Source: an uncultured Mucilaginibacter sp.
GTDB lineage: Bacteria; Bacteroidota; Bacteroidia; Sphingobacteriales; Sphingobacteriaceae
Assembly: GCA_903891475.1 (NCBI GenBank)
Contig: CAITEP010000005.1
Span: forward strand, 124,001-188,000
Length of the DNA stretch: 64,000 nucleotides
Reading direction: 5' to 3'
Shown: positions 1-64,000 of the stretch, one piece after another
Position numbering within the stretch: position 1 is the first letter of the stretch
Layout of the letters: each line of letters begins with the position of its first letter
Program-made: the position numbers and the translations under genes
Notes under the pieces: generated by a model
Told to the model about the DNA's origin: nothing
The model's input: only the letters and a program-made list of their open reading frames with translations
The model's database searches: none

Positions 1-804
1 AGCAATATTTAATGAACTTCCAAGGTACCCGTTATTGGTATGGTATTCAGTAAGTACGCTTCCCAATATTGTTCCGTTTTGAGGTAGGGGAGCCGATTTA
101 AAATTAATAACTCCTGCTTCGGCATTGGCACCGTATTGTAGGGAAGCAGGCCCTCTAATTATTTCGGCAGAATGCACCGCATAGGGATCTATCAAAATAC
201 CATGATCGTCTCCCCATTGAAAGTCTTCCTGCGGCACGCCATCCATCATGTTAAGTACGCGCTCAAAACCTAAACCATTTATTTGAGGCTTGGTAGTGCC
301 CGATCCTTCAGTAGTTTCATTAATTCCCGGCTGCGAAGCGATTAGGTCTATGGCAGTATTAGCCACCGATTCTTGAATCATTTTATTGGAAATTATGGTA
401 ATCGGTACTGTGGCCTGCCTTCTTGTAGTTGTGTTACCCAAGGTAGTTACTATCACATCAGATAGTTCATAATTTGAGGCATCCAATTTAAAATCCACCG
501 AATAGGCATTTCCAAGGTCAACTACTTTGGTAACACTGGCATATCCTATAGCTGTAATTTGTATTAAATACTCACCTTTGGGTAGTTGTTTAAGGGAATA
601 CGTGCCATTCGCGTCGGTACTTGTGGCTATTTTTAAATCGGGTATGGTAATGGTTACTCCCGGTATTGGTAGTCCTGTAGTTTTGTCGGTAATTTTACCG
701 GTTATATACCCTGACCCTGGGATTGTATTTGCCTTTGTCGAATAAACTATAAGTAATATATTAAAAAACAAAGCCACTAGGTTGACCTTTATAAAAAATT
801 TCAT
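1..804 (-). CDS. TonB-dependent receptor, N-terminal part (cut by window edge)
   Basis: An open frame of 268 codons reads leftward from the ATG at 802-804 and runs off the window, so the C-terminal barrel is missing. The product starts with a signal peptide (MKFFIKVNLVALFFN...), followed by a carboxypeptidase-regulatory-like domain (about residues 28-105: GYITGKITDKTTGLPIPGVT, then SDVIVTT) and a TonB plug domain (about 115-260: IIRGPASLQYGANAEAGVIN is typical). Receptors of this type import a bound ligand across the outer membrane using TonB energy. There is no SusC-specific signature or SusD neighbour, so a siderophore, metal or vitamin receptor is more likely than a glycan receptor. The small Cys protein upstream (966-1340) reads in the same direction and may share its function. 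The family is sure; the substrate is unknown. Confidence 0.9.
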   Translation of the reverse strand, partial: MKFFIKVNLVALFFNILLIVYSTKANTIPGSGYITGKITDKTTGLPIPGVTITIPDLKIATSTDANGTYSLKQLPKGEYLIQITAIGYASVTKVVDLGNAYSVDFKLDASNYELSDVIVTTLGNTTTRRQATVPITIISNKMIQESVANTAIDLIASQPGINETTEGSGTTKPQINGLGFERVLNMMDGVPQEDFQWGDDHGILIDPYAVHSAEIIRGPASLQYGANAEAGVINFKSAPLPQNGTILGSVLTEYHTNNGYLGSSLNIA

Positions 805-965
805 ATAAATAAATTTTGCCATATAACACACAATGCCATTAGCATCGAACACTATTTGGTAATGATAAATAGACTATTTATTGATTTTCTTTTTGCAAAG
901 AAGTATAAGCTCAAAAATGTATTAACATTTATGATGCTATAGAGAATTGAAAAAAATAGAATGAA

Positions 966-1340
966 TTAGCCTAACTGTGGTGGCTGGAAAACAGGGAGTA
1001 CAATGGAAGGTAAGCTAACGCGAGGATTTGGAACCTGCATTACCTGCAACACCCGCGAATAAAATTTTACCTCGGTTTTTTGAGTAAATAAAGCATCTTG
1101 AAGCAGATTTTTTTGAGCCATACGCTCTTCGTTTTTGTCGTGCTCCTGGGCTTGCTTTATTTTTTTCATAAAATAACATTTACCATTACAGTGCATCCAG
1201 GGTTTGTTCCTGTTTTCGCAAAGTTTGGTAGCAATGTAATTTTTATTTAACTCAAAACCCGCGTAAACAAATAAACGCGAAAAGTTTGCAGAAATCATTG
1301 TGACAATAAGCACAAGGGCTGTAACTTTTTTGAGTTTCAT
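966..1340 (-). CDS. Small secreted or membrane protein with a CNGKCYF motif, upstream of a TonB receptor
   Basis: This is a 124-aa protein. It has one N-terminal hydrophobic segment (about residues 5-27) acting as signal peptide or anchor, then a short Cys-bearing stretch (KLCENRNKPWMHCNGKCYFM, about 39-58), a charged helix and a Pro-rich tail. From memory, small proteins with a CENxxxP...CNGKCYL/F pattern recur beside TonB-dependent receptors in Bacteroidota; they have no assigned function known to me. The three cysteines and the His suggest metal or disulfide chemistry, which is inference. It reads in the same direction as the receptor at 1-804, 161 bp away. A TATCTTTG -7 element sits only 4 nt before the ATG. 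The ORF is well supported; the function is not. Confidence 0.75.
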   Translation of the reverse strand: MKLKKVTALVLIVTMISANFSRLFVYAGFELNKNYIATKLCENRNKPWMHCNGKCYFMKKIKQAQEHDKNEERMAQKNLLQDALFTQKTEVKFYSRVLQVMQVPNPRVSLPSIVLPVFQPPQLG

Positions 1341-1344
1341 GTCG

Positions 1345-1352
1345 CAAAGATA
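1345..1352 (-). promoter_or_regulatory. Bacteroidota -7 promoter element TATCTTTG
   Basis: On the minus strand this reads TATCTTTG, an exact match to the Bacteroidota -7 consensus TAnnTTTG. It ends 4 nt before the ATG at 1340. If used, the transcript would begin at or next to the start codon and be essentially leaderless. No convincing -33 TTG was found. Confidence 0.45.
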
Positions 1353-1466
1353 AATAATGCGACTGTATAATTACCAATTTGGGATTGGTTATTTTGTGTT
1401 AAAGGTTGTGGGAATCTAAAAATAGGTCTTCATCTTCTAAAAACAAAGACCTATATAGATTTTGCC

Positions 1467-1826
1467 TTATTCATTATCCCTTAACAATGTTGCATGAAGT
1501 GTTTTACCATTTAACTGGATATCCATCCCAATTGAATCGGCTTGGGTATAGTATTTGCCAGTATGCTGAATTGGGCTTCCATAAACAGGTACATCAAATT
1601 TAATTTCAGTTCCTTCAACTTTTCCATTTACAATGGTTCCTTTCGGGAAAGTAGCCACACCAGCTAGTGAGCCGCTTTCGGCTTTAAAATTATAAGTTAC
1701 CGGGTATTCATTTCCATCAGGTGTTTTGTATGTACCTTTCCACTTGCCTTCTACCGAGGTTGACGCTTTAAAAGAAACCAAAAGGCAAGATAATAATGCT
1801 GCAGTTGTAAAAATCTTTTTTGTCAT
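1467..1826 (-). CDS. Small secreted beta-rich protein, paralogue of 2052-2411
   Basis: This is a 119-aa protein with an N-terminal signal peptide (about 1-22) and one compact domain beginning at GKWKGT. The shared pattern GKWxGT, EYPxTY, KAxSG, HxGxYY, DSIGMDI, NGxxLHxTL, RD aligns along its whole length with the protein at 2052-2411, so the two are tandem duplicates. The alternating pattern suggests a small lipocalin-like beta barrel, which is inference. It probably acts in the periplasm or outside the cell. Enzymatic function is unlikely at this size, and a ligand-binding role is possible. The next gene rightward (2747-4964) is glycan-related. I do not recognise a named family. Confidence 0.75.
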   Translation of the reverse strand: MTKKIFTTAALLSCLLVSFKASTSVEGKWKGTYKTPDGNEYPVTYNFKAESGSLAGVATFPKGTIVNGKVEGTEIKFDVPVYGSPIQHTGKYYTQADSIGMDIQLNGKTLHATLLRDNE

Positions 1827-1989
1827 AACTTTATTTGTTTAATTTGATATCTTATACGATGCAGCTTTTGTAAAAGTTGCCTTACAATAAGAATTTAATT
1901 AATATATTATTTAAAGTTAACAAGAAACGGGCATGTATCAAAATTGGATTGATATTTTTTGAAAGTTCCCAAAGCTAACTTTTAGGAAT

Positions 1990-2024
1990 AAAAAAGGAGG
2001 TCATTTTTATAATTATAACCTCCT
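1990..2024 (-). terminator. Rho-independent terminator of the 2052-2411 gene
   Basis: Arms AGGAGGT (1995-2001) and ACCTCCT (2018-2024) pair perfectly. On the minus strand the stem is followed by a run of six U (A run at 1990-1995). It lies 28 bp after the stop codon of the 2052-2411 gene, so the two paralogues are probably transcribed separately. Confidence 0.75.
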
Positions 2025-2051
2025 AAATAATTGATTAGTTGCTTGCTAACT

Positions 2052-2411
2052 CTATTTGTCTCTTTTTAAGGTAGAATGTAGCTTCATACCGTTGTAGTCA
2101 ATATCCATACCAATGCTATCACCAGCCGGATAGTAGGTGCCTACATGTGGAACATCCAATCCACCAACCGAAACGTTAAAGGTAAATTTATCACCATTTA
2201 ATTTACCTTCAGTAATTGGCGATTCTCCCTGCGGATTTTCGGCAGTACCTGTAACTTTACCACTATCGGCTTTAAGGGTGTAAGTTAATGGGTACTCGCT
2301 TCCGCTTACATTTACAGTTCCTACCCATTTACCGCTAATGCCCGCTGCAAAGGCAAAGCATACAGCAATAATCCCAACTAAAATTGCTGTACTAAATAAC
2401 TTTTTCTTCAT
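2052..2411 (-). CDS. Small secreted beta-rich protein, paralogue of 1467-1826
   Basis: This 119-aa protein has a signal peptide (about residues 1-23) and a domain starting GKWVGT. It shares its length and conserved core (EYPLTY, KADSGKVTG, HVGTYY, DSIGMDIDYNG, LHSTLKRD) with the 1467-1826 protein. It is probably exported and probably binds a ligand or partner; no catalytic motif is visible. It has its own terminator 28 bp after the stop. It diverges from the GH27-type gene at 2747 across 335 bp. The family is not recognised by name. Confidence 0.75.
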   Translation of the reverse strand: MKKKLFSTAILVGIIAVCFAFAAGISGKWVGTVNVSGSEYPLTYTLKADSGKVTGTAENPQGESPITEGKLNGDKFTFNVSVGGLDVPHVGTYYPAGDSIGMDIDYNGMKLHSTLKRDK

Positions 2412-2746
2412 AAAATTTAAGGTGTTTTTTGTTTTAAAAGTATGGTTTTTATTTTCAAATTTTCAAAACATTTTATTTTTTTAGCAAATAGTCCACATTT
2501 TATCAAAGGCTTAATATTTAGTTAATATAGCCTTTTGAATTGCTAAGGCTTTACAAATCAAAATGAATGAAATTATAAACCGTTAATCTGTTTCAATTCA
2601 AACCAGCTATAATTTATTTAAAAATATACTGTTTTTAAACAACGAAAACCATAAATTTACCTTTAGTCTTTGTTTGACGTTATACTAAGTTTAAATTTCT
2701 GAATTACCAGGACTAATAATGTTTTTGACCAATTAAAACCCATTAT
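2412..2746. other. Divergent intergenic region, no gene seen
   Basis: This 335-bp AT-rich stretch separates the minus-strand gene ending upstream from the plus-strand GH27-type gene. No ORF with coding character was found. It holds near-consensus -7 elements on both strands (TACTTTTA on the minus strand near 2436-2443; TACCTTTA on the plus strand near 2659) and an 8-bp inverted repeat AAATTATA/TATAATTT (2570-2577, 2608-2615). The latter could be chance at this base composition. Confidence 0.4.
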
Positions 2747-3832
2747 ATGAAAAAGCTATTTATTGTAGGTCTGTTGTTGTTTTCCATTTATAGATTATCT
2801 GCACAAGAAATATCATTAGAGAAGGGATGGAAATTTTCTACTGGCGATTCGGCCATTTGGGCATCACCAACTTATAACGACCAACATTGGAAATCCATCA
2901 GCCTTGAACAAAGCTGGGAAGAACAAGGATATCCAAAATACGATGGTTTTGGCTGGTACCGTTTGCACATATCATTGCCCTCCACCATAAAAGAACAGGC
3001 CTTTTTAAAGGATAGTATTCGAATTAACTTAGGAACAGTTGACGATAATGATGAAGTATATTTAAACGGCATATTAATTGGAAAATATGGAGGCAAAGAT
3101 GGACCTATCACTACCTCAAAATATGGCCCTAGGTTATATGTAATCGCGGCAAATAATCCCGCTATTTTATGGGATAAGGAAAATGTATTGGCCATACGCA
3201 TATTTGACACAGGTGGTCCGGGAGGTATTTATGGCACTCCACATAAAATTACCATGGCCGATTTAATGGACAATGTTAGCGTTAATACCGAGGCCGATTT
3301 TATTTTTGGCGATAAGAATACCATTAGCAAACAAATAAAATTTATAGCCACCACCAAATACAGGTTTAACGGTAAAATAGTATTCAGTGTAATTGACCCT
3401 GAAAGAGATAAGGTGATGTATGAGAAAACAAGCAATGCCGAATTTACCAGTGGAAGGCCCTTTAATTATGATTTTACCATCGCCTTGCCGGGAAAAAAAT
3501 CGTACCGATTAAGGTATGCGTTTACGGACGAAAAATCGGGAAAGCTGATAGAAAAAGAGGATCATACACCTTATATCCTGACACCGGAATTGGCTGACAA
3601 ACCAAGAATAAACGGACCATCAATTTTTGGGGCAAGGCCGGGTAATCCATTCCTTTATTTAATACCTGCTACAGGCAAAGCACCTCTGGAATATGAAGCC
3701 ATAGGTTTACCGGCTGGCATAAAGTTGAACAGGCGCAATGGAATTATAAAGGGTGTGACAAATAAAGAAGGAATTTATCCGGTTACCCTAAAGGTGCGTA
3801 ACAGCAAGGGCGTTAAAACAAAAAGAATTTAA
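2747..3832 (+). CDS. N-terminal half of a frameshifted GH27-type glycosidase (jelly-roll plus Ig-like domain)
   Basis: This 361-aa frame starts with a signal peptide (cleavage likely after LSAQ, residue 19-20). A galactose-binding jelly roll of the GH2/sialate-esterase sugar-binding type follows (about 22-165: KGWKF, YNDQHWKSI, WYRLHISLP, LNGILIGKYGG). After a middle beta domain comes a putative Ig domain (about 285-360: PLEYEAIGLPAGIKL...GIIKG...GIYPVTLKVRNSKG). It ends abruptly at a TAA inside the linker that in relatives runs straight into the GH27 catalytic domain. That domain is present in the -1 frame from about 3822 onward. Removing one A from the A5 run at 3820-3824 would give T-K-E-F-K-I-V-I-G and join the halves into a protein of about 739 aa. 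As it stands, this half encodes binding domains only. Confidence 0.85.
   Translation: MKKLFIVGLLLFSIYRLSAQEISLEKGWKFSTGDSAIWASPTYNDQHWKSISLEQSWEEQGYPKYDGFGWYRLHISLPSTIKEQAFLKDSIRINLGTVDDNDEVYLNGILIGKYGGKDGPITTSKYGPRLYVIAANNPAILWDKENVLAIRIFDTGGPGGIYGTPHKITMADLMDNVSVNTEADFIFGDKNTISKQIKFIATTKYRFNGKIVFSVIDPERDKVMYEKTSNAEFTSGRPFNYDFTIALPGKKSYRLRYAFTDEKSGKLIEKEDHTPYILTPELADKPRINGPSIFGARPGNPFLYLIPATGKAPLEYEAIGLPAGIKLNRRNGIIKGVTNKEGIYPVTLKVRNSKGVKTKRI
3820..3832 (+). other. Single-base frameshift site in an A5 run
   Basis: The upstream frame reads AAA ACA AAA AGA ATT TAA and stops at 3830-3832. The downstream frame is open through this point and encodes KEFKIVIGN before the GH27 domain. Deleting one A of the five at 3820-3824 restores a continuous reading frame. 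It could be a homopolymer sequencing error, a true inactivating mutation, or (least likely) recoding. Confidence 0.85.
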
Positions 3833-3848
3833 AATTGTAATAGGTAAT

Positions 3849-4964
3849 TTGATTGGACTAACCCCTGCTTTGGGTTGGAACAGTTGGAACGCATTTGGCT
3901 TAACCGTAAACGACCAAAAAGTGCGGGTTGCAGCCAAAACCATGACCGATAAACTGAGTGCCCACGGCTGGACTTATGTTAATATGGACGATGGTTGGGA
4001 GGCTGAATTTAGGACAGCTGCAGGTGAAATAACGCCAAACAAGAAATTCCCGGATATGAAGGGATTAACTGATTATGTACATAGCCTTGGTTTAAAGGTG
4101 GGTATTTATTCATCGCCCGGGCCTCAAACTTGCGGGGGGTATTTAGGAAGTTGGCAACATGAAGAACAAGATGCCAAAACTTACGGAACTTGGGGTATTG
4201 ATTATTTAAAATACGACTGGTGTTCCTACTCACAGGTTACCACGTCTAACCCAAACCTGGATGATATGAAAAGGCCTTATCAGGTGATGCGTGTCGCGCT
4301 TGATAAAATTTCAAGAGATATCATGTTTAGCTTTTGCCAATATGGGATGGGTGATGTTTGGAAATGGGGAGCCGAGATTGGTGGTAACAGCTGGCGATCA
4401 ACCGGTGATATTGAAGACACTTGGAGCAGTATGGCAGGCATCGGCTTTAAACAAACAGAAGATGGCCCTTATGCACAACCCGGACATTTTAACGACCCTG
4501 ATATGTTGGTGGTAGGTAAAGTAGGCTGGGGTGATAATCAGCATAATACCCGCCTTAGCCCGGATGAGCAATATACCCATATCAGCCTATGGAGTCTGTT
4601 ATCTGCACCGCTATTAATTGGTTGCGATATGGGCAAGCTTGATAAATTTACCATTAACCTGCTCACCAACGATGAAGTATTGGCCATAGACCAGGATGCC
4701 TTAGGTAAATCGGCACAGCAATTGGTAAAAACAGACGATTACCAATTATGGTTTAAAGATTTGGAAGATGGGGGCAAAGCAGTTGGTATTTTTAATACAA
4801 GCGATAAATACCAAACCATCGCCATCAACCGCAATGAGAACGGGTTGGCAGGTTATACAAAGATTAGGGATGTTTGGCAACAAAAATATATAATAGCCGA
4901 TAAAAATAATTATACCGCTAAGGTTGCCCCACATGGCGTGGTTTTGGTGAAGTTTAGCAAGTAA
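3849..4964 (+). CDS. GH27 alpha-galactosidase-like catalytic domain (C-terminal half of the frameshifted gene)
   Basis: This 371-aa frame can only start at a TTG (3849) and has no signal peptide. It carries a complete GH27 (beta/alpha)8 barrel: LTPALGWNSWN, NMDDGWE, a nucleophile Asp in YLKYDWC (about residue 123), an acid/base Asp in SWRSTGDIED (about 187), GHFNDPDMLVVG, LSAPLLIGCD, and a C-terminal beta-sandwich. GH27 enzymes release terminal alpha-galactose (or related sugars) with retention. Without the upstream signal peptide the half alone would stay in the cytoplasm, so the functional product is presumably the joined 2747-4964 protein, acting in the periplasm. The domain is sure; whether it is expressed is uncertain. 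Confidence 0.88.
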   Translation: MIGLTPALGWNSWNAFGLTVNDQKVRVAAKTMTDKLSAHGWTYVNMDDGWEAEFRTAAGEITPNKKFPDMKGLTDYVHSLGLKVGIYSSPGPQTCGGYLGSWQHEEQDAKTYGTWGIDYLKYDWCSYSQVTTSNPNLDDMKRPYQVMRVALDKISRDIMFSFCQYGMGDVWKWGAEIGGNSWRSTGDIEDTWSSMAGIGFKQTEDGPYAQPGHFNDPDMLVVGKVGWGDNQHNTRLSPDEQYTHISLWSLLSAPLLIGCDMGKLDKFTINLLTNDEVLAIDQDALGKSAQQLVKTDDYQLWFKDLEDGGKAVGIFNTSDKYQTIAINRNENGLAGYTKIRDVWQQKYIIADKNNYTAKVAPHGVVLVKFSK

Positions 4965-4987
4965 ATTGGCACGAAGATGGTTTTCAA

Positions 4988-5896
4988 TTAATTTCCGGGG
5001 ATGGGATAATAATATATGGGCGAATAAACGCCCTCGCTGGTGGTGTAATAGCCACTCCCTTCATTATTAAAGCCAATTGCCTCGCCTTGTTTTTCAACGG
5101 TATAGGGTAATAATTGGGGTTTTCTTAGCATGGTTTTCCATATTGGCTCGTTATTTATTCTTTTCCAGTAATATACGTTTACATAGCTTCTAAGCAAAAC
5201 CTGCTGTCCATCTTTTGAAATATCTCCCGCGGTTATCCATTTAAACAGTTTTAAACCTTCAAAAAATAGCTTGCATTCTTTTTTTAGTACCACGGTATCG
5301 TTTCGTTTAAAATTTAAGGGCGATGTGTAAACAGCTACAGAATCGGACCTTTTTGAAACAATATAAATCAACTTTTCAATTGGGTCAATCATCAAGGTTT
5401 CGGCATCCTTTGGTCCGTCGGGGTATTTAAAATGGATGGGTACCGCATTGGCATGGTAAGTGCCGACGGTTTCCCAAGTTTTATTTTCTTCCATTCGATA
5501 GACGGTTAGGTAATTCCTATTGGAATAATTGTCGCCAATATCGCCCAGATACACATAGCTTTTACCAGCCTTTGGCCCTGGCCCAACGGCAATATCCTCG
5601 CAATCAAAAACACCTTGTGGCGCAGTTGGGTCGCCTTTAAAATAAATGGTTGATTTTAATTCGCCGGAAGGCAAAATAGAGAAAAAACGACTGGTATCGC
5701 CACTATCATTATGCACATAGTATTGGTTATCGCTTAATCCTGAGGCCGCGATACCCGAAATTTCGTCCATCTCCTTACCTTGCAGCACCCCACAAACCCT
5801 GCTTTGTGTCTTTTCGTATCGATGCCGGGCGTAAGCGCAAAAAAACAGGATGATAACCACCGGTAAAATGATGTATATTTTTTTTATGCGCCCCAT
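4988..5896 (-). CDS. Membrane-anchored beta-propeller-like protein
   Basis: This 302-aa protein has an N-terminal membrane anchor (about residues 5-22) and an extracytoplasmic domain of repeated beta strands. ISGIAAS, YYVHNDSGD, DCEDIAVGPG, YVYLGDIGDN and KDAETLMIDP resemble the blades of SdiA-regulated/esterase-like propellers seen in Bacteroidota (often mislabelled PE-PGRS). The acidic HNDSGD, DCED and DIGDN motifs could bind calcium. No catalytic assignment is possible. It is convergent with the GH27-type gene, 23 bp away, and is a single gene on its strand. Confidence 0.7.
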   Translation of the reverse strand: MGRIKKIYIILPVVIILFFCAYARHRYEKTQSRVCGVLQGKEMDEISGIAASGLSDNQYYVHNDSGDTSRFFSILPSGELKSTIYFKGDPTAPQGVFDCEDIAVGPGPKAGKSYVYLGDIGDNYSNRNYLTVYRMEENKTWETVGTYHANAVPIHFKYPDGPKDAETLMIDPIEKLIYIVSKRSDSVAVYTSPLNFKRNDTVVLKKECKLFFEGLKLFKWITAGDISKDGQQVLLRSYVNVYYWKRINNEPIWKTMLRKPQLLPYTVEKQGEAIGFNNEGSGYYTTSEGVYSPIYYYPIPGN

Positions 5897-6080
5897 GCCT
5901 TGTAAGTCGGAAAAAATCCGATTATTAATAAACGCAAATAAACAGTTTTAGTGCCAAAAATTTATAAATTACATTTAACGAGTTAAAGCATCAATCTGAA
6001 TTACCGCTGTCAGTCAATTTGGTTTGTATTTTTTAACAAACCACCTTTTTTTACCATCTTGCAACAATAATACCGTAGCC

Positions 6081-7622
6081 GTGAATACAAAAATTGATTT
6101 ATTAAAGCAAAAACAAGCCGAAGCCATTTTAGGTGGCGGTGCCGACCGTATTGAAGCCCAACATAAAAAAGGCAAATTAACCGCTAGGGAACGTCTGCAC
6201 TTTTTAATGGACGAAGGCTCCTTTCAAGAAATTGGGATGCTGGTAACCCACCGCTCGGTTGATTTTGGGATGGAAAAAGAAAAATACCTAGGCGATGGTG
6301 TGGTAACGGGCTATGGCACCATTAATGGCCGATTGGTTTATGTATTCTCGCAAGATTTCACAGTCTTTGGTGGCTCACTATCAGAAACACATGCCGAAAA
6401 AATTTGTAAAATAATGGATTTGGCGATGAAAAATGGAGCACCTGTAATCGGCTTAAACGATTCGGGTGGCGCACGTATTCAAGAGGGGGTAGTATCGTTA
6501 GGCGGCTATGCCGATATATTTTATAAAAACACCATGGCCTCGGGTGTAATTCCTCAAATTTCGGCTATTATGGGGCCCTGCGCAGGTGGGGCGGTTTATT
6601 CGCCTGCCATTACCGATTTTGTGTTGATGGTAGCGCAAACTTCCTATATGTTTGTAACCGGCCCAAATGTGGTTAAAACCGTTACGCACGAGATAGTTAC
6701 TTCGGAGGAACTGGGCGGAGCCAATACCCATGCAACCAAATCGGGGGTAACCCATTTTGCTTGCGCCAACGAAATTGTGGCCATACAGCATATCAAAAAG
6801 CTTTTAAGCTATTTACCCCAAAATTGTGAAGATAAGGCACCAGCTTTACCTTATGAAATAAAGGATGAAACTCGACCAGAGTTAAATACGCTTCTACCTG
6901 AAATACCATCGCAACCCTATGATATAAGAGACGTCATCAACCATGTTATTGATGAAGATTCATTTTTTGAAGTGCATAAAGACTTTGCCGAAAACATTGT
7001 GGTAGGCTTTGCCCGCTTGGCAGGGCGTAGCATTGGCATAATAGCCAACCAGCCCGCATTTTTGGCAGGGGTGTTGGATATCAATTCATCAATCAAAGGC
7101 GCTAGGTTTGTTCGCTTTTGCGATAGTTTTAACATTCCATTATTGGTATTGGAAGATGTGCCCGGGTTTTTACCTGGAACCGACCAAGAATGGAACGCCA
7201 TCATAACCAATGGAGCCAAGCTATTGTATGCTTTTTGCGAAGCAACCGTACCACGCATTACTATAATTACCCGTAAGGCTTATGGTGGTGCCTATGATGT
7301 GATGAACTCCAAACATATAGGTGCAGATATGAACTTTGCCTGGCCCTCAGCCGAAATTGCGGTAATGGGTGCAAAAGGTGCCGCCGAAATTATTTTTAAG
7401 CGCGAAATAAACGCTGCCGAAGATAAAGAAGCCAAATGGAAAGAAATGGAGTTGCAATATTCCGAGATTTTTGCCAACCCCTACAGAGCCGCCGAGCGTG
7501 GTTTTATTGATGAGGTAATAGAACCTTCAGAAACCAGACTGAAACTTATTTATGCCTTTAAAATGTTGGAGAATAAAGTGGTAAATAACCCGAAGAAGAA
7601 ACATGGGAATATCCCGTTGTAA
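6081..7622 (+). CDS. Acyl-CoA carboxylase, carboxyltransferase (beta) subunit
   Basis: This is a biotin-dependent carboxyltransferase of the propionyl-/methylmalonyl-CoA type, with two crotonase-like halves. It moves CO2 between carboxybiotin and an acyl-CoA in the cytoplasm. Visible motifs are [19 protein letters not shown], the first oxyanion region ([25 protein letters not shown]) and the second ([20 protein letters not shown]). I chose GTG at 6081 ([20 protein letters not shown]), giving 513 aa, the usual family length. The longer frame from a TTG at 6024 adds an atypical N-terminus. No biotin carboxylase or carrier gene is adjacent, so partner subunits must be elsewhere. The exact acyl-CoA (propionyl, methylcrotonyl or acetyl) cannot be fixed from sequence. 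Confidence 0.92.
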
Positions 7623-7624
7623 TA

Positions 7625-7848
7625 TCGGATTTCGGTTGTTCGATTTCGGAGGGTAATTTATTTCGAGATTCGGCCTACGCGCTATCGGGTTCGGATTAAA
7701 TTGTCTGAATCAGGATTTTGAGAATTTAAGGATTAACAGAATTTTTGATTAGCTATTTTTGTAAGTTTTAAATGTTGGTGGATTTTTAATATATTTTATA
7801 TGTCTAGTTACTTGATACTAATTACTTGGTATTAAAAAATCCGAAATC
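7625..7848. repeat. Intergenic repeat with CGGATTTCGG-type inverted ends, copy A
   Basis: The gene-free stretch after the carboxyltransferase begins with TCGGATTTCGG (7625-7635), with a near copy at 7641-7650, and ends with ATCCGAAATC (7839-7848) immediately before the GNAT start codon. The ends are inverted (GATTTCGG/CCGAAATC, 8 bp). A second stretch with the same ends lies at 20519-20627. Copy A also contains a CTGAATCAGGATTTTGAG...GGATTAACAG segment that resembles a phrase I recall from intergenic repeats of Sphingobacteria (from memory). The repeat status rests on two copies in this window. Confidence 0.45.
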
Positions 7849-7850
7849 AA

Positions 7851-8282
7851 ATGATAATAGAACAAATCACCCCATATTTAACCCATAAGCTACGCCGGGA
7901 TGTTTTATATCCGGATATGAAAATTTTTGAGATGGAAATGGATGAAGACATTGATGGCATCCATTTTGGCGCGTTTTATGAAAATAAACTGATTGGGGTA
8001 GTTTCTTTATTCAGTAAGGGCAGAAGCTTCCAGTTTCGCAAACTGGCGGTTGATCCGGAATATCAGCATAAGGGTATAGGGTCTTCTATATTAAACTATA
8101 TTACTGAGTATGCGCAACTAAATGGTGGAACTACCATCTGGTGTAATGCACGACTATCAGCAATAGGATTTTATCTGAAAGCCAATTTTGTACAAACAGG
8201 AAATTTATTTAGCAAAAGTGGAATTGATTATGAGATATTGGAAAAAACGATTATTCCGTCTTTAATTCGTCCAATAGCATAA
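7851..8282 (+). CDS. GNAT-family N-acetyltransferase
   Basis: This 143-aa cytoplasmic protein has the GNAT fold. The beta4/alpha3 acetyl-CoA site reads KLAVDPEYQHKGIGSSIL (about residues 63-80), with QHKGIG as the pyrophosphate-binding loop, and the C-terminal beta strands include WCNARLSAIGFYLKANF. It transfers an acetyl group from acetyl-CoA to an amine; the substrate is unknown. The ATG follows directly after an intergenic repeat. Its last 32 bp overlap the 3' end of the convergent lipoprotein gene (8251-9156). Confidence 0.88.
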   Translation: MIIEQITPYLTHKLRRDVLYPDMKIFEMEMDEDIDGIHFGAFYENKLIGVVSLFSKGRSFQFRKLAVDPEYQHKGIGSSILNYITEYAQLNGGTTIWCNARLSAIGFYLKANFVQTGNLFSKSGIDYEILEKTIIPSLIRPIA

Positions 8283-9156
8283 GCGCGTAATTACTTTTAA
8301 ACTTATCAATGGCTATTTGCACCATTTTTATGGCTTTCTCTACCCTGCCTTGCGCTTCATACACAATAGCCAATTGATAGGCTGCCTTTCCTGCTCGCTC
8401 ATTATTTGGGTCTTTTAAAAATGGTCTTAACAAGGTATCGGCTTTCGCGTAGTTATTTGCCAATAATTCGTTTGTAGCGGGTTGTATCCAATCTTCATTA
8501 TAAATTGGTCGGTTATGGGTAATGGTATAGGGTAAATAATCCTGTAGAGCAATTTTGGTAGCATGTTCGGCCGACTTCATCACCGATTCCATATTTCCTC
8601 CAACAGTAGGCTGGAAAATCAGATTGCCGATCAAGCCGATATTAGGCATTTCGGAGTGAGGTTCATTAAGAAAGGCATTTAGTTTTTTGGAACTTGAGCC
8701 ACCATCCTCAAAAAGGGTAAAATCAATTTGTACTGTACTGGTATATGCGGCAAATGAATTATTCAATTCGCTTAAATCAATACTTGGAACAAAATTATTT
8801 AATTGCAAAACATAATCGGCATGATTGGTTAAGGTCAATATTTTTACAGAGTCGGTGTTTATCTTCAAATCAACTGTATCAACTAAGTTAATTACCTTCA
8901 TATTAGGCAATTGTTGTAATTCATTTTGGGCATATTTTATCGCTGCAACAGCACCAGCTTTAATACTTCGTTGCCTCCTTTTAGTGAAATTTTGAAGCTT
9001 GCTTACATCAAAATTATTGGTAAGCAGTATAGTTGTAGGCCCTGGTTTAAAGGTAAGGTTTGGTGTGTAATCAAGGCTAACGGGTAGATATTTCATTGAA
9101 TCGCAACTGCTTAGCAGTACAACCAGACAAAGACAAATAAACTTTAAGGCTTTCAT
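8251..9156 (-). CDS. Lipoprotein with TPR-like C-terminus (possibly DUF6340)
   Basis: From the ATG at 9156 the protein is 301 aa and begins with a classic lipoprotein signal (MKALKFICLCLVVLLSSC, Cys at residue 18). A longer reading from 9177 adds seven residues including extra Met and is less likely. The body has a mixed alpha/beta domain (about 30-215), then a helical repeat pair resembling a TPR (about 225-300: ELLANNYAKADTLLRPFLKD, AAYQLAIVYEAQGRVEKAI). It resembles Bacteroidota lipoproteins that I recall as DUF6340; that name is from memory and uncertain. It probably sits in the outer membrane facing the periplasm. Its function is unknown. Its 3' end overlaps the convergent GNAT gene. Confidence 0.8.
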   Translation of the reverse strand: MKALKFICLCLVVLLSSCDSMKYLPVSLDYTPNLTFKPGPTTILLTNNFDVSKLQNFTKRRQRSIKAGAVAAIKYAQNELQQLPNMKVINLVDTVDLKINTDSVKILTLTNHADYVLQLNNFVPSIDLSELNNSFAAYTSTVQIDFTLFEDGGSSSKKLNAFLNEPHSEMPNIGLIGNLIFQPTVGGNMESVMKSAEHATKIALQDYLPYTITHNRPIYNEDWIQPATNELLANNYAKADTLLRPFLKDPNNERAGKAAYQLAIVYEAQGRVEKAIKMVQIAIDKFKSNYALMLLDELKTE

Positions 9157-9210
9157 TTCCATCATGATTTTAATCATTCGAAATTAAACATTGAATATGA
9201 AAGTTATATG

Positions 9211-9248
9211 AAAAAAAGACCGGCATCTTTAACAAAAAATGCCGGTCT
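9211..9248 (-). terminator. Terminator-like hairpin pointing left, between divergent genes
   Basis: Perfect 10-bp arms AGACCGGCAT (9217-9226) and ATGCCGGTCT (9239-9248) flank a 12-nt loop, with a U7 tract on the minus strand (A run 9211-9217). It is GC-rich against an AT-rich background. It lies between the divergent starts at 9156 and 9477, where no leftward gene ends. It may stop antisense transcription or act in a leader. Confidence 0.65.
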
Positions 9249-9433
9249 AACTAACTAACTAAACTGATCTTAATGAATATTAATATTTCTCGCAAATAGA
9301 TATTCAATGCAAAGGAACATTTATAAAGTAAATTCAATGTTAAGCGATTAACAAATCATCAAAAATTGTTTTTTGGTGGATAAATGGCGATTTACATCCT
9401 TAAAAATCTGGTTTCAGTTTCACGTATTGTGTT

Positions 9434-9441
9434 TATATTTG
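9434..9441 (+). promoter_or_regulatory. -7 promoter element TATATTTG for the M42 peptidase gene
   Basis: An exact TAnnTTTG match ends 35 nt before the ATG at 9477, implying a leader of about 28 nt. It lies inside the longer possible ORF from 9384, which supports the downstream ATG as the true start. The -33 element is weak. Confidence 0.5.
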
Positions 9442-9476
9442 CCTCCACTTTAAATAATAAATACGCTTATCAAAAT

Positions 9477-10592
9477 ATGTCAAAAAAGAAATCGGATGCA
9501 GCAAAGCATGTTGAAGTAGTAAATAAAAAATCACTTTCATTTTTTGAAAAATATATCAACAACCCTTCACCAACCGGGTTTGAATGGAAAGGTCAAGAGA
9601 TGTGGTTGGAATATATAAAACCTTATATTGATGATTACCATGTTGACAACTACGGCACAACAGTTGGTATTATTAATAAAGACGCGAAATATAAAGTGGT
9701 AATTGAAGCACATGCCGACGAGATTTCATGGTTTGTAAATTATATCACCAGCGATGGTTTAATTTATGTAATTAGAAACGGAGGTTCAGACCATCAAATA
9801 GCCCCATCAAAACGGGTAAACATACATACCGATAAAGGGATTGTAAAAGCCGTTTTTGGATGGCCTGCTATACATACCCGTAGTGCGGGAGAAAAAGAGG
9901 AAGCCCCAACACTTAAAAATATTTTTTTGGATTGTGGTTGTACCAGTAAAGAAGAAGTTGAAAAACTTGGCGTACATGTAGGTTGTGTTATAACTTACGA
10001 GGATGAGTTTATGGTATTGAATGACCGGTATTATATTGGTCGTGCCCTAGATAACCGTGCTGGTGGTTTTATGATTGCCGAAGTTGCACGCCTATTAAAA
10101 GAGAATAAGGTAAAACTACCATTTGGCTTGTATATTGTAAACGCTGTGCAGGAAGAAATAGGCTTGCGTGGTGCCGAAATGATAGCCAATTATATAAAGC
10201 CTGATGTGGCTATTATTACCGATGTTACTCATGATACCACCACCCCCATGATTAATAAAATTACCCAAGGTGATTTGGCTTGTGGAAAAGGGCCTGTAAT
10301 ATCATACGCTCCGGCAGTACAAAATAATTTAAATAAATTATTAATTGAAGCTGCCGAAAGAGCGAAAATTCCATTTCAACGTCAGGCATCTTCTCGGTCG
10401 ACTGGTACAGATACCGATGCTTTCGCTTATTCAAACGATGGTGTACCATCTGCATTGATATCATTGCCGTTACGTTATATGCATACCACAGTAGAAATGA
10501 TACATAAAGAAGACGTTGATAATGTAATAAGTTTGATATATCAGGCATTATTGACTATTAAAGCTGGTCAAGATTTCAGATATTTTAAATAA
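9477..10592 (+). CDS. M42-family metal-dependent aminopeptidase
   Basis: From the ATG at 9477 the product is 371 aa (MSKKKSDAAK...), a cytoplasmic dizinc or dicobalt aminopeptidase of the M42 (glutamyl aminopeptidase/PepA-TET) family, which usually forms dodecamers and trims peptides. Metal and catalytic motifs are visible: EAHADEISW (His/Asp), RALDNRAGG (bridging Asp), NAVQEEIGLRGA (catalytic Glu pair), DVTHD, and the C-terminal MHTTVEM. An upstream in-frame start at 9384 would add a hydrophobic 31-residue extension, but the -7 element at 9434-9441 falls inside it. The gene is followed by a separate promoter for the nucleotidyltransferase. Confidence 0.92.
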   Translation: MSKKKSDAAKHVEVVNKKSLSFFEKYINNPSPTGFEWKGQEMWLEYIKPYIDDYHVDNYGTTVGIINKDAKYKVVIEAHADEISWFVNYITSDGLIYVIRNGGSDHQIAPSKRVNIHTDKGIVKAVFGWPAIHTRSAGEKEEAPTLKNIFLDCGCTSKEEVEKLGVHVGCVITYEDEFMVLNDRYYIGRALDNRAGGFMIAEVARLLKENKVKLPFGLYIVNAVQEEIGLRGAEMIANYIKPDVAIITDVTHDTTTPMINKITQGDLACGKGPVISYAPAVQNNLNKLLIEAAERAKIPFQRQASSRSTGTDTDAFAYSNDGVPSALISLPLRYMHTTVEMIHKEDVDNVISLIYQALLTIKAGQDFRYFK

Positions 10593-10596
10593 AAGC

Positions 10597-10604
10597 TAAT
10601 TTTG
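10597..10604 (+). promoter_or_regulatory. -7 promoter element TAATTTTG for the nucleotidyltransferase gene
   Basis: An exact TAnnTTTG match starts 5 bp after the peptidase stop codon and ends 55 nt before the ATG at 10660. It suggests independent transcription of the nucleotidyltransferase gene. Confidence 0.45.
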
Positions 10605-10659
10605 CAAACTTTAATTAATCTACTGCTGAAAAATTGAACCCCTTTTACACAACACAAAT

Positions 10660-11559
10660 ATGAAACCAACATTAGTCATATTGGCAGCCGGCATGGCAAG
10701 CCGTTATGGAAGCATGAAACAAGTTGATGGTTTTGGTCCGAATGGAGAAACTATAATTGAATATTCCATATACGATGCCATTAAAGCAGGCTTCGGAAAA
10801 ATAAGCTTCATCATAAGGGAAGAATTTTTAGATTCGTTCAAAGCTATTTTTGAACCAAAGCTTGCTGGCAAGGTTGAAACCGATTACATATTCCAATCGT
10901 ACGATTTGAAGCCCTTTGGTATTGATAAAACCATTGAGCGTGCAAAACCTTGGGGTACCGCGCATGCCGTATTATCAGCTCGTAACCAAGTACACGAGCC
11001 TTTTTGTGTAATCAATGCCGATGATTATTATGGCTATGACGCGTTCGAAAAAATGGCTTATTTTTTGAACAATGAGGTTGCCGATGATAAATTTTCAATA
11101 ATTGGTTATCAGGTTGATAGAACTTTATCCGAATACGGAACCGTTTCGCGTGGAGTTTGCGAGGTTGATACCGACGGAAATATGGTAGCAATAAACGAGC
11201 GACTTAAAGTTTATTTTACCAAAGATGGTAGCGTAGTTTATGAAGAGAATGGGGTAGAAATGCCGTTAGCTTCAAATACACCAGTTTCAATGAACTTTTG
11301 GGGCTTTACCCCTGCAGTATTCAAGTTAACCGAACCACTTTTTAAGGATTTTGTTGCAGCCAACGAAACAAATCCTAAAGCCGAATTCTTTATTCCATTA
11401 ATTGGTGATGAACTGATAAAAAGCGGACAAGCATCATTTAAAGTAATTCCAACAAGTGCCAAATGGTTTGGTGTAACTTATAAAGAAGACAAGCCTATTG
11501 TACAAAAAAGTATCTCGGAGCTGGTAAAAAATGGCACCTACCCCGAAAAACTTTGGTAA
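10660..11559 (+). CDS. Nucleotidyltransferase family protein (sugar-1-phosphate type)
   Basis: This 299-aa cytoplasmic protein has the GT-A-like nucleotidyltransferase fold. The N-terminal loop LAAGMASRYGSMKQVDGFGP binds the nucleotide, and INADDYYGYDAF carries the metal-binding acidic residues. It lacks the full RmlA or GalU signatures, so the sugar phosphate and nucleotide are not fixed; other ligands are possible. The start is a clear ATG. A strong terminator follows 22 bp after the stop, so this is a single-gene unit. Confidence 0.85.
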   Translation: MKPTLVILAAGMASRYGSMKQVDGFGPNGETIIEYSIYDAIKAGFGKISFIIREEFLDSFKAIFEPKLAGKVETDYIFQSYDLKPFGIDKTIERAKPWGTAHAVLSARNQVHEPFCVINADDYYGYDAFEKMAYFLNNEVADDKFSIIGYQVDRTLSEYGTVSRGVCEVDTDGNMVAINERLKVYFTKDGSVVYEENGVEMPLASNTPVSMNFWGFTPAVFKLTEPLFKDFVAANETNPKAEFFIPLIGDELIKSGQASFKVIPTSAKWFGVTYKEDKPIVQKSISELVKNGTYPEKLW

Positions 11560-11580
11560 TAAAAGCTTTTTTAATAACTA

Positions 11581-11608
11581 AAGTCTTGCCACTTGGCAAG
11601 ACTTTTTT
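11581..11608 (+). terminator. Rho-independent terminator of the nucleotidyltransferase gene
   Basis: Arms AAGTCTTGCC (11581-11590) and GGCAAGACTT (11595-11604) pair perfectly around the loop ACTT and run into a T6 tract. Confidence 0.9.
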
Positions 11609-11838
11609 GTTTTATGTCCTACCCAAGCTAAAATGTTTTTCAATTTAAGTTGAACAGGTGTGTAACAAATTTTTTTATTTCTTCTCTTATTTAAACAAAT
11701 CGTTAATAACAAACTTAAAATAGATTTTGTGAATAAAATTACCTGAATTCTTTAAATAAAAAAAAACGTTTTATTTATATATTACTTACTTTATATTTAA
11801 AACAAATTAAGATATTCGCTTTAATTAAATAAAATGCT

Positions 11839-13173
11839 ATGCTAAAACCTAAATTATTTATTAGTGCCTTAACGGCATTAACCTTTTGCGGTGTAAACCT
11901 AAAAGCGCAAAAGGTTCAATTTACGGAGTACGACATGCCCAATGGATTGCATGTTATCCTTCACGATGATCACCATGCCCCAGTTGTCGCTGTTTCTGTA
12001 ATGTACCATGTAGGTTCAAAAAATGAAGAACCGGGGCGTACTGGCTTTGCGCACTTTTTCGAACACCTGTTGTTTGAAGGTAGTGAGAATATAAAGCGCG
12101 GTGAGTTTATGAAAATTGTTTCTGCAAATGGTGGACAGAACAATGCAAATACTACTCAGGACAGAACTTTTTATTATGAACTATTCCCATCTAATTATTT
12201 AGAAACCGGTTTATGGCTTGAAAGCGAGCGCATGATGCACCCGGTAATAAACGAAGTTGGTGTTAAAACCCAAGACGAGGTAGTAAAAGAGGAAAGGCGA
12301 TTGCATACCGATAACCGCCCTTATGGTAAGGTAATTGATGATATTGCAGCCGCTTTATTTAACAAGCATCCATACCATAATGGAGTAATTGGTGCCATGA
12401 AAGACATTGATTCGGCGAAACTGGTTGAGTTTAAAAACTTTTTCAAGTTATATTACGCGCCCAATAATGCGGTATTAACCATAGCAGGTGATATTGATAT
12501 TGCAAAAACCAAGCAGCTAATTGATGCCTATTTTGGTCCAATTCCTGCAGGAAATCCGGTTGTTTATAATAAGGTTGAAGAAGTACCTATCGCGAAACAA
12601 GTAATAGATACCTCCTATGATGCAAACATTCAAATACCTGCCATATTAGCATCTTACAGAATTCCGGGTAAAGATACGCGCGATTCAAAAGTAATGGAGA
12701 TGATTTCCACTATTCTATCGAATGGTGCAAGCTCACGTATGTACAAGAAGATGGTGGATGATAAGAAGGATGCCCTACAGGTTTTCGCTTTTAACTATGC
12801 CTTAGAGGATTATGGCATGTATATAGTTGGAGCCTTACCAAATGGAGGCGCCGCACCCGTTGGCTTGCTTACTGATATGGACGAGGAAATTGTAAAGTTA
12901 CAAACTGATTTAATTAGTGTGGATGATTACCAAAAACTACAAAATCAATTTGAGAACGATTATGTAAGTGCAAATTCAAGGATGCTGGGAATTGCGGAAA
13001 ATTTGGCTAACGGCTATACTTTCCATCATAAAAACACCAATAGTGTAAATGAGGAGTTGGAAGAAATAAGATCAATTACCCGTGAAGAAATTAGGGATGC
13101 TGCACGCAAATACCTAAATACAAATCAGCGTGTAGTATTATATTACCTACCCGGAAAAGCAAAAGCGCAATAA
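11839..13173 (+). CDS. M16 zinc peptidase, active subunit
   Basis: This 444-aa protein has a signal peptide (about 1-23, ending LKA). It carries the inverted zinc motif HxxEH of M16 peptidases as HFFEHLLFE (His72, Glu75, His76), with the third ligand Glu in the KEERR region (about 150). Both M16 domains are present. Pitrilysin-type enzymes of this arrangement cleave peptides inside a closed chamber, and the signal peptide places it in the periplasm. The next gene, 23 bp downstream, encodes an M16 homologue without the zinc motif. The pair therefore looks like a heterodimer of catalytic and R/Y-supplying subunits, as in mitochondrial processing peptidase and bacterial two-subunit M16B enzymes. 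Confidence 0.93.
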   Translation: MLKPKLFISALTALTFCGVNLKAQKVQFTEYDMPNGLHVILHDDHHAPVVAVSVMYHVGSKNEEPGRTGFAHFFEHLLFEGSENIKRGEFMKIVSANGGQNNANTTQDRTFYYELFPSNYLETGLWLESERMMHPVINEVGVKTQDEVVKEERRLHTDNRPYGKVIDDIAAALFNKHPYHNGVIGAMKDIDSAKLVEFKNFFKLYYAPNNAVLTIAGDIDIAKTKQLIDAYFGPIPAGNPVVYNKVEEVPIAKQVIDTSYDANIQIPAILASYRIPGKDTRDSKVMEMISTILSNGASSRMYKKMVDDKKDALQVFAFNYALEDYGMYIVGALPNGGAAPVGLLTDMDEEIVKLQTDLISVDDYQKLQNQFENDYVSANSRMLGIAENLANGYTFHHKNTNSVNEELEEIRSITREEIRDAARKYLNTNQRVVLYYLPGKAKAQ

Positions 13174-13196
13174 TTAACCCATAGCAAAACAAAAAG

Positions 13197-15281
13197 ATGA
13201 AGAAATTTATAATGATAGCTGCCGGAGCATTATTGATGCAATATGCCCATGCACAAAATACTATTGATCGTTCAAAACAACCATTGCCTGGACCTGCGCC
13301 AGCCATTACTTTAAAAGACCCAGTAATTTATAAAATGCCTAATGGCATTACTTTGTTAACTGTAGAAGACCATCGTTTACCAAAGGTTTCGGCAAATTTA
13401 TCAATTGATGCTGGCCCTATCACCGAAGGTAGCAAAGCAGGTGTAGTAAACCTGATGGGGGGTATGTTGAGCGAAGGAACCAAAACTATGCCCAAAGCAA
13501 CATTTGATGAAGCTGTTGATAAAATTGGCGCAAATGTTGACCTTAGCGCAAGTGGAGGCAGGGTAGAAGCCTTGACCAGATATTTTAGAAACGCGTTTTC
13601 TTTGATGGGTTTGGCCTTAAAAGAACCCGCTTTTACGCAAGAATCATTCGACAAATTAAAAACACAAGCTATTACAGGCTTAAAAACACAAGCAAAGAGT
13701 GCGCCAGCAATATCAGCCAGGGTAACCAATGCACTTACTTACGGCAAAACGCATCCAAATGGGGAGTTTGAAACCGAAGAAAGCATTCAGAAACTTACAT
13801 TAAATGATGTTAAAGAGGCTTATGGCAAGTATGTTACTCCATCAAGAGCTTATTTAACTATAATTGGTGATATTACACCAGATGATGCAAAAAAGTTGGC
13901 TATAGAGGTATTTGGAACATGGAAAGGTGCTCAATTAACCTTACCAAAACTTCCATTGGTTGCAAATCCAGCTAAAGCCGAAATTGATTTGGTTGATTTA
14001 CCCAATGCGGTGCAATCAGAAATTAAGGTGGTTAATTTGGTCGACCTGAAAAAGAATAATCCTGATTATTTCCCGGTGCTATTGGCAAATTATATTTTAG
14101 GTGGTGGGGCTAATAGTCGCTTATTTATGGATTTACGCGAAAAGCATGGTTTTACTTATGGTGCTTATTCAAGTTTAAGTGCCGGTAGGTTCCAAACAAC
14201 TTTTCAAGCTTCAGCAGCTGTACGTACTGCAAAAACAGACAGTGCCATCGCCTCATTCTTAAGCCAAATAAAACGTATCCGAACAGAGAAAGTTACCGAT
14301 GAGGAATTAGTTAATGCAAAATCACTTTACAATGGTTCATTTGCTCTAAATTTAGAGGACCCTGCCCGTACCGCTACTTTTGCTAGTAATATTTTGATTG
14401 ATAACCTACCTGCCGACTTTTATAAAACCTATTTACAAAAAGTAAACGCAGTTACTGCCGATGATATTTTAAGGGTAGCTCAAAAATATATGAGTTATGA
14501 TAATACCCGAATTGTGGTAGTTGGTAACGTAAGCAAAATGCCCGATGGCCTTAAAAAATGCGGCTATCCGGTAAACTTGTTCGACGCGTTTGCTAATCCG
14601 GTTACTGAAATTAAAACTCAGACTGCTGCGGATGTAAAGCCAGTAGATATTTTTAAAGGATACATTGACGCGATTGGTGGATTGGCTGAAATAAAAAACC
14701 TTAAATCGTATGCTGCAACTATGACTATGGCAATGCAAGGCATGTCACTAAATGTCGACCAAAAGAAATTGGCACCTAATAAAGAGGTAATGTCAATTAC
14801 AATGGGAGGCAATGTGATGATGAAATCATTATTTGATGGTGATAAGGGCTATCAGCAACAAGGGCCGGGTAAAAAGGATATGACAGCAGACGAGATTGCA
14901 CAAAAAAAGGTATTTACCTCATTAATTGAGCAAGTTGATTATTTGCAAAACCCTGCTTTTAAATTTGCTTTAAAAGGCGTTCAAAAGGTAAATGGTAATG
15001 ATGTCTACCAAATTGATATAACAGACCCAACGGGTAAATTATCTTCAGAATATTATGATGTTAAAAGCAAACTCCTTGTAAAAACAGAGACTACTACTCA
15101 GCAAGGTACAGTGAGTATAACAAATACAGCGGAGTTAAGTGATTATAGAAAGGTTGGTAACTTATTGTTTCCTTATAAAGTAGCTTTTAGTATTGCAGCA
15201 GGTGGCCAGGAGCAAAATTTTGTAATGACAGCTACCGATATTAAACTAAATACAGGTGTTACAGCAGATGATTTTAAATAG
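13197..15281 (+). CDS. M16 peptidase-like inactive subunit fused to a LolA-like C-terminal domain
   Basis: This 694-aa protein has a signal peptide (ending AHAQ, about residue 20). The first part (about 25-455) is an M16 fold with no HxxEH motif where the active subunit has one (AGVVNLMGGMLSEGTKTM instead). It does keep the GGGANSRLFMDLREKHGFTY segment with the Arg/Tyr pair that binds substrate. The last part (about 480-694) is a beta-rich domain resembling LolA/outer-membrane lipoprotein carrier folds (IDAIGGLAEIKNLKSY..., DYRKVGNLLFPYKV). It is co-transcribed with the active subunit and ends in a terminator. The C-terminal fusion may present or bind a hydrophobic or lipoprotein ligand, which is inference. 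Confidence 0.9.
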   Translation: MKKFIMIAAGALLMQYAHAQNTIDRSKQPLPGPAPAITLKDPVIYKMPNGITLLTVEDHRLPKVSANLSIDAGPITEGSKAGVVNLMGGMLSEGTKTMPKATFDEAVDKIGANVDLSASGGRVEALTRYFRNAFSLMGLALKEPAFTQESFDKLKTQAITGLKTQAKSAPAISARVTNALTYGKTHPNGEFETEESIQKLTLNDVKEAYGKYVTPSRAYLTIIGDITPDDAKKLAIEVFGTWKGAQLTLPKLPLVANPAKAEIDLVDLPNAVQSEIKVVNLVDLKKNNPDYFPVLLANYILGGGANSRLFMDLREKHGFTYGAYSSLSAGRFQTTFQASAAVRTAKTDSAIASFLSQIKRIRTEKVTDEELVNAKSLYNGSFALNLEDPARTATFASNILIDNLPADFYKTYLQKVNAVTADDILRVAQKYMSYDNTRIVVVGNVSKMPDGLKKCGYPVNLFDAFANPVTEIKTQTAADVKPVDIFKGYIDAIGGLAEIKNLKSYAATMTMAMQGMSLNVDQKKLAPNKEVMSITMGGNVMMKSLFDGDKGYQQQGPGKKDMTADEIAQKKVFTSLIEQVDYLQNPAFKFALKGVQKVNGNDVYQIDITDPTGKLSSEYYDVKSKLLVKTETTTQQGTVSITNTAELSDYRKVGNLLFPYKVAFSIAAGGQEQNFVMTATDIKLNTGVTADDFK

Positions 15282-15303
15282 TGAAATTATAAACATATAA
15301 AAC

Positions 15304-15329
15304 AAAGGGCTTGCATTTGCAGGCCTTTT
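15304..15329 (+). terminator. Rho-independent terminator of the M16 operon
   Basis: The arms AAAGGGCTTGCA and TGCAGGCCTTTT form a stem of up to 12 bp with two G-U pairs, ending in a T run, 22 bp after the stop of the second M16 gene. Confidence 0.75.
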
Positions 15330-15373
15330 GCTTTATATGACGTTTTAAAAACTGATTTCGCATAAATTTCAAT

Positions 15374-15381
15374 TAATTTTG
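15374..15381 (+). promoter_or_regulatory. -7 promoter element TAATTTTG for the DsbA/FrnE-like gene
   Basis: An exact TAnnTTTG match ends 18 nt before the GTG at 15400. A CTG at 15352-15354, 19 nt upstream, could serve as a weak -33 TTG. It supports the GTG start. Confidence 0.5.
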
Positions 15382-15399
15382 GAGCTAAATATTTGAATA

Positions 15400-16104
15400 G
15401 TGAAAGTTGAGATATGGTCGGATGTGATGTGTCCGTTTTGTTATATAGGTAAGCGCAGGTTTGAAAACGCTTTGGATACCTTTGATTTTAAAGATAAAGT
15501 TGAGGTAGAATGGAAAAGTTTTTTGCTGAATCCTGATTTGGAAACCAACCCTGATATATCGATAGACCAATATTTGGCGGATAAAAAAGGTTGGACATTG
15601 GATTATGCCCAAAAATTAAATCAACAAGTTACAGCCATGGCTGCGGATGTTGGTTTAACCTATAATTTTGATAAAGCCAAGGTAGCCAATAGTTTCAAGG
15701 CGCATCGTTTTAGCCATTTTGCAAAAAAGCACCATAAAGGTATTGAAGCAGAGGAAGTTTTGTTTAAAGCCTATTTTACCGATGGGAAAAACATTGATGA
15801 TAACAATACCTTGCTTGAATTAGGCCAGCAAATAGGTTTGGATGCCACTGAAATTGAGCAAATGTTACAGCATAACACTTATGCCGAAGAAGTTAAGCAG
15901 GATTTAATGATGGCACATAATTATGGCATACAAGGAGTACCCTTTTTTGTGTTAGATAATAAATATGCAATATCGGGGGCGCAAGCACCGCAAGTGTTTG
16001 AGCAAACTATAGCAAAAGCCTTTGCTGAATGGCAACAAAACAACAGTAAGGTTCAACTGGAAACGATAGAAGGAGCTACTTGTAGCCCTGATGCTGATTG
16101 TTGA
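15400..16104 (+). CDS. DsbA-family oxidoreductase, FrnE-like
   Basis: This 234-aa thioredoxin-fold protein has no signal peptide, so it is cytoplasmic. The CxxC motif (MCPFCYIGKRRFE, Cys11 and Cys14) and the cis-Pro loop (GIQGVPFFVLDNKYAISGAQ) flank a helical insertion, as in FrnE/2-hydroxychromene-2-carboxylate isomerase-like proteins. FrnE-type proteins act in disulfide exchange and oxidative-stress tolerance. The tail adds two more cysteines (CSPDADC), which in Deinococcus FrnE relatives form a second redox site; that parallel is inference. The GTG start is supported by the family N-terminus and the promoter 18 nt upstream. Confidence 0.9.
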   Translation: MKVEIWSDVMCPFCYIGKRRFENALDTFDFKDKVEVEWKSFLLNPDLETNPDISIDQYLADKKGWTLDYAQKLNQQVTAMAADVGLTYNFDKAKVANSFKAHRFSHFAKKHHKGIEAEEVLFKAYFTDGKNIDDNNTLLELGQQIGLDATEIEQMLQHNTYAEEVKQDLMMAHNYGIQGVPFFVLDNKYAISGAQAPQVFEQTIAKAFAEWQQNNSKVQLETIEGATCSPDADC

Positions 16105-16148
16105 TGTTTTAATTTCTCATCTAAAAAATCGAAATAAAAATTAAAGCT

Positions 16149-16156
16149 TAACTTTG
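16149..16156 (+). promoter_or_regulatory. -7 promoter element TAACTTTG for the MFS transporter gene
   Basis: An exact TAnnTTTG match ends 37 nt before the ATG at 16194. The operator-like dyad at 16170-16190 sits between this element and the start codon. Confidence 0.5.
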
Positions 16157-16169
16157 CTTATAAATGTAC

Positions 16170-16190
16170 TTAGTGTAGTATGTACACTAA
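16170..16190. promoter_or_regulatory. Perfect 21-bp dyad (candidate operator) before the MFS transporter gene
   Basis: Arms TTAGTGTA (16170-16177) and TACACTAA (16183-16190) are perfect inverted repeats with a 5-nt spacer. The site lies just downstream of the predicted transcription start and 3 bp before the ATG, where a bound repressor would block transcription. Its core GTGTA-N5-TACAC recurs upstream of susC at 50924-50940. The cognate regulator is not identified. Confidence 0.65.
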
Positions 16191-16193
16191 AAT

Positions 16194-17363
16194 ATGAATC
16201 AAAGCGAAATAGCAAATAACAAGGAGCGTATAGTATTACGAATAGCGGTAGCTGCTTTATTTTTTATGGCTGGCTTATGCTTTTCAAGCTGGGCATCGCG
16301 CATAGCAACCGTTCAACAAAAACTAGGACTATCTGATGCTGCTTTAGGAGCAGTTCTTTTTTCATTACCCGTAGGTTTGTTTTTATCCTTGCCATTTTCT
16401 GGATGGGTAATTACCAAAATTGGCAGCAAAAAATTATTGGTAGCGGCATTGCTTACTTATGGTTGCGCTTTGGTGAGTTTAGGGTATGCCCAAAACACTT
16501 ATCAACTAATTTGCTGTTTGCTTATTTATGGCTTTGCCAGCAACTCGGTCAATATTTCGGTAAATACCCAAGCTGTTGCTACCGAAAAATTATATGATAA
16601 GCCCATTATGGCTTCCTTTCATGGCATGTGGAGCCTGGCAGGGTTTACAGGGGCGGGCATCGGTACATTTATGATTGCCCAAAGGATTGACCCATCCCAT
16701 CATTTTATCATTATTTTAGGAATATTAATTGTTGGGGTTTTGATAGCCTCTAGCTATTTGCATGACGATAAGGGAGAAGTTAAAAGTTCGGAACCATCAT
16801 TACCTATTATTGAACGACTAAGACTCGTCATTCCATTATTCGCTCTAGGAGCCATTGCTTTTTGCTCCATGATATGCGAAGGAGCCATGTTTGATTGGAG
16901 CGTAGTTTATTTTAAAAAGGTATTAATTGCACCAATCGAACTTCAAGGCTATGGTTTTAGCGCATTCATGTTTACTATGGCATCCGGAAGGTTTATTGCC
17001 GATGGTTTTGCCCACCGATTTGGTCTTAAACGTACCTTGCAAATAAGCGGCATATTAACCACCACTGGCTTATTGATAGCAGTTATTTTCCCTCATTTTT
17101 ATACGGCTATTATTGGTTTTCTATTGGTTGGTGCCGGCGTTTCCTCGGTAGTGCCAATGGTGTACAGTGCCGCCGGGAAATCAAAAACCATGAGTCCGGG
17201 CGTTGCACTTGCAGCTGTTTCAACTATAGGGTTTATCGGGTTTTTGGTTGGTCCACCCTTAATCGGTTTCATAGCCGGACTTGCCACCCTAAGGGTTTCC
17301 CTTATATTTATCGCCTTTATGGGCTTTTCTGTAATAGTTGGCGCGACAAGAGCCAAACTGTAA
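16194..17363 (+). CDS. MFS transporter (sugar-type, FucP/YbjJ-like)
   Basis: This 389-aa inner-membrane protein has about 12 transmembrane helices. Its N-terminal half reads FFMAGLCFSSWASRIATVQQ, and the helix 2-3 loop SGWVITKIGSKKLL is the MFS signature region. A similar loop in the second half (GRFIADGFAHRFGLKRTL) marks the internal duplication. The small-residue pattern resembles the FucP/YbjJ group, which moves sugars or related compounds with protons, so a sugar substrate is plausible but not proven. It is a single gene with its own -7 element and a perfect operator-like dyad, so it is probably repressor-controlled. Confidence 0.88.
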   Translation: MNQSEIANNKERIVLRIAVAALFFMAGLCFSSWASRIATVQQKLGLSDAALGAVLFSLPVGLFLSLPFSGWVITKIGSKKLLVAALLTYGCALVSLGYAQNTYQLICCLLIYGFASNSVNISVNTQAVATEKLYDKPIMASFHGMWSLAGFTGAGIGTFMIAQRIDPSHHFIIILGILIVGVLIASSYLHDDKGEVKSSEPSLPIIERLRLVIPLFALGAIAFCSMICEGAMFDWSVVYFKKVLIAPIELQGYGFSAFMFTMASGRFIADGFAHRFGLKRTLQISGILTTTGLLIAVIFPHFYTAIIGFLLVGAGVSSVVPMVYSAAGKSKTMSPGVALAAVSTIGFIGFLVGPPLIGFIAGLATLRVSLIFIAFMGFSVIVGATRAKL

Positions 17364-17384
17364 TCCTTAATTAGGAAGTTAGCA

Positions 17385-18449
17385 TTAAACTATTTGCTCC
17401 AACATTTTGATGTACAAATCTATACCTTCCCTAATTTCATCAACATAAATAAATTCATCAGCAGTATGTGACCTTGCGGAATCGCCAGGGCCTACCTTTA
17501 GGGATGGAATATCTAATAATGACTGGTCGGAGGTGGTAGGTGAGCCATAGGTTGTTCGGCCTAAAGCCAAACCAGCCTGAACTATCGGATGCTCTTTGGG
17601 TATTTTAGATGGTTTTAATCGGATGGAACGCGGCGTAACATCACAACCAACATGTTGCCTTATTATTTCTAATACTTCTTCGTTTCTGTAAGCATCGGTA
17701 ACGCGCACATCAACCGTAAAATTACAGCTAGCAGGTACCACATTATGCTGCGAGCCTGCATTGATAATTGTTACCGACATTTTTACTGGTCCAAATACTT
17801 CCGATTCAATTGGGAAGCGGTAATTTCTAAACCATTCAATATCTGTCAATGCTTTATAAATGGCATTTTCGCCTTCTTCCCTGGCAGCGTGACCAGCTTT
17901 GCCATGTGCCACACAATCTAACACCATTAAACCCTTTTCGGCAATGGCCAAATTCATCAAGGTAGGTTCGCCAACAATGCCAAAATCTAGTTTGCCCAAA
18001 GCGGGTATGATGAGTTCGAGTCCGTTCACGCCCGAAATTTCTTCCTCGGCAGTAGTGGCCAAGCAAAAATTATACTTTAGGTTTTCGCGCTCGTGAAAAT
18101 ATAAAAAGGTATGAATAAGCGATACTAAACACCCTCCTGCATCATTGCTACCTAAGCCAAAAAGTTTGCCATCTTCTATAACACCATCATAAGGATTACG
18201 GGTATAGCCCGAATTGGGTTTAACCGTATCATGGTGCGAGTTTAACAGAATAGTAGGTTTGCTGGCATCAAAATGCTTGTTCCATGCCCATATATTGTTA
18301 AGCTGGCGATGGGTTTTTACCCCTTTTTTATTTAAAAATACTTCCAGTAAATCGGCTGTTAGGTTTTCTTCTTTGCTAAATGAGGGTATATTAATTAATT
18401 GCTGTAATAGCTCGACAGCTTGCTGGTATAATTGGTTTATTTCTGTCAT
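17385..18449 (-). CDS. M20-family metallo-deacylase (ArgE-like)
   Basis: From the ATG at 18449 the protein is 354 aa. M20 metal-binding motifs are present: LLNSHHDTVKP (His, Asp), GSNDAGG (bridging Asp), ATTAEEEISG (catalytic and metal Glu) and GEPT; a dimerisation domain lies in the middle (GKAGHAAREEGENA). Members of this group in Bacteroidota include the arginine-pathway desuccinylase/deacetylase acting on N-succinyl- or N-acetyl-citrulline. That role fits but is inferred, since no other arg gene is nearby. It is cytoplasmic. A start five codons upstream (18464) is possible but adds only hydrophobic residues. Confidence 0.85.
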   Translation of the reverse strand: MTEINQLYQQAVELLQQLINIPSFSKEENLTADLLEVFLNKKGVKTHRQLNNIWAWNKHFDASKPTILLNSHHDTVKPNSGYTRNPYDGVIEDGKLFGLGSNDAGGCLVSLIHTFLYFHERENLKYNFCLATTAEEEISGVNGLELIIPALGKLDFGIVGEPTLMNLAIAEKGLMVLDCVAHGKAGHAAREEGENAIYKALTDIEWFRNYRFPIESEVFGPVKMSVTIINAGSQHNVVPASCNFTVDVRVTDAYRNEEVLEIIRQHVGCDVTPRSIRLKPSKIPKEHPIVQAGLALGRTTYGSPTTSDQSLLDIPSLKVGPGDSARSHTADEFIYVDEIREGIDLYIKMLEQIV

Positions 18450-18536
18450 AAATATGAAAAACAAAAGTAGGGATTTTGTGCGAAAAACCCATGTACTTAT
18501 AAATGGTATCTAATGAATCATAAGATAAATGACATC

Positions 18537-19838
18537 CTATTTATCAATGTTTGAATGCCTTTTGGTGTCATTCATATAAATATATATAACCAGCGAAAAG
18601 GCTATACAAAAACTTACATACCAATAAAACCATTCCTGGTGATGGTACTTTTTAAAATCGAGTGCTACATATTCGGCAGTGCCACCAAAAACAGAAACCG
18701 CCACCGCATACGGAAAACCTACTCCTAAAGCCCTCACATTTGCCGGAAAAAGTTCGGCCTTTACTACTGCGTTTATGGAGGTGTACCCACTAATTATCAC
18801 CAAGGCGCACATAATTAACGTGAACGCTATCCAAAAGTTATGGGTACTGCTCAATGTTAGCATAATGGGCACTGTTGTTATACTGCCTAAAACGCCAAAC
18901 CCTATAAGCAGTGGCTTACGGCCAACCTTGTCGGACAATAAACCAAACATTGGCTGTAATAGCATAAAAACCAATAAGGTAAAGGATGAAATGAGTGTGG
19001 CGTTACTGATGCTAAATCCGGCGGTGTTTACCAGGAATTTTTGCATGTAAATGGTAAAGGTATAAAAAGCTACGGTGCCACCTACGGTTAGGCCAATAAC
19101 AGTAAGCACAGCTTTGGGATGTTGAAATAATGCATTTAAGGTGCCTCGCTCATTTTTATCTTCTGTATTTTGTGTTAAGACCACTGTCTCCACCATGCTT
19201 CGTCTTAAATAAAATACCGTAATGGCCAATACGCCACCAATCGCGAATGGTATGCGCCAGCCCCAAGTATGCAATTGTTTATCGGTTAAAAATAGTTGTT
19301 GCAAAATTACCAGTAGCCCCAATGCCAATAGCTGCCCCATAATGAGGGTCACATATTGAAAGCTTGAATAAAAACCACGTTTATTTTTATGGGCAATTTC
19401 ACTTAAATAGGTGGCACTGGTGCCATATTCTCCTCCAACGCTAATGCCTTGCATAACGCGGGCTAAAATCAATATAAGGGGAGCAAGAAAGCCTATTTGC
19501 TGATAACCCGGTACTAATGCTATAATTACAGAGCCTATGCTCATCAGCAATACTGAAACGGTTAATGCCTTTTTTCGGCCTTTCTTATCAGCATAAGCAC
19601 CCATAAGCCAGCCACCTATAGGGCGCATTAAAAAGCCGATGGCAAATACACCCGCTGCATTTAATAATTGTACTGTTTGGTTATTAGATGGAAAAAATGA
19701 GGAAGCAAAATACAGCGAAAAGGCAGTGTAAGCATACCAATCGTACCATTCAACCAGGTTACCTAACGAGCCTGCAATAATTGATTTGATAGTGCCTGAG
19801 CTTGAAGTTGTTTTATTATTGTTTGATTTAATAGGCAT
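18537..19838 (-). CDS. MFS transporter, metabolite:H+ symporter (MHS) type
   Basis: This 433-aa membrane protein has about 12 helices and strong MHS signatures: GNLVEWYDWYAYTAFSLYF in helix 1, GGWLMGAYADKKGRKKAL as the helix 2-3 loop, RVMQGISVGGEYGTSATYLSE, and GLLSDKVGRKPLL in the second half. The family carries dicarboxylates, proline/betaine or alpha-ketoglutarate with protons (KgtP, ProP); the substrate cannot be chosen here. It diverges from pyrR across about 130 bp and follows the M20 gene on the same strand without clear coupling. Confidence 0.88.
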   Translation of the reverse strand: MPIKSNNNKTTSSSGTIKSIIAGSLGNLVEWYDWYAYTAFSLYFASSFFPSNNQTVQLLNAAGVFAIGFLMRPIGGWLMGAYADKKGRKKALTVSVLLMSIGSVIIALVPGYQQIGFLAPLILILARVMQGISVGGEYGTSATYLSEIAHKNKRGFYSSFQYVTLIMGQLLALGLLVILQQLFLTDKQLHTWGWRIPFAIGGVLAITVFYLRRSMVETVVLTQNTEDKNERGTLNALFQHPKAVLTVIGLTVGGTVAFYTFTIYMQKFLVNTAGFSISNATLISSFTLLVFMLLQPMFGLLSDKVGRKPLLIGFGVLGSITTVPIMLTLSSTHNFWIAFTLIMCALVIISGYTSINAVVKAELFPANVRALGVGFPYAVAVSVFGGTAEYVALDFKKYHHQEWFYWYVSFCIAFSLVIYIYMNDTKRHSNIDK

Positions 19839-19941
19839 ATAATTGATTATGGTTGGTTAAATATAGCCATTTATTTTATTGGCTGAGGCATTTTTAAAAC
19901 CATTGAGTTTACATTCTAAGTATGTTTTTAATTTTTTTTTA

Positions 19942-19949
19942 TACCTTTG
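19942..19949 (+). promoter_or_regulatory. -7 promoter element TACCTTTG for pyrR
   Basis: An exact TAnnTTTG match ends 18 nt before the ATG at 19968, giving a leader of about 11 nt. It supports 19968 over the in-frame start at 19947. Confidence 0.55.
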
Positions 19950-19967
19950 ACAAAATCCACCCATACG

Positions 19968-20516
19968 ATGCAAAATCTCACCCTGCTCGACGGTAAAAAG
20001 TTTCAAATAACCCTTCAGCGCCTGTGTAGGCAACTCATTGAAAATCATGATGATTTTTCAGGTTCCGTTATTATTGGTATTCAACCAAGAGGTATTTACC
20101 TTGCCAAACGCATAGCCGAAGAATTAAGAAAAATTTTACCCGGTAAAACCATTTTGCAAGGAGATTTGGATATCACCTTTTACAGGGATGATTTCCGCAG
20201 GCGCGAATCGCAGCTGATGCCGAATCAAACCAAAATTGATTTTATTATTGAAGGCAAAAAGGTTATTATGATGGATGATGTTTTGTGGACTGGCAGAACC
20301 ATTAGGGCAGCTATGGATGCTTTGCAAGCCTTTGGCAGACCGGATAAAGTTGAGCTTTTGGCATTTGTTGACAGAAGGTATTCAAGGCATATACCAGTAT
20401 CGGCTGATTATGTTGGTATAGAGGTTGATTCCATCGCCTCACAAAGAGTAGTTGTAAGTTGGGTGGAGACAGATGGAGAAGATAAAATTATATTGGTATC
20501 GGACGCGAAAGAATAA
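19968..20516 (+). CDS. pyrR: Bifunctional pyr regulator/uracil phosphoribosyltransferase PyrR
   Basis: This 182-aa cytoplasmic phosphoribosyltransferase starts MQNLTLLDGKKFQITLQRL. The PRPP-binding loop VIMMDDVLWTGRTIRAAMDAL (about residues 95-115) is a strong PyrR match, together with IGIQPRGIYLAKRIAEEL, DITFYRDDFRR and VDRRYSRHIPVSADYVG. PyrR makes UMP from uracil and PRPP, and in Firmicutes it binds pyr mRNA to control attenuation. The short predicted leader here leaves no room for an attenuator on its own mRNA. It lies 136 bp upstream of pyrB, with a repeat between them. Confidence 0.95.
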   Translation: MQNLTLLDGKKFQITLQRLCRQLIENHDDFSGSVIIGIQPRGIYLAKRIAEELRKILPGKTILQGDLDITFYRDDFRRRESQLMPNQTKIDFIIEGKKVIMMDDVLWTGRTIRAAMDALQAFGRPDKVELLAFVDRRYSRHIPVSADYVGIEVDSIASQRVVVSWVETDGEDKIILVSDAKE

Positions 20517-20518
20517 TT

Positions 20519-20627
20519 TCGGATTTCGGAATTTCCATTTCGGATATGCCCAATTGGAATTTTTAAATTGATTGGTTTAATTTATGCTAAAATTATACAT
20601 CTCTATCTAAGTATTAAATCCGAAATC
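20519..20627. repeat. Intergenic repeat with CGGATTTCGG-type inverted ends, copy B
   Basis: TCGGATTTCGG (20519-20529) begins 3 bp after the pyrR stop codon. ATCCGAAATC (20618-20627) closes the stretch before pyrB. The ends match those at 7625-7848; each copy's ends are inverted to one another (GATTTCGG/CCGAAATC). The interior is AT-rich and not obviously conserved between the two copies. Confidence 0.45.
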
Positions 20628-20652
20628 AAAATAAATTCGAAATAAAAAACAA

Positions 20653-21585
20653 ATGGCAGGACTAAGTACACGTCACTTATTAGGTATAAAGGATTTAAAT
20701 CCGCAAGATATTCAATTGATTTTTGAAATAGCTGATACGTTTAAGTCGGTTTTGAACAGACCGATTAAGAAAGTCCCTTCCTTACGTGATGTTACCATCG
20801 CCAATATTTTTTTCGAAAACAGTACCCGTACTCGCTTGTCGTTCGAGCTTGCAGAGCGACGCTTATCGGCAGATACCATCAACTTCGCGGCTTCTTCCTC
20901 ATCGGTAAGTAAGGGCGAGACATTGATTGATACCGTAAATAACATACTGGCCATGAAGGTAGATATGGTGGTAATGCGCCATCCTTATGCCGGAGCCGGG
21001 ATATTTTTGTCTAAGCATGTAAAGGCTCAAATAGTAAACGCTGGTGATGGCGCGCATGAACATCCTACACAAGCCTTACTGGATGCCTTCTCGATACGCG
21101 AAAAATTGGGTGATGTTGCAGGTAAAAAGGTAGCCATTGTTGGTGATATTTTGCATTCGCGTGTGGCACTTTCAAATATCCTTTGCCTCAAACAGCTTGG
21201 TGCCGAGGTGATGGTTTGCGGGCCAACTACCCTCATCCCTAAATACATAGCATCACTAGGGGTAAAGGTGGAACATAACCTGATAAAGGCCTTAAACTGG
21301 TGCGATGTAGCCAACATGTTGCGCATACAATTGGAGCGGCAGGATATAAAATATTTCCCATCCTTAAGGGAATACACCATGCTTTATGGGTTGAACAAAC
21401 AAATCCTTGATTCGCTGGATAAGGAAATCATCGTAATGCATCCCGGACCAATAAACAGAGGTGTTGAAATAACCAGCGATGTGGCTGATAGCAAACAATC
21501 AATTATATTGGATCAAGTAGAAAACGGAGTAGCCATCCGGATGGCCGTATTGTTTTTATTAGCTGGGCAAACCCCTGTTCAATAA
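20653..21585 (+). CDS. pyrB: Aspartate carbamoyltransferase, catalytic subunit
   Basis: This 310-aa cytoplasmic enzyme forms N-carbamoyl-L-aspartate from carbamoyl phosphate and aspartate, the committed step of pyrimidine synthesis. The carbamoyl-phosphate motif STRTRLSFELAERRL (about residues 56-70), the 80s loop SSSSVSKGET, the HPTQALLDAFSI segment and HPGPINRGVE are all present, and the length is typical. No pyrI is adjacent, so it may act as an unregulated trimer or with PyrR-linked control. The order pyrR-pyrB suggests a functional unit. Confidence 0.96.
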   Translation: MAGLSTRHLLGIKDLNPQDIQLIFEIADTFKSVLNRPIKKVPSLRDVTIANIFFENSTRTRLSFELAERRLSADTINFAASSSSVSKGETLIDTVNNILAMKVDMVVMRHPYAGAGIFLSKHVKAQIVNAGDGAHEHPTQALLDAFSIREKLGDVAGKKVAIVGDILHSRVALSNILCLKQLGAEVMVCGPTTLIPKYIASLGVKVEHNLIKALNWCDVANMLRIQLERQDIKYFPSLREYTMLYGLNKQILDSLDKEIIVMHPGPINRGVEITSDVADSKQSIILDQVENGVAIRMAVLFLLAGQTPVQ

Positions 21586-21658
21586 TATAGGGTAGATAGA
21601 TATGATAATCATCTATTCTAAAAATGCTAATAGCTTATTTATTGCGTTTTATAGTTTG

Positions 21659-23074
21659 ATGAAAAAAATTATAGTTATCTTATTTATTATGATTCCTTTA
21701 AGCCTTTCCGCTCAAAGCCAGCAACAACAAAAAGTTGATTCGGTATTTAAAATTATTGTAAAATATTTTAATGCTAAGAATGCGGATGGCATTTATAATA
21801 TGGCTGGTGAAAATTTTCAAAAGGAAATTAGTTTTGAAGCATTTAACAATTTGGCTAGCAAACAACTTTTTACATTAGGCACCTTAAAAGTATGGACCTT
21901 ACTCAATTTTGTAAATAACAATGCTGCAACCTACAAGGCAAAATTTGATAAAATTACCATACAGATCCAGTTAAGTCTTGATGAAAAAGATAAAATTGAG
22001 CTTTTCCTATTTCAAGCCTACAATGAACCAGCTCCAAATAAAACAGCCCTTGTTGCAACCTCCAATCCTCTAAAAACAAGTTTCGATTTAAAGCTAGATT
22101 CCATTGCGCGCACTTATATTCAAAAAGCAAATACTGTTGGTTTATGTATAGGAATTATCAATAAAGATAAAACCAGCATTTACAGCTATGGCGAAACAAT
22201 TAAAAGGAATGGCAAATTGCCCGACGCCGATAATTTTTTTGAGATAGGTTCTATCACCAAAACTTTCACGGCTACCTTATTGGCCTATTATGCTAATGAA
22301 GGATTAGTGAGTTTAAATGACCCAATTACAAAATATTTGCCCGATTCAGTTTCGGAAAACCCGGAACTAAAATCAATTACCCTTTTAAATTTAAGCAACC
22401 ATACCTCAGGGTTGGAACAAATACCAAATGATTTAATAAAAAATGCTAAAGATGCGCTAAATCCATATAAGAATTATGGAAAAGAACAAATAATGCATTA
22501 CCTCAAAACTTGTAAGTTACAAAGCAAGCCAGGAGAAGCCTATATTTATTCAAACACTGCTGTTGGTTTATTGGGTTATATTTTAGAAAAAATAAACGGA
22601 AAAACCTTTCAGCAAATGGTAACGCAGATTATATGCAAGCCTTTAGGTATGTTTAGCACCGATCAATATTTAAATCCTTTATTGGCACCGCGTTTTGTTC
22701 AAGTTTATAACGCTGCTGGTGAACCAACGCCAGCATGGGACTTTGACGTTTTGGCACCCTGCGGAGCCTTACGGTCGACCCTAAACGATTTATTAATATA
22801 TACAAAGTCAAATATGCTTTCGGGGAATGACAAGCTATCAAAAGCGTTTAAGTTGACTCAAAAAGTCACCTTTACAAAGGATGTTAAAATTGGACTTGCC
22901 TGGCATATTATTTTAGTAAATGGAATGGAATACTATTTTCATAATGGCGATACTTATGGAAGCAGTAGTTTTTTAGCTTTTAGTCCGGAAAAATCACAAG
23001 GCGTAGTGATATTATCAAATGCTGCTGAGAGGACAGATAGTATTGGGGCAGCCGTATTAAAAGCTTTACAATAA
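21659..23074 (+). CDS. Serine hydrolase (class C beta-lactamase/DD-peptidase fold) with N-terminal DUF3887-like domain
   Basis: From the ATG at 21659 the protein is 471 aa with a signal peptide (ending LSAQ, about residue 19). A small alpha/beta domain (about 25-120, VDSVFKIIVKYFNAKNADGIYNMA) resembles DUF3887/NTF2-like modules. The catalytic domain (about 150-471) has SxxK (GSITKTFTAT) and the Tyr motif YSNTAVGLLGY; HNGDTYGSSS takes the KTG position. Such enzymes are often esterases or peptidases rather than true beta-lactamases. A longer reading from 21602 adds 19 residues before the signal peptide and is rejected. It is convergent with the beta-barrel gene, 16 bp away. Confidence 0.88.
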   Translation: MKKIIVILFIMIPLSLSAQSQQQQKVDSVFKIIVKYFNAKNADGIYNMAGENFQKEISFEAFNNLASKQLFTLGTLKVWTLLNFVNNNAATYKAKFDKITIQIQLSLDEKDKIELFLFQAYNEPAPNKTALVATSNPLKTSFDLKLDSIARTYIQKANTVGLCIGIINKDKTSIYSYGETIKRNGKLPDADNFFEIGSITKTFTATLLAYYANEGLVSLNDPITKYLPDSVSENPELKSITLLNLSNHTSGLEQIPNDLIKNAKDALNPYKNYGKEQIMHYLKTCKLQSKPGEAYIYSNTAVGLLGYILEKINGKTFQQMVTQIICKPLGMFSTDQYLNPLLAPRFVQVYNAAGEPTPAWDFDVLAPCGALRSTLNDLLIYTKSNMLSGNDKLSKAFKLTQKVTFTKDVKIGLAWHIILVNGMEYYFHNGDTYGSSSFLAFSPEKSQGVVILSNAAERTDSIGAAVLKALQ

Positions 23075-23090
23075 TAGGTTTAAAAAACTG

Positions 23091-23822
23091 TTACAGTAAT
23101 TTATACGAAATCCCTAATTGTAGAAATTCGCTATTCGCGCTGTTATTTGCCACATTTCTATTTAAATTGGTTAGCCCTTGCGAGAAACCTGCCGTTAAAC
23201 CATATCGTTGGTAATTAACCGCAGTTCCAAATTTTATTCTGATATCTGTTGGGACATTATTAATACTAAATGAGGTAGTATAGCTTTTCCCGGTAACATC
23301 CTTCGCTTGATCTGTTTCCGTGCCCTTTAAATTAAAGCCTATATCTAAGCCTGGCATTAAATCAACCTTAATTTTATTAATCTTAATTCTATAGCCAACA
23401 AATGGATTCAAAACAATTTGAGTACTTGTTAAGATTGTTTGCCCATTGGCTGCAATTTGGTTGGAAAGGAAAACGTCGTAGTTATTATTACCTAAATAAT
23501 AGTTGTTATAGAATACGCTTGTAATGTTCAAGCTGCTTCTTAATACTTCATAACCAGCTTTTAATCCGAACATAAACCCACTTTTTTTTATTATTGAAGC
23601 TTGTGCACAAAACCCATAGCTAAAGGCATTATTACTCCCAAAAGGGTTATTACTTGAGTATATTCCGTTTATTGAAGCTAAGTTCACAGCCGATTCTGTG
23701 CTGGTTGTACCACCACTATAATGAAATAGACCTCCATAAGTCTGAAAACTAAGTTCAAAATGTTGAGCGTTTACATTCTTGTATAAAAATAAAAAAACCA
23801 CCAACAATACTTTTTTCATCAT
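23091..23822 (-). CDS. Outer-membrane beta-barrel protein, last gene of the sigma/anti-sigma operon
   Basis: This 243-aa protein has a signal peptide (ending NVNAQ, about residue 20). It is built of alternating amphipathic strands with aromatic girdles (FELSFQTYGGLFHY, FGFGLKAGYEVL-like segments, GYRIKINKIKVDLMPGLDIGFNL, YGLTAGFSQGLTNL) and ends LQLGISYKLL, as expected for a small outer-membrane barrel. It starts 5 bp after the stop of the dual-membrane anti-sigma gene, so it is co-transcribed and may be its partner or a target of the sigma factor. Function is unknown. Confidence 0.78.
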   Translation of the reverse strand: MMKKVLLVVFLFLYKNVNAQHFELSFQTYGGLFHYSGGTTSTESAVNLASINGIYSSNNPFGSNNAFSYGFCAQASIIKKSGFMFGLKAGYEVLRSSLNITSVFYNNYYLGNNNYDVFLSNQIAANGQTILTSTQIVLNPFVGYRIKINKIKVDLMPGLDIGFNLKGTETDQAKDVTGKSYTTSFSINNVPTDIRIKFGTAVNYQRYGLTAGFSQGLTNLNRNVANNSANSEFLQLGISYKLL

Positions 23823-23827
23823 GGCAT

Positions 23828-25270
23828 TTAAAATTTAAACTTGAGGTTGAGGCCACTGGCCCCAAACCTTATATCTTGTGAGCCTAAGCCACCGATTGGA
23901 TATTTTACAAATGGTTCAAATATTATATTATTTTTTCCAAAAGGCAAATCTGCACCAAAAGCAAGATTAATGGTTTTAGCTAAATAAAAACTATTGAAAC
24001 TTTTACTGGAACTAGAACCTTGTGTTTGTTGATTTAATGGTGCTGAAGAGTTTTGATAGGTATATTGATAAGAATAAGTTTCGTTTATAAATGTCCCTGA
24101 ACTTACTCCTGCAACCACATAATAATTATTTCTCTTGCCCTCTAGGTCATACTTTAAGTTTAAAGGAATATCCAGTCCAACTAAACCAACATTATATGCC
24201 TTAAGCTGTGTTGCCGGTGTAAAACCTTTAGGGGCTATTGTGCTCGTGTTTTGCACTTGAGCATTTGCAAATAAATTTTGCGAGCTATTCAAAATTGATG
24301 AAGTAGAATAATCGAATGAATTCTTTCCAATATTTATACCGGTTATTAATTTTATATTTTTTGTGATATAAATATCAGCCGTTAATCCCAACCCTAGGTT
24401 AACCTGGTTATTACTGCCTTTAGCATAATTTAAATAGGTAGCTTCGTATATAGCAAACCCCACTTTTTTGCTAGCTATATTATCTAATTCCTCGCTATCT
24501 TCCTGATAATTTGTTTTTGAACTTGCCAAAATCGTATAAAAAGACTGGTTAGGTTTTTCTTTTTGTTCTTTAGGCATCTTAACCTCAAAGTTTTTGGGTT
24601 GAATGTTTAGCATGTAACCTAAGTTTTTAGCCTTCAATTCTTCCGATATCATTCTTTCAGTACTTTGACTTACCAAGTCTGATTTTTCGCCTATATCTTC
24701 ATTTAAAAAATTTGTACTGTTTGGTTGTTTATTTTTATGACTTGAAGAATTTGATAGATTTTCATTTTTGGAGAAAAGCCCACTTTTAGGAACTAGATGG
24801 TGAATGCTATGATGTGCAGCATCTAGGGTATTATATTTACTTAAAGATAATAAATTCTTGGTGTTTCCATTGATGTTTTCATTGACTTTGCGCTTGTTTT
24901 TTAGATTAACTTGGTCATTTAGCGTATCTGTTAGGTTAGTTAAACGATTATTTGATAATTGAGTTTGAGGGTCAACCTTTTTATTTAATTCAACATTATT
25001 GGATGCTTTATTGCTTTTATACTTATTTGCTTGAGTGGCCAGGTTAACATGATGTGTTTGATCTTTAAATATTAAAAAGCTAATTCCCAACAAAATAAAT
25101 AATAATGCAGCTGCTCCTAGCCTATACCAAAATATAGGCAATAACCTCTTTTCCTTTGCCGGAAATTTTTTCCGCAAAAGTAACCAACCTTCATCGGCTG
25201 TGGGAGTTTCAATGTTTTCAAAAAACTCCTCTATTCGCTTATTTAAGTCGTCATCCAATTGTTCGTACAT
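23828..25270 (-). CDS. Dual-membrane-spanning anti-sigma factor (Dma-like): cytoplasmic anti-sigma segment, inner-membrane helix, linker, outer-membrane barrel
   Basis: This 480-aa protein has no cleavable signal peptide. Residues 1-44 are acidic and helical with a Trp motif (TADEGWLLLRKKFP), as in small anti-sigma domains. A single transmembrane helix spans about 45-68 (IFWYRLGAAALLFILLGISF). A long Asn/Ser/Lys-rich linker runs to about 240. The C-terminal part (about 270-480) is a beta-barrel of PorT/OMP type ending in Phe (GLNLKFKF). One chain could thus cross both membranes. This architecture matches the Dma anti-sigma family described in Bacteroides thetaiotaomicron. Its start overlaps the 3' end of the ECF sigma gene by 20 bp, showing translational coupling. 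It likely sequesters that sigma factor and senses envelope state. Confidence 0.8.
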   Translation of the reverse strand: MYEQLDDDLNKRIEEFFENIETPTADEGWLLLRKKFPAKEKRLLPIFWYRLGAAALLFILLGISFLIFKDQTHHVNLATQANKYKSNKASNNVELNKKVDPQTQLSNNRLTNLTDTLNDQVNLKNKRKVNENINGNTKNLLSLSKYNTLDAAHHSIHHLVPKSGLFSKNENLSNSSSHKNKQPNSTNFLNEDIGEKSDLVSQSTERMISEELKAKNLGYMLNIQPKNFEVKMPKEQKEKPNQSFYTILASSKTNYQEDSEELDNIASKKVGFAIYEATYLNYAKGSNNQVNLGLGLTADIYITKNIKLITGINIGKNSFDYSTSSILNSSQNLFANAQVQNTSTIAPKGFTPATQLKAYNVGLVGLDIPLNLKYDLEGKRNNYYVVAGVSSGTFINETYSYQYTYQNSSAPLNQQTQGSSSSKSFNSFYLAKTINLAFGADLPFGKNNIIFEPFVKYPIGGLGSQDIRFGASGLNLKFKF

Positions 25271-25817
25271 TGTTTTTAGTTTCTGATATAATTAGCGACC
25301 TCAATTTTTCTTTTGCTCTACTTAAATATACTCTGGAGGAACTTGCCGGCATATTTAAAATAGAGGCTATTTCATCATGGCTATACCCATCCATTTCGTA
25401 CATATTAAATATTGTTAATTGGATTGGGGGTAATTCTTTCATTAATTTCATGATATCCTGCACATGTAGATTTTCAATGGCCTTTGCCGAGCTTTGAACC
25501 TGTACCGCATGGTCAATATCAATATGGAGCTGGTGTTTGAGCTCTTTCCTTCTGCGATCAATAGATGTATTTACTACAATGGTTCGTAACCATGCTTTAA
25601 ATGGTTTATCGTTATTATAACCTTTAATGTGGTTAAATACTTTTATAAAAGCATCATTAACAACCTCTAACGCGTCATCACTGTCCAAACTGTACCGCAT
25701 ACTTATTCCCATAGCATATCTATAGAAATGCTTATAAAGTATTTCCTGATATTTTAAGCTACCATTTTTACATTGGTCGATTATTTCATCTTCGGCAATG
25801 TCAAGTGGATTAAGCAT
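25251..25817 (-). CDS. ECF RNA polymerase sigma factor (sigma-70 family)
   Basis: This 188-aa protein has sigma region 2 (about residues 20-90: YKHFYRYAMGISMRYSLDSDDALEVVNDAFIKVF, then FKAWLRTIVVNTSIDRRRKE) and region 4 (about 125-175: LPPIQLTIFNMYEMDGYSHDEIASIL, ASSSRVYLSRAKEKLR). It directs RNA polymerase to a specific set of promoters when released from its anti-sigma. It is first in a three-gene operon with the dual-membrane anti-sigma and a barrel protein, so it is probably held inactive by the former. Confidence 0.93.
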   Translation of the reverse strand: MLNPLDIAEDEIIDQCKNGSLKYQEILYKHFYRYAMGISMRYSLDSDDALEVVNDAFIKVFNHIKGYNNDKPFKAWLRTIVVNTSIDRRRKELKHQLHIDIDHAVQVQSSAKAIENLHVQDIMKLMKELPPIQLTIFNMYEMDGYSHDEIASILNMPASSSRVYLSRAKEKLRSLIISETKNNVRTIG

Positions 25818-25995
25818 TAATTGTAGTTAATCGTTTTTTATAATTATTTTATTAAAATCAAATACGAATTGGAAAGTAACAATGCTACAGGCGATCATAT
25901 AAAAAATTTAATCAGTATGCTTTTATAGATTAATAATTAGAAAAAATACTAAGCGAATACAAATTAAATGTTTTGCACTTTTAAATCAGCTACCC

Positions 25996-26448
25996 TTAAT
26001 TGGAGGTTCGTTTTAAAATATATATTAAAGAAAGGGTGTCTAATGCGCCGTATGCTGCTAATTGTAGGTTTGTGCCATCATAAATATAATTGTATACTCC
26101 ATTTAAGTGGGTTTTTGACGGCGTTCCTGTTTTCGGGTAGGTTTCGTCGAGAAAATAAATATTTGTAAACGTATTATTTATTACGTAACCACCATGACTA
26201 CCGGCGTGTACTATAGTGGTATCACCAGTTACACTAAATCCGGTTGACTGATTAAGATTTAATACAATATTCGCTTTCAATGAATCTTTTTTATGCGTTT
26301 GTGAACTTACATGCAAGTAGGTAAACTGACCGGTAAAGGTTCCAATTGGAGCATTATTAGTGGTTGGAGCTATGGTTGACTTTCCTGCGCATCCACTTAT
26401 TAAAACAAGTGCTATGATTAATATTGAGTTGTAAACTTTTGATTTCAT
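25996..26448 (-). CDS. Lipoprotein of unknown function
   Basis: This 150-aa protein has a clear lipoprotein signal (MKSKVYNSILIIALVLISGC, Cys20) and a small beta-rich domain (GTFTGQFTYLHV..., IVLNLNQSTGFSVTGDTT, LNGVYNYIYDGTNLQLAAY). The layout, with GTFTGxF and a repeated strand pattern, resembles lipocalin-like lipoproteins of Bacteroidota. No catalytic motif is seen. It stands alone between the sigma operon and mazG. Confidence 0.75.
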   Translation of the reverse strand: MKSKVYNSILIIALVLISGCAGKSTIAPTTNNAPIGTFTGQFTYLHVSSQTHKKDSLKANIVLNLNQSTGFSVTGDTTIVHAGSHGGYVINNTFTNIYFLDETYPKTGTPSKTHLNGVYNYIYDGTNLQLAAYGALDTLSLIYILKRTSN

Positions 26449-26515
26449 AAATTTATAGATTATTAGTAACTACGTTTAATTTATTGTTATTGATACAAAA
26501 ATTTGAATATAATTT

Positions 26516-27319
26516 CTATATTTTTTTTGCTTCTTCCCAAAAAATATCCATTTCGGCAAGACTCATGTCTTGTATCTTTTTACCATTTTCATGGGCCTTT
26601 TTTTCGAGATACTGAAAGCGTTTTATAAATTTTATATTAGTTTTTTCAAGCGCATTCTCCGGGTTAATATTAATGAATCTCGCGTAATTAATAAGTGAAA
26701 AAAGAAGGTCTCCAAATTCCGCCTCGGCTTTTTCGTGGTCAATTTCTATATGATCAAACACATTAAATTCGTTTTTAAATTCTTGCAACTCTTCTTCTAC
26801 TTTTGCCCAAACCTGACCTTTTTCCTCCCAATCAAACCCTACACCCCGGGCTTTTTCCTGAATGCGCGATGCTTTTAGCAGAGCTGGTAAGGACGATGGT
26901 ACTCCGCTAAGTACCGATTTATTACCTTCCTTTAATTTTATTTGCTCCCAGTTCCGTTTTACATCATTGTCATCTTGTACTTCTACGTCGGCATAAATAT
27001 GTGGATGCCTATTTATCAATTTATCGCAAATGCCATTTAATACTTCGGTAATGGTAAAATCATTTGTCTCCGATGCAATTCTGGCATAAAAAACAAGGTG
27101 TAACATTAAATCGCCCAGTTCTTTTCTGATTTCAGGCATATCGCCATTTAAAATTGCGTCCGAAAGTTCAAAAGTTTCCTCAATGGTAAGATGGCGCAAG
27201 CTTTCTAAGGTTTGTTTTTTATCCCATGGGCAATTCAACCTTAGGTCATTCATGATATTTAATAACCTTGTAAAAGCTGCTTCAGGTGTATTAGCTGTAT
27301 TTGGTGGAACTAGTGGCAT
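26516..27319 (-). CDS. mazG: Nucleoside triphosphate pyrophosphohydrolase MazG
   Basis: This 267-aa cytoplasmic protein has two MazG domains. The N-terminal one carries CPWDKKQTLESLRHLTIEE, EETFELSDAI and EIRKELGDLMLHLVFYA; the C-terminal one carries EEELQEF and EAEFGDLLFSLINYARF. The EExxE and ExxD metal ligands are intact. MazG hydrolyses NTPs to NMP and pyrophosphate, which limits damaged nucleotides and modulates (p)ppGpp levels. It is a single gene and matches the usual length. Confidence 0.95.
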   Translation of the reverse strand: MPLVPPNTANTPEAAFTRLLNIMNDLRLNCPWDKKQTLESLRHLTIEETFELSDAILNGDMPEIRKELGDLMLHLVFYARIASETNDFTITEVLNGICDKLINRHPHIYADVEVQDDNDVKRNWEQIKLKEGNKSVLSGVPSSLPALLKASRIQEKARGVGFDWEEKGQVWAKVEEELQEFKNEFNVFDHIEIDHEKAEAEFGDLLFSLINYARFININPENALEKTNIKFIKRFQYLEKKAHENGKKIQDMSLAEMDIFWEEAKKI

Positions 27320-27448
27320 ATTTAATATTTGGAGTAAAAATATGATTTTTACTTTGTAAGTTTTTCTAAGTAAAAAATTAGTGATAGTATTACAAAAAAG
27401 GTATCAATATTTTTTATTTAATATACTGTAAATGATTTGCTTATAGTT

Positions 27449-27456
27449 TATATTTG
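27449..27456 (+). promoter_or_regulatory. -7 promoter element TATATTTG for the aminotransferase gene
   Basis: An exact TAnnTTTG match ends 22 nt before the ATG at 27479. No good -33 TTG was seen at the usual spacing. Confidence 0.45.
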
Positions 27457-27478
27457 ATATATCCAATAAATTCCAGGT

Positions 27479-28777
27479 ATGAACTCCAATAACCGACGCG
27501 GATTTTTAAAAAAAGCGGCTACCATAGCAGGTGCCTTTTCTGTTAATAGCTTATTTAATGAGGCACATGGTGCAGACTTTTGGAAAGCTACGCTAAAAAT
27601 AAATCACCTTTTGCCAAGTCAGGTTATTGAAGATGAGGATTATTGGAGTACTATACAACGATGCTATTCGGTAAATCCTAGTATCATCAACCTGAATAAT
27701 GGTGGTGTATCACCATCGCCAATAGTAGTACAGCAGGCAGTTGAGCGTTATAACCAATTAGCTAATGAAGGACCGTCTTATTTTATGTGGCGAATACTTG
27801 ATCAAGGTAGAGAACCACTTCGGGAGAAGTTGGCTAATTTGGCAGGAGTATCGCCAGAGGAGATTGCCATTAACCGAAATGCTACTGAAGCACTTAATAC
27901 CGTTATTTTAGGATACGACCTTAAAAGTGGCGATGAGGTTATAGGCACTAAGCAAGATTATCCGCATATGATACAGGCTTACCAGCAAAGAGCCATGCGC
28001 GAAGGAATAGTTTACCGGCAAATAAATTTTGACCTTCCTATTGAGGATGATGCGCAAATTGTGAAGGCTTATGAAGCGGCTATTACGCCAAAAACTAAAT
28101 TAATTCATGTTACACATATGATTAATTGGGTAGGGCAGATTATGCCCGTCCAAAAAATTTGTGATATGGCACATGCCAAGGGCATTGAGGTGATTGTTGA
28201 TGGAGCCCATTCATTCGGTTTGCTTGATTTTAAAATAGCCGATTTGCATTGCGATTATTTTGGAACCAGCTTGCATAAATTTTTATCGGCACCAATTGGT
28301 AGTGGCATGCTTTGGGTTAAAAAAGAAAATATTGAAAAAATTTGGCCTTTACCAAGCAGCGGTAAGCCCCATAGCACTGATATCAGAAAGTTTGAAGAAT
28401 TGGGTACAAGAAGTTTCCCGATTGAACAAGGCATAGGCGAGGCCATTAATTTTCATGAAGCAATAGGAAGCAAACGCAAAGAAGAGCGTATAAGGTACCT
28501 GAAAAATTATTGGGCAACCAAAGCGCAGCAAATACCGAAAGTTAAGTTACATACCTCATTAAATTCCAAATATTCGTGTGCTATTTGTGGGGTAAGTATT
28601 GATGGGATGAAACCTAGCGAGTTAGATACTGAACTATTTAACAAATATAAAATTCATACGGTTGGCATTGTTTGGGAAAATATTAGTTGTGTAAGAGTAA
28701 CGCCTCATGTATACACCACCCTTAATGATTTAGATAAATTTGTGAAAGCTTTGAGCGAAATTGCTTCTAAAAAGTAA
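27479..28777 (+). CDS. Class V aminotransferase-fold PLP enzyme with a Tat-type signal
   Basis: This 432-aa protein begins with a twin-arginine leader (NNRRGFLKKAATIAGAFSVNSLF), so it is probably exported folded. The fold type I PLP domain shows INLNNGGVSPSPIVV, AINRNATEALNTVI, VIVDGAHSFGLLDF (Asp and His near the cofactor) and GTSLHKFLSAPIGSG with the Schiff-base Lys in HKF. Relatives are annotated isopenicillin-N epimerase-like or cysteine desulfurase-like; the substrate is unknown. A secreted PLP enzyme must acquire its cofactor before Tat export. It is convergent with the SGNH hydrolase gene, one base away. Confidence 0.88.
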   Translation: MNSNNRRGFLKKAATIAGAFSVNSLFNEAHGADFWKATLKINHLLPSQVIEDEDYWSTIQRCYSVNPSIINLNNGGVSPSPIVVQQAVERYNQLANEGPSYFMWRILDQGREPLREKLANLAGVSPEEIAINRNATEALNTVILGYDLKSGDEVIGTKQDYPHMIQAYQQRAMREGIVYRQINFDLPIEDDAQIVKAYEAAITPKTKLIHVTHMINWVGQIMPVQKICDMAHAKGIEVIVDGAHSFGLLDFKIADLHCDYFGTSLHKFLSAPIGSGMLWVKKENIEKIWPLPSSGKPHSTDIRKFEELGTRSFPIEQGIGEAINFHEAIGSKRKEERIRYLKNYWATKAQQIPKVKLHTSLNSKYSCAICGVSIDGMKPSELDTELFNKYKIHTVGIVWENISCVRVTPHVYTTLNDLDKFVKALSEIASKK

Positions 28778-28778
28778 T

Positions 28779-29540
28779 TTATTTTTTAAATTGTTGGGCC
28801 ACCAAAGGCATCAATTGACTCACCCATAATTGGTACATAGTGGCCGATGGATGTAGACCGTCGGTAGCAATTAAATTTGGATAGAAGGCAGCCTCTTTTG
28901 AAATGTCTGTAATATTTAAATATTGTACACCCAACTGGCTGCTTATTCGAAAGTTTACAGCATTAAAATTGTCAATTTCAGGACCAATTATGTTTTCTCT
29001 TCCATTGGCAAATGGGGTTACGCCATAATCAGGAATGGATAAAACAAAAACATTTTTGGGATTGCCATTGGCAATTATTATGGCACTATTGAGCACTTCT
29101 TGAAATTTAATTTCGTAATTATTGATACTTAAATTTTGATATTGGTCATTCACACCAATTAATAGCGTAACAATAGTAAACCTTTTACTAGCCAAACCAT
29201 TTTGTGCTATAGCTCCAATTAAGTTATCAGTGGTCCATCCTGTGGTGGCAAGTATGGTGGGAGCTGAGCAATATTGCAAAATATTATTATTTGAAAAATA
29301 TAAATTTAACGAATTATATAATTGGTATGGGAATGACTGATTTTGAGTTACAGATTCTCCAATGGTATATGAATCGCCCAAAGCCAAATAGGAAATGGTA
29401 TCTTTTCGAATATGACTTATAGTATCAGATTTATTTGGACTCATATAGCTAACCGAATCATAGATAACTATGCTCATTGGCTTTTTAGCACAATTTGAGC
29501 AGGTAATAACTAAAATAAATAAAAGAATTTTTTTTTTCAT
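28779..29540 (-). CDS. SGNH/GDSL-family hydrolase lipoprotein
   Basis: This 253-aa protein has a lipoprotein signal (ILLFILVITCSNC). Block I is ALGDSYTIGES with the nucleophile Ser, block III is GVNDQYQ, and the catalytic Asp/His block is DGLHPSATMY. SGNH hydrolases remove acyl or acetyl groups from lipids or glycans. Its start overlaps the lipB stop by 4 bp, so it is last in the phosphopantetheinyl transferase-lipB-SGNH operon. Confidence 0.9.
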   Translation of the reverse strand: MKKKILLFILVITCSNCAKKPMSIVIYDSVSYMSPNKSDTISHIRKDTISYLALGDSYTIGESVTQNQSFPYQLYNSLNLYFSNNNILQYCSAPTILATTGWTTDNLIGAIAQNGLASKRFTIVTLLIGVNDQYQNLSINNYEIKFQEVLNSAIIIANGNPKNVFVLSIPDYGVTPFANGRENIIGPEIDNFNAVNFRISSQLGVQYLNITDISKEAAFYPNLIATDGLHPSATMYQLWVSQLMPLVAQQFKK

Positions 29541-30259
29541 TTAACCTCCATACCAAATAATACGGAAATATGATGTTTTAGGATTTCTTTAACTTCATTT
29601 ATATTTACTTCTTTGTTTAGTTCACGTCTTAAAGAGGTTACATCCTTATCATCAATACCACAAGGAACAATGTTTTTAAAGTAACTTAAATCGGTATTAA
29701 TATTAAAGGCAAGGCCATGCATGGTAACCCATCGGCTACATCGAACGCCCATGGCACATATTTTACGGGCTTTTTCATTGTCGGCATCAAACCAAACCCC
29801 TGTATAGCCAGGATAACGACCAGCGTTTAAACCATAATGAGCTAAGGTTAAAATCACTGCCTCTTCCAGCGTGCGCAAATAAAGATGGATGTCGGTAAAA
29901 AAATTATCCAAATCTAAAATTGGGTAACAAACAATTTGTCCCGGGCCATGATAAGTAATATCGCCGCCCCGATTTATTGGGTAATAAGTTGCTTGCTTTT
30001 CTTTTAGTCCATTTTCATCCAAAAGCAAGTGTTCAGGTTTGCCGCTTTTGCCCAAAGTATAAACGTGAGGATGCTCGCAGAAAACAAGGTAATTTGGGGT
30101 AAAACGGCCGGTTGTTAATTTATTGTCCAAGCTTTCGCTTAAATTTCTGATTTCAGTTTTTAACCTGATAGTTTCAGAAAAAAGCTTTTCCTGCCTGTCC
30201 CAAGCTTCTTTATAGTCAATTAAGCCCCAATCTTCAAATTGTACTTTTTTGTTTTTCAT
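29537..30259 (-). CDS. lipB: Lipoyl(octanoyl) transferase
   Basis: This 240-aa cytoplasmic enzyme moves octanoyl from acyl carrier protein to lipoyl domains of 2-oxoacid dehydrogenases, the first step of lipoate assembly. RGGDITYHGPGQIVCYPI is the family signature. The catalytic Lys (KICAMGVRCSRWVTMHG) and Cys (IVPCGI) are both present. It lies 4 bp after the phosphopantetheinyl transferase gene. That gene's product arms acyl carrier protein, the donor for LipB, so the pairing makes biochemical sense. Confidence 0.96.
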   Translation of the reverse strand: MKNKKVQFEDWGLIDYKEAWDRQEKLFSETIRLKTEIRNLSESLDNKLTTGRFTPNYLVFCEHPHVYTLGKSGKPEHLLLDENGLKEKQATYYPINRGGDITYHGPGQIVCYPILDLDNFFTDIHLYLRTLEEAVILTLAHYGLNAGRYPGYTGVWFDADNEKARKICAMGVRCSRWVTMHGLAFNINTDLSYFKNIVPCGIDDKDVTSLRRELNKEVNINEVKEILKHHISVLFGMEVK

Positions 30260-30263
30260 GCCA

Positions 30264-30902
30264 TTACCCTTTTACATAGCCAATCATATAATCCTCAAAT
30301 TGCATGTAGCCTACTTCATAATTCAGATTTATAGGTTCTTTAAGTAATCTGGCATTTACTGTGCCTTCACGTTGTAGTTCAAATTTATTGAGCCTTATAT
30401 GGTTTACAAACGATACCTCTTTTTGCCCATAACATTTATAAATAGCTTCCTTGGCGCACCAGCAAACGTATAGTTTTTGAATTTTATCTGCTCCTGTTAC
30501 AAATTGCATTTCTTCTTTACGCATAAATTTATGTGCAATGCGTTCCACTTTTTCTTTTATTTGCTCAATATCTATTCCGACCGAGCTTTTTTTACTAATC
30601 ATTACCGCGGCGTAATCAAAGGAGTGGCTTAACGAAATATGATAAGGGAGATTTATTAAATAAGGTTTACCATGACTATCAACCTTACAATCAATATACT
30701 CATTGGTATTAAGCATTTTGCGTAACAAAACACGTGTGCCCAGCCAATGCAAACTGCGTTTACCTGCACTTAACTGCTCATAATATGCCTTCTCCTCCTC
30801 ATTTAGTTGAAGTTGGTTGTATAAGTCTTCAGCTTGTTCCTCTATTTTCCAGATGGCAAATGCTGTATCATCATCAATTTGCTTTTTGTATGCTATGGCC
30901 AT
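30264..30902 (-). CDS. 4'-phosphopantetheinyl transferase superfamily protein
   Basis: From the ATG at 30902 this is a 212-aa Sfp-like enzyme. The metal and CoA motifs are VGIDIEQIKEKVERIAHKF and YVCWCAKEAIYKCYG (WxxKEAxxK). SLHWLGTRVLLRKML and HISLSHSFDYAAVM also match the family. It transfers the phosphopantetheine arm of CoA to a Ser on carrier proteins. It is the first gene of the operon with lipB. A start at 30929 adds a nine-residue extension (MFTFLGIDE) that relatives lack. Confidence 0.9.
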   Translation of the reverse strand: MAIAYKKQIDDDTAFAIWKIEEQAEDLYNQLQLNEEEKAYYEQLSAGKRSLHWLGTRVLLRKMLNTNEYIDCKVDSHGKPYLINLPYHISLSHSFDYAAVMISKKSSVGIDIEQIKEKVERIAHKFMRKEEMQFVTGADKIQKLYVCWCAKEAIYKCYGQKEVSFVNHIRLNKFELQREGTVNARLLKEPINLNYEVGYMQFEDYMIGYVKG

Positions 30903-31058
30903 TTCATCAATCCCCAAAAAGGTGAACAAACATATATTAAATTAAGCTAAATTAATATTCTTTCTATTAAAGTGAACAAGAAACGGCGAATTGTGATTTA
31001 CCGCCTAATCTATTTTTATCTCTAATTATTAAAGTTGAATAGATGAATGACATTCAGC

Positions 31059-31067
31059 TTATCCACA
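31059..31067 (+). promoter_or_regulatory. Single consensus DnaA box TTATCCACA upstream of dcd
   Basis: An exact match to the 9-bp DnaA box lies 83 bp before the dcd start, in the divergent region shared with the phosphopantetheinyl transferase operon. It is alone, so it is not an origin. DnaA could act there as a transcription factor, or it may be chance. Confidence 0.35.
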
Positions 31068-31149
31068 AACCTGAACAACATTTGTGAACAATAATGTATT
31101 GGTCAATATTTTAAATAACTCTAATTTGCGCCTCCAAAAAAAATCCAAA

Positions 31150-31686
31150 ATGATACTATCGGATAAGCGAATTTTAGAAGAAATGGAAATGGGCAATATA
31201 ATTATTGAACCATTTAAGCGTGAGTGCCTGGGTACAAATTCGTACGATGTACATCTCGGGAAACATTTGGCTACCTACCGTAACCGGGTATTGGACGCTA
31301 AACTACATAATGAGGTTGACGCGTTCGAAATACCGAAAGAGGGTTTTGTTTTACAGCCTAATACCCTTTATTTAGGAGTTACCTTAGAATATACCGAAAC
31401 GCATAAACACGTACCGTTTTTAGAAGGAAAATCGAGCACGGGGCGTTTGGGTATTGATATACATGCTACGGCTGGTAAAGGTGATGTAGGTTTTTGCAAC
31501 ACCTGGACTTTAGAAATATCCTGTACCCAGCCTGTTAAAGTTTACGCGGGTATGCCAATTGGGCAGCTCATTTATTTTGTAGTGGAGGGCGAGATTGAGA
31601 CCCTATACAATACTAAGATTAACGCTAAATACAATTCGCCAAGTACACGGCCAGTAGAGAGTATGATGTGGAAGAATAAGTTTTAA
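31150..31686 (+). CDS. dcd: dCTP deaminase
   Basis: From the ATG at 31150 (MILSDKRILEEM) the protein is 178 aa, the normal length for this trimeric cytoplasmic enzyme. It deaminates dCTP to dUTP for thymidylate synthesis. Family motifs are GTNSYDVHLG, EGKSSTGRLGIDIHATAGKGD with the catalytic Glu region, GFCNTWTLE, and GMPIGQLIYF. An in-frame GTG at 31084 would add 22 residues without family support. Confidence 0.95.
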   Translation: MILSDKRILEEMEMGNIIIEPFKRECLGTNSYDVHLGKHLATYRNRVLDAKLHNEVDAFEIPKEGFVLQPNTLYLGVTLEYTETHKHVPFLEGKSSTGRLGIDIHATAGKGDVGFCNTWTLEISCTQPVKVYAGMPIGQLIYFVVEGEIETLYNTKINAKYNSPSTRPVESMMWKNKF

Positions 31687-31791
31687 ACGTCATTTATATT
31701 TCATAATCCATATTCATTTTTACGATAAGTTTAATCAACATTGCTTTCTAATAAGAAAGTAAAAAAAGTGTATATCAATATTAAACCTTTT

Positions 31792-31799
31792 TACCTTTG
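31792..31799 (+). promoter_or_regulatory. -7 promoter element TACCTTTG for the 31830 lipoprotein gene
   Basis: An exact TAnnTTTG match lies 30 nt before the ATG. A GTG at 31768-31770, 21 nt upstream, may be a weak -33 element. Confidence 0.5.
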
Positions 31800-31829
31800 C
31801 GTTGTTTAAGATAAAACTAATAAATACGT

Positions 31830-32231
31830 ATGAAAAAAATAATGACTCTTTTAGGCTGTATCGTTTTACTAATAGCCTCATCATGTACTAAACAATACAT
31901 TTCACCTTCAAACCAAACATTTTTTGCTGACATTACTGCCAATGATTGGTCGCTTACCACAGATTTATCAGGCATAAAATCTTATGCTGCGCCAATTAAT
32001 ATTGCCGCATTGAACAATAACTATGCTACAAATGGTGGCGTAATAGTATCTATTTCTTATGATGGTGGAAGTACCTATGAGCAGTTGCCCGAAGTATATG
32101 CGGGTGTTTCTTATAGCTTTACCTATAACGCGGGTAATTTGACATTGTATGCACAATCTGCTGATGGTAACACGGCTATTTTACCAACTTCAGCCATAAA
32201 AGTTAAAGTTATTTTGGTTCAAAGTAGTTAA
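31830..32231 (+). CDS. Small lipoprotein of unknown function
   Basis: This 133-aa protein has a lipoprotein signal (MTLLGCIVLLIASSC, Cys near residue 19) and a compact beta-rich domain (TANDWSLTTDLSGIKSYAAP, NGGVIVSISYDGGSTYEQLP, VSYSFTYNAGNLTLYAQSADG, IKVKVILV). The strand pattern looks like a small Ig- or C2-like sandwich, a guess from pattern only. It has its own promoter and a strong terminator shared with convergent fabI, so it is monocistronic. Confidence 0.75.
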   Translation: MKKIMTLLGCIVLLIASSCTKQYISPSNQTFFADITANDWSLTTDLSGIKSYAAPINIAALNNNYATNGGVIVSISYDGGSTYEQLPEVYAGVSYSFTYNAGNLTLYAQSADGNTAILPTSAIKVKVILVQSS

Positions 32232-32242
32232 CATCGAGTAAC

Positions 32243-32275
32243 AAAAAAAACAGCTCCTCAAGAGCTGTTTTTTTT
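32243..32275. terminator. Bidirectional rho-independent terminator
   Basis: A run of A plus ACAGCTC (to 32256) pairs with GAGCTGT plus a T run (32262-32275) around the 5-nt loop CTCAA. With A and T runs on both flanks it can serve both the 31830 gene and convergent fabI. Confidence 0.9.
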
Positions 32276-32315
32276 GTTTTGTGATGATTTGTAAATTACT
32301 ATTACAAGATAAAAT

Positions 32316-33128
32316 TTATTTTTCCATTTGCTCTATTACTGCTTGGGTAACTCCGGTAAATGAAAATCCACCATCGTGAAACAGATTTTGCATGGTTACC
32401 ATTTTGGTAAGGTCGGAAAATAGGGTGATGCAATAATCGGCACATTGATCAGCTGAGGCATTGCCTAGCGGACTCATTTTTTCGGCATAATTGATAAAAC
32501 CTTCAAATCCTTTAACGCCCGAACCTGCAGTAGTACGTGTAGGTGATTGAGAAACGGTATTGATGCGTACGTTTTTCTTAACTCCATAGTAGTAGCCAAA
32601 ATTACGGGCAATACTTTCTAAATAAGCTTTATTGTCCGACATGTCATTATAATCAGGGAATACCCTTTGAGCAGCTATATAACTTAAGGCAACTACTGAT
32701 CCCCATTCATTAATGGCATCCATTTTCATGGCTGTTTGCAAAATACGGTGCAAGCTTAGTGAAGATATATCTAAACCTTTGTGTGTAAAATCATAATTAT
32801 TTTCGGGATAGGTAACGCCTTTACGTACGTTAACACTCATACCTATGGAGTGCAAAACAAAATCGACCCCACCATTAAAATGCTCTTGCGATTTGGTAAA
32901 CAAATTCTGAACATCTTCATTGCTGGTAACATCGGCACCAATTACAGGCGCATTACATTCTTCGGCCAGTTTGTTCAATTCGCCCATGCGTAATGCGATA
33001 GGCGCGTTGCTCAAAATAATTTCCGCACCTTCTTGTACTGCACGTTGTGCCACCTTCCATGCTATTGAATGCTCGTTCAACGCACCGAAAATAATTCCTT
33101 TTTTGCCTTTTAATAAGTTATAAGCCAT
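32316..33128 (-). CDS. fabI: Enoyl-[acyl-carrier-protein] reductase (NADH)
   Basis: This 270-aa short-chain dehydrogenase-like enzyme makes the last reduction in each fatty-acid elongation round in the cytoplasm. The cofactor region IIFGALNEHSIAWKVAQ and the FabI-type active site Tyr-x6-Lys (YNDMSDNK) are present, with SQSPTRTTAGSGVKGF as the substrate loop. The length is typical. It is the target class of triclosan. It reads alone toward the bidirectional terminator. Confidence 0.95.
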   Translation of the reverse strand: MAYNLLKGKKGIIFGALNEHSIAWKVAQRAVQEGAEIILSNAPIALRMGELNKLAEECNAPVIGADVTSNEDVQNLFTKSQEHFNGGVDFVLHSIGMSVNVRKGVTYPENNYDFTHKGLDISSLSLHRILQTAMKMDAINEWGSVVALSYIAAQRVFPDYNDMSDNKAYLESIARNFGYYYGVKKNVRINTVSQSPTRTTAGSGVKGFEGFINYAEKMSPLGNASADQCADYCITLFSDLTKMVTMQNLFHDGGFSFTGVTQAVIEQMEK

Positions 33129-33162
33129 ATTTAATGTTTAATAATTGGGCGTAAAAATAATA

Positions 33163-33921
33163 TTATTTATCTGTTAATGAGAATTTGACGGTAACAGTTT
33201 CTAAAATCTCAAACAATCTGCCATAATTTAAACCCGGGCGCCATTTTCCAGTTTTTTTTAAAAGTTTGATAACTTCTTCCTCGCAACCATATCCAATTCC
33301 CTTTACCACTTTAAAATTTTCCAATTCACCTTCTTTGCTCACTGTAAAACCAATTTCCACAATTCCTTCAATATTGTTTTCAATTGCCGCTTTTGGGTAG
33401 GTTACGTTTTTTTGAATAAATTCTACTAAATTTAATTTTCGATTTAATGTTTCTGGGTAATATGTTTCAAAGTCCGGAAATATTTTTCCTTCATCATAAT
33501 AAGTAACCGGAATCTTTCTTTTTGTTTTTTGTCGCTTTGCAGTTATAAGAATAGAATCTCTTTCATTTAACTGATGAATATTTTGAGCTGGCAAATAAAT
33601 TGCTAAATATCTACTACCATTAATAGGTAAAAAGTTTTTCCCATATTTAGGGTTATAAAATCCTATGGCATTATTTGGATAAACACCTTTAAATTCAAAA
33701 TACCCGTTCGTATCAGTTACAGTGTTAGTAGGAAATTCGGGTAAATCAAAAATTGGATACCTTAAAAAGATTTGAATGTTTTTTGCAGGTATACTATCTG
33801 AAAAATAAACGAAACCCCTAATATTAATTGTATCTACCTCTGCGTGTATACTATCATGCTTTTGAGCCTGTAAATAGTTGCAAACTAATAAAAGCATTAA
33901 AGTTGATAAAAGTATTTTCAT
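33163..33921 (-). CDS. TonB C-terminal domain protein with carboxypeptidase-regulatory-like domain
   Basis: This 252-aa protein has a signal peptide (ending LQAQ, about residue 20), then a beta-sandwich (about 30-125: INIRGFVYFSDSIPAKNI, TNTVTDTNGYFEFKGVYP). A TonB-type C-terminal domain closes it (about 165-252: VTYPKAAIENNIEGIVEIGFTVSKEG, GYGCEEEVIKLLKKTGKWRPG). It has no ordinary TonB membrane anchor or Pro-rich span, so a role as energy transducer is doubtful; in Bacteroidota such domains are often reused. It sits between fabI and recN without clear coupling. Confidence 0.82.
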   Translation of the reverse strand: MKILLSTLMLLLVCNYLQAQKHDSIHAEVDTINIRGFVYFSDSIPAKNIQIFLRYPIFDLPEFPTNTVTDTNGYFEFKGVYPNNAIGFYNPKYGKNFLPINGSRYLAIYLPAQNIHQLNERDSILITAKRQKTKRKIPVTYYDEGKIFPDFETYYPETLNRKLNLVEFIQKNVTYPKAAIENNIEGIVEIGFTVSKEGELENFKVVKGIGYGCEEEVIKLLKKTGKWRPGLNYGRLFEILETVTVKFSLTDK

Positions 33922-33928
33922 GCCATAA

Positions 33929-35632
33929 TTAATTGCTCAGCAGCTCCCTCGCATTTTGTAAGGCACTTTCCCCTGGTTTATCACCACTCAGCATTTTGGC
34001 AATTTCCAATACCCTTTCCTGTTTATCCAGCTGCTTAATACGGGTATAAGTGGTTGCGCTATCATCATCCTTGTAAACAAAATAATGACTATTTCCTTTG
34101 CTGGCTATTTGTGGTAAATGAGTAATAGTAATTACCTGTAAATTGCCCGCAAGCCGCTCCATTATCTGACCAACTTTGTTGGCTACCTCGCCCGATACAC
34201 CTGTATCAATCTCGTCAAAAATAATGGTTGGTAATGCTGTGTTTTTGGCAATTAATGATTTGATGGAAAGCATTAACCTTGATAATTCACCGCCTGATGC
34301 TACTTTGCTCATCTCGGACAAAGCATGCCCTTTATTGGCATTAAAGAGAAACCTGATGTAATCAATGCCGCTTTTGCTAAGGTAAGTTGATACCTGTTGC
34401 TGAAAGTTACTTTTTTCTTTTTCAGCCAATGGCTGCTTTACATTTTGTTCAATTTTGAGCAGGGCATTGCCCATACCCATTTCTGCTAAACTTGCCAAAA
34501 TTTCACGCTCAATTTCCGGAATTACTTTTTTTCGGTTAGCGGATAATTGCTTTGCTAAACCTTCTAACGCAATAAAATCTGCTTCCAGTTGTTTGCTTAA
34601 TTGTTCAATTGCCTCATCACCAAAAACAGCCTGTTGTATTTTATCAGAGAGACCAGCCTGAATTTCCAATAATTCGACATTGCTGTTTACCCGATGTTTT
34701 TTTTGAAGGTTGTACATTAAACTTAAGCGAACATTTATTTCATTCACTCTAGCGTCATTCGTTTGGGTGCTTTGTTCAATAATTTCAATTTCGTTGGCTA
34801 TATCCTTCAACTCAATCAAGGTACTGTTAAGCCTTTGGTGCAATTCAATAATTTCGGGATTGAATTTTTCTACCGTTGAAAGTTGATGAGCAGCCTCCCT
34901 TAATTGCAGAATGGCAGATATTTCACCCTCATTCATCAGGTTATAAGCGCCTAGTAAATTTCTTTTTATTTCGTCGGCATTGTTTAGGGCATATAGTTCC
35001 TGTTCAAGCGGTTCTTGTTCATCGGCCTGTAATCGGGCCTTTTCCAATTCATCAAACTGAAACTGGTAATAATCAAGGTCGGCCTTAGCTTTTTCGCTGT
35101 TCGTAATGAGTTCTTCTAAATTGGAAGTAGCTTTTTTAAATGCTTTGAAGCTTGTTAGGTAATTGTGCAACAAATCATCATGACCAGCAACAGCGTCTAC
35201 CACTAATAGCTGAAAATCAGGATCATTAATCTCCAAGGTGGCATGTTGCGAGTGGATATCAATCAATTTTTCGCCCAAGGCTTTTAGGGTATTTAATACA
35301 ACGGGTGTGTCATTAACAAAGGCTCTTGATTTTCCATCTGCCGATATTTCGCGCCTTAAAACGGTTTCGGCTTCGTAATCAATATCATTATCCTCAAAAA
35401 ACTGTTTAAGTTTAAAATCATCAATAGAAAAACTACCCTCAATAACACATTTTTTTTGCTGATTAAAAAAATACCTGCTTTCGGCACGCTGACCTAAAAT
35501 AAGGGATAAGGCACCTAAAATAATTGATTTACCGGCACCAGTTTCGCCGGTAAGTATATTGAGCCCTTTATCGAAACCTATCTCCAGGTTATCAATTAAA
35601 GCGTAATTATTAATGCTGAGCTTTTGAAGCAT
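33929..35632 (-). CDS. recN: DNA repair protein RecN
   Basis: This 567-aa SMC-like ATPase helps tether and mend double-strand breaks. The N-terminal Walker A is LTGETGAGKSIILGAL, the centre is a long coiled coil (about 150-360), and the C-terminal part has the signature ASGGELSRLMLSIKS and Walker B PTIIFDEIDTGVSGEVA. The start MLQKLSINNYALIDNLEIGF is the family norm, yet the ATG follows directly on a hairpin with a U7 tract. It is cytoplasmic and nucleoid-associated. Confidence 0.96.
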   Translation of the reverse strand: MLQKLSINNYALIDNLEIGFDKGLNILTGETGAGKSIILGALSLILGQRAESRYFFNQQKKCVIEGSFSIDDFKLKQFFEDNDIDYEAETVLRREISADGKSRAFVNDTPVVLNTLKALGEKLIDIHSQHATLEINDPDFQLLVVDAVAGHDDLLHNYLTSFKAFKKATSNLEELITNSEKAKADLDYYQFQFDELEKARLQADEQEPLEQELYALNNADEIKRNLLGAYNLMNEGEISAILQLREAAHQLSTVEKFNPEIIELHQRLNSTLIELKDIANEIEIIEQSTQTNDARVNEINVRLSLMYNLQKKHRVNSNVELLEIQAGLSDKIQQAVFGDEAIEQLSKQLEADFIALEGLAKQLSANRKKVIPEIEREILASLAEMGMGNALLKIEQNVKQPLAEKEKSNFQQQVSTYLSKSGIDYIRFLFNANKGHALSEMSKVASGGELSRLMLSIKSLIAKNTALPTIIFDEIDTGVSGEVANKVGQIMERLAGNLQVITITHLPQIASKGNSHYFVYKDDDSATTYTRIKQLDKQERVLEIAKMLSGDKPGESALQNARELLSN

Positions 35633-35660
35633 AAAAAAAGTTCCCTTTTATGAGGGAACT
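35633..35660 (-). terminator. Terminator-like hairpin directly abutting the recN start codon
   Basis: Arms AGTTCCCT (35639-35646) and AGGGAACT (35653-35660) pair perfectly, with a U7 tract on the minus strand (35633-35639) that ends at the recN ATG. It may end the BlaI/M56 operon, but any recN transcript starting upstream must pass through it. Confidence 0.7.
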
Positions 35661-35726
35661 AAATTACGGTTTTACTTTATTAATGGGTAGCGCAATGTTT
35701 AAATGTTGTCATTTAAAAACGTGATA

Positions 35727-37799
35727 TTACCAAATATTTAGTCCGGGTGCTGGAGGAGCCGGAGGTGAATTTGGCTGAACAGGTGCAGAAAGAACAGGAG
35801 GTGCCGGAGGAGCAGGTGCATTTATTTTTTCCGGTGCCGCTGGTGCAGCTGGTATTTGTAAATCATTGTCCCATTTGTCGCTCCAATTTTTGGCATCCTC
35901 CTTCATTTTTTGGATACGATTTTTAAAAGCCGGAGAATTTAAATAAGCCTGCAATTTATCTTGAGCACGCTTTAAAAGTTCTTGTTCTTTTTGTACTTCA
36001 CCACTATTTTGGAAATTTCTCATATCCTCACTTAGCTTTTTCATAGCGAGTTGTAGCTCTTTAAACGAGTCCTTATTGTATAACTTGCCCATGCTATCGC
36101 CTAATAATGCTAATTCTTTATTTTTTTTACGGAATTCATCCGATTTAAATTTGGCATTCATTTGTTCGCCCAGTTTTTTTAAGTCAACAGCATATCCTTT
36201 TACCTCCGTTGGTGTGTTTTGTTCTAATTCCAGATGGTACTTTTTATATTTTTCATCCTTTCCATCGTCTGAATAGTTTTGATCAGGGTCTATACCATAT
36301 TTTTTCTGTAATTGACTATTTAGACTTTTAAACTTAGAGCTTTTATAATAGTTTTCAATCTTTTTACCTAATTGCTCCATTTGTGCTTCCAGTTTTTTTG
36401 TTTCCACGGATTCGCCCCATTTGCCTTCAAATTCTTTTGATAGCTGCTCCTGTTTTTTTTCCAATTCTTTCCAATTGCTATTGTCAAAATGTTCTTCCAT
36501 TTCTTTAGCCTTTGCTTCTAATTCAGCCTCCATCTTTTTGAAAGCAGGACTATCATAATATAAACCTATAGCTGCTCCATGCTTTTCAACTTCATCTGTA
36601 AGTTTTTGAAGTTCAGGGTCGTTTAGTTCAGCGTCAATGTCCATTTTGTGCTCCATTAATCTTTTGGCACGCAGTTCTTTTTTTACTTTCAGGGTGTCTT
36701 TCCTTATTTTCAGGGAATCGGTTGTAGGCGTATCGGTTTGTAAACCAGCAATTATTTGTTTTATTGATTTGATGGAGATTTTTCCATGTGCAATTTCAGG
36801 CTTCAATATGGTGGCGAATATGATTCCCACGCTTAAAATAAGTACGGCCAATAACGTTGGGCGTAAACTTAAGGTCGATTTTCTTGTTTTCATGATACGT
36901 TCTATTCTATTTAATAAATGATGTTTTTTTCCGGTGGCTGCTAAAGCCAATTGTAATTCATTACCTCGAACCTGCTCAAGTTTTAACAATGCCTTTGCAT
37001 AAATTATAGGGCTGGCTGTTGCGTTTACAACCAGATCATCAATGCTGTTTTCCCGTTCTTCGTTAATTTGATGGCTAATTAATAACGCGCATGGGTTAAA
37101 GAAAAGCAAGGTTGTAATGAGTTGCTGTATGATGTTTATAAAATAATCGTTCCGTTTTATATGGGCAAGTTCATGTAATATAATGGCTTCTATTTCATCC
37201 TGCCCTAAATGTAATGTTAAGGTGAATGGCAACAGAATAATTGGTTTTAGATAGCCTGTTATGCAGGGGACATTGATGAGTTTGCTAAAACCAATTTTTA
37301 TTGTTTTTTGTAGGTTGAAATATTTGGCCAAACTGTTTAATTCATTTTGTAAATAATCGTCAAATTGTATGTTTTTACGAATGAACATTAATTCCTTTCG
37401 TGCTACAATTAGTCTAAGTGCGTTAAAGGTTAATCCCGCAAGGTAAATAAGGGTGATGGTTGGTAAATATTTTTCGACGCTATAATAGTATCTTAATTGT
37501 TGGGTAGTAATTTCTGTAAAACCGTTGGAAAATTTAAGGAACATTGGAATAGCCGAGAATTTGGTGGGTATGGTATTGAACCAATTGTAAAACCTGATTT
37601 GGGTAACTAAGGTGTAGCCAAACCAAATTGTCAATATTGCCAATGCACCTAGACTAATGTAATATTTCTTAGCTGCCGATAGCTGATTACCTATTAATAA
37701 TGCTATTTTAAGCAGGAAATAAACAACCAATCCTTGCCAAAAGGAATGGATTATGGTTATCCCTAAAACCTGACTAATATTATAAAATACATTACCCAT
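35727..37799 (-). CDS. M56-family (BlaR1-like) membrane metallopeptidase
   Basis: This 690-aa protein has four or five N-terminal transmembrane helices (within about 1-330) and the zinc motif HELAHIKRND (about residue 210). After the last helix comes a long, highly charged, helical region with repeated ELEAKAKEMEEH-like heptads (about 370-640), then a Pro/Ala-rich tail (PAPPAPPVLSAPVQPNSPP). It has no penicillin-binding sensor domain, unlike true BlaR1. It is encoded 84 bp downstream of a BlaI-like repressor, so it probably cleaves that repressor on receiving an envelope signal. The stimulus is unknown. It acts in the inner membrane. Confidence 0.88.
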   Translation of the reverse strand: MGNVFYNISQVLGITIIHSFWQGLVVYFLLKIALLIGNQLSAAKKYYISLGALAILTIWFGYTLVTQIRFYNWFNTIPTKFSAIPMFLKFSNGFTEITTQQLRYYYSVEKYLPTITLIYLAGLTFNALRLIVARKELMFIRKNIQFDDYLQNELNSLAKYFNLQKTIKIGFSKLINVPCITGYLKPIILLPFTLTLHLGQDEIEAIILHELAHIKRNDYFINIIQQLITTLLFFNPCALLISHQINEERENSIDDLVVNATASPIIYAKALLKLEQVRGNELQLALAATGKKHHLLNRIERIMKTRKSTLSLRPTLLAVLILSVGIIFATILKPEIAHGKISIKSIKQIIAGLQTDTPTTDSLKIRKDTLKVKKELRAKRLMEHKMDIDAELNDPELQKLTDEVEKHGAAIGLYYDSPAFKKMEAELEAKAKEMEEHFDNSNWKELEKKQEQLSKEFEGKWGESVETKKLEAQMEQLGKKIENYYKSSKFKSLNSQLQKKYGIDPDQNYSDDGKDEKYKKYHLELEQNTPTEVKGYAVDLKKLGEQMNAKFKSDEFRKKNKELALLGDSMGKLYNKDSFKELQLAMKKLSEDMRNFQNSGEVQKEQELLKRAQDKLQAYLNSPAFKNRIQKMKEDAKNWSDKWDNDLQIPAAPAAPEKINAPAPPAPPVLSAPVQPNSPPAPPAPGLNIW

Positions 37800-37883
37800 T
37801 ACTTATTCTCCTTATTTGTTTTTATTTAATTTCTCTTCTTGTTGTATTGTTTTTTTTGAGCTTACACGCAAATCCACCTATAT

Positions 37884-38255
37884 CTACTGTTTCTCAAACT
37901 TGTCTAAAAAAGTCTTTATGGCCTCAATTTCTTCTTTTGATGCCCGGTGATTACCTAAAGCTTGTATTACTAAATCGGCAGTTGAACCTTTAAAAACGGT
38001 GGAGATAATTTTATCTAGAGCAGTTTTTTGTGCTTGTTGCGCGGTGGCAATGGCTTTATATAAATGCGTTTTGGCAGTGGTATCACGTTCAACCAAACCT
38101 TTTTCGTGCATTATTTGCATTAGTTTTAGGGTAGTTGTGTAACCGGCATCTTTGTTTTTTGCCAGTTCTTCATGCACATCCCTAACGGTACATTGGCCTT
38201 TCTTCCAAAGTACCTGTAATATCTCTAGTTCGCTTTCTGTTGGTTTTATTTCCAT
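37884..38255 (-). CDS. BlaI/MecI/CopY-family transcriptional repressor
   Basis: From the ATG at 38255 (MEIKPTESELEILQVLW) the protein is 123 aa, the usual size. It has a winged helix (about 5-75: CTVRDVHEELAKNKDAGYTTTLKLMQIMHEKGLVERD) and a dimerising C-terminus that includes the cleavage region of the family. The longer reading from 38351 would run through the operator and is rejected. Two dyads upstream flank a -7 element, so it very likely represses itself and the M56 gene after it. Confidence 0.92.
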   Translation of the reverse strand: MEIKPTESELEILQVLWKKGQCTVRDVHEELAKNKDAGYTTTLKLMQIMHEKGLVERDTTAKTHLYKAIATAQQAQKTALDKIISTVFKGSTADLVIQALGNHRASKEEIEAIKTFLDKFEKQ

Positions 38256-38266
38256 TTTTATATTTG

Positions 38267-38306
38267 TACGAATTATTTCGTACAAATATGTACGATAAGT
38301 TTCGTA
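38267..38306. promoter_or_regulatory. Double operator of the BlaI-like repressor around a -7 element
   Basis: Two 16-bp dyads occur: TACGAA-N4-TTCGTA at 38267-38282 (perfect) and TACGAT-N4-TTCGTA at 38291-38306 (near-perfect), with centres 24 bp apart. A minus-strand CATATTTG (38283-38290), one base off the -7 consensus, lies exactly between them. BlaI-family operators are dyads with TACA/TGTA-like ends, so TACGA/TCGTA fits the class. Confidence 0.8.
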
Positions 38307-38421
38307 TTTTAAAATATTTTTACATCTTTTTTCTATATGACTGCTAATCAATCATAATGTTGCATCGAATGATGAGCTTTTTAAAAATAATTTAGGAAGG
38401 GTACTTTTGTAGATAGATGGG

Positions 38422-39108
38422 TTAAGTATGTTTTATAGCTCTCAGCATTTCTCGTTTACCGGGTGCGCCGGGTGCTTTCTCAATAGCGCAGTTCAATGAT
38501 TTTAGTATTCGCTTTAGGTTGCCAGTTATGGCGTAGGTTACAAATAATCCTCCGGGTTTTAAAAATTTGATGGTATGGGCAATAGCCAATTCATTCCACA
38601 TTTCTGGTTGATTTGTAGCCGCGAAGGCATCATAATAAATAATATCGAATTGCTTGTTAATTTCAAAATCCACCAATTTATTGACTGCTATTTGTAGATG
38701 GCAATATTGGTTTAAGATTGTTTTGCCATTCATAGCTTGCATATAGTTTTGGATGAATGCCGCCCATGTCTCTTTCAAAATAAATTGATGATATCCGGTT
38801 TCATTAATCATTTGCTCGTCTACAGGGAAAGCCTCAATACCAATATAATCCAGATTGATTTTATGATCAGTGCAGTAATCAGCAGATAATAAAAAATTCA
38901 AACCAGTACCAAAACCGACCTCTAAAATGGAAATATGAGGAGACCCTATTGTTAATTTATCCAAATAATGTTTTAACCCCGATTCTAAAAATACATGTTT
39001 GCTCTCTTGCAAAGCGCCATGTTTTGAATGGTAATTTTCGCCAACTAAGGCATTAAAAATGGTATTAGAGCCATCCTCTGTTTGAACAATGATCAGGTTA
39101 TTGTCCAT
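38422..39108 (-). CDS. mnmD: tRNA (5-methylaminomethyl-2-thiouridine)(34)-methyltransferase MnmD
   Basis: From the ATG at 39108 (MDNNLIIVQTEDGSNTIFN) the protein is 228 aa. The SAM site is ILEVGFGTGLNFLLSADYC. The DUF752/MnmC-like pattern YHSKHGALQESKHVFLESGL, YYDAFAATNQPEMWNE and the PGAPGKREMLRA tail identify it as the stand-alone methyltransferase domain of MnmC. It methylates the wobble nm5s2U of tRNA. The MnmC oxidase domain is absent. A start at 39126 adds six residues. Confidence 0.9.
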   Translation of the reverse strand: MDNNLIIVQTEDGSNTIFNALVGENYHSKHGALQESKHVFLESGLKHYLDKLTIGSPHISILEVGFGTGLNFLLSADYCTDHKINLDYIGIEAFPVDEQMINETGYHQFILKETWAAFIQNYMQAMNGKTILNQYCHLQIAVNKLVDFEINKQFDIIYYDAFAATNQPEMWNELAIAHTIKFLKPGGLFVTYAITGNLKRILKSLNCAIEKAPGAPGKREMLRAIKHT

Positions 39109-39129
39109 AATGGTGTTTTTTACCACGCT

Positions 39130-40467
39130 TTATTGAATAAACTCTTTAACCACGTCACTTAAATCGTAAACAGGAACGTTTTTAATTTTTGCGGCAATGA
39201 TACTACAACCTACAGCTGACCGATAACCTGCAGCGCAATGCACTAAAATTGGTTTATCAGTAGGGATTTCAGCTATCCTTTCCCTCAGTTCAGGTAATGG
39301 GATGGTAATGGCGGTTTTAAAAATTAAACCATTTTGGGTTTCGCTGGGATTGCGTATATCAATTATGGTATAGTTGGATTCATTTGATTTAAAATCAGCC
39401 AAATCTAAGACTGCCGATTTTTCTTCCATATTTTCAGGAGATATTAGTGCAGCTTCAATATTTCCCTCATAACCAATTTTGGCAGCTTTTCTAATCAACT
39501 CTTCTTGCTCTTCATTATTTTCTGCTATCAAATAAAATTTCTCATCAGGGTTTAGGATGGAGCCTAACCAAGTTTCAAATTTTTCTCCATTTTGCAGATT
39601 GAATGCCCCATTAATATGACCCAGAGCAAATTGTTCTTTTGGTCTGCTATCAATAATAAGTATATCCTTATTCAATACATCATTTTTACCTAGTCGCTTT
39701 ACTGAAGCTATACTTTCTTCAAATTGTGGAGCACCTTTTTTATTCAGGTTAACATTGTGCCCAAAATATTTCGGAATAAAGGGCTGGTCATCAATTAAGG
39801 TCTTTACAAAAGTGAGTTCATCCATCAATTGCAAGGCATAGTTTTCACGTAATTCGCGCCCAATGGTGCTTTGCAAATCGGGACTTAAGTTTTTGCCGCA
39901 TAATGAACCTGGGCCATGGGCAGGGTAAACCGTTAGGTTATGGGGTAAAGTCATCAACTTTTCACGGGTTGAATGATACATTTGTCCGGCAAGTTCTTCT
40001 TTTTTTGCCTGCAGATTACCTACATTTTCGCGCAAATCTGGTCTACCTACATCACCTACAAATAGGGTATCGCCAGTAAATATGGCTTTCTCGTTGCCAT
40101 ACTCATCAATCGCTAAAATACAAATAGAATCGGGTGAGTGCCCTGGGGTATTGATGGCTTTAAGTTTTATATCACTTATTTGTATGGTATCACCTTCGTC
40201 AAAACTTTCGTGTGGATATTCGGCACCTAACAATTTACTGGCGTAAATAATAGCACCTGTTGTTTTGTGTATCTCAAGGTGCGAGCTCACAAAATCAGCA
40301 TGAGGATGTGTCTCAATTACGCCAACAATATCTGCGTCATGTGAGGAGGCAAAATCATAGTAAGGTTTTGGGTCGCGGGCCGGGTCAACAAGAACCATTT
40401 TTTTGTTTCTTATAATCGCGTATGAACCATGCGCCAAGCCTTTATCATAAAATTGATGTATAATCAT
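39130..40467 (-). CDS. MBL-fold hydrolase with two rhodanese domains (persulfide dioxygenase-like)
   Basis: From the ATG at 40467 the protein is 445 aa. The metallo-beta-lactamase domain (about 1-245) has the metal motif ETHPHADFVSSH, then TPGHSPDS, FTGDTLFVGDVGRPDLR and YPAHGPGSLCG, as in ETHE1/Blh persulfide dioxygenases. The first rhodanese domain (about 255-345) has no catalytic Cys in its active loop and looks inactive. The second (about 350-445) keeps it (HCAAGYRSAVG). Such fusions oxidise protein or glutathione persulfides and pass sulfur on. A TATCTTTG -7 element ends only 6 nt before this ATG, and the alternative start at 40476 overlaps that element. Confidence 0.88.
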   Translation of the reverse strand: MIIHQFYDKGLAHGSYAIIRNKKMVLVDPARDPKPYYDFASSHDADIVGVIETHPHADFVSSHLEIHKTTGAIIYASKLLGAEYPHESFDEGDTIQISDIKLKAINTPGHSPDSICILAIDEYGNEKAIFTGDTLFVGDVGRPDLRENVGNLQAKKEELAGQMYHSTREKLMTLPHNLTVYPAHGPGSLCGKNLSPDLQSTIGRELRENYALQLMDELTFVKTLIDDQPFIPKYFGHNVNLNKKGAPQFEESIASVKRLGKNDVLNKDILIIDSRPKEQFALGHINGAFNLQNGEKFETWLGSILNPDEKFYLIAENNEEQEELIRKAAKIGYEGNIEAALISPENMEEKSAVLDLADFKSNESNYTIIDIRNPSETQNGLIFKTAITIPLPELRERIAEIPTDKPILVHCAAGYRSAVGCSIIAAKIKNVPVYDLSDVVKEFIQ

Positions 40468-40473
40468 TGCTGA

Positions 40474-40481
40474 CAAAGATA
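40474..40481 (-). promoter_or_regulatory. -7 promoter element TATCTTTG for the MBL-rhodanese gene
   Basis: An exact TAnnTTTG match on the minus strand ends 6 nt before the ATG at 40467, so the mRNA would be leaderless or nearly so. It also argues against the start at 40476. Confidence 0.5.
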
Positions 40482-40577
40482 CTTCTTTGAATTATTTGTG
40501 AAACTGATTTAGGTCATACTTTCATAAATATTCACCAAATACTTAATATTATGCCTAAATTAAGATCAATATTAACC

Positions 40578-40934
40578 TTATTCCTCTCTTTTAACCAAAA
40601 GTACCTCATCACCTTCCAAATCAAGGTAGCCGTATTCATAACAAAAAAAGTATGTTTTTCCGTTATGGGTTAGATACGTGCGCGTATGATACTCAAAGTC
40701 AAAACCTTTCGCGCTCATCTTTTTGCGTGTTGTTTTGGTTTTTCCACTCGGGTTCAGTTCTTCCAGTATCCTGCGGTTTTTGCGTAATATGTTATTAATG
40801 TTCCGAACTATATTATAGCTATTGCTATTGAGCTGGTTATTATAATTATTGCGGCAAAGGTCATTACAGAACTTTTTATCGGCCCTGCCATGTATAGGCG
40901 TGCCGCAATCAAGACAAAGCTTTTCCTCATTCAT
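40578..40934 (-). CDS. Zinc-ribbon protein of unknown function
   Basis: This 118-aa basic protein has an N-terminal zinc ribbon (CLDCGTPIHGRADKKFCNDLC, Cys 7, 10, 23 and 27), a helical basic middle (NIVRNINNILRKNRRILEEL) and a C-terminal beta-rich part (FDFEYHTRTYLTHNGKTYFF). It is probably cytoplasmic and may bind nucleic acid, which is inference from the Zn ribbon and charge. It diverges from ssb across a 143-bp region rich in inverted and direct repeats, so the two may be regulated together. Confidence 0.8.
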   Translation of the reverse strand: MNEEKLCLDCGTPIHGRADKKFCNDLCRNNYNNQLNSNSYNIVRNINNILRKNRRILEELNPSGKTKTTRKKMSAKGFDFEYHTRTYLTHNGKTYFFCYEYGYLDLEGDEVLLVKREE

Positions 40935-40952
40935 TGCCTAAAGGTATAAAAA

Positions 40953-41012
40953 ATTATCCGTTTGCAAACGCTTACAAACGGAAATTATCGTTTATAACCG
41001 CTTAATAACCGA
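40953..41012. promoter_or_regulatory. Repeated dyads in the divergent region between the zinc-ribbon gene and ssb
   Basis: CGTTTGCAAACG at 40959-40970 is a perfect 12-bp palindrome. CCGTTTG (40958) and CAAACGG (to 40981) form a wider dyad around it. The 29-bp stretch from 40953 is loosely repeated at 40985-41012 (ATTATC, CGTTT, ACCGCTTAATAACCG). It is a candidate operator region for either gene. Confidence 0.45.
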
Positions 41013-41077
41013 GTAGTTGTATAAGCACCCCTCAACTTTGTGCTATTAATATAAACGAAAAATTAAATTTTAGTATC

Positions 41078-41416
41078 ATGAACTCATTAAGAAACAGTGT
41101 GCGCCTGGTAGGCAATCTGGGAATGGATCCCGAAGTAAAAACATTTGATGGCAACAAAAAATTAGCGCGTCTTTCATTAGCAACCAACGAAAGGTATAAG
41201 AACGACAAGGGCGAAAGGGTAGTTGAAACACAATGGCATAATTTAATTATATGGGGCGAAAAGGCCACCCTTGCCGAAAATTACCTTAAAAAAGGAGATG
41301 AAATCGCGATTGAAGGTAAGTTGGCCAATCGCAATTATGTTGATAAAGACGGCATTAAGCACTTTGCTTCCGAAATTGTAGTAAACGAATTTTTGAAGCT
41401 GAATTCCAAAGCATAA
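41078..41416 (+). CDS. ssb: Single-stranded DNA-binding protein
   Basis: This 112-aa OB-fold protein starts MNSLRNSVRLVGNLGMDPEVK and contains LARLSLATNERYKND, TQWHNLIIWGEKATLAENYLKKGDEIAIEGKL and NRNYVDKDG, all standard SSB signatures. It is short, ending at the OB fold, and lacks the acidic C-terminal tail that recruits partners. It may therefore be a secondary SSB rather than the replicative one. A near-consensus -7 (CAACTTTG, 41033-41040) lies upstream. Confidence 0.93.
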   Translation: MNSLRNSVRLVGNLGMDPEVKTFDGNKKLARLSLATNERYKNDKGERVVETQWHNLIIWGEKATLAENYLKKGDEIAIEGKLANRNYVDKDGIKHFASEIVVNEFLKLNSKA

Positions 41417-41622
41417 TTGATTCTACTACTAATAATTAAAAAGATAGGTTAATATGGGTTAGGTGTGGCATATTGTTAAATTGTTTTCTGCTAATTGCTG
41501 AAGCGAATATGGGTTAGATTAGTTTGTAATGTTACCATCTATCCATGTTTCGAAAATTCAGTCAATTTAAATAAAACAAAGTTTAACCTAACTCAATTAA
41601 CTTTTTAAAAATAAAGATACAG

Positions 41623-41910
41623 ATGAAAAAAGAATATAAGTACGAAGATCCAAATGAGGCGGCACAGTTTTATTTATTGATGACAAAAAAGTTAGGAAAT
41701 GAAATTGCTGATGGTTTATTCAGATATATCGATGATAAAACCAATAGGGCCTTAAGAAATTATACAAGCGATTTAGCAACGAAACAGGAGTTAGAAATAA
41801 TGAAAGAGGAACTGAATTATAAAATCGGCAATTATGCAAGATGGATGCTTACATTTATTCTTGGTATGGGGATATTTATTTTGGCAATTACTTTTTATTA
41901 TTTAAGCTAA
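41623..41910 (+). CDS. Small C-tail-anchored membrane protein, unknown function
   Basis: This 95-aa protein has an acidic N-terminal helix (YEDPNEAAQFYLLMTKKLGNEIADGL), a coiled-coil middle (about 35-70, LATKQELEIMKEELNYKI) and a single C-terminal transmembrane helix (about 74-94, MLTFILGMGIFILAITFYYL). The shape resembles DUF1640-like coiled-coil tail-anchored proteins, which is a loose likeness. It lies 206 bp after ssb in its own region. Confidence 0.65.
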   Translation: MKKEYKYEDPNEAAQFYLLMTKKLGNEIADGLFRYIDDKTNRALRNYTSDLATKQELEIMKEELNYKIGNYARWMLTFILGMGIFILAITFYYLS

Positions 41911-41995
41911 AATAAGCTATTGATGAAAAAGCAAGCAGCTAAAGCGAATATTGTTGAATATTAAGAATATTAAATTTGGTGTTAAAATTGTGATT

Positions 41996-42700
41996 CTATG
42001 GTGTGGTAACCGCTACCGGTAATATTTTACCATTAAAAAATCGGTGGCCGGTTACTGCAAAGTCGGCAATGTATTTACCCATTTCAAAAGCCAATACTGG
42101 CGATTGATAGCCAGGGAAGGCTTTTTCAAGCATTTCGGTTTGTGCCGAACCCAATGCAAGGCAATTTACCTTAATTTCTTGTTCTGCAAGCTCAAGAGCC
42201 AAGCATTCAGTAAGGTTGTGTAAAGCAGCCTTACTTGCCGAGTAAGCCGCCAAGCCAGGAAATTTCGCGCTTCCTTGAAATCCACCCATGCTGCCAATGT
42301 TTAATATATGCGAACCTTTTGGCATCAAATCAATTATTCCTTGGATAATTCTGACATGACCAATGAAATTACTTTGTAACATCTCAACAAAGTCCATTTC
42401 CAATAATTTTTGGAACGGTTTATTTATTAAAACCCCGGCATTATTTATTAAAACATCAACACAATTGTCAAAATTTACTTTGATAAACTGCTGTAGTCCG
42501 TCATAATCATCGTGTACAATATCAAAGGCAAGGGCAAATATTTCGGCTTCAGGGTTTAGTCCATGGGCAATTTCCAGCAGGCGCTCCAAATTTTCTTTCG
42601 AACGTGCAAGGGCTAAAACTTTATGGTTTCCATTTAAAATTAACTCGAGGGCGGCTTCAAATCCAACCCCACTACTAGCTCCTGTTATTACGATATTCAT
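41996..42700 (-). CDS. Short-chain dehydrogenase/reductase
   Basis: This 234-aa classical SDR has the dinucleotide site TGASSGVGFEAA, NNAG(V) in strand 4, and the catalytic Tyr/Lys pair YSASKAALHN; a Ser in LNIGSMGG completes the triad. It is a cytoplasmic NAD(P)-dependent oxidoreductase; the substrate is unknown. It stands on the minus strand before the flippase-like gene. Confidence 0.9.
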   Translation of the reverse strand: MNIVITGASSGVGFEAALELILNGNHKVLALARSKENLERLLEIAHGLNPEAEIFALAFDIVHDDYDGLQQFIKVNFDNCVDVLINNAGVLINKPFQKLLEMDFVEMLQSNFIGHVRIIQGIIDLMPKGSHILNIGSMGGFQGSAKFPGLAAYSASKAALHNLTECLALELAEQEIKVNCLALGSAQTEMLEKAFPGYQSPVLAFEMGKYIADFAVTGHRFFNGKILPVAVTTP

Positions 42701-42829
42701 ATTGGTAATTAAGCCCTAAATAGAGATTTTGATGATTTTAACGTAGCTAAACTAACAATAATTTTAATTGGACAATACATTTCCTTATAGTCGATTGATA
42801 TATAACTTTTAAAGAACAATTCAATTTTA

Positions 42830-43771
42830 TTAGCTATTTAATTTGGGCAAGCCTTTTTCTAGGCGGCTTGGGCGCAAAACATAATAAATTCCTAGTAGCG
42901 CTACCAATAATGAGATCATATAAAAAGTTCCGGGTAAAAAAACCGCGAGCGTTTTATCCATCGGGAAAACTTGGGTTAATTGCGTAAAAACAGTTTCACG
43001 AATACCCGCGCCACCCACACTAATTGGGATAATGGTTGCAAGTGATGATATGAGATAGGAAAGCAAATAAGGTGAGAATTTATTATGAAAATCTTGTCCA
43101 ACCAATATAAAAACAATCGACATGACCTGTAGCCCCTGTACTATCAAGGCTTTAATGTGGGCTTCAAAAAAATATTGGGTATATTCTTTAAAAAATTTGT
43201 AGGCAACAAAATAATAGATAGTCGACCCTGCCAGAAATATAGATAAGGGTATACCTAAATGTATTTCAATTTGAGGTATCAAGTAAATTAGACCAACAAT
43301 AATAAATCCCATGGCCCATAAACCACTCAGCCTATCAAACATAATAGCCCAAAAAACCTTTTTGGCAGGTAATTTATAGGTTTTATTTAGTAGATAAATT
43401 TTATAACCATCGCCACCTATGCCACCAGGTAATAAAAAATTATAAAATAAACCGAGCAGATATAATCTGAAATTAAATCGAGCCGAAAGTTGCAGGTTAA
43501 TAGACTTAAAAAAGCTTAACAACCTTGAAGATGAAATAACAATGGAAATAAAAAAACTGATTAGTGCCGCTAGCATCCACCAATAATTAGCATGTATGAG
43601 CCTGTATTTTACATCTGCAAATGGTACTTTTTTATAAACAAAATAAAGTAAAACAGCTGTAACGGCAATTTTTAATATGGTTTTTGTGATTTCCCAAATT
43701 TTTGCTTTGATAGTTTTTGGATGAATTTCTTCTTCAACCTCATTTATTATCTCATCTTCTATTTTTGTCAT
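42830..43771 (-). CDS. Flippase-like membrane protein (LPG synthase TM domain, UPF0104)
   Basis: From the ATG at 43771 (MTKIEDEIINEVEEE) the protein is 313 aa with about eight transmembrane helices. FYNFLLPGGIGGDGYKIYLL and IPISVGGAGIRETVF are the family marks of the lysylphosphatidylglycerol synthase membrane domain, here without the catalytic aminoacyltransferase half. Such proteins are thought to flip or transport lipid-linked molecules in the inner membrane. A TTG at 43780 is rejected because it falls inside the -7 element. Confidence 0.88.
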   Translation of the reverse strand: MTKIEDEIINEVEEEIHPKTIKAKIWEITKTILKIAVTAVLLYFVYKKVPFADVKYRLIHANYWWMLAALISFFISIVISSSRLLSFFKSINLQLSARFNFRLYLLGLFYNFLLPGGIGGDGYKIYLLNKTYKLPAKKVFWAIMFDRLSGLWAMGFIIVGLIYLIPQIEIHLGIPLSIFLAGSTIYYFVAYKFFKEYTQYFFEAHIKALIVQGLQVMSIVFILVGQDFHNKFSPYLLSYLISSLATIIPISVGGAGIRETVFTQLTQVFPMDKTLAVFLPGTFYMISLLVALLGIYYVLRPSRLEKGLPKLNS

Positions 43772-43777
43772 TAAGGG

Positions 43778-43785
43778 CAAAATTA
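43778..43785 (-). promoter_or_regulatory. -7 promoter element TAATTTTG for the flippase-like gene
   Basis: An exact TAnnTTTG match on the minus strand ends 6 nt before the ATG at 43771, again predicting a leaderless or nearly leaderless mRNA. Confidence 0.5.
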
Positions 43786-43829
43786 ATAAGATTGAAAATT
43801 TTTATAAAATCCTTATCTTAGATAAATGT

Positions 43830-44246
43830 CTATTTAGTACTTTCTAAACGTCGAACTATTTCTAATATTTTGTCCAACTTATCAACTTCAATTGAATTTA
43901 ACCTACTAATTAGTTCTTCAATTTCTTTTTTTGCCTCCACATTCGTTTTAAAATCGGCATCGGCATGCGCACGGTCTCTTTCGTTTTGCCTGTTTTGCGC
44001 CATCATGATGATGGGGGCAGCATAAGCGGCCTGGGTAGAGAATAATAGATTGAGTAATATGAAAGGGTAAACATCCCAGTGGTAAATAAAGCCAACAACG
44101 TTAGCTAACATCCATAATGCAACAATAATACTTTGTATGATAATAAAACGCCATGATCCCATGCCATTGGCAACAGAATCTGCCAGTCGTTGTCCAAAAT
44201 CTAATGAATCTTTATGATGTTGGTGCCAGGTTTTTTTTTGTTCCAT
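43830..44246 (-). CDS. DUF1003-family membrane protein
   Basis: This 138-aa protein has two transmembrane helices (about 32-52 and 62-80) and the DUF1003 pattern DFGQRLADSVANGMGSWRFIIIQ, PFILLNLLFSTQAAYAAPIIMMAQNRQNERDR. A cytoplasmic coiled coil closes it (KKEIEELISRLNSIEVDKLDKIL). The function of the family is unknown. It is a single gene. Confidence 0.88.
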   Translation of the reverse strand: MEQKKTWHQHHKDSLDFGQRLADSVANGMGSWRFIIIQSIIVALWMLANVVGFIYHWDVYPFILLNLLFSTQAAYAAPIIMMAQNRQNERDRAHADADFKTNVEAKKEIEELISRLNSIEVDKLDKILEIVRRLESTK

Positions 44247-44347
44247 ATTTATTTTAGGGGTTTAATAAGTTTTTGTTTGGCTAAATGTAGTCATATATTT
44301 AAAAACAAGCATAATCTACTAACAAATTAAATGATGGAGTGATTTTG

Positions 44348-45313
44348 CTAAGCAATAGTTGCTGCTGATTTTTTTACTTGTCTTTGCTGATGATACTTTG
44401 CAAGGTTTATCAGCAGTACACTACCTAAAATAATAAAAAGCCCTGTAATTTGAATAACCGAGATATGTTCGTGCGCAAACAAGATTCCCAATATAACTGC
44501 AATTACAGGGTTAACATAGGCATAGGTACTCACTTGGGTAGCGGTACAAACTTGTAAAAGCCAAACATAAGCACTAAATGCCGCTAAGGAGCCAAACAAC
44601 ACCAAATACCATAGGGCAATCCAGCTATTGGTATGGATATTTTGTATTTTAAAATCACGCAATTCGTGGTGTAAAAATACACCAGGAATAAATGCTACAC
44701 CCGCTGCAATCATTTGCCATGAGGTATTTACCTGTGCCGAGCCTGAGGTTAATTTATATTTTGAATATAATGAACCGCATGACCATGCGATAGTGCCAAA
44801 AACTAATAATAGCATCCAAGGTAATTTTGATTGTGCGGCATTGTCTGAAAAAATATCGCCAATTTGTTCGCTAAACAGGACGATTACTCCTCCAAAGCCA
44901 ATAATTAAACCCAAGATAGTAGATCTGCTTTTAAAATTGATAGCCCAATGGCTTTTATCAATCAAAACAAACCAAATAGGCGAGGAGGATACCAAAATGG
45001 CTACCATTGCACTTGGTAAGGTTTGTTCCGTCCAGATTACTATGCCAGTAGCAACAAAAAGCAATAAAACACCACTAATGGAGGCATGCAATATATTCTT
45101 CCAGATAAATACCTTTTCGCCTCTTATTGCACTCCAAATTATTAATAGTACTCCTGCCAGAATAAACCTAACGGCTCCTAATAAAAAAGGAGCAAAGCCC
45201 CCATGTTCGGCCATACTGATAAAAAAGTAGGTTGAACCCCAAACAATGTAAACAGTAGCGAATGCAACAATTACTAAAAATTTTGAAACTGGCTTTGGGG
45301 ATTTTAATGGCAT
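44348..45313 (-). CDS. EamA/DMT-superfamily transporter
   Basis: From the ATG at 45313 (MPLKSPKPVSKFLVIVAFATVYIVWG) the protein is 321 aa with ten helices in two EamA repeats (WGSTYFFISMAEHGGFAPFLLGAVRFI in the first, TNSWIALWYLVLFGSLAAFSAYVW in the second). It exports or imports small metabolites across the inner membrane; the substrate is unknown. The longer frame starts at TTG 45349 and adds 12 basic residues. Confidence 0.88.
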   Translation of the reverse strand: MPLKSPKPVSKFLVIVAFATVYIVWGSTYFFISMAEHGGFAPFLLGAVRFILAGVLLIIWSAIRGEKVFIWKNILHASISGVLLLFVATGIVIWTEQTLPSAMVAILVSSSPIWFVLIDKSHWAINFKSRSTILGLIIGFGGVIVLFSEQIGDIFSDNAAQSKLPWMLLLVFGTIAWSCGSLYSKYKLTSGSAQVNTSWQMIAAGVAFIPGVFLHHELRDFKIQNIHTNSWIALWYLVLFGSLAAFSAYVWLLQVCTATQVSTYAYVNPVIAVILGILFAHEHISVIQITGLFIILGSVLLINLAKYHQQRQVKKSAATIA

Positions 45314-45391
45314 GGGTTTTATACTTCGCGTTGCTAGTTTCTTAATCAATTTATATCTAGCTATGTAATCTTTGCAATAATAAAAAATAAA

Positions 45392-46651
45392 TCAGGCTTT
45401 TTTTAGGGTGATCACGGTAATTTCGGGCCATATACCTAAACGCCCAGAAAAGCCTAAAAAACCAAAGCCCCTATTGATATATAAGTACCTGCCATTTTCG
45501 TGAGCTAGGCCTGCCCAATCAGGGTATCTATACTTAACCGGACTCCATTTAAAGCCAGGAATTTCAATGCCAAACTGCGCGCCATGCGTATGTCCCGATA
45601 AGGTTAAATGTACTTTTACCGGATGAGTTTTTACTTTTTCTTCCCAATGGGTAGGGTCGTGCGATAAAAGAATTTTAAACGCGTTAGCATCAACTCCGTT
45701 TAAAGCTTTACTTAAATTTCCCACTTGCTTAAAACCTTTGCCCCAGTTTTGTACACCAATAAGGGATATTTTTTGTCCGTTTTTTTCTAAGGTGATATTT
45801 TCATCTAACAGCAAACGATAATCTAATGATTTGTGGTGTTGCTTTAGCTTTTCCAAATTAGCTGCTTTTTCTGATTCATTACGCCATTCGGCATAATCGC
45901 CATAATCATGGTTACCCAAAACCGAAAACTGACCAAATGGGGCTTTGATTTGCGAAAATCGGTTGATATAAGGCGTTATTTCCCATGCGAAATTATTCAC
46001 CAAATCGCCAGTAAAAACAAATAAATCGCTTTTTTGGGCTTTTGCAAGGTCAATGCCACGTTGCATAGCTGTTGTATTGTCAAAACTACCCGAATGAATA
46101 TCGGACAATTGGGTGATGGTGAAACCATCAAAAGCTGCGGGTAAATCATCATAATAGATAGTTTGCCGATGTACCTTATAATCATACTTGCCTTTCAGCA
46201 TGGCATAGATAGTTCCGGCCAATGGTATTGCCGCTACCATAAATGCTATTTCACTTATAAATTTTCGTCTTCCACTTAAAATTGGATTAGAAGGAGATTC
46301 GTTGCCAGCACGAAGTTTGTTTATTAGATTGTAGATAAATTGCCCGATATCGCCCAAAAACAAGATTAGGATGATGACAATCTTGGTAATTAATAACCCC
46401 AAAAATAAACTGAGTATCCAGCTTTGAAAGTTAGATACTCCTTTGGAAGCATTGAAGCCACTTAAGGCAAATAAAAATAAGGCAATAATTCCGAGTGAAA
46501 GAACAAAATAACCCCAATTAACCAATAACCTATAAGTATTATTTTGCCAAGTGTTAGTGATTGTTTTTAAACCAGAAAAAACATACCAATCAAATAGTAT
46601 ACTAATGGCAATGAAAATAAAGAAAACTATAAAAATACCGCTTCTATTCAT
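45392..46651 (-). CDS. Membrane metallophosphoesterase
   Basis: This 419-aa protein has four to five N-terminal transmembrane helices (about 1-170) followed by a calcineurin-like phosphoesterase domain. All metal motifs are present: ITQLSDIHSGSF, VFTGDLVNN, LGNHDYGDY, LLSHDPTHW and LSGHTHGAQFG. Relatives hydrolyse phosphodiesters, for example UDP-diacylglucosamine or cyclic nucleotides; no single substrate is supported. The domain orientation relative to the membrane is not certain. Confidence 0.9.
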   Translation of the reverse strand: MNRSGIFIVFFIFIAISILFDWYVFSGLKTITNTWQNNTYRLLVNWGYFVLSLGIIALFLFALSGFNASKGVSNFQSWILSLFLGLLITKIVIILILFLGDIGQFIYNLINKLRAGNESPSNPILSGRRKFISEIAFMVAAIPLAGTIYAMLKGKYDYKVHRQTIYYDDLPAAFDGFTITQLSDIHSGSFDNTTAMQRGIDLAKAQKSDLFVFTGDLVNNFAWEITPYINRFSQIKAPFGQFSVLGNHDYGDYAEWRNESEKAANLEKLKQHHKSLDYRLLLDENITLEKNGQKISLIGVQNWGKGFKQVGNLSKALNGVDANAFKILLSHDPTHWEEKVKTHPVKVHLTLSGHTHGAQFGIEIPGFKWSPVKYRYPDWAGLAHENGRYLYINRGFGFLGFSGRLGIWPEITVITLKKA

Positions 46652-46842
46652 ATTGAAATTTTAATAATTTGGAAAGATATGAAACGATTGGTAATTGAAG
46701 GGTAAAATTTAAAAGGCTTGTATTAATTTAAAAATTGTTGTATTGCTTTTTCGAGTTTAAAATTTACAATTTGTTCATTTATTGGTGTTTATGAAATAAC
46801 AAATATTATATACTTTTATTAAACAATTAAAAACTTAAAATT

Positions 46843-47226
46843 ATGGATGCGACAACAAACGCTTTAAACTGGTTCGAAATACCTGCATCAGATATTTCAA
46901 GAGCAAAGAAATTTTATGAAGAAGTTTTTTCTATCGAAATGCATGAGATGGAAATGATGGGTATGAAAATGGCCTTTTTTCCATCAGAAAACATGAACGG
47001 AAAAGTTTCCGGTAGTTTAGTAGAGGGGCCTTATCATAAACCAAGTATGGAAGGAGCTAAAATATATTTAAACGGCAACCCTGATTTAAATAATGCATTG
47101 AACAAGGTTGAAGCATCAGGTGGTAAAATTACAATGCCTAAAACATTAATAAACGAGGAGAATGGCTATATGGCTTCATTTATCGATTCGGAAGGGAATG
47201 GAATCTCTCTTCATTCAATGCAATAA
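46843..47226 (+). CDS. VOC-family (glyoxalase-like) protein
   Basis: This 127-aa cytoplasmic protein has two beta-alpha-beta-beta-beta units (NWFEIPASDISRAKKFYEEVF, then GAKIYLNGNPDLNNALNKVEASGG and MASFIDSEGNGISLHS), as in the vicinal-oxygen-chelate fold. Bacteroidota relatives are annotated glyoxalase/bleomycin resistance-like; the substrate is unknown. It is a single gene. Confidence 0.9.
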   Translation: MDATTNALNWFEIPASDISRAKKFYEEVFSIEMHEMEMMGMKMAFFPSENMNGKVSGSLVEGPYHKPSMEGAKIYLNGNPDLNNALNKVEASGGKITMPKTLINEENGYMASFIDSEGNGISLHSMQ

Positions 47227-47263
47227 TTAAGAAAATAGGCGATTGCTTAAGGTCAAGATTTTT

Positions 47264-48025
47264 TTACCAACCACCTTTTAATCCTGCAGTAAGCGCTGCT
47301 TTATAGTTTTCCATGTCAAACGAGTAAAGGTAGGGTGCTTTATGCGCTCCGCCTTTTCTGGTTTCTTCAGCCTTGGTCAAAATTCCGAAGCCAAGCATTC
47401 GCCTTTGAAAATTTCTCCGATCCAGCTTTTTGTCTAATATGGTTTCATATAGTTTTTGAAGTTCGGGCATCGTAAATAGTTTCGGCATTAAATTGTAACC
47501 TATTGGCTGATAGTTTAATTGGACCCTTAGAGTGCCAAGCGCAGTATTTATAATATTTGCATGGTCTAGTCCTAACTTTGGCAGTTGGTTCAAATCAACC
47601 CAGTTACACGAAATGGAAAATTGATCAGGGGTAGGGTCAACGTCAAAAAAATCTACCAAAGCATAATAGCCTATAGTTAAAAATCTATTGGCAAACCAAT
47701 TCTCATTTTCAGGCAACATTTCTTTGTATAAGTCAAAGTGTTCTTTTGATCTGTCTGGGTCTCCAAAAACGTAAAATTGTTTCAAAAAAATATCGTCCAA
47801 TCCGGTTCGTTCTTTTAAGATCCTGTTGGCAGCATTTTCAATAGGTTCGACTTTTTGTAAAAAACCACCTGGTAAGTAATATTCTTCCTGATTTTTTGTT
47901 TCGAGTAATAGCACTTTTAACATGCCTTCGTGGAAACCAAATACCACACAATCAATAGAAATATGCGGAAGATATTTTTCTCTCGCCTCATTACAATAAT
48001 TGCTCAGTTCAGTTTTTGTTAACAT
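47264..48025 (-). CDS. Nudix-domain transcriptional regulator (NrtR/AraR-like) with degenerate Nudix box
   Basis: This 253-aa cytoplasmic protein has an N-terminal Nudix domain (about 15-150) and a C-terminal winged helix (about 165-235: MPKLFTMPELQKLYETILDKKLDRRNFQRRMLGFGIL). The Nudix box GFLQKVEPIENAANRILKER lacks two of the expected glutamates (Ile and Arg where E is consensus), so hydrolysis is probably lost. The domain likely binds a ligand. In Bacteroidota such proteins control sugar genes (AraR in B. thetaiotaomicron). It diverges from a GH3 beta-glucosidase across 186 bp with a dyad, so it probably senses a sugar derivative. Confidence 0.88.
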   Translation of the reverse strand: MLTKTELSNYCNEAREKYLPHISIDCVVFGFHEGMLKVLLLETKNQEEYYLPGGFLQKVEPIENAANRILKERTGLDDIFLKQFYVFGDPDRSKEHFDLYKEMLPENENWFANRFLTIGYYALVDFFDVDPTPDQFSISCNWVDLNQLPKLGLDHANIINTALGTLRVQLNYQPIGYNLMPKLFTMPELQKLYETILDKKLDRRNFQRRMLGFGILTKAEETRKGGAHKAPYLYSFDMENYKAALTAGLKGGW

Positions 48026-48154
48026 TTTTGCTATAGTACAAAAAAAACTTTGATTTAGTTAAAATATAATATTACAATTGTCGGGTTTTCCAAAGAATAA
48101 CTCAAGAAGATTATTCCTATTTATAAAAGCCAACAATTATAAGCTAATATTTAT

Positions 48155-48171
48155 ACCTATACAAAATAGGT
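48155..48171. promoter_or_regulatory. 17-bp dyad between the Nudix regulator and the GH3 gene
   Basis: Arms ACCTAT (48155-48160) and ATAGGT (48166-48171) form a perfect 6-5-6 dyad 41 bp before the GH3 ATG. The geometry equals the dyad before susC (50924-50940), but the arm sequence differs. It is a candidate operator for the Nudix regulator. Confidence 0.4.
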
Positions 48172-48211
48172 GACATTATTTCATTTTTTAAATAAATTTT
48201 TCCGAATCAAA

Positions 48212-50521
48212 ATGACAAGCTACAAAACAGTATTAGTAAATCCTAAAGTACTAATTGCTTTAATTTTTACACTATTCTTTTTCCATACAAACGCTCAGAC
48301 GCTTAACGATGAAGCAAAAATGCAAACATTCGTAAAAGGACTTATGTCAAAAATGACACTTGATGAGAAAATTGGTCAACTCAATTTGGTTACAGGTGGT
48401 AATCCTACTACTGGTTCTGTTGTTAACAAGGGAATTGAAACAAATATTCAAAATGGAAATATTGGAGGAATTTTTGGTGTAGTTGGGGCTGATAAAGTTA
48501 AACAGGTACAGACAATAGCTGTTGAAAAATCAAGATTACATATTCCATTGATTTTTGGGTTGGATGTTATTCACGGTCATAAAACTACTTTCCCAATACC
48601 ATTGGGTATGTCAGCATCTTGGGACTTAGATTTAATTGAGCAATCTGCTAAATTGGCTGCTAAAGAAGCTACAGCTGATGGACTTGCCTGGGTATTTTCT
48701 CCGATGGTTGATATTGCTCGCGATCCTCGTTGGGGGCGTGTTTCAGAGGGAGCGGGTGAAGACCCTTGGTATGGCTCACAAGTAGGAAAAGCTTTAGTTA
48801 AAGGTTATCAAGGATCAAGCTTAAAATCGCCTGAAACAGTGATGGCTTGTGTGAAACATTTTGCCTTGTACGGCGGTGCTGAAGCAGGGAGAGAGTACAA
48901 TACTGTTGATATGAGTTTGATAAAAATGTATCAAGACTATTTGCCGCCTTATAAAGCTGCTATTGATGCAGGTGCAGGAAGTTTTATGAGTTCATTTAAT
49001 ACAATAAATGGGGTGCCGGCAACAGCTAATCATTGGTTGTTGACGGATTTGCTGCGTACTCAATGGGGATTTAAAGGTTTTGTTGTATCAGATTATACAG
49101 CAGTAAATGAGCTAATTAATCATGGCCTTGGCGATTTACAAACCGTTTCGGCATTATCACTGAAGGCCGGGTTAGATATGGATATGGTTGGGGAAGGCTT
49201 TTTAACAACGTTAAAAAAATCACTAAGTGAAGGTAAGGTAACTCAAGCAGAAATTGACTTGGCCTGCCAAAGGGTATTAGAAGCGAAATATAAACTTGGT
49301 CTTTTCGAAAATCCTTACAGGTCAATTAGTGCTGCCAGAGAAGCAAAGGATATACTAACTACCGAAAATCGTTTATTTGCAAAAAATATTGCAGAACATT
49401 CATTCGTATTACTAAAAAATAAAGATCAGATACTTCCATTAAAAAAAACGGGCACTATTGCATTGATTGGTCCACTTGCTGATAATCATTCTGAAATGTT
49501 AGGAACTTGGGCCGTTGCGGGCGACCCAAAGCTTTCTGTTAGCGTTATTGATGGAATTAAAAAACTGGTTGGTAGCAATGCTAATATTCTATATGCAAAA
49601 GGATCAAATATTACTGACGACTCTTTATTGAATGCCAGATCGTATTTCTTTGGTTTAAAACAAGATAAAGATACCCGTTTACCTCAGGATATGATAAATG
49701 AGGCGGTTGAAACTGCAAAAAAATCTGATGTAATAGTTGCCGTTGTTGGTGAATCAGCTAATATGTCGGGCGAATCTTCTAGTCGTTCTGATATCAGCAT
49801 CCCAGAAACCCAAGAAATTTTATTAAAAGCTTTGGCCAAAACCGGTAAACCTTTAGTTATAGTATTGTTTAATGGAAGGCCTTTAACCTTAACATGGGAA
49901 AATGAGCATGCAAATGCCATTCTTGATGTTTGGGCGCCTGGAACAGAAGCAGGTAATGCCATTGCAGATGTTCTTTTTGGGAATTACAATCCTTCCGGAA
50001 AAATCACAATGACTTTTCCTAGAAGCGTTGGACAAGTACCTATTTACTATAACCATAAAAATACAGGAAGGCCTTTTAATGAGGGTGATAATGCAAAATT
50101 TAAATCTGACTATATTGATATAACTAATGATCCACTATATCCTTTCGGTTATGGTTTAAGCTATACAACCTTTAGCTATAGCGATATTAAATTGAATAAA
50201 ACAAACCTAAAAGGAAACGAGACTTTGGTTGCAACACTAAATGTAACCAATACAGGAAGTTTTGCAGGCGAGGAAGTAGTACAATTATATGTAAGCGATC
50301 CTGTCGCAAGTATAAGCAGATCGGTAAAAGAATTAAAGAATTTCCAAAAAATAAACCTGAAACCAGGTGAAACTAAAGAGGTAAGCTTTAATGTTACAAA
50401 TGAAGATTTAAAATTCTATAATAACAACCTTCAATATGATTGGGAACCGGGTGAGTTTGTTATACAAATTGGAACAAATTCTACTGATGTTAAGAAGGCC
50501 TCTGTGCAGTGGATTAAATAA
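48212..50521 (+). CDS. bglX: Beta-glucosidase, GH3 (BglX-type)
   Basis: From the ATG at 48212 the protein is 769 aa with a signal peptide (ending HTNAQ), so it is periplasmic. It has the GH3 (beta/alpha)8 barrel (IFGLDVIHGHKTTFPIPLGMSASWD, FSPMVDIARDPRWGRVSEGAGEDPWYG, KHFALYGGAEAGREYNTVDMS), a nucleophile Asp in GFVVSDYTAV (about residue 294), the alpha/beta sandwich and a C-terminal fibronectin III-like domain. It cleaves terminal beta-linked glucose (or xylose). The GTG at 48170 lies within the dyad and is rejected. A strong terminator follows. Confidence 0.93.
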   Translation: MTSYKTVLVNPKVLIALIFTLFFFHTNAQTLNDEAKMQTFVKGLMSKMTLDEKIGQLNLVTGGNPTTGSVVNKGIETNIQNGNIGGIFGVVGADKVKQVQTIAVEKSRLHIPLIFGLDVIHGHKTTFPIPLGMSASWDLDLIEQSAKLAAKEATADGLAWVFSPMVDIARDPRWGRVSEGAGEDPWYGSQVGKALVKGYQGSSLKSPETVMACVKHFALYGGAEAGREYNTVDMSLIKMYQDYLPPYKAAIDAGAGSFMSSFNTINGVPATANHWLLTDLLRTQWGFKGFVVSDYTAVNELINHGLGDLQTVSALSLKAGLDMDMVGEGFLTTLKKSLSEGKVTQAEIDLACQRVLEAKYKLGLFENPYRSISAAREAKDILTTENRLFAKNIAEHSFVLLKNKDQILPLKKTGTIALIGPLADNHSEMLGTWAVAGDPKLSVSVIDGIKKLVGSNANILYAKGSNITDDSLLNARSYFFGLKQDKDTRLPQDMINEAVETAKKSDVIVAVVGESANMSGESSSRSDISIPETQEILLKALAKTGKPLVIVLFNGRPLTLTWENEHANAILDVWAPGTEAGNAIADVLFGNYNPSGKITMTFPRSVGQVPIYYNHKNTGRPFNEGDNAKFKSDYIDITNDPLYPFGYGLSYTTFSYSDIKLNKTNLKGNETLVATLNVTNTGSFAGEEVVQLYVSDPVASISRSVKELKNFQKINLKPGETKEVSFNVTNEDLKFYNNNLQYDWEPGEFVIQIGTNSTDVKKASVQWIK

Positions 50522-50591
50522 ATTGATAAATTCGTTTTCGACTTCTGAAGTCATGATTAACTTCTAGAAAGTATGATCTTATTAAATTTTC

Positions 50592-50638
50592 AAAAAAGCT
50601 GAATGTTTCTGTTTTCTTAAGAAACATTCAGCTTTTTT
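50592..50638 (+). terminator. Strong rho-independent terminator after the GH3 gene
   Basis: A perfect 19-bp stem (50592-50610 with 50620-50638) has core AAGCTGAATGTTTCT and a 9-nt loop, followed by a T6 run. It separates the GH3 gene from the SusCD unit and flanks a long untranscribed or leader region. Confidence 0.92.
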
Positions 50639-51254
50639 CTTTATTTGCAATCAATAGAATAATTATAACAGCAGGCCAATAATTATTTTTTTGGATTTGA
50701 TACTAGGAAGCTAATTTATTTAATTGTCGCCCTAACATCAAAATCAGTGAATTTATGAGAAGATAAGTAAAATAAAATTCAAATAATTATGAATTTAACA
50801 TTTTAATTTTTTTAAATAATTATTGGTTTTATTAATAATATTTTAACAATTATCTAATACAGTACATTTTTTTTTATCAAAGCGTTAAAATAATATTTAA
50901 TTCGTAAATCTTATTTTGATACTTGTGTAAACAATACACACTTTCTATCTTAGACCTATACCAATTAAGTTATTTTACTTAAATAATTACGCGGAACCAA
51001 TTTAAATAACAATATAAATTTTAAAGCTTTTTGCCACATAATCTGGCACACTAGGGTTTTAACTTTTTTATTAATCATTAATGCATGATAAAAAATTTAC
51101 ATTCTACAATGTATTATTCTTTTCAAGTTTTGTCACTTAGTTTTAGTGCAAGCACATTAATCTATTTTAGCAATTTTTTTTCTTTTAAAAATAATGTCAT
51201 TCAATCGACTAACAAGCTTAAATCAAATAAATTAATCAACTAAATTTCAATCTC
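50639..51254. other. Long gene-free region upstream of susC
   Basis: About 600 bp of AT-rich DNA lies between the GH3 terminator and susC. No credible ORF was found on either strand. It contains the GTGTA-N5-TACAC dyad (50924-50940) next to a TTATTTTG near-consensus -7 (around 50911-50918), and a perfect dyad TACATT-N4-AATGTA at 51098-51113. The stretch from about 50930 to 51254 may be a long 5' leader or contain a small RNA; that is inference. Confidence 0.5.
50924..50940. promoter_or_regulatory. Dyad TGTGTA-N5-TACACA (candidate operator) upstream of susC
   Basis: Perfect 6-bp arms flank the 5-nt spacer AACAA. The core GTGTA-N5-TACAC is shared with the 21-bp dyad before the MFS gene at 16170-16190. 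It overlaps the likely start of the susC transcript. Confidence 0.55.
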
Positions 51255-54200
51255 ATGTTTAAAAGTTTACTCCTAAAAGGAAGAACCATTTGCCTGCTCT
51301 TATGCTGCTTGGTATCTTCATTGGTAGTTACAGCCCAAACAAAGCACACAGGTAAGGTTATCGGCAGCGATGACAAACAACCTATTGTGGGAGCCTCCGT
51401 AAGGATAAAAGGCACAAATACTGGCGCTGTAACAGATGTTAACGGTGATTTTACCCTCACCATTTCGGCAGGTAACGTTCTTGAAATTAGTTACATTGGT
51501 TATACAACCAAACAAGTAACTGTTCAAAGCACGAGTTTCCTTACTATTTCACTAGATCCTGTAAATAACTCCTTAAATGAAGTTGTAGTTACAGGTTACC
51601 AAACTCAGGTAAAAAAGGACATTTCTGGTTCAGTGGCAACAGTAGATGTAACTGACGCTAAAAAAATTCCTTCCACAAGCTCTGAGCAATTATTACAAGG
51701 ACAAGCCTCTGGTGTTACTGTAATTAACTCAGGTGCTCCGGGTGCTGCTAGTACTGTGTTTATTCGTGGTATTTCAAACTTTGGTAACACTACACCATTA
51801 TACGTTATTGATGGTGTTCAAACTGGCGACATGTCTTTAGTAAATCCAAATGATATCGAAAGTATCAGCGTTCTAAAGGATGCTGGAGCTGCTGCTATTT
51901 ACGGTGTTTCTGGGGGTAATGGCGTAGTTGTTGTTACAACTAAAAAAGGTAAAGCAGGTAAAACTACCATCAGTTATGATGGTTATTATGGAACTCAACA
52001 ACCTTTAAGTGGTAATGTTTGGCATTTAATGAATCCAGAGCAACAATCGCAATTAGCATTTACTGCTGGTGATAAAGCAACAGAAGCATTATATCCAGGT
52101 GGTCCCGGTGTTATTCCAACTTACGGTTACCATGGTTCTACAGCTGCAGGTTCATTCGGTGTAGCTGGTGTAACAAGCGACCCTACTATTCTTCAATATT
52201 ACCATTTTGACGCTGCTAATCCTGGTAATGATTTCTTGATTCAGAAATTTGCAACCGGTTCAGGTACAGATTGGTTCCACTCTATTTTTAGTGCAGCTCC
52301 AGAACAACAGCATACAATTACTGCAAGTGGTGGTTCTGACAAAAGCAACTATTTGTTCTCATTAAATTATGTTAACCAAACAGGTACTTTACTAAATACC
52401 TACGAAAGAAGGTATACTGCACGTTTAAATACTAATTTTAGCAAAGGTCCAATTCGTATTGGAGAAACAGGTTTTGTTTCTTACCGCGAAAATAATGGTG
52501 GCTATAATGGTAGCCAACAAAATGAAGGTGGATCAATTGCCTATACTTACCGCGAAATGCCAATTATCCCGGTGTTTGACGTTGCCGGTAATTATGGTGG
52601 TGGTTATGATGGTCCGGGTGGTGAGCCACTTGGAAACGGAAGCAATCCTTATGCTATTCAAGCAGAACAAAGCACTAATAATGCCCACTTTGTGTATGTA
52701 CAAGGTAATGTTTTTGCAGAAGCTGATTTTGCAAAGTATTTTACCATTCGTACTAGCTTTGGTGGTTTATTATTTAACCAATACTACTGGAGCCTTAGCT
52801 ACAATCCATATCAGGATTATGAAAGCCATACTAATCCAAATGGTGCTAGCGAAAACGAACAAATTGTGGCTCATAGTAACTGGACAAACTTGTTAACCTA
52901 TAAGGAAACATTTGGTAAACACAATGTTAAAGTACTTGCAGGTTATGAGCAAAAAATAAGCTCTGGAAGGGAACTTCATGCTACTAACACTACTCTTTTT
53001 TCATTAGATCCTAATTACGTTCAAATTGGTGACGGTACTGTTTCAGCTCCGCCTTACAGCGTAATTTACCAACCAACAGGTACACAATCTATATTCGGAA
53101 AGTTGGATTATACTTATGATGATAAATACATTTTAGGCGCAACAATTCGCCGTGATGGATATTCATTATTTTACACTGGTCAACAATGGGGTACATTCCC
53201 ATCTGTATCACTTGCTTGGCGTATTCAACAAGAAGATTTCTTGAAAAACGTAAGTTGGCTTAATGATTTGAAAATTCGCGGTAGCTATGGTGAGGCTGGT
53301 AACAATGGCAATATTGGTGGTAGCAATGCTTATTCAAGCTACAACTCTGGCCAAGGTGCTTCTTATTATGGTATTGGGGGTGGTATTAACTCTATTACAC
53401 AAGGTTTTTATCAACAACAAAACGGTAACCCTAAAGTAACCTGGGAAACTGATAAAATTACCAACATAGGTTTTGACGCTTCATTATTCAATCATTTAGA
53501 TTTGACTGTTGAATGGTATAAAAAAGCGGTAAGCGGTTTATTATTTACGTTGCCTTTACCAGCTACAGTTGGTGGTGCTAATCCACCAGTTGTTAACGTG
53601 GGTGATATTGAAAACAAAGGTTTTGATATATCTGCTACTTATCATGATCGTTTAAGCAAAGATTTAAGCTTTAGCATCACTGCAAACATTACTACCTATA
53701 AAAATACTATTACTAAAGAGAGTGGTACTTCAAATTTCTTTGATACCGGCTCTTCTCGTGATAACCCAATTGTACGCGACCAGGTTGGTCAACCAGTTGG
53801 CGAATTTTTCGGTCTCCAAACTGCTGGTATTTACCAAAGTGATGCTGCTGCTAAAACAGGCGCCACTTATTCTGGTGCAGCCGCAGGTTCATTCATATAT
53901 AAAGACGTTAACGGTGACGGGAAAATTGACTTGACCGATCGTACTTTTATTGGTAACCCGAACCCTGACTTTACTTATGGTTTAAATGCAAATTTAACCT
54001 ACAAGCATTTTGATTTAAGTGTAGTATTTTATGGATCACAAGGTAATCAAGATTTTAACTATGTAAAATATTGGACTGATTTTTACAGTACTTTCCAAGG
54101 AGGTAAAAATTTAGACTTGTATAACAAAGCTGCAGTTGTTCAAGGCGGTGTTGTAACTAACCCTGGCGCAACTTTACCTGCTGCTTCTTATTCACAAGCT

Positions 54201-54509
54201 TTTGGTTCAAGCACAGTTAGTTCATTCTATGTTGAAAATGGTTCATTTTTAAAATGCCGTGTATTACAGGTAGGATATACATTCAGTCCTGAATTACTTA
54301 AAGCAATTGGTTTTGATAAACTACATGTATACGTTCAAGGAACTAACTTGTTTACCATAACCAAATACACTGGTCTTGATCCGGAATTGGTACCTTCATT
54401 GGCCAATCAGGGTAATGGCTCTACAGCAAGTGCTGCATTTGGAATTGATTATGGTGCTTATCCTGCCAATCAAAAGCAATTTATTGCAGGTGTTAATTTA
54501 ACATTTTAA
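51255..54509 (+). CDS. SusC/RagA-family TonB-linked outer-membrane transporter
   Basis: This 1084-aa protein has a signal peptide (ending VVTAQ), a carboxypeptidase-regulatory-like domain (about 30-105: GKVIGSDDKQPIVGASVRIKG), a plug domain with the SusC marks (NEVVVTGYQTQVKKDISGS, IRGISNFGNTTPLYVIDGV) and a 22-strand barrel ending in Phe (FIAGVNLTF). It imports a glycan or other ligand captured by SusD, energised by TonB. The SusD gene follows 25 bp downstream. The substrate is not known. Its upstream region is the long gene-free stretch with dyads. Confidence 0.96.
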   Translation: MFKSLLLKGRTICLLLCCLVSSLVVTAQTKHTGKVIGSDDKQPIVGASVRIKGTNTGAVTDVNGDFTLTISAGNVLEISYIGYTTKQVTVQSTSFLTISLDPVNNSLNEVVVTGYQTQVKKDISGSVATVDVTDAKKIPSTSSEQLLQGQASGVTVINSGAPGAASTVFIRGISNFGNTTPLYVIDGVQTGDMSLVNPNDIESISVLKDAGAAAIYGVSGGNGVVVVTTKKGKAGKTTISYDGYYGTQQPLSGNVWHLMNPEQQSQLAFTAGDKATEALYPGGPGVIPTYGYHGSTAAGSFGVAGVTSDPTILQYYHFDAANPGNDFLIQKFATGSGTDWFHSIFSAAPEQQHTITASGGSDKSNYLFSLNYVNQTGTLLNTYERRYTARLNTNFSKGPIRIGETGFVSYRENNGGYNGSQQNEGGSIAYTYREMPIIPVFDVAGNYGGGYDGPGGEPLGNGSNPYAIQAEQSTNNAHFVYVQGNVFAEADFAKYFTIRTSFGGLLFNQYYWSLSYNPYQDYESHTNPNGASENEQIVAHSNWTNLLTYKETFGKHNVKVLAGYEQKISSGRELHATNTTLFSLDPNYVQIGDGTVSAPPYSVIYQPTGTQSIFGKLDYTYDDKYILGATIRRDGYSLFYTGQQWGTFPSVSLAWRIQQEDFLKNVSWLNDLKIRGSYGEAGNNGNIGGSNAYSSYNSGQGASYYGIGGGINSITQGFYQQQNGNPKVTWETDKITNIGFDASLFNHLDLTVEWYKKAVSGLLFTLPLPATVGGANPPVVNVGDIENKGFDISATYHDRLSKDLSFSITANITTYKNTITKESGTSNFFDTGSSRDNPIVRDQVGQPVGEFFGLQTAGIYQSDAAAKTGATYSGAAAGSFIYKDVNGDGKIDLTDRTFIGNPNPDFTYGLNANLTYKHFDLSVVFYGSQGNQDFNYVKYWTDFYSTFQGGKNLDLYNKAAVVQGGVVTNPGATLPAASYSQAFGSSTVSSFYVENGSFLKCRVLQVGYTFSPELLKAIGFDKLHVYVQGTNLFTITKYTGLDPELVPSLANQGNGSTASAAFGIDYGAYPANQKQFIAGVNLTF

Positions 54510-54534
54510 TTAAAATATAAAAAATTTTAGAGTT

Positions 54535-56361
54535 ATGAAAAATTCTTATATTAAATTCATTGCCCTGGGATTGCTCGGAGTTATAACGGTTACTTATTCA
54601 TGTAAGAAATTGTTGACTACGCCTCCTGTTGGGTCTTTAAGCGCCGCCACCTTAGCCAATAAAGCTGGTGTTGACGGATTGCTTATCGGAGCATACTCAA
54701 TGCTCGACGGTTATACCAATACTTATGGTACTTCATGGGAGTCATCAATTGATAACTGGGTATATGGTGGTATAGCTTCTGATGATGCTTACAAAGGTTC
54801 AAACACAACAGATCAACCGGTGGCAGCTCCAATCGAGAACCACTCCGTTGACGCTTCAAATGAGTTCTTAAATGAAAAATGGACTGTTTGTTATAATTCA
54901 ATTCAACGTGCGAATGACGTAATAAGAGAAGTTCCTTTGGTTACTGACGGATCTGTTAGTACAGCTTATGGTCAAGAGGTAATTGCTGAAGCAAGATTTT
55001 TAAGAGGCATTTATCACTTTGAGCTTGCTAAAATGTTTAGGAATGTACCTTATGTTGATGAAACTGTCACATACGCTGCAGGTAACTTTAACGTAGGTAA
55101 TCCAGGCCCCATTTGGGACAAAATTGAGGCTGATTTTGCTTTTGCAATGACAATATTGCCAAAAACTCAATCACAAGTTGGTCGTGCTAATTATTACGCT
55201 GCAGAAGCTCTTTTAGCAAAGGCTTATATGTTTGATCATAAATATTCAACTGCATTACCTTTATTAACCGATTTAATTAATAATGGTGTTACTTCAAGTG
55301 GTGCTAAATATGCTTTAGGTCCATATGAAGATAACTTTAACGCGGTGAAAAGAAATAGCCCAGAAGGCGTATTCCAAGTTCAAATGACTGTTAATGACGG
55401 TTCAGGCGGTAACAACGGTGCATTAGGTGATGACCTTAACTTCCCTGCCGGTACTTATACCGGTTGCTGCGGCTTTTACCAACCATCTATTTCATTAGCT
55501 AACGCTTTCCAAACACAAAATGGTTTGCCGTTAATTAATGCTGATGGTAGTTATCACTATAATGATAATGCACTTAAAAATGATCATAATTTAGGTGCCA
55601 GTGATGCATTCACTCCTTCAACTGCTCCTATTGATCCTCGTCTTGATTGGACTGTAGGCCGTCGTGGTATTCCTTATCTTGATTGGGGATTATGCGGAGG
55701 CGAGCAATGGTCACGTGGTGATATTACCCCATATAACCCAATTAAAAACATATTCTTCCACGCTAACCAAGCGGCTACAACTGATAATGCTGGAGGTTGG
55801 GCATCTAACCAAGGGTCAGCCATAAATTATAATTATGTACGTTTTGCTGATGTAATTTTATGGCGTGCAGAATGTGAAGTTGAAGCAGGTTCATTAGCTG
55901 CTGCTGAAGCCGATGTGAACTTGGTAAGGAACCGTATGGCTGCGCACCAAGAATACTGGGTGCACAATTACCTTGATAATGCAAACCCTGGAAATGGTTA
56001 TGCAACTACCCTTGCTGCAAATTATGTAATTGCTCCTTACAACGGTCAATTTGCAGCCAATGGTCAGGCTTTTGCCCGTTCAGCTGTTTATATGGAAAGA
56101 CAACTTGAATTAGGTATGGAAGGTCATCGTTTCTTTGATTTACAACGTTATGATGGTCGTTTCGGTGGCCCGGCAGGTAATGGCTTTATGGCTGGTATAC
56201 TAAATAACCATATTACAACCAATATAGCGTTCCTGGCGCCAGGTGGTAACCCTGTTTTACAAGGTCATACCTTTACTGCGGGTAAAAATGAAATATATCC
56301 AATTCCAATTCAACAAATTGATATTGAAAACGGTGCTCTAAAACAAAACACCAATTATTAA
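54535..56361 (+). CDS. SusD/RagB-family nutrient-binding lipoprotein
   Basis: This 608-aa outer-membrane lipoprotein has a lipobox at VTYSC (Cys22). The TPR-rich SusD fold is evident in VIAEARFLRGIYHFELAKMFRNVPYVDET, YAAEALLAKAYMFDHKYSTALPLL and the C-terminal RQLELGMEGHRFFDLQRYDG and KNEIYPIPIQQIDIENGALKQN. It covers the SusC barrel and binds the ligand. It is followed by a terminator, so susC-susD form one transcript. Confidence 0.96.
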   Translation: MKNSYIKFIALGLLGVITVTYSCKKLLTTPPVGSLSAATLANKAGVDGLLIGAYSMLDGYTNTYGTSWESSIDNWVYGGIASDDAYKGSNTTDQPVAAPIENHSVDASNEFLNEKWTVCYNSIQRANDVIREVPLVTDGSVSTAYGQEVIAEARFLRGIYHFELAKMFRNVPYVDETVTYAAGNFNVGNPGPIWDKIEADFAFAMTILPKTQSQVGRANYYAAEALLAKAYMFDHKYSTALPLLTDLINNGVTSSGAKYALGPYEDNFNAVKRNSPEGVFQVQMTVNDGSGGNNGALGDDLNFPAGTYTGCCGFYQPSISLANAFQTQNGLPLINADGSYHYNDNALKNDHNLGASDAFTPSTAPIDPRLDWTVGRRGIPYLDWGLCGGEQWSRGDITPYNPIKNIFFHANQAATTDNAGGWASNQGSAINYNYVRFADVILWRAECEVEAGSLAAAEADVNLVRNRMAAHQEYWVHNYLDNANPGNGYATTLAANYVIAPYNGQFAANGQAFARSAVYMERQLELGMEGHRFFDLQRYDGRFGGPAGNGFMAGILNNHITTNIAFLAPGGNPVLQGHTFTAGKNEIYPIPIQQIDIENGALKQNTNY

Positions 56362-56380
56362 AAGTTAGTGTAATTTACTA

Positions 56381-56419
56381 AAAGAGAGGTGGTGATATCT
56401 GTCACCATCTCTCTTTTTT
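56381..56419 (+). terminator. Terminator of the susC-susD transcript
   Basis: AAAGAGAGGTGGTGA (56381-56395) pairs with TCACCATCTCTCTTT (56402-56416) with one G-U, 6-nt loop, then a T run. Confidence 0.9.
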
Positions 56420-56421
56420 TA

Positions 56422-56429
56422 TACCTTTG
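56422..56429 (+). promoter_or_regulatory. -7 promoter element TACCTTTG for the FG-GAP/haloperoxidase operon
   Basis: An exact TAnnTTTG match lies right after the susD terminator and ends 17 nt before the ATG at 56447. It suggests the lipoprotein operon has its own promoter separate from SusCD. Confidence 0.55.
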
Positions 56430-56446
56430 CTTACTTCTTTTATTAC

Positions 56447-59400
56447 ATGAGAAAGCTTAGTTACTTTTATTTTTTTTTTATTCCTCTCATAATCTTTTCC
56501 TGTAAAAAGTCAACACTTTTTGAAAAGATCCCTTCTTCATTTTCCGGGGTTACATTTAATAATAAGGTAATAGAAAACGATTCTATAAACCCATTGGATA
56601 AACTTAATATATATAATGGTGGTGGAGTGGGTATTGGTGATTTTAATAATGATGGCTTGCAGGATATTTATCTAATTGGTAATCAGGTTTCTAATAGATT
56701 GTATATTAATAAGGGCAACTTTAAATTTGAAGATGTTACCAATGAAGCTGGAGTTGGCGGTCTGGGTGGTTGGGGCCGTGGTGTAGCTGTTGTTGACATA
56801 AATAACGATGGTTTATTGGATATTTATGTTTGCAATACCTTGCTAAGCGATTCAACTAAAAGACGAAACCTGCTTTATATTAACCAGGGATATGATAAAA
56901 AGGGTATTCCTCACTTTAAGGAAATGGGCAAAGAATATGGACTAGATATTTTTGTCCACTCAACGATGGCTAATTTCTTTGATTATGACAATGATGGCGA
57001 CCTCGACATGTACTTAACTGTAAATGAGGTAACATCAACTGACAATACATCAAGTTTTAGACCTGTGGTAAAAGATGGCTCAAAATCAAGCACTGGCAGA
57101 TTGTACAAAAATGATTGGGATCCGGTTTTAAAGCATCCTGTGTTTCATAATGTATCAAAAAAGGCAGGTATTTTAATTGAAGGTTATGGGCACGCTGCTA
57201 CTGTAGTTGATTTAAACCGTGATGGATGGAAGGATATTTATGTTACTAACGATTTTTTAGGCAGTAACATATTATATATTAATAATCATGACGGAACATT
57301 TACTGACAGATCTAAAGAATATTTTAAACATACTTCTAATAGCTCAATGGGTCAGGATATTGAAGATATCAATAATGATGGCCTTGCCGATGTTTTTGAA
57401 CTTGATATGTTTCCGGAGGATAATTATCGAAAGAAGATGTTTATGAGTGCTTCATCATATCAGTCATATAAAAACTATGATTTTTATGGTTATCAATATC
57501 AATATAATCGAAATACATTACAAATAAACCAAGGCCCGCGGGTTGGGCAGCAAGACTCAATTGGTAGCCCCGCTTTTAGTGAGACATCCTTTTTAAGTGG
57601 TGTTGCAGCTACCGATTGGAGTTGGTGCCCATTGATGACTGATTTTGATAATGATGGATTAAGAGACCTCATTATAACCAACGGTTACCCGAGGGATGTT
57701 ACGGATCATGATTTTATTATTTTTAGAGCAGAATCATATCTGATAGCACCTAAAAAGGAAATACTAGATCAAATCCCTATAATTAAGATCCCGAATTATG
57801 CTTTTAAAAATAAAGGTAACTTCCAATTTACTGATGTTACCAATATTTGGGGGCTTGATGTACCGACTTTTTCTAATGGAGCGGCTTATGCTGATTTAAA
57901 TAACGATGGAGCAATGGATGTGATCATTAATAATATAAATGATGAAGTATTGATATATAAAAATACCTCCAGAGAAAAGAATAAAGCAAGCTCAAATTAT
58001 TTGAATATTAAATTCAATGGCGCAACAAAAAATGTTGATGGAATAGGAGCATGGGCCGATATTTATTATGATCATGGCAAACATCAGGTTTATGAAAATA
58101 CGCCATTTAGGGGGTACTTATCAACAATTCAAAATATAGCTCATTTTGGGCTTGGTAAAGATTCAATTCTAGATTCGGTAGTTATAAAGTGGCCTGATAA
58201 TAAAAAACAAACATTACTAAACGTTAAGGCAAATCAACTCTTAAAGGTTAACTTAACCAATGCAAAGCAAACATACAGTTTTGATGCACCTAAATTAAAT
58301 ACAAAATCATTATTTAAGGAAGTCACAAACTCTGCTGGAATTAACTATAAACATCAGGAGGATGATTTTGCAGATTTCAATATACAAAAATTAATTCCTC
58401 ATAAATTATCACAATATACACCAGCTATTGCTGTTGGAGATATTGATGGAAATGGATTTGATGATATGGTAATTGGCGGTACAACCAAATTCCCTGCGCA
58501 GGTGCTTTTACAACAACCAAATGGGAAATTTCTACAAAGAGATTTATTATTACCAAAAGCTGATTATAACCATTTAAAGCCACAGGTAAAAGATGAAGGA
58601 ATTTTACTATTTGATGCAAATGGAGATGGTTACCCTGATGTTTACATTGCAAGCGGGGGTTATGAGAATGGCCCGGGCTCTCCAACCTATCAGGATAGAT
58701 TATATATAAATGATGGTAAAGGAAATTTTAAAGAGGCTAATGATGCCTTGCCTAAAAATCTTACCAGCAAATTATGTGTTAAAGCTGCCGATTATAACAA
58801 AGACGGTAAGCTTGATTTATTTATTTCGGGACGTGTAGAGCCATGGAATTATCCCAAACCAGTTTCTAGTATAATTCTGCGCAATGACAGCAAGAATGGA
58901 ATAATTAAATTTACCGATGTAACACAATCCGTTGCTAAAGACTTAAAAAATATAGGACTTGTTTGTGATGCGATTTTTACTGATTTTGACAATGATGGTT
59001 GGGTTGATTTAATTTTGACTGGTGAATGGATGCCAATTACCTTTTTGAAGAACGATCATGGTATCTATAAAAATGTCACCGATAAATCAGGAATTAGTAA
59101 TAAATTAGGATGGTGGAATTCAATTACCGCCGGTGATTTTGAAAACAACGGAAGAACTAGTTATATCATTGGTAATACAGGGTTAAATACATTTTATAAA
59201 GCATCAGATGAATATCCTGTTTATATAACCGCCAAGGATTTTGAAAATAGAGGTTCATTTGATGCTTTTCCATCTTTATTTTTAAAAGATGTTGATGGAA
59301 AAATGCAGGAATTTCCGTCACTTACAAGAGATGATATTGTAAAACAAATGATTAGTATGCGTAAGCGATTTCAAAACTATAAATCATTCGCGGTTGCAAC

Positions 59401-60037
59401 AATGGACTCTGTCATTACACCCGAAATGCGTAAAGGGGCAATTAGGTTTAAAGTTAATACGATGCAATCTTGTTATCTGCGTAATATTGGAAATGGAAAA
59501 TTTCAGTTAATACCTTTGCCATTAGAAGCTCAAACTTCACAATTAAATGGCATGGTGGTTGATGATTTTGACGGTGATGGAAATTTAGATGTTGCGATAA
59601 CTGGAAATGATTACGGTACTGAAGTTACAACAGGTAGATATGATGCATTTAATGGACTTTTGCTTAAAGGAGATGGAAAAGGTGGGTTTAAGCCAAAATC
59701 AATTATTGAAAGTGGTATTTATATCCCTGGGGATGGCAAATCACTAGTAAAATTAAGAAGCGCTAAAGGAGGATATTTAGTGGCAGGAAGTCAAAATCGA
59801 AATGCATTGAAACTTTTTGAACTTAAACGGCCTGCTAAGTCAATACAGTTATTACCTTCTGATCAATTTGCCATAATAAAGTATAAAAGCGGGAAAATAA
59901 GAAAGGAAGAATTTTATAATGGTACATCGTTTTTATCACAATCAGGTAGATTTATGTTACTTGATGATAAAATAGAATCAATAACAATAACTGATGTGTA
60001 CGGAAAATTAAGGTCAATTACTCTAAATAACAATTAA
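56447..60037 (+). CDS. Giant FG-GAP/VCBS-repeat lipoprotein with internal ASPIC/UnbV domain
   Basis: This 1196-aa protein has a lipobox (IIFSC, Cys19). A first set of FG-GAP repeats (about 55-500) has calcium loops such as DINNDGLLDIY, DYDNDGDLDMY and DFDNDGLRDL. An ASPIC/UnbV domain sits at about 517-600 (GIGAWADIYYD, FGLGKDSILDSVVIKWPDNKKQ). A second FG-GAP set (about 640-1110) includes DANGDGYPDVY, DYNKDGKLDLF and DFDGDGNLDVA. These make beta-propellers of the CRTAC1/integrin-alpha type, probably on the cell surface. The role could be ligand binding or scaffolding for the haloperoxidase encoded 1 bp downstream. Confidence 0.9.
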   Translation: MRKLSYFYFFFIPLIIFSCKKSTLFEKIPSSFSGVTFNNKVIENDSINPLDKLNIYNGGGVGIGDFNNDGLQDIYLIGNQVSNRLYINKGNFKFEDVTNEAGVGGLGGWGRGVAVVDINNDGLLDIYVCNTLLSDSTKRRNLLYINQGYDKKGIPHFKEMGKEYGLDIFVHSTMANFFDYDNDGDLDMYLTVNEVTSTDNTSSFRPVVKDGSKSSTGRLYKNDWDPVLKHPVFHNVSKKAGILIEGYGHAATVVDLNRDGWKDIYVTNDFLGSNILYINNHDGTFTDRSKEYFKHTSNSSMGQDIEDINNDGLADVFELDMFPEDNYRKKMFMSASSYQSYKNYDFYGYQYQYNRNTLQINQGPRVGQQDSIGSPAFSETSFLSGVAATDWSWCPLMTDFDNDGLRDLIITNGYPRDVTDHDFIIFRAESYLIAPKKEILDQIPIIKIPNYAFKNKGNFQFTDVTNIWGLDVPTFSNGAAYADLNNDGAMDVIINNINDEVLIYKNTSREKNKASSNYLNIKFNGATKNVDGIGAWADIYYDHGKHQVYENTPFRGYLSTIQNIAHFGLGKDSILDSVVIKWPDNKKQTLLNVKANQLLKVNLTNAKQTYSFDAPKLNTKSLFKEVTNSAGINYKHQEDDFADFNIQKLIPHKLSQYTPAIAVGDIDGNGFDDMVIGGTTKFPAQVLLQQPNGKFLQRDLLLPKADYNHLKPQVKDEGILLFDANGDGYPDVYIASGGYENGPGSPTYQDRLYINDGKGNFKEANDALPKNLTSKLCVKAADYNKDGKLDLFISGRVEPWNYPKPVSSIILRNDSKNGIIKFTDVTQSVAKDLKNIGLVCDAIFTDFDNDGWVDLILTGEWMPITFLKNDHGIYKNVTDKSGISNKLGWWNSITAGDFENNGRTSYIIGNTGLNTFYKASDEYPVYITAKDFENRGSFDAFPSLFLKDVDGKMQEFPSLTRDDIVKQMISMRKRFQNYKSFAVATMDSVITPEMRKGAIRFKVNTMQSCYLRNIGNGKFQLIPLPLEAQTSQLNGMVVDDFDGDGNLDVAITGNDYGTEVTTGRYDAFNGLLLKGDGKGGFKPKSIIESGIYIPGDGKSLVKLRSAKGGYLVAGSQNRNALKLFELKRPAKSIQLLPSDQFAIIKYKSGKIRKEEFYNGTSFLSQSGRFMLLDDKIESITITDVYGKLRSITLNNN

Positions 60038-60038
60038 A

Positions 60039-61358
60039 ATGAAATATTTAAAAATAGGGGTAACCTTTATAGGTGTTTTATTGATATCTAATTGCAATAT
60101 AAAACCCAAGGTTGCTTTAATTCCTGATTCAGAAGTGTTGCATTTAAATGAATACGCTCTAACTCAGGTAATTATTTATGATGTATTTACACCACCAGTT
60201 GCAAGTAGAATTTATGGTTATACTGCCCTAGCTTCGTATGAAGCTTGTAGGTTTGCTGACCCAAAATATAGTTCAATCATTTCCAAACTTAAAGGTTTTA
60301 GTACATTACCCATACCAGAAATTGGAAAGAAGTATAATTTTACACTTGCTGCCACTAAGGCATTTTTTACGGTTGCTCGTAAAGTTACTTTCTCTGTTGA
60401 TTCTTTTAAGAAGTATGAAGATAGGATTTATAACATGTATAAGGATAACTTGGATGATTCAACCTATTTAAGATCAACTAAGTTAGGAGAAGAAATTGGA
60501 AAGGTGATTTTAAAAAGGGCAGCAGTTGACAATTACCCTCAAACCAGATCAAAGCCTAAATATCTAGGTGAAAATAGTCCCGCAAAATGGCGTCCAACTC
60601 CACCAGATTATATGGATGGTGTTGAATTTTGCTGGGGAACAATGAAACAATTTGCTGTCGATTCTTCCAGTCAATTTGCACCACCGCCTCCACCTTCGTT
60701 TAGTGAAGATAAAAACAGTGATTATGTAAAACAATACACCGCTGTTTACAACACCAATAAAAACCTTACTAAAGAACAAATAGAAATTGCAAAATTTTGG
60801 GATGATAATCCATTTGTTGTAGTGCACAACGGGCATTTAATGTTTGTAGATAAAAAAATTACACCCGGTGGACATTGGATTGGTATTACTACAATTGCTT
60901 GTAAACAAACAAACGCTGATGTTGTTAAAACTGCCGAAGCTTACGCATTAACAGCTGTTGCATTATATGACGCCTTTATTTGTTGCTGGCAGGTTAAATA
61001 CCATTACAGTTATGCGAGACCTGTTACCTTGATAAATGAGAAAATTGACAATGGTTGGCTTCCTTTATTACAAACGCCCCCATTTCCTGAATATACTGCC
61101 GGGCATTCAACTATAAGTGCAGCTTCAGCAGCGGTATTGACACATGAATTTGGAGAAAATTTCGCTTTTAAAGACACTAGCGATTTACATTATATTGGTA
61201 TGCAACGGAATTTTATTTCATTTACAAAAGCTGCGGAAGAAACTTCGATAAGTAGGTTTTACGGAGGTATACATTTTTTAAATAGTTCAAAAATGGGTGC
61301 CCAACAAGGAAATAAAATAGGTAATTACATTTGGAATAAATTAAAAACAACAAATTAA
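60039..61358 (+). CDS. Vanadium-dependent haloperoxidase/PAP2-fold lipoprotein
   Basis: This 439-aa protein has a lipobox (LISNC, Cys19). All three motifs of the vanadate/phosphate site are present: K-x6-RP (KYHYSYARP, about 320), the xxGH motif in PEYTAGHSTISAA (about 350) and SR-x5-H (SRFYGGIHF, about 404). The PEYTAGH form is the vanadium-haloperoxidase-like variant of PSGH. Such enzymes use peroxide to oxidise halides, or act as acid phosphatases. It sits in one operon with the FG-GAP proteins. Whether it binds vanadate is inferred. Confidence 0.9.
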   Translation: MKYLKIGVTFIGVLLISNCNIKPKVALIPDSEVLHLNEYALTQVIIYDVFTPPVASRIYGYTALASYEACRFADPKYSSIISKLKGFSTLPIPEIGKKYNFTLAATKAFFTVARKVTFSVDSFKKYEDRIYNMYKDNLDDSTYLRSTKLGEEIGKVILKRAAVDNYPQTRSKPKYLGENSPAKWRPTPPDYMDGVEFCWGTMKQFAVDSSSQFAPPPPPSFSEDKNSDYVKQYTAVYNTNKNLTKEQIEIAKFWDDNPFVVVHNGHLMFVDKKITPGGHWIGITTIACKQTNADVVKTAEAYALTAVALYDAFICCWQVKYHYSYARPVTLINEKIDNGWLPLLQTPPFPEYTAGHSTISAASAAVLTHEFGENFAFKDTSDLHYIGMQRNFISFTKAAEETSISRFYGGIHFLNSSKMGAQQGNKIGNYIWNKLKTTN

Positions 61359-61361
61359 ATA

Positions 61362-62924
61362 ATGAAAATCAAAAAAAATACAATACTGGTATCTTATATT
61401 TTGTTGGGTGTTGGAATATTTATTGGGTTATCTACTTTTTCAGGGTGTAAAAATAAATCAGATAATAATTATCTGCTTACTGGCGACGCTATTAAAGATG
61501 GAGAAAACTTAGTTCAAATACATTGTACAAAATGCCATGAATTGGTTCCTTATAATGCAATATCAAAGTCGGTTTGGATAAACCATGCTTTGCCAACCAT
61601 GGCAAAATATTTCAAGGTATTAACTTATGGAACGCAATACTATAAAAAGGATCTTTTAGATACTTCTGGAATTAGTTTGCAAAATTGGAATGCTATTGTT
61701 AATTATTACCAAAAAATATCCCCAGATACCTTATTACCGGCAAAATTACCGACACCAATGATTGAGGACTGGGCTGGTTTTAACTTAAAAAAACCTGGAA
61801 GTGCACCTGTTCCGGTTTTTACTACCATGCTAAAATATAATAATTCATTAAATAAATTATTTACTTCGGATGCTTCAACAGGAAGGATTTATAGCTGGGG
61901 CGAGGATTTAAATCCTAAACCTATAGGAACTAATTTGCCTTCACCCGTGGTTGATGGCTTATTTTTTAAAGATAATAAGGGAATTAATCAAGCTTTATTT
62001 AGTTGCATCGGTCAATTTTTACCTATGGATTTTCCTAATGGAAAAGTGGTTGGATATGATCTTGATCATTCGAACGCTTTAACTCAACCCTCATTAATAG
62101 CCTCTGAAGTTTCTAGGCCAGTTCAAACCATAAGGGATGATTTTGATAAGGATGGGACAGGAGATTTTGTTGTGCTTTCACAAGGCCATTTAAAGGGAGG
62201 GGTTTACCTATATAAACAAAATAAGGATAAAACCTTTGCTCAATCAACTATTACTGAACAACCGGGTGCTGTACAAGCAGTAGCAGGCGATTTTAATAAC
62301 GATGGATGGCCTGATTTAATGGTGTTATTTGGAAGTGGTGATGAAGGACTTTGGCTATTCACAAATGATAAAAAAGGTGGTTTTACCTCTAAAAACCTTT
62401 TACGCTTCCCCCCGGTTTATGGTTCAAGTAGCTTTCAACTAGCTGATATTGACCATGATGGTAACCCTGATTTAATATATACAAGCGGATATAATTATCA
62501 TGACTCACGGATTTTTAAACCGTATAATGGGCTATATATATTTAAAAATACTGGAAACTGGAACTTTAAACAACAATGGTTTTACCCTATAAATGGGTGT
62601 ACAAAGGCTATAGCAGCTGATTTTGATAAAGATGGTGATTTGGATATAGCGACTATTGCTTTTTTTGCAGATTTGAAAAATAATCCAAAGGAAAGCTTTA
62701 TTTATTTTGAACAAAAATCAGCCTTTAATTTTGTGGCTCATGCAATTCCAATTAACAAATATGGACATTGGATGACCATGGATGTTGCGGATTATAATGG
62801 AGATGGTAAACCTGATATTATTTTAGGCAATTACTCAAGAGGTCTTTTAATTCAATCAGGTTATAAGCCAACTTGGGACGAAAAATTACCACTTATCGTA
62901 CTAGCGAATAATTATAAAGAATAG
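61362..62924 (+). CDS. Heme-c-binding FG-GAP lipoprotein
   Basis: This 520-aa protein has a lipobox (STFSGC, Cys29) and a c-type cytochrome-like N-terminus with one heme motif CTKCH (Cys55, Cys58, His59). About 150-520 is a beta-propeller of FG-GAP repeats with calcium loops (DFDKDGTGDFVV, DFNNDGWPDLMV, DIDHDGNPDLIY, DFDKDGDLDIAT, DYNGDGKPDIIL). The downstream gene is a paralogue. Combined with the haloperoxidase it suggests surface redox chemistry. It is 3 bp after the haloperoxidase gene and ends in a terminator. Confidence 0.88.
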   Translation: MKIKKNTILVSYILLGVGIFIGLSTFSGCKNKSDNNYLLTGDAIKDGENLVQIHCTKCHELVPYNAISKSVWINHALPTMAKYFKVLTYGTQYYKKDLLDTSGISLQNWNAIVNYYQKISPDTLLPAKLPTPMIEDWAGFNLKKPGSAPVPVFTTMLKYNNSLNKLFTSDASTGRIYSWGEDLNPKPIGTNLPSPVVDGLFFKDNKGINQALFSCIGQFLPMDFPNGKVVGYDLDHSNALTQPSLIASEVSRPVQTIRDDFDKDGTGDFVVLSQGHLKGGVYLYKQNKDKTFAQSTITEQPGAVQAVAGDFNNDGWPDLMVLFGSGDEGLWLFTNDKKGGFTSKNLLRFPPVYGSSSFQLADIDHDGNPDLIYTSGYNYHDSRIFKPYNGLYIFKNTGNWNFKQQWFYPINGCTKAIAADFDKDGDLDIATIAFFADLKNNPKESFIYFEQKSAFNFVAHAIPINKYGHWMTMDVADYNGDGKPDIILGNYSRGLLIQSGYKPTWDEKLPLIVLANNYKE

Positions 62925-62940
62925 TACCTAAATTAATTTC

Positions 62941-62990
62941 AAAGAGGTAGTGTTGAAATTTTTATAGATTTCAGCCCTACCTCTTTTTTT
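62941..62990 (+). terminator. Terminator of the FG-GAP/haloperoxidase operon
   Basis: AAAGAGGTAG (62941-62950) pairs with CTACCTCTTT (62977-62986), with a possible inner TGAAAT/ATTTCA stem, followed by a T run. Confidence 0.88.
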
Positions 62991-63228
62991 TGATAAACCG
63001 TTAATAAATATTTTTTTTGCAATTTCATTTAGTACTAGCATACAAATAATTATCCTCCTAAAACTATATTAACAAAGTATTAGTTTCCTAACACTTCTTG
63101 TATTTTTCAATAGTATAATAGAAAAGTAATTTTAATACAAAATAACCCTATTTTCCTAAAATTATTACGGTTTAATACTATTTTGAGGGTTATTTTCAAT
63201 AACTTACCTAAAATTTATTACCCCTATT
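62991..63228. other. Intergenic region before the second heme-c FG-GAP gene
   Basis: This AT-rich stretch has no ORF seen. It holds a dyad GTTATT-N3-AATAAC (63189-63203) and an imperfect direct repeat CCTAAAATTATTAC (63155-63168 and about 63207-63221). They may regulate the downstream gene; both are short. Confidence 0.35.
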
Positions 63229-64000
63229 ATGAAATTTATTGAAGTAAGGAATATTTATTTACCTTGTTTTTTCATTATTCTTACCCTAACAGTTTTTGTA
63301 ATTATTAATAGTTGCAACCAAAGCAATCAGCAATCGAATCTTGAAGCACAAATTGCCAATGGAAAACTATTATCTCAAAAATACTGTATTAGCTGTCACC
63401 AATGGCCTGACCCATCCTCAATTGATAAAAAGAGTTGGGAGTTAGGTGTTTTGCCGGCAATGGGGAAACAGCTCGGGATAAAAATGTTTATGGGGCAATA
63501 TTTTGGAGATCAAAAATCAACCATTAATATTTCAGATTGGCAAAATATAGTTACTTACTATAAAAGTATGTCACCCATTTCTTTGGAGATTCCTTTACCA
63601 AGAATAAAGCCAAAAAGTGATTGGGCAATTTTTACACTCCAATTGCCTGCAATAGTTAATCAAAAAATACCAGCCATGACAACCATGATATCGTTTAATC
63701 ATAGCAACAATTCACTTTATACGGCTGATGCAGGTAATAATTTTTTTAAGTGGAATGCTGGGTTGAGTAGTAGTTTAGTTTACAAGTTTGATTCTCCGGT
63801 TACCGGATTAAGTTATTCAAATGGTACTATTAAGGGAATAATTACTTGCATTGGTAATTTAGCACCTGTTAACTTAAAAAAGGGTAAGGTTTTTTTGATT
63901 GATTTGAATAAAAAAAATACAAAACCTACATTAATTACTGATAGTATGCCGCGATCTGTACAAACCGTTGCAGCCGATTTTAATAAGGATGGTTTGATGG
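63229..64000 (+). CDS. Heme-c-binding FG-GAP lipoprotein, paralogue of 61362-62924 (cut by window edge)
   Basis: The frame opens at ATG 63229 and runs off the window (257 codons seen). It has a hydrophobic signal and lipobox (VFVIINSC) and a heme motif CISCHQWP. The N-terminal cytochrome-like part aligns with the previous gene (KSWELGVLPAM against SVWINHALPTM; ISDWQNIVTYYKSMSP against LQNWNAIVNYYQKISP). FG-GAP-like strands begin near the window end (AADFNKDGLM). Its full length and C-terminal repeats are not visible. Confidence 0.88.
   Translation, partial: MKFIEVRNIYLPCFFIILTLTVFVIINSCNQSNQQSNLEAQIANGKLLSQKYCISCHQWPDPSSIDKKSWELGVLPAMGKQLGIKMFMGQYFGDQKSTINISDWQNIVTYYKSMSPISLEIPLPRIKPKSDWAIFTLQLPAIVNQKIPAMTTMISFNHSNNSLYTADAGNNFFKWNAGLSSSLVYKFDSPVTGLSYSNGTIKGIITCIGNLAPVNLKKGKVFLIDLNKKNTKPTLITDSMPRSVQTVAADFNKDGLM

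Follow-up and report, generated by a model that had tools for sequence, protein, structure and literature searches.

The window (the whole 64,000-nucleotide stretch of DNA analysed here, from an uncultured Mucilaginibacter sp.) carries a SusC/SusD pair followed by genes for an FG-GAP/UnbV propeller, a vanadium haloperoxidase-like protein of the type of the Zobellia iodoperoxidase VIPO1 (VHPO) and a propeller with a heme-c motif (CytFG), a gene set that is conserved beyond one genome. The reading that we favour, tentatively and with somewhat less than even confidence, is that UnbV and VHPO, together with CytFG where it is present, act at the surface as a conserved oxidative accessory to a polysaccharide utilisation (PUL)-type locus and oxidise halide with H2O2. 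The genes run in the order GH3, SusC, SusD, UnbV propeller, VHPO, CytFG, second CytFG, GH2, and the features are as follows.

47264..48025, minus strand: NrtR/AraR-type regulator, NUDIX + winged helix (PF21906, PF19368, PF00293)
48170..50521, plus strand: GH3 beta-glucosidase, BglX type (PF00933; NF011678, 997.6 bits, cutoff 666)
51255..54509, plus strand: SusC/RagA TonB-linked transporter (TIGR04056, 801 bits)
54535..56361, plus strand: SusD/RagB lipoprotein (PF07980, 110 bits)
56362..56446, plus strand: terminator-like hairpin in the SusD/UnbV gap (MFE -28.5 kcal/mol, z -5.94)
56447..60037, plus strand: FG-GAP/UnbV propeller lipoprotein, 1196 aa (PF13517, 214 bits; PF07593, 70.3 bits)
60039..61358, plus strand: VIPO1-type VHPO lipoprotein (by 4CIT, model fold and active site)
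61362..62924, plus strand: CytFG, heme-c + FG-GAP propeller lipoprotein (CxxCH, M80; model pLDDT 88.8)
62925..63000, plus strand: terminator-like hairpin past the first CytFG (MFE -25.7 kcal/mol, z -8.00)
63229..64000, plus strand: second CytFG paralogue, truncated at the end of the window (47% identical to the first copy; CISCH)
L007:229-1782: full 517-aa frame of the second CytFG
L007:1906-4701: GH2, after the second CytFG, named from its L082 relative

Genes were assigned to families with Pfam and NCBIfam, and gene starts were set mechanically as the first start codon. The first-pass annotation had described a SusCD importer beside a run of three lipoprotein genes, with a second heme-c paralogue behind them. 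The named genes, their positions and the tight run were confirmed (gaps of 1 bp between UnbV and VHPO and 3 bp between VHPO and CytFG); the second paralogue is present, but only its first part lies in the window. As read by eye, UnbV, VHPO and both CytFG proteins have an N-terminal hydrophobic stretch ending in a lipobox-like Cys. SusC and SusD probably belong to a transcript separate from that of UnbV-VHPO-CytFG, since strong hairpins were predicted in the SusD/UnbV gap (z -5.9; 0 of 200 shuffles were equally good) and past the first CytFG gene (z -8.0). For the region as a whole the terminator scan was at chance level (8 found, 8.0 expected), as was the promoter pattern scan. A TAnnTTTG box, which we take to be the Bacteroidota -7 promoter motif, lies just upstream of UnbV and was rejected as a promoter (88 in the window, 110 by chance).

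Over residues 32-436, VHPO matches VIPO1 (PDB entry 4CIT) with E=2.8e-114 and 41% identity, and comparison of its model with 4USZ gave TM scores of 0.87/0.92. The vanadate-site motifs, called complete in the first-pass annotation, proved to be so except at one position. K320, R327, H356, R406 and H412, presumably the Lys, two Arg and two His residues of the vanadate site, are all present and, together with W317 and F349, are identical in 110 of 110 VHPO sequences scoring above 280 bits (this limit and one of 450 bits were chosen after the scores were known). The Pfam match of VHPO is PF01569 (PAP2), and the protein might instead be a PAP2-superfamily phosphatase or other hydrolase at the surface, trimming phosphorylated glycans ahead of SusCD uptake without any halide chemistry. 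We consider this unlikely. The scarcity of iodide in soil would fit it, as would 3BB0, an apo-form of vanadium chloroperoxidase in which a phosphate intermediate of the dephosphorylation reaction is trapped. A Foldseek search with the VHPO model, however, returned VIPO1 at E 1e-33 and chloroperoxidases at 1e-10 or better, against 2e-4 for acid phosphatases. The PAP2 acid phosphatase motif, which we take to be SRxxxxxHxxxD, places an Asp four residues past the last His; this position is Ser416 in the window enzyme, and Asp was found there in only 1 of the 110 sequences above 280 bits and, among weaker homologues, in 5 of 10. By sequence and model, VHPO groups with VIPO1, apart from the small PAP2 phosphatases.

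The position that departs from the motifs is in motif 2, which reads TAGH in the window enzyme: Ala354 replaces the Ser of the PSGH-type motif, presumably a vanadate-site residue as well. Among the 110 sequences above 280 bits this position is Ser in 94, Ala in 13 and Cys in 3, and because the VIPO1 group tolerates Ala here the window VHPO was filed as a homologue and not as a proven haloperoxidase. VIPO1 from Zobellia galactanivorans (4CIT, 4USZ) shares with it the enzyme group, the fold and the active-site residues but this one, and its gene, judged by a 99% identical match, also sits behind UnbV genes, three of them in a row immediately ahead of it. The window gene differs in lying directly behind SusC-SusD-UnbV, with CytFG, in a soil-type host.

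CytFG has the sequence features of a c-type cytochrome, CxxCH and a distal ligand (M80); all 33 aligned homologues share C55, C58, H59 and M80 without exception, and the Pfam scan of CytFG matched FG-GAP and no cytochrome domain. The fold search with its model returned CRTAC1 first and then aldos-2-ulose dehydratase (4A7K; 12% identity); as the matches were propellers of many kinds, no enzyme function was assigned from them. The UnbV propeller belongs to the UnbV_ASPIC family (PF07593 at 70.3 bits against a cutoff of 23.4) and is itself a sequence relative of CRTAC1 (cartilage acidic protein 1, 9ETN; E=1.4e-14), an animal protein of 586 residues, against 1196 in UnbV, for which no heme motif is claimed. 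Propellers make up two of the three proteins, and with Ser replaced by Ala in 13 of 110 VHPO sequences this would suit a set of mainly binding or scaffold proteins whose redox chemistry has been lost in this branch. We regard such a loss as very unlikely, given seven active-site residues fixed in 110/110 sequences and heme ligands fixed in 33/33.

In a sample of 118 genomes, UnbV was found near 22 of 29 VIPO1-like genes, and an UnbV domain within 10 kb of at least 21 of the 29, a lower bound from an UnbV list without its weakest matches; about 0.6 were expected (0.64, assuming evenly spread genes and independent related genomes). Among relatives with enough flank, SusC, SusD and UnbV all lie within five genes upstream of VHPO in 35 of 40 close and 1 of 22 distant ones; in a wider sample the three are as near as this in only 5 of 24 cases. 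Chance neighbourhood was rejected on the first of these counts and on that for the close relatives. CytFG, found in 25 of 47 close relatives and in none of 33 more distant ones, was rejected as a core member; these loci are the best 80 of at least 592 confirmed relatives and, being the best-scoring, lean to close relatives. Another 20 stretches were hand-picked from 175 matching genomes, mostly high-scoring, and 11 more were picked likewise. Ten regions surrounding CytFG relatives from other genera held no VHPO, SusC and SusD matches in five (some of the SusD matches weak, at 20-33 bits) and UnbV in four. The proposed co-occurrence of four families therefore holds for UnbV with VHPO, and for SusCD in close relatives, but not as a universal set. 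The genome of the window itself has two further SusCD-UnbV-VHPO loci (three in total), and all four of its VIPO1-like genes lie within SusCD-UnbV loci. This position directly behind SusC and SusD, here and in the 35 of 40 close relatives, argues against a device for defence or stress (acting by halide oxidation, or by removal of quorum signals or peroxide) that merely resides in nutrient loci and is dispensable for uptake. We think such a device improbable, even though UnbV-VHPO stays while the neighbouring sugar genes vary and a passage of PMC9296495 on algal defence has Zobellia vIPO3 rising on Ascophyllum relative to alginate and maltose. Isolated VHPO copies also occur (L095, L100); these, the low SusC-SusD-UnbV count in the wider sample, the motif-2 Ala of the window VHPO and 12 others, and the frequent absence of CytFG count against the favoured reading.

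Under the oxidative reading favoured here, SusC and SusD would import a carbohydrate-containing nutrient. The UnbV propeller would serve at the surface as a large lipoprotein for binding or scaffolding and, as the tight gene adjacency suggests, keep the VIPO1-type enzyme next to it. By homology to VIPO1, VHPO would bind vanadate and, with H2O2, oxidise a halide, of which iodide and bromide are the likeliest; the oxidant may then react with the nutrient at its electron-rich parts, or with those of rivals and host defences. Sugar oxidation may supply the H2O2: a GMC oxidoreductase cluster occurs in seven loci, and in some relatives this gene lies beside the module. Electron transfer at the surface would fall to CytFG in the loci that have it. 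Many of the bacteria with these genes live in soil or freshwater, which hold little iodide, and this counts against the reading. It is possible, if doubtful, that in nutrient loci of several Bacteroidota families a SusCD-UnbV-VHPO surface machine, with heme-c in some, oxidises or halogenates its target before import. Nutrient capture would then be oxidative instead of hydrolytic, and the native role of the VIPO1 group would extend beyond algal iodine chemistry to nutrition, whether in soil, in freshwater or in the sea. We know of no settled native role for the bacterial iodoperoxidase group. Genes of this group, one of them 99% identical to that of the crystallised enzyme, adjoin UnbV genes across many Bacteroidota; one branch has them directly behind SusC-SusD. 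This context opens the role to deletion and growth tests and gives UnbV_ASPIC proteins and the heme-c propeller family a defined genetic setting.

The recurrent named neighbours are mostly carbohydrate genes, with some redox genes, which favours the oxidative PUL-type reading; the clusters were named in part, many from one tested member. Sugar genes differ between loci (rhamnose, xylose, glycerol, kojibiose), which points to no single substrate. The kinase and isomerase of L208 are of xylose type, the isomerase above and the kinase below the NCBIfam cutoff. Rhamnose was rejected as a shared substrate, as its genes matched strongly only at the C8 locus of the window's own genome. No halide-related gene was found among the recurrent neighbours named, a point against the favoured reading, and this subset of clusters lent no support to a halogenated natural-product locus or to the earlier suggestion that halogenated products are made.

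Like polysaccharide utilisation loci, the locus has adjacent susC and susD genes (51255-54509 and 54535-56361), a GH3 gene upstream, a GH2 gene downstream (GH2 by its cluster) and a sugar-type regulator; unlike in those loci, SusCD is adjoined by oxidative and propeller proteins and not by glycoside hydrolases, with no CAZyme between SusD and CytFG. The Flavobacterium PusCD loci, in the available part of PMC8115612, serve phosphate scavenging and carry phosphomonoesterases and diesterases. Such loci resemble the present one in pairing SusCD with non-CAZyme enzymes, and their existence favours the phosphatase reading of VHPO. Their esterases do not recur among the neighbours named here, and no phosphatase and no transporter for phosphate is seen among the recurrent ones, which argues against that reading; from 47264 to L007:4701, neither Pfam nor inspection by eye showed a phosphatase or phosphodiesterase gene beside SusCD. 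In utilisomes and BtuB-BtuG, surface lipoproteins are complexed with an outer-membrane TonB transporter (PMC7618045, PMC10404256), and the predicted surface lipoproteins of this locus may be comparable; the parts of these sources available mention no haloperoxidase or heme partner. A keyword search of the literature found no paper describing the SusCD-UnbV-VHPO-CytFG set. The NrtR/AraR-type gene at 47264..48025 is possibly the regulator of the locus, and its cluster also occurs near five other loci (L088, L113, L118, L120 and L124).

The window (G000:C5:124001-188000, on contig C5 of the 3.96 Mb own genome, G000) carries on its plus strand, from position 48170, genes for a GH3 enzyme, SusC, SusD, an FG-GAP/UnbV_ASPIC propeller lipoprotein (UnbV), a vanadium-haloperoxidase-like lipoprotein (VHPO) and two heme-c plus FG-GAP propeller lipoproteins (CytFG), in this order. 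The features of the locus are as follows.

47264-48025, minus strand: NrtR/AraR-type regulator
plus strand: FG-GAP/UnbV protein, 1196 amino acids
plus strand: PAP2/VHPO protein, 439 amino acids
plus strand: first CytFG, 520 amino acids
plus strand: second CytFG, extending past the window end
outside the window, downstream of the second CytFG: GH2-type gene

The second heme-c paralogue described in the first-pass annotation is present, but runs beyond the window end. UnbV and VHPO are separated by 1 bp, and VHPO and CytFG by 3 bp. Strong hairpins separate SusD from UnbV and follow the first CytFG, so that SusC-SusD is probably transcribed apart from UnbV-VHPO-CytFG.

A search of PDB sequences with the window VHPO returned a single distinct sequence with E < 0.01, the Zobellia galactanivorans iodoperoxidase VIPO1 (PDB entry 4CIT; VHPO residues 32-436, E = 2.8e-114). 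The AlphaFold2 model (pLDDT 90.2) was matched to VIPO1 (PDB entry 4USZ) in a fold search, with TM scores of 0.87 (query) and 0.92 (target). NapH3 and bacterial and fungal chloroperoxidases followed, with acid phosphatases far below. Mucilaginibacter provides the closest named relatives (up to 89% identity, among the best 80 of 592); the own genome therefore probably belongs to this genus or lies near it. The vanadate-site motifs had been described as complete. This is nearly so: seven active-site residues (W317, K320, R327, F349, H356, R406 and H412) are identical in all 110 VHPO sequences above 280 bits, but the Ser before Gly-His is replaced by Ala in the window VHPO. Of the 110, 94 have Ser at this position, 13 (the window VHPO included) have Ala and three have Cys. 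The main rival reading of the enzyme is a surface phosphatase. PAP2 phosphatases are expected to have a characteristic Asp in the motif; an Asp of this type was found in one of the 110 sequences.

Co-occurrence of the four families was examined in 118 genomes of the phylum. VHPO was detected at E <= 1e-20 in 21 genomes (37 matches), all of which also have the UnbV domain, itself present in at least 53 of the 118. For at least 21 of the 29 VHPO genes above 280 bits, a UnbV domain lies no more than 10 kb away, compared with 0.64 expected if genes are evenly spread and related genomes independent. By gene comparison, a UnbV-like gene is present in the fetched stretch of 22 of these 29, and in 15 it directly precedes VHPO on the same strand. 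Among the matches listed, none of the eight weaker VHPO genes has a UnbV domain within 10 kb; gene comparison of these and two from the own genome gave a UnbV-like gene in one of ten. Two counts in this sample speak against the full proposed set: SusC, SusD and UnbV lie within five genes in 5 of 24 VHPO loci with at least 9 kb upstream, and CytFG occurs in 2 of 29 loci above 280 bits.

Named genomes were compared using the best 80 of 592 loci, 47 with VHPO above 450 bits and 33 others. Among the former, which come from Mucilaginibacter, Chitinophagaceae, Dyadobacter and other Bacteroidota, UnbV directly precedes VHPO on the same strand in 37 of 47, and CytFG occurs in 25 of 47. Where the flank sufficed (40 loci), UnbV was found in 37, SusC in 36, SusD in 36 and all three in 35. 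For the other 33, UnbV is present in the fetched DNA of 17 and adjacent in 12, CytFG in none, and SusC, SusD and UnbV lie within five genes in 1 of the 22 with enough flank. Two close VHPO relatives (L095, 665 bits; L100, 640 bits) have neither UnbV nor SusCD within five upstream genes; the VHPO gene can stand alone.

In the own genome, contig C16 has the order SusC-SusD-UnbV-VHPO-GH3, and C8 has SusC, SusD, UnbV, an FG-GAP propeller (lacking the UnbV domain), an opposite-strand gene and VHPO-GH65-VHPO-GH130. From these orders and that of the window, all four own-genome VHPO genes above 280 bits sit in SusCD-UnbV loci. No UnbV, SusC or SusD match was found in the stretches around two weaker homologues (C12 and C14). 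Genes for L-rhamnose isomerase, a kinase, an aldolase and a RhaT transporter adjoin the second VHPO locus (C8; L008:2116-8012).

A further search with the VIPO1 chain covered 397 genomes from a single family, presumed to be Flavobacteriaceae since one member (G118) holds a 99% VIPO1 match. A VIPO1-like gene was found at E <= 1e-100 in 175. In 20 stretches hand-picked from these, mostly high-scoring, UnbV is present in 18 and immediately upstream in 15. The locus of the 99% match (L185) has three UnbV-like genes directly upstream, running into the enzyme gene; the UnbV domain was confirmed in both of those tested. Extending the view by 16-17 kb upstream in nine of these genomes revealed a SusC-like gene in every one, and Pfam confirmed SusD in all three tested. 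Several other genes separate SusCD from UnbV in the Zobellia-like genome, so the two may not share an operon there. In several Flavobacteriaceae-type loci a GyrI-like small-molecule-binding protein gene directly follows VHPO (L185:8475-9371, minus strand; L046:10650-11555, plus strand).

Neighbour clusters, each named from one tested member, include GH3 (22 loci), GH2 (12), a β-phosphoglucomutase-type HAD gene (10), GH65 (9), GMC oxidoreductase (7), FGGY kinase (6) and trehalase (4). One GH65 (L063) is a kojibiose hydrolase (NCBIfam). A glycerol kinase occurs together with a sugar transporter and an aquaporin-type channel in four more distant VHPO loci (L130, L136, L137 and L141). GH65 and trehalase (L129 tested) are carried by other VHPO loci, as if for α-glucosides or glucosylglycerol.

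The gene set, fold and sites are established, and we infer the remaining steps of a mechanism. UnbV and SusD would hold a nutrient at the cell surface, where the vanadium enzyme would use H2O2 to oxidize a halide or would directly oxidize an electron-rich group; the products would enter via SusC, and CytFG or another cytochrome may carry electrons. Against this mechanism we count the Ser-to-Ala change in the window VHPO, the low iodide content of soil (for halide oxidation), the absence of halide genes among the named neighbour clusters and the varied sugar genes at different loci. Besides the phosphatase, the main rival is that the module is a defence device. Keyword searches of mainly open-access literature found, among the papers listed, no description of the SusCD-UnbV-VHPO-CytFG set and no paper on a haloperoxidase together with SusD and UnbV, in Mucilaginibacter, or paired with FG-GAP, VCBS, UnbV or ASPIC.

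In CytFG, C55, C58, H59 and M80 are invariant across 33 aligned homologues, and CxxCH is present in all 37 frames above 200 bits near the compared loci. In the model (pLDDT 88.8), a propeller follows a helical N-terminal part; the fold matches are propellers (e.g. CRTAC1, aldos-2-ulose dehydratase and integrins). Redox genes recur near VHPO loci and their kinds differ. A lipoprotein-like multiheme cytochrome lies near 11 loci (seven CxxCH motifs in ten, one incomplete); the seven-CxxCH protein has a weak MtrC-type Pfam match and is absent beside the window's own gene set. It was seen on the other strand near CytFG or UnbV at L087:5244-6452 (minus strand) and ten further Mucilaginibacter-type loci. 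In two Dyadobacter loci a PSCyt1/DUF1549/DUF1553 gene follows VHPO (L106:14331-20497 and L110:11944-17918, both plus strand), and two more genes are kept in both. In one distant family (L165, L166, L167 and L170) a CytFG relative, with no SusCD next to it, adjoins a conserved gene of about 430 amino acids that resembles adenylosuccinate lyase, as judged by eye.
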